IMG/VR virus record: IMGVR_UViG_3300000576_000009
Coordinates: 13,358 to 37,635 of that record
From: a virus
Strand: one strand, 5' to 3'
DNA length: 24,278 nucleotides
Under the pieces are notes generated by a model. The model searched no databases. It saw nothing but the letters and a program-made list of their open reading frames with translations, and had not been told where the DNA came from. This document shows positions 1 through 24,278 of this stretch, piece by piece (the first letter of the stretch is position 1; every line of letters begins with the position of its first letter). Made by a program: the position numbers and the translations under genes.

Positions 1-435
1 ATAGGTCTTTACTATAGTAATGAATTGGTTTCTGTTATGACATTTTCTAAAGGAAGAAAATCTATAGGTGCAAAAAAAGATGAATGGGAATTATCTAGGT
101 TTTGCAATAAAATAAACTATTCTGTCATTGGCGGTGCTTCAAAGTTATTTAAACATTTTTTAAAATATAATGATGGAAACATAATGACATTTTCAGATAA
201 TAGGTTATATGGAGGTGATTTATATTACAAATTAGGTTTCAATAAAGTAAAAGAAGTACCTCCAGGCTATTTTTACGTTAAAAATGAACAAAGATACCAT
301 AGATATAGATTTAGGAAGTCAGAACTCATTAAAATGGGTTATGACCCAAATAAAACTGAAAAGCAAATCATGCAAGAATTAAATTATCTAAAAATATATG
401 ATTGCGGTAACACTAAATTTATATATAAAAATTGA
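1..435 (+). CDS. C-terminal part of a phage homing-endonuclease-type protein (left-truncated)
   Basis: The reading frame is open from base 1 (IGLYYSNELVSVMTF...) to the TGA at 433-435, so the N-terminus lies outside the window; the TTG at 25 is not a convincing start. The visible 144 residues match, from memory of the family, the conserved C-terminal domain found after nuclease domains in phage 'Hef-like' and other homing endonucleases: a V-S-[VI]-M-T-F-[GS]-K strand, W-E-L-x-R-F-C, then VIGGASKLFKHF, a D-N-R-x-x-x-G-x-L-Y-x-K-L-G-F block, an aromatic strand ending in YFYVKN, and a terminal I-Y-D-C-G-N-x-K-F-I-Y strand. The nuclease domain itself cannot be seen. Such genes are selfish insertions between phage genes. 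The next gene starts after 45 nt, with its own putative promoter. Family is fairly certain; catalytic type and activity are unknown. Confidence 0.7.
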   Translation: MGLYYSNELVSVMTFSKGRKSIGAKKDEWELSRFCNKINYSVIGGASKLFKHFLKYNDGNIMTFSDNRLYGGDLYYKLGFNKVKEVPPGYFYVKNEQRYHRYRFRKSELIKMGYDPNKTEKQIMQELNYLKIYDCGNTKFIYKN

Positions 436-456
436 TTTATTAAATATTATTCTAAT

Positions 457-473
457 CTATATTTATTTATAAA
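457..473 (+). promoter_or_regulatory. Putative late promoter box upstream of the gp26-like gene
   Basis: CTATATTTATTTATAAA ends 7 nt before the ATG at 481. It resembles boxes at 1426, 13567, 19627 and 21976, all directly upstream of structural genes that begin a new transcription unit. It is the most divergent of the five (TTTATTTATAAA instead of TTTATAATTAAAA). The AT-rich background makes a single occurrence weak; the support is the recurrence at matching positions. Confidence 0.45.
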
Positions 474-480
474 GAATAAT

Positions 481-1245
481 ATGGATAATTATACAGCAAA
501 AAAAGCTTCTGAAGAAAATTTTAATTTAGAACATGATGTTGTTAAACTACCTTCTGAAGGTAAGTTTTATGCAAATAAAAAATCTTCTGTTAAGTGTGGT
601 TATTTAACAGCTCAAGATGAGGATTTATTAGCTTCTGGAGCACCAGATGTTTTAAACACATTACTTAGGAATAAAGTATATGAAAGTGATATTAGAATTG
701 AGGATTTGTTGGAATGTGATAGGATAGCGTTATTAGTTTTTCTAAGGACTACAGCATTTGGTCCAAATTTAGATGTCAGTATAACTTATAAACCAACTAA
801 AGGACCTGATGTAGGTAAAACAGTTGAGTTTGATTATAGTTATGATTTAACGCATATTAAAACCAAAGAACCTGAATTAATTCCTGATGAAAATAATTTA
901 TTTAATATTAAATTACCAGTTTCAGGTTATGAGGTAAAATGTAAAATATTAACCATTGGTGAAATAGATGAGTTTGAAGCTTATTTGGAAGAATTTAAAA
1001 ATACAGTAAAACCTGTGGTTACAGGTAGATTATCTAGACAAGTAGTTAGTATTAACGGAAATAGTGATAATATTTACGATAATATTAGAAAATTAAAAAT
1101 GGGGGATTCTAAATTTCTTAGAGCACAGTTAAAGAAATGTGAACCTACTTTAGACTTAGAAAGACAAATTAAAACCCCTTCTGGAGAAATAATTACAAGA
1201 AAAATACCTCTTCTAGGTACGGAGTTTTTTCGTCCCTTCTTCTAA
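481..1245 (+). CDS. gp26-like tail/baseplate hub assembly protein (T4_baseplate family)
   Basis: 254 aa. The architecture fits the T4 gp26-type baseplate/tail assembly family (about 200-250 aa): an N-terminal LPSEGKFY strand (residues 23-30), a helical LLRNKV...IRIEDLLECDRIALLVFLRTTAFG segment (62-94), a beta region, and a C-terminal strand ending in IPLLGTEFFRPFF, close to the IPL..FF.P ending I recall for the family. In T4, gp26 acts in hub assembly and is not a major finished-virion component. The gene sits immediately upstream of the putative tape measure, the usual slot for tail assembly chaperones. Its last codons (CGT CCC TTC TTC TAA) overlap a +1-frame ORF that resembles a small gp51-like partner, so a 303-aa frameshifted form is possible. 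There is no Shine-Dalgarno; the start is the first ATG, 7 nt after an AT-rich box. Family assignment is from pattern recognition, not a database search. Confidence 0.65.
   Translation: MDNYTAKKASEENFNLEHDVVKLPSEGKFYANKKSSVKCGYLTAQDEDLLASGAPDVLNTLLRNKVYESDIRIEDLLECDRIALLVFLRTTAFGPNLDVSITYKPTKGPDVGKTVEFDYSYDLTHIKTKEPELIPDENNLFNIKLPVSGYEVKCKILTIGEIDEFEAYLEEFKNTVKPVVTGRLSRQVVSINGNSDNIYDNIRKLKMGDSKFLRAQLKKCEPTLDLERQIKTPSGEIITRKIPLLGTEFFRPFF
1225..1243 (+). promoter_or_regulatory. Candidate programmed +1 (or -2) frameshift site
   Basis: At the end of the gp26-like gene the zero frame reads GAG TTT TTT CGT CCC TTC TTC TAA. The overlapping ORF is in the +1 frame and is open from 1217, just after a TAG at 1214-1216. 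Slippage of the proline tRNA from CCC (1234-1236) to CCT (1235-1237) would give ...EFFRP-SSKHREILL. The T6 run (1225-1230) and the final TTC-TAA pair are alternatives. A GGAG at 1221-1224, rare in this genome, lies 9 nt before CCC. Known tail chaperone genes use -1 shifts most often, with +1 and -2 cases also described. Mechanism and efficiency are inferred. Confidence 0.5.
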
Positions 1246-1393
1246 ACACAGAGAGATTTTATTAGATGAAATCTTTTACTTAGTCAAAGTTGGTAATTTT
1301 GATTACGGAAGTGTTAGAAGTATGGCTACCTATAAAAGAAAATATTTTATTAAGAAATTAAGTAACATGTATAAAAAAGAAACCTCAGATTAA
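1238..1393 (+). CDS. +1-frame ORF, gp51-like; probable frameshifted C-terminal extension of the gp26-like protein
   Basis: This ORF encodes 51 residues beginning SSKHREILLDEIFYLVKV and ending KKETSD at the TAA 1391-1393. The pattern, EILLDEIFYL, an aromatic F-D-Y-G-S-V segment, then YKRKYFIKKL and a Lys-rich tail, resembles short gp51-like or hub assembly proteins of T4-like phages as I recall them. The conserved part starts with no ATG, GTG or TTG in frame; the only in-frame ATG that leaves a product of any size (1322) would give just 23 aa. The upstream overlap with the preceding gene is therefore most simply explained by ribosomal frameshifting, producing 252 + 51 = 303 aa. Alternatives are initiation at a rare codon such as ATT 1256, or a real or sequencing frameshift in a formerly single gene. 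The stop codon lies inside the loop of a terminator hairpin. Confidence 0.6.
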   Translation, partial: SSKHREILLDEIFYLVKVGNFDYGSVRSMATYKRKYFIKKLSNMYKKETSD

Positions 1394-1420
1394 TATCTTG
1401 AGGTTTCTGTTATTTTTATT
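1378..1420 (+). terminator. Intrinsic terminator overlapping the end of the gp51-like ORF
   Basis: AGAAACCTCA (1378-1387) and TGAGGTTTCT (1399-1408) form a perfect 10-bp stem. The GAT/ATC bases in the loop can extend it. It is followed by the T-rich GTTATTTTTATT. The stop codon of the +1-frame ORF (1391-1393) lies in the loop, and a late-type box for the next gene follows 17 nt after the stem. Confidence 0.75.
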
Positions 1421-1425
1421 AATAA

Positions 1426-1443
1426 CTATATTTATAATTAAAA
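1426..1443 (+). promoter_or_regulatory. Putative late promoter box upstream of the tape measure gene
   Basis: CTATATTTATAATTAAAA directly follows the terminator and ends 6 nt before the ATG at 1450. It shares 17 of 18 bases with the box at 13567. Its position between a terminator and a structural gene is what a promoter would require. Confidence 0.6.
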
Positions 1444-1449
1444 TACCTA

Positions 1450-3357
1450 ATGAGTAGTAACCCTAAAAAAAAGATTTCTGAAATTGGAGCATCCGCAATT
1501 GAAAGCGAAGCTTCAGTAAAAAAATTGTTTGGTACAATAAGCGATTCTTTTAAGAAAAACTTATCTGTAACTGGTTTTATTGATGCTAGAGTTAAATTAG
1601 AAGATGAATCTGCTAAATTAGCTAGAGAGGTTATGGGTCAAGGTAGAATGGTCATAACTGAATTAGAAAAAAATCTAGCTAGAGCCTCGGCTAGAACTGC
1701 TAAATTTAACATAGGGTTAGAAGATAATGTTAAGTTGATAGGTGACATGAACACCGCATTCCAAAGAAATATTTTTTTAACTGAAGAACAGATTGAAAGA
1801 ATGCAATTATTGGCAATGAATGCAGGCTTAACCTCTAATGAAATAGCTTCAATGGTAACACTATTTGATAATATTGGAGTTAATACTGAAAAAGCTATAA
1901 GTAACATTGCTGAAATGGAATCTGAAGCTAGAAAATATGGTTTAAATGTTTCACAATTTATGGGTGAAATGGAAAAAAACTTAAAAGAATTAAATAAATT
2001 TAACTTTAGAAATGGTATTGAGGGGTTTACTAGAATGTTAAGTGTCGCACAGTCATTAAGAATGGATGTTCAAAGAACTTTTAGTTTGGCTGAAAATTTA
2101 TTAGACCCTGAAAATGCAATAGAAATGGCGGCAGGATTCCAAATGTTAGGAGGTGAAATAGGTGCATTAGGAGACCCTTTTTCATTATTGCATATGGCTC
2201 AGAATGATGCCGAAGGACTGCAAAACGCTATAATAGATATGGCTAAAAGTAGTGCAATGTTTAATGAACAAACTGGTGAATTTGAGATTGCTACCACAGA
2301 AGTATACAAACTTAGAGAAGCGGCTAAATTAACAGGTCAAAGTTGGGAAGAATTATCTAATACTGCAATATTGTCTGCAAGTAAAATGATGAAAATGGAC
2401 ATGCTAGACGGTTTATTAGATGACAGTTTTAGTGATGAAGATAAAGAATTAATTGCTAATTTATCTCAAATAGAAGGTGGTCGTGTAATGCTTAATATGG
2501 GTGACGGCAAAATAGATGTTGGTGAACTAGAAAGTAAAGATATAGACAAACTAAGACAATTCCAAGAGGAAGCGTCAAAAAGTGAAAGAGATATAGCTAT
2601 AGGACAGTTAACTACTTTACAATCTATAGAAGGTATAGTTAAAGGTTTAGATTCTGTAGGATTTAATGTTGCTTTATCTAGCGATTTAGCAAATGATATG
2701 TCTGAAATATTAAAGAAAGGTGCATTATCATTTAATGAGACAATAACTAATATGGATGAAGAAAGTTCAATATTAGGCATCGTAAATAAATTAGATGAAA
2801 TAGGTAAAAATGTATTATCAGGAGAAGTTGATGCTGATGACGTAAATTTAGTTAGACAAGAATTAATTGATGATTTCTTAAAATTAACTAAAGATACGAT
2901 ATCAACAACAAGTGATAACTTTAAAGAATCTATAAATGAGGGTAATATGTTTGTTGGTTCGGCTAATAAAATGGTGGAATTTTTCAGTGAAGCTATGGAA
3001 GAGGGTACTTTTAATTTAAAAAGTGCATTAGATAGTACTAAAGAATCTATAAATAATATAATAAAATCTTCTAAGGGAGAAAGTCAAAAAGTAAGCCCTA
3101 GTGCTAAAGACGAAGCAGAAATTAGGGAACAATTTAAAGGTGTATCAGTAAATAATAGTTCAGGTGAAATAGAATTAAAAAGTGGTACTCAAAAAGTACA
3201 AGTAGAAATAATGAACCCTAACGGTAATAAAAGTTTAGCCAGTACTGATATAACAGAAGAGGTTGTTAAATTATTGAAAAGTGAAAAAGGTTCTCAAATT
3301 ATAAAAAATATTTTTAATAACTCTAAAGGAGATTATCGTGATACTAAAACAGTATAA
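1450..3357 (+). CDS. Putative tail tape measure protein (gp29 position)
   Basis: 635 aa, soluble, predominantly helical by eye, with long runs lacking proline. It has no signal peptide. The N-terminal 25-130 region is Lys/Glu-rich amphipathic helix. The centre includes NVSQFMGEMEKNLKELNKF and QSLRMDVQRTFSLAENLLDP, then AAGFQMLGGEIGALGDPFSLL, a style I associate with tape measure and related structural proteins of Bacteroidota phages. Its position, directly after a gp26-like chaperone gene and before tube-initiator and hub genes, is that of T4 gene 29 (590 aa). With the common rule of about 0.15 nm per residue, a tail tube near 95 nm would be expected. No transmembrane segment is obvious, unlike many tape measures. 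It could instead be another helical structural protein; the call rests mainly on order, length and helicity. Confidence 0.5.
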   Translation: MSSNPKKKISEIGASAIESEASVKKLFGTISDSFKKNLSVTGFIDARVKLEDESAKLAREVMGQGRMVITELEKNLARASARTAKFNIGLEDNVKLIGDMNTAFQRNIFLTEEQIERMQLLAMNAGLTSNEIASMVTLFDNIGVNTEKAISNIAEMESEARKYGLNVSQFMGEMEKNLKELNKFNFRNGIEGFTRMLSVAQSLRMDVQRTFSLAENLLDPENAIEMAAGFQMLGGEIGALGDPFSLLHMAQNDAEGLQNAIIDMAKSSAMFNEQTGEFEIATTEVYKLREAAKLTGQSWEELSNTAILSASKMMKMDMLDGLLDDSFSDEDKELIANLSQIEGGRVMLNMGDGKIDVGELESKDIDKLRQFQEEASKSERDIAIGQLTTLQSIEGIVKGLDSVGFNVALSSDLANDMSEILKKGALSFNETITNMDEESSILGIVNKLDEIGKNVLSGEVDADDVNLVRQELIDDFLKLTKDTISTTSDNFKESINEGNMFVGSANKMVEFFSEAMEEGTFNLKSALDSTKESINNIIKSSKGESQKVSPSAKDEAEIREQFKGVSVNNSSGEIELKSGTQKVQVEIMNPNGNKSLASTDITEEVVKLLKSEKGSQIIKNIFNNSKGDYRDTKTV

Positions 3358-3360
3358 ATA
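3353..3360 (+). promoter_or_regulatory. TATAAATA directly before the next ATG (weak candidate)
   Basis: An exact TATAAATA, the T4 late-promoter consensus, abuts the ATG at 3361. It partly overlaps the end and stop codon of the preceding gene (GTA TAA ATA ATG). It lacks the CTATATTTAT flank of the other boxes. In sequence this AT-rich it may be chance. Confidence 0.2.
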
Positions 3361-6300
3361 ATGAGTAATATAAACACAGATAGTATAACAAATATAAGAA
3401 ATTCATTAATGAATTTAAATTTACCACCATATAATGAAAATTTTGGTTATAGTGGTGAAATACCTAACACCTCAATATCATTACCAATATATGAAGTAAC
3501 GCAAAATTCTTCAATAACACCTAATATATATAATATATATGTACCTACAAATGGTTATGAAGAGGTTAACATTAATACATTAAATAATGTACTTAGTACT
3601 AATGAACCTTATTTTAAATTCATTAGTTCTTCTTATTCACCGTTTAGAATATTAGTAGACCAAGACCCTATGGGTTCTAACGGTAATTTAAGTGAAGATT
3701 CTAATTTAGCTAAAATTAATGCTGAAAGTTTAAGAAGAGAATTTCAATTCAGAATCACTCAAGAAACTAAAAAACAAACGATATATAGAAACAACCTTTT
3801 AGATTCAAATAATGATATATTTGATTTAATGGCGATTTCTACAGGAAATAGAGCAATAATAGAAAGAGATTGGAGGATATCAGTTCCGAATAATTTAATT
3901 GATAGAAATATAGATTTTAAAAGTAGGTTAAGTGGTTTATACGCACCTTATTCTTTTATACCTGGTGATTATTTTGGTAAAGGCAGAAAGGTTTCACTTA
4001 TAAATACCGCAGTGAATGCAGTTACAGGGTTATTTGATAGAAGAGGTATTTTGAGGTTACCACCTACTAAATCTATGATGGAAATATTCTTAGAAAATAC
4101 TGGTGACGGTAATAAAGATATGTTATTTAGAACTCTATCATTTAACGAATATAGACCTGATTATAGAACTAATCTATTAACTTTTTTAAATCCATTTTTA
4201 AATCCACCTAAAGGTAATTTTTATATTGGAGATAGAGAAACTACAGTTGATAGTTTAAGTATGAATACCGAACAATTACCTATAAATAAATTTGGTGAAT
4301 TTGTAGAAATAAGACCTTCAGGGGATTATGTAATTTCTGAAGAATATGAAAATTTGGATAGTAAATTTGCTTTATCATCAGATTCTTATTATGCGACAGG
4401 TAATTTGTTAGATGGTTTCACTTGGGTAGGTTCTTTAACTAGAGAAAATGCTGGATTTTTACAAGGTTCTGGGGGTGTTAATATTATCAATAATGGTAAA
4501 TTAAGATTAGTAAGTTTTGAAAAGACGGAATCAGATATTAAGCCTTTTAGATTAGGCAGTGTTATGGATATGACTCAAAGGATAATCGAGTCTTCAGAAA
4601 TGTTAAATGGTTCTAGCAGACTTAAACATGCGGGCCATGCTATAAATCAGGTAAGTAAAGTATTCAATGATGGTTTAAGAGAAATTACTAAAGGTTCTAA
4701 AGTTAAAAGTTATTTAGATGAAAACGGTAGAATAGTAGGTAAAGAATATTGTAGAGTTTGGACTAAAGATAATCCTTTTATGTTGGCCAGTGATTTACAA
4801 AAATACGATGGTATTACAGAAAAAAATAGAAGATTTAATGGTTCAGTATTAGATAGTACAACTAATTTAAATATTGTACCTAATAGAGGGGAAGATTCTA
4901 CTAACATAAAAGAGGGTAAAGTCAAAAAGTATATGTTTTCTTTAGAAAACCTAGCTTGGAAAAATTCTTCTAGAAAAGGTAGAACTTATAATGAATTACC
5001 TGCACATGAGAAAGGACCTAACGGAGGAAGAATTATGTGGTTTCCACCATATGATATACAAATATCAGAACAAAATTCAGGTAATTGGAATTCAAATGTA
5101 TTCTTAGGTAGACCCGAACCCGTATATACGTACAATAATACCGAGAGAATGGGTAATTTATCTTTTAAGATTGTTGTTGACCACCCTTCAATATTAAATG
5201 CAATAGTAGATAAAGAATTAAATAGTGAAAATAGTCAAAGAGTTAATGAAATAGTGGATTCTTTTTTAGCAGGTTGTAGAAAATACGATATATATGAATT
5301 AGCTACTAGATTCCCTCAATTTTCATATTCAGACATATACGAAATAATAGAGAAAACTGAAAATATTGAATTATTAGAAGAAGTTATAAGAGAAGTTCCT
5401 AAAGAAAGAGATATTGTAGATATTGAAAATAAATATACTCCAGTAATAACTGAAGATGATTATGATATTGATTTTTTATTTGCTAATGACAGCCCAACCC
5501 CTAAAAATATAAATATAACAACATCTAATATTGACTACAATCAAGCTTTAGCGTCATTATTGAACACTGAGACTACGGTAGAACAAGTTGGTGGTATAGC
5601 TTCTAAAAATTTTTTAATAGAAGCTACTAAAGATATTACTGATAAGACAAGTAATTTAATTAATAAAATAGTGGATGCTTTTGATTCTGGGGTAAAAAAG
5701 ATAATAATAACCATAGAGGGTACTGCTTCATCACCTTCAAGTGTTAATTATAATAAATCGTTATCTAAAAGAAGAATAGATTCGGTAAAACAAAAAATAT
5801 TAAATAATAGTAATATAATTAAATATTCTGACAGAATTGAATGGGTAGAAAAAGCTTTTGGGGAGGAGGCTACTGTCAATATATTAGGCACAACTTTAGA
5901 TTGTTCTGAAGATTTAGATGGGAATGACAAATATTACTCAATATCAGCAATAGGTTGTAGAAGAGTTAAAATTACAAATATTGAAGAAATTGAACCAGAA
6001 ATTGAGGATAATGAAAATGAAGAAGAGGTTGAGTATGTAGAAGAGAGTGTAGTTAAAACTAAAATAGTTGAAAGAAACACTGAATCGCTTGAATTAAGGG
6101 AAAATATAGCTAAAATAGTGGTTAAAAAATTATTAACTGAGGGTGATTATTTTAATATTTTAAAAGAAGAAGACCCTGTAATATATGATGGAATAAAAGA
6201 AAAGTTTAAATATTTTCACCCTGCATTTCATTCCACAACTCCTGAAGGTTTAAATAGTAGATTAACTTTTTTACAACAATGTCTTAGACCTGGTGATACA

Positions 6301-7857
6301 ATACCAGTTTTAGATAAAAATGGTAATGTTAGAAAAGATGATACGGTTAATACCGCTTTTGGTACACCACCTATTTGTGTGCTTAGAATTGGTGATTTTT
6401 ACCATAGTAAAATAGCAATTAATAGTATGGCTATTAATTATGAACCGTTAGTTTATGATATGAATCCTGAAGGTATAGGTATGCAACCTATGATTGCTAA
6501 CGTATCAATATCTTTCTATTTTATAGGAGGTCAGGCTTTAAATAACCCTGTTGAAAGATTGCAAAATGCCTTATCATTTAACTTTTTTGCTAATACTGAG
6601 GTTTATGATGATAGGAGCGTGGAAACTGAAGACCTAACGGAGCTAAATGAAGAGGTTTTAGAAAGAATAAATGATAATACACCTTTTAATACTAAAAACT
6701 CCGTAAATGACCCTGATAATGATTTTGGGGCAACAATAGGTACTACATTATCATCTAGTATTACAGAATTAAATGGAGAAGAAACTATAGAAGGACAATT
6801 TTCATATAAAACAATAATGGAAGAATATGTTTCGTTAGTAAATGAATATAACGACACCATATTAGATAATTTAAATTATATAAATGATAATTACTTAATA
6901 GGTGGTTTAACTTTATTATTGACAGACAGAGATTATATAAATGGTTCTACAATAGGATATTTTAATAATACTAATGATAAAGAAATTAAAATATTAGGTA
7001 AACCTAAAAAAATAAAAGATAAGATAACTCTATTATATGATACATGCGTAGGTTATGTTGAGGATGAGACATCGCCCTTATTAGAGGATTATAAAGACTT
7101 CAATTTCAAAAGAAGAGATAGAAAAAAATACGTTAGAAACATATTAAATTTATTTCAAATAATTTACGAAGATTATAATTTTAGATTTAATAATTTCATT
7201 TTTTCAACTAAAACAGTACAAGAAAAATTAATTTCTAAAATAGAAAAGATAGATTTTATACTTAATGATTCGGATGCTTATAGTTTAAAAACTGGTAAAA
7301 TAGTAACTTTTGAAATAACACCTACAAATGAGGTAAATTCTAACGCTACAGACACTAAGGAAGAGTTATTGGATGATATAGAACAGATTAGTGATGATTT
7401 AAACAACTTATATAGTAATTTAGAGAATTTAAATATAATACCAAATTATAATAATAAGTTTAACAATAATTTTAATTACAACACTTTTACAAATAATACC
7501 CCACAATCAGTTAGTTTAGTAACATTAATAGGTGGGTATTTTAAAAATACTGATACTACTATCATATTAGATATTTTATCAGAAGGTTTGGAAGGTGATT
7601 TCATTGACTATATAGAAAATAAAGTTATTTTATTAAAAGAAGAGTATAGTAATTCATATAATAGTAGTTCACAATTATTGAATTCTATAGATGACACATT
7701 ATCTAATTATTCACCTTTTAATGATAAAGAAAGAGTTTTTGATTATATAAAATTAATAGATAATGACCCAATAATAGAAGGTTACTTTAGTAGGTTATCT
7801 AGTTCAAGTAATACTAATAATAATTTAAATAAATTCAACGGAAAAAGAATATTGTAA
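3361..7857 (+). CDS. Giant tail-tube-initiator/baseplate protein with inserted OmpA-like domain
   Basis: 1498 aa. Two segments look like the halves of the tube-initiator (gp48/gp54-type) proteins of contractile tails. About 551-615 has GGRIMWFPPYDIQISE, a Trp, then LGRPEPVYTYNNTERMG and a LSFKIVVDHPS strand. About 996-1075 has GTPPICVLRIGDFYHSKI, NPEGIGMQPMI and VSISFYFIGG. Between them, about 700-865, lies an OmpA-like fold: FLFANDSPTP, then IEGTASSPSSVNYNKSLSKR and RIDSV. The N-LS-x-RR-x-x-SV pattern matches the peptidoglycan-binding helix, with the binding Arg kept and the TD aspartate replaced. An acidic linker (868-900) and an Asn-rich, helical C-terminus follow. It starts 3 nt after the previous stop and ends in a TAATG overlap with the next gene, so translation is probably coupled. 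Domain calls are by eye; the role as an initiator is inferred. Confidence 0.55.
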   Translation: MSNINTDSITNIRNSLMNLNLPPYNENFGYSGEIPNTSISLPIYEVTQNSSITPNIYNIYVPTNGYEEVNINTLNNVLSTNEPYFKFISSSYSPFRILVDQDPMGSNGNLSEDSNLAKINAESLRREFQFRITQETKKQTIYRNNLLDSNNDIFDLMAISTGNRAIIERDWRISVPNNLIDRNIDFKSRLSGLYAPYSFIPGDYFGKGRKVSLINTAVNAVTGLFDRRGILRLPPTKSMMEIFLENTGDGNKDMLFRTLSFNEYRPDYRTNLLTFLNPFLNPPKGNFYIGDRETTVDSLSMNTEQLPINKFGEFVEIRPSGDYVISEEYENLDSKFALSSDSYYATGNLLDGFTWVGSLTRENAGFLQGSGGVNIINNGKLRLVSFEKTESDIKPFRLGSVMDMTQRIIESSEMLNGSSRLKHAGHAINQVSKVFNDGLREITKGSKVKSYLDENGRIVGKEYCRVWTKDNPFMLASDLQKYDGITEKNRRFNGSVLDSTTNLNIVPNRGEDSTNIKEGKVKKYMFSLENLAWKNSSRKGRTYNELPAHEKGPNGGRIMWFPPYDIQISEQNSGNWNSNVFLGRPEPVYTYNNTERMGNLSFKIVVDHPSILNAIVDKELNSENSQRVNEIVDSFLAGCRKYDIYELATRFPQFSYSDIYEIIEKTENIELLEEVIREVPKERDIVDIENKYTPVITEDDYDIDFLFANDSPTPKNINITTSNIDYNQALASLLNTETTVEQVGGIASKNFLIEATKDITDKTSNLINKIVDAFDSGVKKIIITIEGTASSPSSVNYNKSLSKRRIDSVKQKILNNSNIIKYSDRIEWVEKAFGEEATVNILGTTLDCSEDLDGNDKYYSISAIGCRRVKITNIEEIEPEIEDNENEEEVEYVEESVVKTKIVERNTESLELRENIAKIVVKKLLTEGDYFNILKEEDPVIYDGIKEKFKYFHPAFHSTTPEGLNSRLTFLQQCLRPGDTIPVLDKNGNVRKDDTVNTAFGTPPICVLRIGDFYHSKIAINSMAINYEPLVYDMNPEGIGMQPMIANVSISFYFIGGQALNNPVERLQNALSFNFFANTEVYDDRSVETEDLTELNEEVLERINDNTPFNTKNSVNDPDNDFGATIGTTLSSSITELNGEETIEGQFSYKTIMEEYVSLVNEYNDTILDNLNYINDNYLIGGLTLLLTDRDYINGSTIGYFNNTNDKEIKILGKPKKIKDKITLLYDTCVGYVEDETSPLLEDYKDFNFKRRDRKKYVRNILNLFQIIYEDYNFRFNNFIFSTKTVQEKLISKIEKIDFILNDSDAYSLKTGKIVTFEITPTNEVNSNATDTKEELLDDIEQISDDLNNLYSNLENLNIIPNYNNKFNNNFNYNTFTNNTPQSVSLVTLIGGYFKNTDTTIILDILSEGLEGDFIDYIENKVILLKEEYSNSYNSSSQLLNSIDDTLSNYSPFNDKERVFDYIKLIDNDPIIEGYFSRLSSSSNTNNNLNKFNGKRIL

Positions 7858-8177
7858 TGGCTGAATATTGGAATAGATACGAAGATTTTTTAATTAACGG
7901 AAGACAAACTACAGTACCTTTCGTAAAAATACCTGAAAAATCTACAGATGAAAGATACGTGTACGAAAAAAATAAAAGTAGAATGGATAAAATTAGTGAA
8001 CAATTTTATAATAGTCCTTTTTTTGGTTGGCTTATAATGGCTGCAAATCCTAGGTATGGTGGTATAGAAAATGATATACCAGACAATACTTTATTGAGAA
8101 TACCGTTTCCTTTAAACAGTTCATTACAAGATTATAATAATGCGTTAGAAGAACATTTTTTAAGATATGGCAGATAG
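7857..8177 (+). CDS. Small LysM-like baseplate protein (gp53 / P2 gpX type)
   Basis: 106 aa. Residues 30-100 carry a LysM-like pattern seen in tail proteins: RYVYEKNKSRMDKISEQFY, then NSPFFGWLIMAANP, an acidic DIPDNTLLRIPFPL strand, and a C-terminal helix. In this family the 'PDN/GT..RIP' strand is the LysM end that other phages write as 'G..L.IP'. T4 gp53 (196 aa), a baseplate wedge subunit, contains a LysM-like domain, and P2 gpX is an even shorter LysM tail protein. The ATG overlaps the upstream stop (TAATG) and the 3' end overlaps the following gene by 11 nt, so the tube-initiator, LysM and hub genes are a translationally coupled trio. The LysM fold here probably serves baseplate assembly rather than peptidoglycan binding. 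Which T4 protein it equals is uncertain. Confidence 0.6.
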   Translation: MAEYWNRYEDFLINGRQTTVPFVKIPEKSTDERYVYEKNKSRMDKISEQFYNSPFFGWLIMAANPRYGGIENDIPDNTLLRIPFPLNSSLQDYNNALEEHFLRYGR

Positions 8178-11100
8178 ATTATCTAAACCTAAAATATTCG
8201 TTGAAACGGATTATGAAAATATATATGTTGCCGACCCTAATAAAGTAGTCGATAGTAACGGAAACATCCAAGACAGACTTATTAACCCAGAAGAGTTAGT
8301 AATGTATGCGGATTTATCTGCAAGAATAATACCTAGAACTAAACTTAGTATTGGTAGTAATTTTGATGAAATAAGAAATTTAAGAATTGCAACATTACAA
8401 GATGATAAAGATTTTAAGTTCTCTATGTTAAACGCTAAGAACAAAAAATTTTTAGACACTAGCTGGACTAGTCATTTTTCGGGTGATTTGAATAATACTA
8501 TTATAGACGAAGACGGTACTAGAAAAACAAATAATGATGAAGATACCCAACTTATGGGTATTCAAAATATAACTATAGATATAAATCCTGCATTTGTACC
8601 TACAGTAGATATAACTCTTGTAGACATACAAGGTAGGGCTTTATTTGAGCAAGGTGAAAATAGTCCATATAGTGCTTTCATGCAATTACCGTACCCTTTA
8701 TTTGATTTAAAAGTTAAAGGATATTTAGGTAAAGCTATTAATTATGAGTTAATGCTTAGTCAATTTAATTCTAGATATGACCCACAAACAGGTAATTATA
8801 TAATTACATTAAAATTTTACGCCAGAACATATGCGTTATTATCTGATATAACCCTAAGTAACATGGAAACTGTGGATAATATGTATTTAAAGAATACGAC
8901 TATTTCAGGTTCAGACATTAATATAACCAATAATGAAACTTTAGGTTATCAAAAGATAAAAGAAGTATATAGTACTTACAAGTCTAAAGGTTTAATAGAT
9001 GAGGATTTTCCTGAAATAACTATAAGTGAAATGATGTATAAATTAGAAATGTTTGATAAATACATTATGGAAACATATGGTGAAGAAGATTTAAGAGTAT
9101 TGAACGATATTAGAGTTTATGATAATATAATAAAAGCGTACAGAGATTCGATATATGGTAATAATCCTAATAGTTTTAGAAGAAAATACATATCTAACAC
9201 TAAAAAATACACTAAAAATGATTATGACACACCTATTTTAAATAGATTTAAAAAAGAATTATCTTTACAAGATAAAGAAGATGCTTTAAACGAATTAAGA
9301 GCTAAAATTGAGGAATTTAATAATAAACTATTAAATAATTCTACATTTGGTGAAAATGGTTCTTATACTGTAGATGGTAAAGAATTTAAAATATCCATAC
9401 CTACAAACATAAAATTAAACGATTTTATAGTTGAATTGAACAACTTCAATAGTATTGATTATGAAAGAAGTTTTATTCTATCTAATAACGTTGCACCTAT
9501 AGATAACCAACTTCAAGATTTTACTTTAAATTCTAAAACTGAATTTGAATTATCTAACAAAATATTCAATGCCCAAGATTTATCATCATCTAAAAATGAA
9601 TTTAATGACTTCATAGTTTTTGGTGATTCTGTAAACGGAGTTCTTTCTCAAGATACTTTTTTAAATAAATTAAACAAAATACAAGAACAGTTAAATATAT
9701 ACAAGACAGAGATAGAAGATAAATTAACGGAATCTCTAAATAGAAAAGTAAAATCTAAAGAAACAGGGTTAGGTTTTAATCCAACTATTAGAAATGTTAT
9801 GGCTGTATTATCGGCAGGTGCTGACGCATATTTAAGATTATTAGATGATGTACATACCAAAGCTTGGGATAAAAGAAACAATCCTATAAGAACAAATAGT
9901 ATAGTTTCAGATGATAAAAGTGATGGGGTTGATTATAAAAATATTGTTAATAGTGATGATAATATAAAAATAGTATATCCTTTCCCTGAATATTATGAGG
10001 AAGAAATCGATTCTGACGGAAACAAACAAATGAATTTGAAATATATTGGAGATAGTAGATTTTTAAACAAGACTCAAGGATATAGATTTGATATTTGGCC
10101 AGAAGTGGAATTTGTGGAAGAATATATAAAATCTAAACTAACTAGAGAAATTAAAACTAGTAATATTTCATATAACAATGAATCTAATAATAGTAATTAT
10201 ATTTTTAGTAATGTTTTTGAATTTCCTTTTAACAATCCACCCTTTACTAACTTAGGGGTTGTCGATTTTATGTACGAAATATTTGAAAGAACTAAAATGT
10301 TATCAGAATATAGCGGAATAGAACCAGAAATTATTAACAGGGTTTTATCTGATTTTGAAGTCGGAAATATAAAAAATTCAGCAATAAATTCTAACGATTT
10401 ATTAAAAATATTAAATAACTATTCTTTTGATTATAATTCATTCATATCTTTTTTAAGGAGTATGTCTAATGATGGTATTGGTTTTAAATGGTTAAATTTA
10501 CAACAAGATAAATACAACACTAATTATTTAAACGGAAATCAATATTCTATTTTAGACATGGTTAATGTAAGTTCTAATAGCGTTAGTATAAGTAGAGATG
10601 AAAATATTGAAAATTTAAATTCGTATTTAAACTCAAATAGAATAAATAAAATACCTAAAATGTTATCATATCCTATAAATAATTTAGATTATTTAAGGAA
10701 TAATAACAATAACGATAAAAATAAAACCAATATAAATAACGTTTTTAAAGTTAATAACACTTATAATTTTTCTAAAAGTAAAAAAGTAATAACTAATTAT
10801 GATGAGACGTTAGACGACAATAACTTATATATTACAAATATAGATTGGATAGACAATGAAGTTGAAAATATAAATGAAGAAATTAATTTAAATAATTTAT
10901 TAGATAGGGACTTATTATTAACCGAAGGTATATTAAATTATTCCGACTATCAAGGAAGTGTTTCAGAAATACAACCAACATCAATGCTTAACACACCTAT
11001 GTTTATTAATTCCATATTAGAAGGTGTTGATAATGAAATTTCTGAAGAAATAAACCCTTTTAAATCGCTTTCTTTTTTATATTTAAATTCTTTACCATTA

Positions 11101-13548
11101 CCTAATTTATTGGATAATTTAAAAGATATTAATAACGGTAATTTAATTGATAAGGATAATATATATGCCTCATTAAGAAAACTTAGTGCAATACACAAAG
11201 TACCCGAAAAATGGTTATTAAAAATAGGTTCAATATACCATAGATATAAAAATTACCATAAAAACGATATTGATATAATTGATGATATATGGTTAGATTT
11301 AGATTATAAATCATTATATTCACCAGATGAAAATATAGATAGAAGTTACGATATTTATGTTGATGGTAACATTAGAAATATATCTTTAAACACCACTAAT
11401 ATCGATAATAGTCACATATTAAATTTAGGTATTTATCCTAAATTAATGAATTATACACATAAATTAATATATGATAGTTTTATAAATGATGATTATAATG
11501 AAGATTCGTTTTTAAATCAAGATATAGTAGCTATAGAAGATAGAACTAATTATAATGGATTTAACACTATAAAAGGGTATGCAGTAATAATTAATAAAGG
11601 TGATGAAACATTATTAATACCTTCATTATCTATAGGTAATAGTGTAAATATATCTAGTAAGGAAACTAATTTAGATTCTGAGGATATACTTGACGATGAC
11701 GCATTTTTCAATGGCACAAGTAGAGTTTTCTGGAAAGCTTCTAATTATGGATATTTTAACACTAAAAAAATAACTAAACCAAAATATAATGAATACTTTA
11801 AAGACCATTCATACAACAATAAACAATCTTTTGATTTAAAAGACGGATATACAAATATACAAGATATATTCGCTGTTTTTGATGTTGAGATATTGGATTC
11901 ATTAGAGGAAGAATATTTAAAATATTCAAATAGAAACGGTGGTATTATTGAGGATTTGAAAAACATATTTACAGTAGATAGGTTATCTAATGATAATGAT
12001 TTAGATAGTTTACATGCCAAACAAATGAATAGTATTAATAGACACGGTAAAGAGATATTTTTTAATAGTAATAAATTATTGAAAATATCCAATGTTAATA
12101 ATTACGACCCATTTGCATTTAAAATATTTACAGGGGAAACTAATTTTATAGACATAAGAGACGGTTTCGATGAAGTTCCTTTACCAGAGAACAATTCTTT
12201 TAGTTTTTTAAAAAATATTCATAATGAAGAATATATTGCACTTTTAACACATGTAGGCGAATACGATAGAGAAGATTTAGATTATAATGACCCAAATAGT
12301 AAAATATATAATTTCTTCAGAAATTATAATATAACATTTTCTAAAAGGAATATAGAATTATTATCTAAAATAATAAAATTATACATATCTAAAGACGAAA
12401 ATATTGATGATAATGAATTTATTGATAATATAAACTCTATAATCGTAGAAAAAGAAAATAAACATGAAAATATACTTAACGGAGTATTTAACACCCTTAA
12501 TGGCAAACTACCTAACATAGAAGAAAATAGTTCAGAAACCTTTAGAAGTAGGTTAGATGGTAATATAAATAAACTCGAATTATACCAGTCATTTAAAAAG
12601 ATGAATGACAAATGGATATCAGGTCAAGATTTTAAAGAAAAAACAATATTTGAAGATTTTTTATTTATTGATAGAGCATCTAGAGATGTTGGAGACAAAA
12701 TAATTGTGGATATTAATAAGTTAAGAGGATATATAAACTCATCTAACCAAAACGCTACAATGTATAGTATAGTAGGTATGATTTTAAGAGATAATGGTTT
12801 TAGTTTTATGCCAACACCTTCATATACAAATTTTTATGGTAGAAATGAAAGGGTTCGAGAAGGTGAACCTTTGCCTATGGATATTGCAAATGATTTATTT
12901 GGTACACATACGATAGTAGATACAAATGAAACTAGACCTAGAATGGTTTGTTTTTATGTTGGTAAAGTTTCGGAATTTGTAAATCAGAAAAAAAATAATA
13001 ATTATGGGTTTAATGACGATTCTTTTTATTTATCTAAAACCGAAAAGAATACTAATGTTGAAAATCAAACCAATAAAACTAATTGGAGTAGTACTAATAA
13101 ATGTGTAGGATTTTCAGCTAATTTCGGTAAACCTAACCAAGGAGTATTCAAATCTTTGGAAATCGACATGAAACAACATAAAAACACAGCGGCAACTTTT
13201 CAAGTGCTAGAAGATATGGGTAATATTAGAAGTAATCAGCAAGTACATCAACAAACAATGTCATTATATAATTATTATAAATCTATGTCATATACTTCTA
13301 AAATAAATTCTTTAGGAAATGTAATGATACAACCTACAATGTATTATGATTTGAGAAATACTCCAATTTATAATGGAACATATATGATATTAAGTGTTAA
13401 TCATACTATAGCTCCAGGTGTTTTTGATACTAGTTTTGAAGGTGTTAGAATACCTGCATATACTATGGAATTCCCTGATAAATTAGTTTCTAGTATTAAT
13501 AAACAACTACTAGTTAGCTATGATAAACGTTTAAATATTAATAATTAG
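8167..13548 (+). CDS. Giant baseplate hub-like protein (gp27/gp44-type ends, large insertion)
   Basis: 1793 aa, the largest gene here. The N-terminal part (about 131-245) reads like the first hub domain of contractile tails: QNITIDINPAFVPTVDITLV, then DIQGRALFEQG, YPLFDLKVKGYLGKAINYEL and a YIITLKFYARTYALLSDI strand. The C-terminal 1690-1765 contains SLYNYYKSMSYTSKINSLGN, VMIQPTMYYDL and YNGTYMILSVNHTIAPG, which resembles the distal hub domain where the polypeptide returns to the ring. About 1400 residues of mostly Asn-, Asp- and Ile-rich sequence lie between. One conserved-looking block is near 980-1020 (SFLYLNSLPLPNLL, AIHKVPEKWLLKIGSIYHRY). I recognise no lysozyme or peptidase motif in the insertion. 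T4 gp27 is only 391 aa. The hub call is inferred from the two ends and gene order; the function of the middle is unknown. Confidence 0.5.
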   Translation: MADRLSKPKIFVETDYENIYVADPNKVVDSNGNIQDRLINPEELVMYADLSARIIPRTKLSIGSNFDEIRNLRIATLQDDKDFKFSMLNAKNKKFLDTSWTSHFSGDLNNTIIDEDGTRKTNNDEDTQLMGIQNITIDINPAFVPTVDITLVDIQGRALFEQGENSPYSAFMQLPYPLFDLKVKGYLGKAINYELMLSQFNSRYDPQTGNYIITLKFYARTYALLSDITLSNMETVDNMYLKNTTISGSDINITNNETLGYQKIKEVYSTYKSKGLIDEDFPEITISEMMYKLEMFDKYIMETYGEEDLRVLNDIRVYDNIIKAYRDSIYGNNPNSFRRKYISNTKKYTKNDYDTPILNRFKKELSLQDKEDALNELRAKIEEFNNKLLNNSTFGENGSYTVDGKEFKISIPTNIKLNDFIVELNNFNSIDYERSFILSNNVAPIDNQLQDFTLNSKTEFELSNKIFNAQDLSSSKNEFNDFIVFGDSVNGVLSQDTFLNKLNKIQEQLNIYKTEIEDKLTESLNRKVKSKETGLGFNPTIRNVMAVLSAGADAYLRLLDDVHTKAWDKRNNPIRTNSIVSDDKSDGVDYKNIVNSDDNIKIVYPFPEYYEEEIDSDGNKQMNLKYIGDSRFLNKTQGYRFDIWPEVEFVEEYIKSKLTREIKTSNISYNNESNNSNYIFSNVFEFPFNNPPFTNLGVVDFMYEIFERTKMLSEYSGIEPEIINRVLSDFEVGNIKNSAINSNDLLKILNNYSFDYNSFISFLRSMSNDGIGFKWLNLQQDKYNTNYLNGNQYSILDMVNVSSNSVSISRDENIENLNSYLNSNRINKIPKMLSYPINNLDYLRNNNNNDKNKTNINNVFKVNNTYNFSKSKKVITNYDETLDDNNLYITNIDWIDNEVENINEEINLNNLLDRDLLLTEGILNYSDYQGSVSEIQPTSMLNTPMFINSILEGVDNEISEEINPFKSLSFLYLNSLPLPNLLDNLKDINNGNLIDKDNIYASLRKLSAIHKVPEKWLLKIGSIYHRYKNYHKNDIDIIDDIWLDLDYKSLYSPDENIDRSYDIYVDGNIRNISLNTTNIDNSHILNLGIYPKLMNYTHKLIYDSFINDDYNEDSFLNQDIVAIEDRTNYNGFNTIKGYAVIINKGDETLLIPSLSIGNSVNISSKETNLDSEDILDDDAFFNGTSRVFWKASNYGYFNTKKITKPKYNEYFKDHSYNNKQSFDLKDGYTNIQDIFAVFDVEILDSLEEEYLKYSNRNGGIIEDLKNIFTVDRLSNDNDLDSLHAKQMNSINRHGKEIFFNSNKLLKISNVNNYDPFAFKIFTGETNFIDIRDGFDEVPLPENNSFSFLKNIHNEEYIALLTHVGEYDREDLDYNDPNSKIYNFFRNYNITFSKRNIELLSKIIKLYISKDENIDDNEFIDNINSIIVEKENKHENILNGVFNTLNGKLPNIEENSSETFRSRLDGNINKLELYQSFKKMNDKWISGQDFKEKTIFEDFLFIDRASRDVGDKIIVDINKLRGYINSSNQNATMYSIVGMILRDNGFSFMPTPSYTNFYGRNERVREGEPLPMDIANDLFGTHTIVDTNETRPRMVCFYVGKVSEFVNQKKNNNYGFNDDSFYLSKTEKNTNVENQTNKTNWSSTNKCVGFSANFGKPNQGVFKSLEIDMKQHKNTAATFQVLEDMGNIRSNQQVHQQTMSLYNYYKSMSYTSKINSLGNVMIQPTMYYDLRNTPIYNGTYMILSVNHTIAPGVFDTSFEGVRIPAYTMEFPDKLVSSINKQLLVSYDKRLNINN

Positions 13549-13566
13549 AGTTTTTTTAATAAAACT

Positions 13567-13584
13567 GTATATTTATAATTAAAA
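13567..13584 (+). promoter_or_regulatory. Putative late promoter box upstream of the small Cys-pair gene
   Basis: GTATATTTATAATTAAAA differs from the 1426 box only at its first base and ends 9 nt before the ATG at 13594. It lies in the 45-nt gap after the giant hub gene, which has no terminator hairpin. Confidence 0.55.
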
Positions 13585-13593
13585 GAAATTATT

Positions 13594-13800
13594 ATGAGAG
13601 AAGCATTAAATGAATTCTTAGGAGATAATGTTAAAGTAAATATTATTGATGAAAACACAAAAGAAGTGTGTGATTTAGATACTGGAAAATGTAAAATAAT
13701 TTCAGTAAAAGACGGATTAATTGAAAGACATGACTTAGTTGATAACAAATTTAAAGTTAAAACTAATGACGGTAAAATAAAGAACTTAATAAAAGGTTAA
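13594..13800 (+). CDS. Small conserved-looking protein with a CX6C pair, unknown function
   Basis: 68 aa, not assigned to a family. It begins MREALNEFLGDNVKVNIIDE, followed by a Cys pair in CDLDTGKC, a KDGLIERHDLV segment, and a Lys-rich C-terminus (FKVKTNDGKIKNLIKG). Alternating hydrophobic and charged residues suggest a small beta-rich domain. The two cysteines, six residues apart in a turn-like DLDTGK, could form a disulfide or half a metal site, but no other Cys is present. The late-type box upstream and the 4-nt gap to the next gene indicate a two-gene late operon with the acidic coiled-coil protein. The reverse-strand ORF over the same bases shows no such features and is taken as a shadow. 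Confidence 0.7.
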   Translation: MREALNEFLGDNVKVNIIDENTKEVCDLDTGKCKIISVKDGLIERHDLVDNKFKVKTNDGKIKNLIKG

Positions 13801-13804
13801 TAAT

Positions 13805-14692
13805 ATGGAATATAAATTCGAAAGAAAAGAATTATTATCTGAATTAGACGGTCAAACAATAAAATCTTTTAACTACAATGGAAAAGTAGATATAAGAGAA
13901 AATAAAGTTTACTATAGAGGCGATGTCATAGATATTTTAGACAATGATAAAAAAGTAGAAGATTTATATAATGACTACATTTATCAAAATAATATAAAAA
14001 ATGATAAATCTAAAAAAGAACTTGAAAATACTTTGTTTGAGGAGGCTCAGAGATTTGAAAATATAAATAGGTATATAAAAGAACAAGAGGATGATGCAGA
14101 TGATTTAGATGATTTAGATGATGTTGAAATTGATGATGAAGATTTAGACGATGATTTTGGTGATGACTTTTTAGAAGATTCTGATGATGATGATGATTCT
14201 GAAGAAGATGATGCTGATTTCGAAGAAATTCCAGAGCCTATTGATGTAGATAGCGACGAAGAAGTTAGTGATATAGATAAAGAAAGTTCAGAACCTGAAA
14301 TATCTGATGATGGTTCAGTAGAATTAGACATTACTGATTTAGTTAAATCGCAAAAAAATATAGAAGATAAACAAAACAAACTAAAAGATGAACTAGATAA
14401 TAAATTAAATAGTTTGAATGATAAGATATCTTCTATGGACAAAATATTTGATAAATTAGATAGTATATCTAATAGAATGGAAAAATACAGAGAAAAAACT
14501 CCTGAAGAAAAATTAAATTTAAGAACTTTAGATTCTTTTCCGTTCAATCAAAAGCTTAGTGATTTTTTTGAAGATAAAAAAGTTGAAATGGAAAAATCAG
14601 GTAAAAATGAATATGTTTTAACCGATGATGATATAGAAGCTTTTAATACTAAAGATATTAGAGACAGTTTCGATACTGTTTTTGACGACTAA
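13805..14692 (+). CDS. Acidic protein with Asp/Glu-rich domain and coiled coil, unknown function
   Basis: 295 aa. Three parts are visible. Residues 1-90 form a charged N-terminal domain (LLSELDGQTIKSFNYNGKVD). Residues 95-175 are an extreme Asp/Glu tract written largely with GAT and GAA codons. Residues 183-235 form a heptad-type coiled coil (KNIEDKQNKLKDELDNKLNS, then ISSMDKIFDKLDSISNRMEK). The C-terminus has an ordered-looking RTLDSFPFNQKLSDFFEDKK segment and the ending DSFDTVFDD. An acidic tract plus coiled coil would suit a scaffold, chaperone or DNA-mimicking protein, but nothing proves any of these. It sits between the hub gene and the replication island, sharing a transcript with the preceding 68-aa gene, and a strong terminator follows. 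It could be a head-core (gp22/gp67-like) component, though the neighbours are tail genes. Confidence 0.75.
   Translation: MEYKFERKELLSELDGQTIKSFNYNGKVDIRENKVYYRGDVIDILDNDKKVEDLYNDYIYQNNIKNDKSKKELENTLFEEAQRFENINRYIKEQEDDADDLDDLDDVEIDDEDLDDDFGDDFLEDSDDDDDSEEDDADFEEIPEPIDVDSDEEVSDIDKESSEPEISDDGSVELDITDLVKSQKNIEDKQNKLKDELDNKLNSLNDKISSMDKIFDKLDSISNRMEKYREKTPEEKLNLRTLDSFPFNQKLSDFFEDKKVEMEKSGKNEYVLTDDDIEAFNTKDIRDSFDTVFDD
14089..14320 (+). repeat. Low-complexity GAT/GAA tract inside the acidic gene
   Basis: Imperfect tandem GATGATTTA units (about 14097-14125) followed by long runs of GAT, GAC and GAA codons encode the acidic region. The tract is in frame and could vary in length by codon-sized slippage. 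It also creates a spurious Ser-rich ORF on the opposite strand. Confidence 0.7.
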
Positions 14693-14719
14693 TTTGTGAT
14701 ATATAAATTTTTAAATTTA

Positions 14720-14752
14720 ATAACCTAAACTATTTTAGGTTATTTTTTTTTT
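14720..14752 (+). terminator. Strong intrinsic terminator closing the late unit
   Basis: ATAACCTAAA (14720-14729) and TTTAGGTTAT (14734-14743) form a perfect 10-bp stem with a 4-nt CTAT loop, followed by nine T residues. It separates the late acidic gene from the replication island. Confidence 0.9.
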
Positions 14753-14774
14753 ATAAAATTTTTAACTAAAAATT

Positions 14775-14804
14775 TTGTTAAAGAGTTTTTTTGACTTATA
14801 TTTG
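14775..14804 (+). promoter_or_regulatory. Bacteroidota-type promoter for the replication island
   Basis: TTG at 14775-14777 and TATATTTG at 14797-14804 are separated by 19 nt and match the Bacteroidota vegetative promoter (TTG about -33, TAnnTTTG about -7). The expected start near 14810 leaves a leader of about 30 nt before the gp32 ATG. It lies just after the upstream terminator. An AT-only inverted repeat (14755-14763 / 14768-14776) abuts the -33 element. No other equally good host-type promoter was seen in the window. Confidence 0.75.
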
Positions 14805-14840
14805 CAGACAAGAAATATTAATAACTAAAAATAATAAATT

Positions 14841-15680
14841 ATGTCAGTATTAGACTCAATTTTGAAACAGCACGAAAAAGCTGCTAAAAAATCAAACAAC
14901 AAGAACATGTCCGACGAGGAAAGGTTGAAACAGTATTTCACAACTTATCTTAAGAAAAGCCAAAAAGAAGGACAAAAAAGAGTTAGGATTTTACCTACAA
15001 GTGATGGGAGTTCACCATTTAAAGAAGTTTATTTCCATAATATCCAAGTAGATGGTAATTGGGTTAAATTATATGACCCAGGAAAAAATGATAATGAAAA
15101 ATCTCCACTTAATGATGTTCATGATAGGTTAATGTCAACAGGTAATGAAGAGGATAGAAAAATAGCATACCCTTATAAATCTAGGAAATTTTATATTGTA
15201 AAGGTAATCGACAGAGATGCTGAAGAGGATGGTGTTAAATTTTGGAGATTTAAAGATAACTATAAAAACGAAGGTGCTTTCGATAAAATAGTTTCTTTAA
15301 TGAAATTAAGAGGTGATGTTACAGACCCAGAGGAGGGTAGAGATTTACTAATTCAACTAGGTAAAACAACATCTAATAACGGTGTAGAATATACGCAAAT
15401 TCAAGCTATTATACCTGAAGATAAATCTAAACTACATGAAGATGAAACAATTGCTAAAGAATGGTTAGAAGATGGTAAAACCTGGGAAGATGTTTATTCT
15501 AAAAAACCTTTAGAATATTTAGAAATTGTTGCTCAAGGAGATACTCCTATGTGGGACAAAGAAAAAGAAAAATTTGTTAGTTCACATGATGACGTCAATT
15601 CAGAAACTACGATAGGCGGTAGTAAAAAAGAAGAAGACCCTCAAACTAATGAAGAAGAGGATGATGATTTACCTTTCTAA
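14841..15680 (+). CDS. 32: gp32-like single-stranded DNA-binding protein
   Basis: 279 aa (T4 gp32 is 301). It coats ssDNA during replication and recombination and loads partner proteins. The N-terminal basic region (RVRILPTSDG, 48-56), the core HNIQVDGNWVKLYDPGKN (66-83), and SRKFYIVKVIDRD...GVKFWRFK (114-138) align with the gp32 OB-fold core, whose T4 counterpart reads Y-W-A-N-I-L-V-V-K-D...F-K-Y-R-F. No cysteine is visible in the protein, so the Cys/His zinc site of T4 gp32 is absent; the equivalent stretch is DPGKN...SPL. The C-terminus is acidic and ends EEEDDDLPF, the tip of bacterial SSB proteins rather than of T4 gp32. It is first in the island, behind the host-type promoter, with a terminator immediately downstream, consistent with high expression. 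The ATG start follows an A-rich leader without a Shine-Dalgarno. Confidence 0.85.
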   Translation: MSVLDSILKQHEKAAKKSNNKNMSDEERLKQYFTTYLKKSQKEGQKRVRILPTSDGSSPFKEVYFHNIQVDGNWVKLYDPGKNDNEKSPLNDVHDRLMSTGNEEDRKIAYPYKSRKFYIVKVIDRDAEEDGVKFWRFKDNYKNEGAFDKIVSLMKLRGDVTDPEEGRDLLIQLGKTTSNNGVEYTQIQAIIPEDKSKLHEDETIAKEWLEDGKTWEDVYSKKPLEYLEIVAQGDTPMWDKEKEKFVSSHDDVNSETTIGGSKKEEDPQTNEEEDDDLPF

Positions 15681-15693
15681 AAAAAATATTAAT

Positions 15694-15719
15694 AAGGGGG
15701 TGTTTAACCCCTTTTTTTA
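15694..15719 (+). terminator. Intrinsic terminator between gp32 and uvsX
   Basis: GGGGT (15697-15701) pairs with ACCCC (15707-15711), extendable by G-U and A-T pairs, followed by seven or eight T residues. It ends only about 15 nt before the uvsX ATG. No promoter is visible after it, so it probably attenuates rather than ends the transcript. Confidence 0.8.
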
Positions 15720-15734
15720 ACAAAAAAATAAAAT

Positions 15735-16727
15735 ATGGCAATAAAGAAAAAAAGTTTTTCAGATATAAAAGATAAATACTCTAAAAAAGCTATCTATAAG
15801 AAACAAGAATTTTATAATATAGGTGAAGCTTTTTTAGATGCAGTAGGTATATCAGGACCTGCTATGGGACAAATCAATATGTTTATAGGACACTCAGACA
15901 CTGGTAAGACAACGGCTTTAATTAAAACAGCGGTAGATGCTCAAAAAAGAGGTGAGTTACCTGTGATAATATTAACAGAACAGAAATGGTCTTTTGAATA
16001 TGCTAAATTATTAGGATTTGAATGTGAACAGGTAGTTGATGAGGAAACTGGTGAGATTACTTGGGACGGTAATTTTTTAATGAATAATGACTTCGATTAT
16101 ATAGAACAAGTTACTGACTACATTAATGAACTTTTAGATGCTCAAAAAAGCGGTGATTTACCCTATAATCTTCTATTCATATGGGATTCGGTAGGTTCTA
16201 TACCTTGTAAATTAACATTTGATGGTAAAGGAGGTAAACAACATACAGCAGGAGTTTTAGCCGACAAAATAGGTATGGGTTTAAACCAAAGAATTACAAA
16301 ATCTAGAAAGGCTAGTTCTGAATTCACAAATAGTATGGTCGTAGTTAACCAGCCTTGGGTTGAATTACCTGACAATCCATTCGGACAACCTAAAATAAAA
16401 CCAAAAGGAGGTGAGGCAATATACTTAAATTCAGGAGCAGTATTTTTATTTGGCAATCAAAAAAATGCAGGTACTTCTCAAATTTCAGCTACCAAAGACA
16501 GTAGAAAAGTTAAGTTTGGTATGAGAACAAAAGTAAGTTTACTTAAAAACCATTTACAAGGTTTATCGTATCAAGATGGTAAAATTATTATAACCCCTCA
16601 TGGATTCTTAAAAGGTAAAAACACTAATGAAGAAAAGAAAAGTATTACAGAATACAAAGAAAAATATGCTGATTATTGGAAGCAAATGTTAGGAACAGAA
16701 GGTGATTTTAAATTAGAATATGAGTAA
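15735..16727 (+). CDS. uvsX: UvsX, RecA-like recombinase
   Basis: 330 aa (T4 UvsX is about 390). A RecA-family ATPase that forms filaments on ssDNA and drives strand exchange and recombination-dependent replication. Walker A is GHSDTGKT at 52-59. A candidate catalytic glutamate is in LTEQKW (80-85), and Walker B is LLFIWDS at 146-152. The NQPW segment (205-208) matches the RecA/UvsX L2 entry. GGEAIYLNSGAVFLFG (225-240) and LLKNH.QG fit the core fold. The lysine-rich N-terminus would form the protomer interface. The final ATGAGTAA is shared with the next ORF: rnh starts inside the last codons (8-nt overlap), so the two are coupled. It sits with gp32 and gp41, the normal partners in this pathway. 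No UvsY-like loader is recognised in the window. Confidence 0.9.
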   Translation: MAIKKKSFSDIKDKYSKKAIYKKQEFYNIGEAFLDAVGISGPAMGQINMFIGHSDTGKTTALIKTAVDAQKRGELPVIILTEQKWSFEYAKLLGFECEQVVDEETGEITWDGNFLMNNDFDYIEQVTDYINELLDAQKSGDLPYNLLFIWDSVGSIPCKLTFDGKGGKQHTAGVLADKIGMGLNQRITKSRKASSEFTNSMVVVNQPWVELPDNPFGQPKIKPKGGEAIYLNSGAVFLFGNQKNAGTSQISATKDSRKVKFGMRTKVSLLKNHLQGLSYQDGKIIITPHGFLKGKNTNEEKKSITEYKEKYADYWKQMLGTEGDFKLEYE

Positions 16728-17724
16728 TATTAAAACTTTAGTTGTAGACGGAAATAACTTAATTAAAATTGGGTTTCACGGACTAAAAAACTACTATCAC
16801 AAAAAAGAACATATTGGTGCTATGTTTCACTTTATGAACACACTGAGAAGAATGATAGATAATAATAACTATGATAAGGTGGTAGTTTTTTGGGATGGTG
16901 AAGATAATAGGAACCATAGAAAATTATTTTATCCTGAATATAAGGCTAATAGAGAAGAAGGTTCTGAAGATTTTAAAGAAATTTCTATCACTAAACAGAA
17001 AAAAAGAGTGATGGAATATTTGGAAGAAGTATATGTTAGACAATTAATTGTTGATGGGCATGAAAGTGACGATTTAATAGCATATTATTGTCAAAAAGCA
17101 GTTAATGAAAAAATAACAATATTTAGTGGAGATTCCGATTTATTACAACTTATCAACGAAAGAGTTTCAGTTTACGAACCTAAAAGTAAGTTAACTTATA
17201 ATCATGGGGATTTTATTAAAATAAAAGATTATTTGTATATACCACATCAAAACATATCTACTTTAAAAATACTTAATGGTGATAGTAGTGATAATATTGA
17301 AGGGATATATTATATGGGTTATAAAACTATTAAAAAATTATTCCCTGAAATTACATCAGAAGTTATTAGTTTAGACTATATAATTGACAAAGCAAAACAA
17401 ATGCACCTAAAAGATAAAAATAATAGAGCTTTACAGAATTTATTATCAGGTAAAACAAAAAGTAAAATTTTAGGTGAAGAATTTTTTGATATTAACAAAA
17501 AATTAATAGATTTGTCAGAACCTTTAGTTTCTGAAGATGCTAAAATACTAGTGGAAGAATTAATAATAGAATCTTTAGATAGTGAAGGTAGGTCTAGTAG
17601 AAACCTAATGAAAATGATGAACAAAGATGGTATTTTTAAGTTTTTACCTAAAAATAATGATTGGACATATTTTTTTAGTCCTTTTTTAAAACTTAGTAGA
17701 AAAGAAAAAAATAGAAAAAATTAA
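16720..17724 (+). CDS. rnh: RNase H / 5'-3' exonuclease of the FEN (T4 Rnh) family
   Basis: 334 aa (T4 RNase H is 305). It removes RNA primers and adjacent DNA from lagging-strand fragments with a 5'-nuclease activity. The acidic metal ligands are in place: VVDGNNL (D10), VFWDGE (D59), DGHESDDL (E115, D117, D118), FSGDSDLL (D138, D140) and LNGDSSDNIEGI (D188, D191). The arch segment HRKLFYPEYKANR (67-79) is typical of this family. A helix-three-turn-helix follows (DNIEGIYYMGYKTIKKLF, 191-208). The C-terminal 100 residues are less conserved and end in a basic tail (SRKEKNRKN), where the T4 enzyme contacts gp32 and DNA. It overlaps uvsX by 8 nt. All catalytic positions seen in T4 Rnh have counterparts, so it should be active. 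Confidence 0.9.
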   Translation: MSNIKTLVVDGNNLIKIGFHGLKNYYHKKEHIGAMFHFMNTLRRMIDNNNYDKVVVFWDGEDNRNHRKLFYPEYKANREEGSEDFKEISITKQKKRVMEYLEEVYVRQLIVDGHESDDLIAYYCQKAVNEKITIFSGDSDLLQLINERVSVYEPKSKLTYNHGDFIKIKDYLYIPHQNISTLKILNGDSSDNIEGIYYMGYKTIKKLFPEITSEVISLDYIIDKAKQMHLKDKNNRALQNLLSGKTKSKILGEEFFDINKKLIDLSEPLVSEDAKILVEELIIESLDSEGRSSRNLMKMMNKDGIFKFLPKNNDWTYFFSPFLKLSRKEKNRKN

Positions 17725-17736
17725 ACAAAATGTAAA

Positions 17737-18189
17737 ATGAGAGAGGGTAAAAAAACCAAAATGGAGTTTTTAATCAAATTAAATAATGATATAATAATTC
17801 AAAGAATTTTTAATGTAATTGGTTATAATGATGATTCAGTAGAAAGTATAGATTTATACGAAGTATTTAAAGGTATTAGTGATGATATCGAAGAAAAAAT
17901 GAAAATAAATAGTGTATACTATTTACTTGATAATCAATCATATATAGAATCGGAAGAAAATTATTTAAATACAAATAAAACTGAAGAAAATGAAACATTC
18001 CATATTTATTTAAAAGATGTTAAAGGTAATGTTTTAATGGAAAGTGGGTTTGACGGTAAGAAATTTCCACCAGAAATTAGATATAGCCTAGACATAAGAC
18101 CTAAAGTAAGGGGGTATTTAAGAGATATTACAGTTACTTTGGCTAGTGAAAACGAAGATTTAGAATTTAACTATATAAAAAATAAATAA
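17737..18189 (+). CDS. Unknown protein in the replication operon
   Basis: 150 aa from the first ATG; a second in-frame ATG at 17761 (142 aa, MEFLIKLNNDIIIQRIFNVI) is equally plausible, because both have A-rich upstream sequence and neither has a Shine-Dalgarno. I do not recognise the family. Visible parts are an N-terminal strand-helix segment, a helix with DLYEVFKGISDDIEEKM, a charged central region, and a beta-rich C-terminus with DVKGNVLMESGFDGKKFP and IRPKVRGYLRDITVTL. There is no membrane segment and no cysteine. It lies 12 nt after rnh and 3 nt before gp41, so it is expressed with the replisome genes. A helicase-loader role (gp59 position) is possible by context only; the sequence shows no gp59 signature that I can identify. 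Confidence 0.8.
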   Translation: MREGKKTKMEFLIKLNNDIIIQRIFNVIGYNDDSVESIDLYEVFKGISDDIEEKMKINSVYYLLDNQSYIESEENYLNTNKTEENETFHIYLKDVKGNVLMESGFDGKKFPPEIRYSLDIRPKVRGYLRDITVTLASENEDLEFNYIKNK

Positions 18190-18192
18190 TAC

Positions 18193-19566
18193 ATGGATAA
18201 TAAAAACAATTTCGGTTACTTAGGTAAAGACTTTCAGAAACAATTGATACATAATATCATTGACGATAAAACATTTGCACAATCAATTAGTCAAGTTATT
18301 AAACCAAAATATTTTGACAATAAATATTTTTCAACTATAATGCAATTGATTAATGATTATTATAAAAAATATGAAACAACTCCTAATTATAAAACTTTAA
18401 AACAATTAGCTAAGTCAGAATTATCCTCTGACTTAGCAATTAAAATGGTTGTCGATACACTTAATTCTATCAGTAAAGTTAATAACGAATCTAGAGATTT
18501 TATTCAAGAAAAGTCATTGAATTTCTGTAAGCAACAAGAACTTCAAAAAGCCATGATTAATGCTCAAAGCATGATTGATGAGGGTGATTTTGAAAATTAT
18601 AATAAGGTATCCGAAATAGTAAATAAGGCTTTAGAGATTGGTAAAATTGAAAAAGGTACTTCAGATGTCTTCAATAATTTAATGGATGTTCTTAGTGACG
18701 ATTATAGAGAACCCATACCTACTGGTATTAATGGTATAGACAAATTATTAAAAGGTGGTTTGGGTAAAGGAGAGATTGGACTTATATTAGCACCTACAGG
18801 TGTTGGTAAAACTTCTATATTATCTAAATTTGCTAATAACGCATTTAATAATGGTTATAATGTTTTACAAATATTTTTTGAAGATAATCCTAAAATTATA
18901 CAAAGAAAACATTTTACTATGTGGACAGGTATATCACCAGACGATTTATCAAAACATAGAGATGAAGTAATTTCTAAAGTTAATCATATTAAAGAAAGTT
19001 CTGAAAATAGGTTAACACTAAAAAAATTACCTTCAGACACTATGAGTATGTCCCAAATAAAAAATGAAATTAGACGTATGATTAATGATGGTCAACATAT
19101 TGATATGATAGTATTAGACTACATTGATTGTGTTGTTTCTGAAAACGGAGAAGGTAATGATTATAAAAATGAAGGTCCTATAATGAGAAGTTTTGAAGCT
19201 ATGTGTGGAGAATTGAATGTTGCTGGATGGTCTGCTGTACAGGGAGGTCGAGAAGCTATATCTGCTGATGTGGTTAAACTACACCAAATGGGAGGTTCAA
19301 TAAAGAAAGCACAAGTAGGTCATGTTATCATATCTATAGCCAAAACTTTAGAACAAAAAGAAGCTGATTTGGCGACTATAGCAATGGTAAAATCTAGAAT
19401 AGGTAAAGATGGTGTTGTTTTCCAAAACTGTAAATTTAATAACAAATTATTAGAAATCGACGTTGAGGATTCAGATATCATGTCAGATGTTCCAGATAAT
19501 CAGGATGATAGAGCTAGAGACAGGATTAGGCAATTAATGAGACAATCCGCCACAGAAGATAATTAA
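18193..19566 (+). CDS. 41: gp41-like replicative DNA helicase (DnaB family)
   Basis: 457 aa (T4 gp41 is 475). A hexameric 5'-3' helicase that unwinds the fork and partners with primase. The N-terminal 1-150 is the helical collar domain (FQKQLIHNIIDDKTFAQSIS). The RecA-like motor starts at TGINGIDKLLKGGLGKGEI. Walker A is APTGVGKTS at 200-208. The catalytic glutamate is in IFFED (E230), and Walker B is MIVLDYID at 305-312. The H4 loop is SAVQGGRE (347-354), and the arginine finger is in MVKSRIGKDG (398-407). The acidic and Gln/Arg-rich tail (DDRARDRIRQLMRQ) could be the primase or polymerase contact. It is the last gene of the replication island, 3 nt after the previous stop and 9 nt before a terminator stem. 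All motor motifs look intact. Confidence 0.92.
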   Translation: MDNKNNFGYLGKDFQKQLIHNIIDDKTFAQSISQVIKPKYFDNKYFSTIMQLINDYYKKYETTPNYKTLKQLAKSELSSDLAIKMVVDTLNSISKVNNESRDFIQEKSLNFCKQQELQKAMINAQSMIDEGDFENYNKVSEIVNKALEIGKIEKGTSDVFNNLMDVLSDDYREPIPTGINGIDKLLKGGLGKGEIGLILAPTGVGKTSILSKFANNAFNNGYNVLQIFFEDNPKIIQRKHFTMWTGISPDDLSKHRDEVISKVNHIKESSENRLTLKKLPSDTMSMSQIKNEIRRMINDGQHIDMIVLDYIDCVVSENGEGNDYKNEGPIMRSFEAMCGELNVAGWSAVQGGREAISADVVKLHQMGGSIKKAQVGHVIISIAKTLEQKEADLATIAMVKSRIGKDGVVFQNCKFNNKLLEIDVEDSDIMSDVPDNQDDRARDRIRQLMRQSATEDN

Positions 19567-19575
19567 AATTAAAAT

Positions 19576-19608
19576 TCCCTAACTAAAATTAAGTTAGGGA
19601 TTTTTTTT
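19576..19608 (+). terminator. Strong intrinsic terminator closing the replication island
   Basis: TCCCTAACT (19576-19584) and AGTTAGGGA (19592-19600) form a perfect 9-bp stem with a 7-nt loop, followed by eight T residues. A late-type box for gp25 begins 19 nt further on. Confidence 0.92.
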
Positions 19609-19626
19609 ACTATTTTATTGTTTGTA

Positions 19627-19644
19627 CTATATTTATTATTAAAA
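19627..19644 (+). promoter_or_regulatory. Putative late promoter box upstream of gp25
   Basis: CTATATTTATTATTAAAA lies just after the terminator of the replication island and ends 4 nt before the gp25 ATG at 19649. It differs from the 1426 box at one position. No TTG/TAnnTTTG pair is present here, so the structural genes restart from a different promoter class. Confidence 0.6.
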
Positions 19645-19648
19645 ACTT

Positions 19649-20104
19649 ATGAGTAGGACTTATGGTATAAATTTTCCTTTTAGAGAAAGTAGTGTTGGTA
19701 AATACTTTTCTTTATCAGAAAATAAATTAGATGAGATACGTTCTAATTTATTACATTTAATATTGACTAGAAAAGGAAGTAGATTTTTTTTACCTGATTT
19801 CGGTACTAGAATATATGAATTCATATTTGAACCTATGGATAGTTTAACATTTTCACAAATAGAATCGGATATTTATGATTCTGTGGAAAAATACATACCT
19901 AATTTACAAATAAACGATATTACAATAGAAGAATTTAATGCTGATGAGGACACTATAAACCCTGAAGATTTAACTCAAATTGATGATAGAGTTTTTAGAG
20001 TTGCTGATAGAAGTGCTGAACAATATACAGCTAAACTAAAAATAGATTTTACTGTTAACGATTCTACTTTTCAGACTAAAGATTTTATAATAATTAATAT
20101 TTAA
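19649..20104 (+). CDS. 25: Baseplate wedge protein gp25
   Basis: 151 aa (T4 gp25 is 132). A wedge component at the core of contractile injection systems; it starts sheath polymerisation around the tube. The gp25 core is clear: INFPF (7-11), then a helix DEIRSNLLHLILTRKGSRFF (28-47), LPDFGTRIYEFIFEP (48-62), and a long helix ending in EKYIPNLQINDITIE. The family 'EPR' patch reads EPM here. The C-terminal strands (RSAEQYTAKLKIDFTVND) give the extra length. The former name 'gp25-like lysozyme' is misleading; no catalytic site is seen. It opens the second baseplate block, 5 nt from gp6, as in T4 and many other myoviruses where gp25 precedes gp6. Confidence 0.92.
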   Translation: MSRTYGINFPFRESSVGKYFSLSENKLDEIRSNLLHLILTRKGSRFFLPDFGTRIYEFIFEPMDSLTFSQIESDIYDSVEKYIPNLQINDITIEEFNADEDTINPEDLTQIDDRVFRVADRSAEQYTAKLKIDFTVNDSTFQTKDFIIINI

Positions 20105-20108
20105 TAAT

Positions 20109-21935
20109 ATGAGCAATAGAAAAATATCGTACACAGACAGAGATTTCGCATCACTTAGACAAGATTTAATAGATTATACACAACAATATTATCCAGATTT
20201 AATAAATAACTTTAATGATGCATCATTATTCTCAGTTTTTTTAGATTTGAATGCAGGTATAGGGGATAATTTACACCATCATATTGACAGGTCTTTACAA
20301 GAAACTGTTTTACAATACGCACAACAAAAAAGCTCTATATTTAATATAGCTAGGACTTATGGATTGAAAATACCTGGGGTTAGACCTTCAATATCTTTAG
20401 TAGATATATCTATAACAGTTCCAGCTTTTGGAGATGCTGAGGATGATAGATACTTAGGTATATTAAGAGCAGGTTCACAATTTTTGGGTGCTGGGGAAAT
20501 ATTTGAAGTGCCTAATGATGTTAATTTTGGGAGTCAATTTAATAGTCAAGGATTCCCTAACAGAATTAAAATACCTAATTTTGATGCTAATAATAGACTT
20601 ATAAATTATACCATAACAAAAAGAGAAGTAGTAGTAAATGGAGTTACTAAAATTTTTAAAAGAGTTATTAATACGCCAGATGCTGTACCTTTCTTTGAAT
20701 TCTTTCTACCTGAAAAAAATGTTGTAAGTATCACTTCTGTAATAGAAAAAGAAGGTGTTAATTATCAATCTCCACCATCATACGACGAATTTTTCAATGA
20801 AAATAATAGATGGTATGAGGTTGATGCTTTAGCTGAAGATAGGATTTTTATTGAAGACCCAACAAAGCAAAGCGATAGCCCAGGTATTAAAGTAGGTAGA
20901 TATATACAAACTGATACTAGGTTTATAAGTGAATATACGCCAGAGGGTTATTGTAAATTAACTTTTGGTGGTAGTAAAACTACACCAGAAGAACAATTAA
21001 ACTCGTTTACAAATTCAAATATACCGATAAATATATCAGAATTTCAGAATAATATAGGTTTAGGTACAACGGTAAAACCTAACACTACTTTATTTATTAA
21101 ATATAGAGTAGGTGGTGGTAGAAATAGTAATGTAGGGGTTAATGTTATAAATCAGGTAGGTAACATAAATTTTGCAATATCTGGACCATCTAATTCCATA
21201 AATAGAAATGTAATTAACAGTATTTCAGTTAATAATGTTACCGCAGCTATAGGTGGTGGCGATTTACCTACAACTGAAGAAGTTAGACATATGACTACTT
21301 TTAATTTTGCGGCACAAAAAAGAGCTGTAACGATAGATGATTATAATTCACTTATCAGGACTATGCCTAGTAGATTTGGCGCACCAGCAAAGGCATCAAT
21401 AAAAGAGGTGGATAATAAAATAATCATAGAAATACTTTCTATAGATAATAACGGTAAACTTACACAAGAGGTTTCTAACACATTAAAAAACAATATAACC
21501 ACATATCTATCCAATTATAGAATGATTAACGACTACATATCTATTAGGAGTGCTAAAGTAGTTGACATATCATTTGAAATAGATGTTATATTGGAAACTG
21601 ATGAGTCTCAATCTGAAACAATATCAAATATAATAAATTCATTAAACAATTATTTAAATCCTCAAAGACAAAATTTAGGACAAAATGTGAATGTTAGTGA
21701 TATAAATAGATTCATACAAGATATACCTAATATATATTCAGTTTCAGATATAAAAATATTCAACAAAGTAGGGGGTCAATACAGTAGTTCTGAAACGACT
21801 AATCCTTATATTGATGAAGAAACTAGAGAAATTAGAATTATAGATGGGACTATATTCGCAGATTCTAATGAAGTATACCAAATTAGATTCCCAAATAAAG
21901 ATATTAATGTAAGAGTTAAGACGATAAACGATTAA
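20109..21935 (+). CDS. 6: Baseplate wedge protein gp6 (baseplate J-like)
   Basis: 608 aa (T4 gp6 is 660). It forms the ring of wedge dimers that controls baseplate opening. The N-terminus is diagnostic: YTDRDFASLRQDLIDYTQQY (8-27), then FNDASLFSVFLDLNAGIGDN and a helix through YAQQKSSIFNIARTYGLKI (about 70-88). The baseplate-J core is at about 387-415 (TTEEVRHMTTFNFAAQKRAV followed by T-I-D-D-Y-N-S-L-I), and the C-terminal domain has repeated beta-alpha units up to the final strand. The middle (180-330) is a larger beta insertion. It directly follows gp25 with a 4-nt gap, so the two are co-expressed. The gp25-gp6 pair is the most reliable anchor for calling this a contractile-tail module. Confidence 0.92.
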   Translation: MSNRKISYTDRDFASLRQDLIDYTQQYYPDLINNFNDASLFSVFLDLNAGIGDNLHHHIDRSLQETVLQYAQQKSSIFNIARTYGLKIPGVRPSISLVDISITVPAFGDAEDDRYLGILRAGSQFLGAGEIFEVPNDVNFGSQFNSQGFPNRIKIPNFDANNRLINYTITKREVVVNGVTKIFKRVINTPDAVPFFEFFLPEKNVVSITSVIEKEGVNYQSPPSYDEFFNENNRWYEVDALAEDRIFIEDPTKQSDSPGIKVGRYIQTDTRFISEYTPEGYCKLTFGGSKTTPEEQLNSFTNSNIPINISEFQNNIGLGTTVKPNTTLFIKYRVGGGRNSNVGVNVINQVGNINFAISGPSNSINRNVINSISVNNVTAAIGGGDLPTTEEVRHMTTFNFAAQKRAVTIDDYNSLIRTMPSRFGAPAKASIKEVDNKIIIEILSIDNNGKLTQEVSNTLKNNITTYLSNYRMINDYISIRSAKVVDISFEIDVILETDESQSETISNIINSLNNYLNPQRQNLGQNVNVSDINRFIQDIPNIYSVSDIKIFNKVGGQYSSSETTNPYIDEETREIRIIDGTIFADSNEVYQIRFPNKDINVRVKTIND

Positions 21936-21975
21936 TTTACATTTTATTTTAAAATACTAAATTTCCATAAAATAA

Positions 21976-21990
21976 CTATTTATAATAAAA
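21976..21990 (+). promoter_or_regulatory. Putative late promoter box upstream of the gp7-position gene
   Basis: CTATTTATAATAAAA is a shorter version of the box (lacking the ATA of CTATATTT and one T before the A run), ending 6 nt before the ATG at 21997. The 61-nt gap after gp6 holds only this and a weak AT-only hairpin (ATTTT...AAAAT), with no convincing terminator. Confidence 0.45.
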
Positions 21991-21996
21991 GTTTTT

Positions 21997-24278
21997 ATGG
22001 GTAAAAATTATAGGTTCACTACTAAAATTAATAGTGATAAACAGGTAAAATTAAATATAGAACAAGATTTCGACCAATTAGAAATACTATCTCTTAAATT
22101 AAGACAAGAAGATTTATATTCTAGATTTTGTGCTGATTACGGTGTTGTGGCAGGTAGAGTAATTGCTAACGGAGGTTTCGGTATTCCTAATGTTAATGTT
22201 TCGATATTCGTACCTTTAGATGAATTAGATGAAAATGACCCCATAATATCAACTTTATATCCATATAGCGACTTAACTATAAAAAATGAAGATGGGTATA
22301 GGTATAATTTATTACCTTACAAATCTGAATATAAAGGACATGTACCCACAGGTACATTCCCAGACAGAGAAGATGTTTTAAATAGGAGAGAGGTCTTATC
22401 AATATACGAAAAATACTATAAATATACTGCAAAAACTAACGAATCTGGTGATTTTATGATTGTCGGAGTTCCTTTAGGTAATCAAAAAATCGTTATGGAT
22501 TGTGACCTTTCCAATATAGGGGAATTTAGTCTAAGACCTGCTGATTTAATAAGAATGGGTATTGCTGTAGAATCCCAATTTGACGGAGAAAATTTTAAAT
22601 CTTCTGAAAATCTCGATAGTTTACCTCAAATAATAAACGATGTTAAAGATGTAGATATATCATCTTTTTGGGGACAAGAAGATTTGTGTGATGTAGGTAT
22701 AACTAGAGTAGATTTTGATTTAAGAGAATTAGGTATTGAAATAGAACCAACTTCAGTTTTTCTAGGTTCAATTTTCTCTACTGAAGATTCTGAATATTTA
22801 AGAAGAAATTGTAAAGCTAAATCAGATGCAGGTAACTTATGTCAAATGAGAACAAATCCTGGTAAAATACTAGCATTGAGACAAACAATAGATTTGGACG
22901 AAACAGGTTTTCCAATAATAGAAAGATATAATTTAGAAAATGATGGTAATATAATAGATGAAAATGGTGCTTGGGTAACTGAACTACCTATGAATTTAGA
23001 TTATGTTATAACTAACGAGTTCGGAGAACAAATATTATCTGACGACCCCTCTTTAGGTATTCCTACTAAAGCTAAATATAGATTTAGAATTAAATGGCAG
23101 AATGAATCGGATTTACAAGCAGACATTATGCGTGCTGATTATTTAGTGCCTAATATAAAAGAACATGGTTGGTCTTCAGACACTAATTTTACCCCTAATA
23201 GAAATTCTTCATACGCTTTTAGTTTAGATTGGAATGAATACGCAGACCCCCAAGCAGCGGTAAATTGTGAAGACACTTTTTACCAATTTTTATATAATAA
23301 AGTATATACTATAGCATCACATATTGATAGATTTAAATGGGGGGTTAATAGAGCTAGACATTTAGGTATAAAAGAGATTAATGATAGAAGTTGTAGTTCA
23401 GATATTAATAAACCTCCAGTCAACGAAGCTCAAAGAAATTTTGATTTTTTGGCTTTTTTAATGAATATTTTATTATTCATTGCGACACCTTTACTCACCA
23501 CTATCATACCAGTTTTACATGTATTAGCATTGTTATATCCAATAATTAGGTTTATCATAAATCTACTTTTAAAATTGATAAATGGTGTTATATATACTAT
23601 ATGTAAAGTTGTTAGAAGTATTAGACGTGCAATAGGTAAAAGTAGAAAACCTAGATGTAGTAAGAGTACGATAACTAATTTACCTAAAGAAAATCCTTTT
23701 AAAAGAATTAAATTACCTATGTTATCGTATCCGAATTGCGAAACATGTTCTTGCAATGAATCTGAAAACTTAGAACCAGATACTGAAAACGAAACAATAA
23801 AAAGTTTTGGTAGAATCGGAATAGAAACAAATACTATATTATTAAACGCATTTGAAACGGAATCTTATATTAATTATGACCCAACATGTAGTCAGTATGA
23901 TGATGATTCATCATTATTAACTATACAAACATCAGGTTCTGAAATATTCACTTTTGATGATAGTGGGGATGAAAATGTAGAATTTGGTGATTTTTTAAAA
24001 ATAAGTGCTAGAAGCCCTATTTTTATATATGATGAAAATTATGAAAATATTGATATTTACACACATAATAGACCTACACTACCCCAATTATTAAACCAAA
24101 TAAACCAACGAAGTAGATATTTTTATAATTTATCACCACAACCTCAAAATATTATAAAAACTACAGTTAAAAATGATGTTTTAGGTACTAGTAATTCGGA
24201 TAGTTTTACTGACTTACCTTTAATACTTATAGTTGACAAAGATTTATTTTCTGAAACTGAAAGAGGTGATATATTAAG
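21997..24278 (+). CDS. Large structural protein in gp7 position, with beta-sandwich domain and hydrophobic segment (right-truncated)
   Basis: The frame is open from ATG 21997 to the window end (760 codons, no stop), so the C-terminus is missing. Residues 45-74 (GVVAGRVIANGGFGIPNVNV then SIFVPL) and 149-170 (ESGDFMIVGVPLGNQKIVMD) are the two ends of a carboxypeptidase-regulatory/SpaA-like beta-sandwich, interrupted by about 75 residues. Residues 484-539 are strongly hydrophobic (FLAFLMNILLFIATPLLTTI onward to YTICKVV), enough for two or three membrane helices. They are followed by a basic stretch (RSIRRAIGKSRKPR) and a Cys cluster (C554; NCETCSC at 580-586). Position after gp25 and gp6 is that of T4 gp7, the wedge initiator (1032 aa), but no direct gp7 similarity is evident. 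A membrane segment in a baseplate protein is unexpected. The ATG and upstream box support the start. Confidence 0.7.
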   Translation, partial: MGKNYRFTTKINSDKQVKLNIEQDFDQLEILSLKLRQEDLYSRFCADYGVVAGRVIANGGFGIPNVNVSIFVPLDELDENDPIISTLYPYSDLTIKNEDGYRYNLLPYKSEYKGHVPTGTFPDREDVLNRREVLSIYEKYYKYTAKTNESGDFMIVGVPLGNQKIVMDCDLSNIGEFSLRPADLIRMGIAVESQFDGENFKSSENLDSLPQIINDVKDVDISSFWGQEDLCDVGITRVDFDLRELGIEIEPTSVFLGSIFSTEDSEYLRRNCKAKSDAGNLCQMRTNPGKILALRQTIDLDETGFPIIERYNLENDGNIIDENGAWVTELPMNLDYVITNEFGEQILSDDPSLGIPTKAKYRFRIKWQNESDLQADIMRADYLVPNIKEHGWSSDTNFTPNRNSSYAFSLDWNEYADPQAAVNCEDTFYQFLYNKVYTIASHIDRFKWGVNRARHLGIKEINDRSCSSDINKPPVNEAQRNFDFLAFLMNILLFIATPLLTTIIPVLHVLALLYPIIRFIINLLLKLINGVIYTICKVVRSIRRAIGKSRKPRCSKSTITNLPKENPFKRIKLPMLSYPNCETCSCNESENLEPDTENETIKSFGRIGIETNTILLNAFETESYINYDPTCSQYDDDSSLLTIQTSGSEIFTFDDSGDENVEFGDFLKISARSPIFIYDENYENIDIYTHNRPTLPQLLNQINQRSRYFYNLSPQPQNIIKTTVKNDVLGTSNSDSFTDLPLILIVDKDLFSETERGDIL

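Follow-up and report, generated by a model that had tools for sequence, protein, structure and literature searches.

A probable +1 frameshift between overlapping ORFs of a T4 gp26/gp51-family tail assembly chaperone gene in a branch of T4-like phages

The window, the whole stretch of 24,278 nucleotides analysed here, belongs to a viral contig of 37.6 kb (L205). The genes of this region are arranged in the order tail sheath, tail tube, homing endonuclease, gp26-like gene, a second open reading frame (ORF2), and tape-measure-like gene (Table 1). The tail tube gene lies upstream at L205 11665-12153, and the tail sheath gene at L205 7545-10688. The sheath protein has 1047 aa, and a 496-position sheath profile matches its residues 8-1044, which indicates large insertions. 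The homing endonuclease has 531 aa and is encoded by the first part of the window plus upstream sequence (L205 12197-13792). The protein encoded after ORF2 was matched by a profile of post-ORF2 proteins from 53 relatives (E = 1.2e-14, against five window proteins); this match had a high composition bias, and the other window proteins were not matched by the same profile. In the phage immuto, the protein after ORF2 is annotated as the tail tape measure. A preliminary description of this DNA had placed the gp26-like/ORF2 pair directly before a putative tape measure gene, and the profile match agrees with it. The pair sits between the tail tube and tape-measure genes, as pairs of the G/GT type do, with the homing endonuclease intervening. 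Because the sheath and tube genes lie upstream and a tape-measure-like protein is encoded downstream, the locus, judged by gene order, is where a tail assembly chaperone gene would be expected.

Two other genes of the contig were observed. The tape-measure-like gene is directly followed by a gene (window 3361-7857) for a 1498-aa protein. Residues 756-837 of this protein match an OmpA-family domain (E = 1.4e-6), apparently an uncommon find among phage tail genes. On the minus strand, L205 (G000:C1) 3077-5842 encodes a 921-aa UvsW-like helicase in which an insert of about 370 residues interrupts the SNF2 domain. The insert matches profiles of phage terminases and gives a weak match to an intein/homing-endonuclease Hint model; it is probably an intein.

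Table 1. Features at and around the gp26-like gene (positions in the window)
Feature	Position	Strand	Remarks
Homing endonuclease gene end, between tail tube and gp26-like genes	1-435	+	PHROG_3339/559
gp26-like gene, putative short tail assembly chaperone (TAC-N)	481-1245	+	0 frame, 254 aa
+1-frame open region	1217-1393	+	58 codons, ~51 past junction; stop TAA 1391-1393
GGAG, 3 nt before slip codon, prfB-like spacing	1221-1224	+	sequence
Proposed slip site TTT TTT C	1225-1231	+	position shared by 74 diverged family members
Possible downstream RNA fold	1231-1320	+	-23 kcal/mol, z -3.06 (90 nt)
TAC-C ('T' / gp51 C-terminus) segment of proposed fused product	from about 1232 to 1393	+	+1 frame
Alternative slip site CCC_T (Pro)	1234-1237	+	junction would be ...EFFRP-SSK
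Tape-measure-like protein, 635 aa	1450-3357	+	profile match

The gp26-like protein was matched by PF12322 (T4_baseplate; E = 1.9e-6, 28.1 bits against a curated cut-off of 24.5) and by PHROG_150 (baseplate hub; E = 1.3e-7). Its structural match was a baseplate hub subunit of SP-15 (BFVD, E = 5.6e-17). Solved tail assembly chaperones in the PDB gave no match at E <= 0.001 in the structure search and none that was significant in the sequence search; diverged chaperones may escape both. The 3' end of the gene reads GAG TTT TTT CGT CCC TTC TTC TAA. As described earlier, it is overlapped by an ORF without a standard start: ATG, GTG and TTG are absent until an ATG at 1321, which is already inside the conserved part. 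This ORF had no family match. Its equivalent in the Microcystis phage Mel-JY01 is 42% identical over 57 aa (BLASTP E = 3e-10, single comparison), and because of this match the ORF clearly encodes a protein, as the protein-like pattern of its 51 codons had suggested. The gp26 proteins of the window and Mel-JY01 share only 27%, and the second ORF is out of frame in the same direction in both. The +1-frame ORF is also conserved in A8. The closest relatives of the window protein have 31-32% identity, and the window stands on a long branch of the tree with no close relative found; a first single-sequence scan of viral contigs had found no relatives.

Scans of viral and genome (MAG) contigs gave about 100 loci beyond the annotated or near-complete records, and family alignments were made within close sub-families. 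The +1 branch consists of the window, Bacteroidota-type phages, Thornevirus, SagM, and related metagenomic phages. Of 93 +1-branch loci whose downstream sequence was long enough, 92 had a +1 frame open for at least 40 codons past the gp26 stop; over the 93 loci, the median was 71 codons for this frame and 11 for the other. The +1 overlap at Phe-Phe codons was also found in immuto, Mel-JY01, SP-15, LIS04, SagM, and LR756508. In RM378, the +1 frame is present and its product is doubtful; the second ORFs of RM378 and Atu_ph07 are so diverged that their assignment is doubtful. The alignment of homologues at the junction had been set beforehand as a test of the candidate programmed frameshift. The out-of-frame overlap and the slip position proved to be conserved in about 100 diverse relatives, which supports the candidate. 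A base missing or added at 1225-1243, in the homopolymer at the junction of a metagenomic contig, might also have split one in-frame gene. The preliminary description had named such an indel as a refuting case, but the break recurs at the same codons in complete phage records and in some 100 contigs of independent origin, so that the chance of this error is negligible. From these comparisons, the overlap is neither an accident nor a sequencing error.

Three slip sites had been offered, namely the T6 run, CCC-TTC, and TTC-TAA. The slip codon TTT_C (1228-1231) in the T6 run is the only one found family-wide. Among 74 representatives with less than 75% aa identity, the P-site codon and the next base were TTT_T in 63, TTT_C in 6, CTT_T in 3, CTA_T in 1, and TTT_A in 1. 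The slip codons are TTT TTT TGG in 57 of the 74, and TTT TTT TGG CCT is the near-universal junction of the +1 branch; the window instead has TTT TTT CGT. Most relatives do not share CCC_T, which is compatible with the window and SagM alone, and TTC-TAA is not common to the relatives; both were rejected as the main slip site. The wobble positions in the slip site carry 1.8-1.9 bits and are near-invariant, most upstream wobbles carry approximately 0, and TTC makes up 23% of the other Phe codons in these genes. Therefore, selection acts on the nucleotides of the slip site, beyond the amino acids.

The variant junctions bear on the kind of slippage. SagM, L180, and L181 have TTC TTT C, other members have TTT CTT T with a broken T run, and the +1 frame relation is kept in both groups. 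Transcriptional slippage on the T run would restore the frame as well, and 6-7 T are present at the junction of most members. Runs of 6-7 bases are short for slippage of bacterial RNA polymerase, which counts against this explanation, and the broken-run members hold the same frame relation; we consider it highly improbable. A -2 frameshift, as in Mu, would give a fusion one residue longer. In the window and most other members, the T6/T7 runs would let the tRNA re-pair two bases back, and the Mu tail chaperone provides a precedent (PMC5009743). However, in SagM, L180, and L181, a -2 shift would put the Phe tRNA on TCT, and the LR756508 junction, TTT CTA TTC, is better explained by a +1 shift on the first TTT_C. 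Because TTC TTT C re-pairs forward and not two bases back, +1 shifting is favoured by the sequences, and we regard -2 shifting as unlikely. In L060, the T run is lost; here A_AAT_TTC precedes a second ORF in the -1 frame, in the region where the gp26-like gene ends (about 3200-3480). L060 is the sole +1-branch member found with a -1-frame second ORF, a natural switch of frameshift direction.

Possible stimulators of the +1 shift were also considered. The GGAG just upstream, pointed out earlier, is present in the window, but it is not a conserved signal: GGAG was found within 18 nt in 9 of the 74 family members. An upstream SD, as in prfB, was rejected as a stimulator, and the GGAG of the window is probably incidental. 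For the downstream fold, the first 70 nt in the window gave a z of -0.87. The mean z of the +1 group was -0.7 to -1.0, compared with -0.2 to -0.6 in the controls. A conserved downstream RNA structure in this group was rejected on this weak signal, despite the z of -3 of the window's own 90 nt. Because the group signal is weak, it is doubtful that the fold in the window is a real element.

ORF2 might instead be a separate small gene, with a non-standard start or with re-initiation coupled to the gp26 stop. An ATG occurs shortly past the slip site in most cyanophage-type members, and a short gp51 is annotated on its own in databases. Yet in several cyanophages this ATG lies within a stable hairpin, and in the window and 26 of 71 +1-branch representatives, ATG, GTG, and TTG are absent from the ORF2 frame near the junction (in the representatives, as far as 15 codons beyond the slip). 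A separate gene would also leave the invariant slip bases unexplained, and we consider it quite improbable compared with a frameshift.

In the sister branch, ORF2 was in the -1 frame in all 79 cyanophage-type loci with enough sequence, and T_TTT_TTC was found upstream of it in 36 of 36 representatives. The same site occurs in KVP40, phiAS5, S13, Moby, and ACP17, and related T-rich sites occur in phiN3, Melnitz-3, and RHph. These sister-branch loci have the canonical X_XXY_YYZ heptamer with a -1 ORF, whereas the window, in the +1 phase, does not. In the cyanophage set, a downstream hairpin signal was found with a mean z of -2.4 at the site; the mean z was near 0 at offsets -400, -250, and +40, and -0.9 at -120. 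The stems of the cyanophage hairpin vary in register. In the tree, two loci (L007 and L008; LR756511 and Agrobacterium phage Atu_ph07) are placed at the base of the +1 branch, and their second ORF is in the -1 frame. Because of these basal loci, -1 may be the ancestral direction. Unannotated second ORFs were observed straight after gp26 in Cronobacter phage S13 (L204 2193-2387) and Synechococcus phage S-CAM7 (L015 2486-2692).

PF12322 spans T4 gp26 and T4 gp51 end to end. In a whole-record search, two copies were found in T4 and Acinetobacter phage Lazarus and one in 15 other phages; immuto and Mel-JY01 gave no match, since the model misses their gp26-like proteins. The T4 gp26 and gp51 genes are separate paralogues on opposite strands, and both proteins fall inside the -1 branch of the tree, on long branches whose order is left open. 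The +1-branch ORF2 profile is homologous to the cyanophage/KVP40 gp51-segment profile (prob 94.6), and the sister-branch second-ORF profile aligns to T4 gp51 residues 199-244. The +1-branch ORF2 profile had no direct match to T4 gp51 and is linked to it only via the cyanophage/KVP40 profile. The match of T4 gp51 to PF12322 plus the C segment means that the fused form exists as a gene. T4 and Lazarus thus appear to have two paralogues, a short gp26 and a fused gp51, and T4 would make both forms from two genes. The earlier statement that T4 encodes gp26 and gp51 separately was correct, but gp51 is not a mere second ORF; it is a full-length gp26 paralogue plus a C-terminal segment. In cyanophages and vibriophages, the N-terminal ~200 residues are missing from gp51 (Sullivan 2010, PMC3037559), and T4 gp51 is essential yet absent from the particle (PMC3004832).

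The window therefore shares its protein family with T4 gp26/gp51 (PF12322, PHROG_150/634), which comprises a short form and a C-terminally extended form. T4 has two separate genes, whereas in the window a single gene would be extended out of frame by a +1 shift. The gp26 and short gp51 of cyanophages, KVP40, phiAS5, and S13 have homologous N and C parts, a Phe-Phe junction, and one gp26 copy, as in the window; unlike the window, they use the -1 frame at T_TTT_TTC and are annotated as two genes. A lambda-style strategy in a T4-like lineage, as first proposed, is supported, but it is not confined to a single lineage. Judged by their sequences, the majority of the T4-like phages examined seem to use the two-form strategy at -1 or +1, and T4 appears to be the exception.

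We believe it very probable, from the sequence comparisons, that the two ORFs of the window are one tail-chaperone gene of the T4 gp26/gp51 family that is +1-shifted on TTT_C and yields TAC-N and TAC-NC. Most ribosomes would stop at 1243-1245 and produce TAC-N. In a minority, the P-site tRNA-Phe on TTT (1228-1230) would slip to TTC (1229-1231), with CGT as the A-site codon. The product would then be TAC-NC of 303 aa, with ...TEFF-VPSSKHREILLDEIF... and the junction ...EFF-VPSSK. If the two forms act as lambda gpG and gpGT do, the N part may bind the product of the following tape-measure-like gene, and tail tube subunits may be recruited by the C segment.

Shifts in tail chaperones have been recorded in three forms, -1, -2, and +1 (PMC5009743). 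Lambda G/GT, P2 E/E', and Mu 41/42 resemble the window in having an overlapping out-of-frame pair between the tube and tape measure genes, with a low-level shift near the 3' end, which we propose likewise for the window. Their shifts are -1 or -2, and no sequence or solved-structure similarity to the window was found. The tail chaperone of the haloarchaeal myovirus HSTV-2 very likely uses +1, and in Listeria phage PSA, capsid and tail genes shift +1 at Pro codons (PMC5009743). These shifts are in structural or assembly genes as in the window, but the proteins or hosts differ, and in the tail gene of PSA the slip occurs next to a stop codon, whereas the A-site codon of the window is a sense codon. 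In the +1 shift of prfB (RF2), a P-site pyrimidine codon is followed by U, as in the members with CUU_U, and the SD-like GGAG of the window lies at a prfB-like distance (3 nt) upstream. Unlike prfB, the window has no A-site stop codon, and the upstream SD is unconserved in the family.

Vladimirov, Gautam, and Davidson (Virology, 2022) reportedly identified the tail assembly chaperones of T4-like phages as a short-plus-fused gene pair. In the passages of later papers that cite this work, it is the source for TAC-N and TAC-NC of T4-like phages (PMC10885494, PMC12846349) and is credited with the poly-T -1 signals in these phages (PMC12846349). As far as these passages go, the T4 assignment and the poly-T -1 signals are already published and are not new here. 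The apparent novelties are the large +1 branch, its sense A-site codon, and the change of direction at one site. A +1 branch with conserved TTT_T and a sense A-site codon was not found described in the open-access literature, which is weak evidence of novelty. On balance, we lean to the view that this T4-like branch has an undescribed conserved +1 motif, UUU_U(GG)/UUU_Y/CUU_U, with a sense A-site codon and no obvious stimulator, at the codons used for -1 in the sister branch. The direction would have changed at least twice, L060 included, with both proteins kept.

According to a recent tool paper, forward shifts have no known general motif (PMC10885494). The +1 branch gives a large natural set of putative +1 sites with a sense A-site codon. 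Many annotated pairs of 'gp26 + short gp51' or 'hypothetical' proteins would be one gene. The two-form tail chaperone strategy appears to run through the T4-like phages, with the two genes of T4 as the exception.
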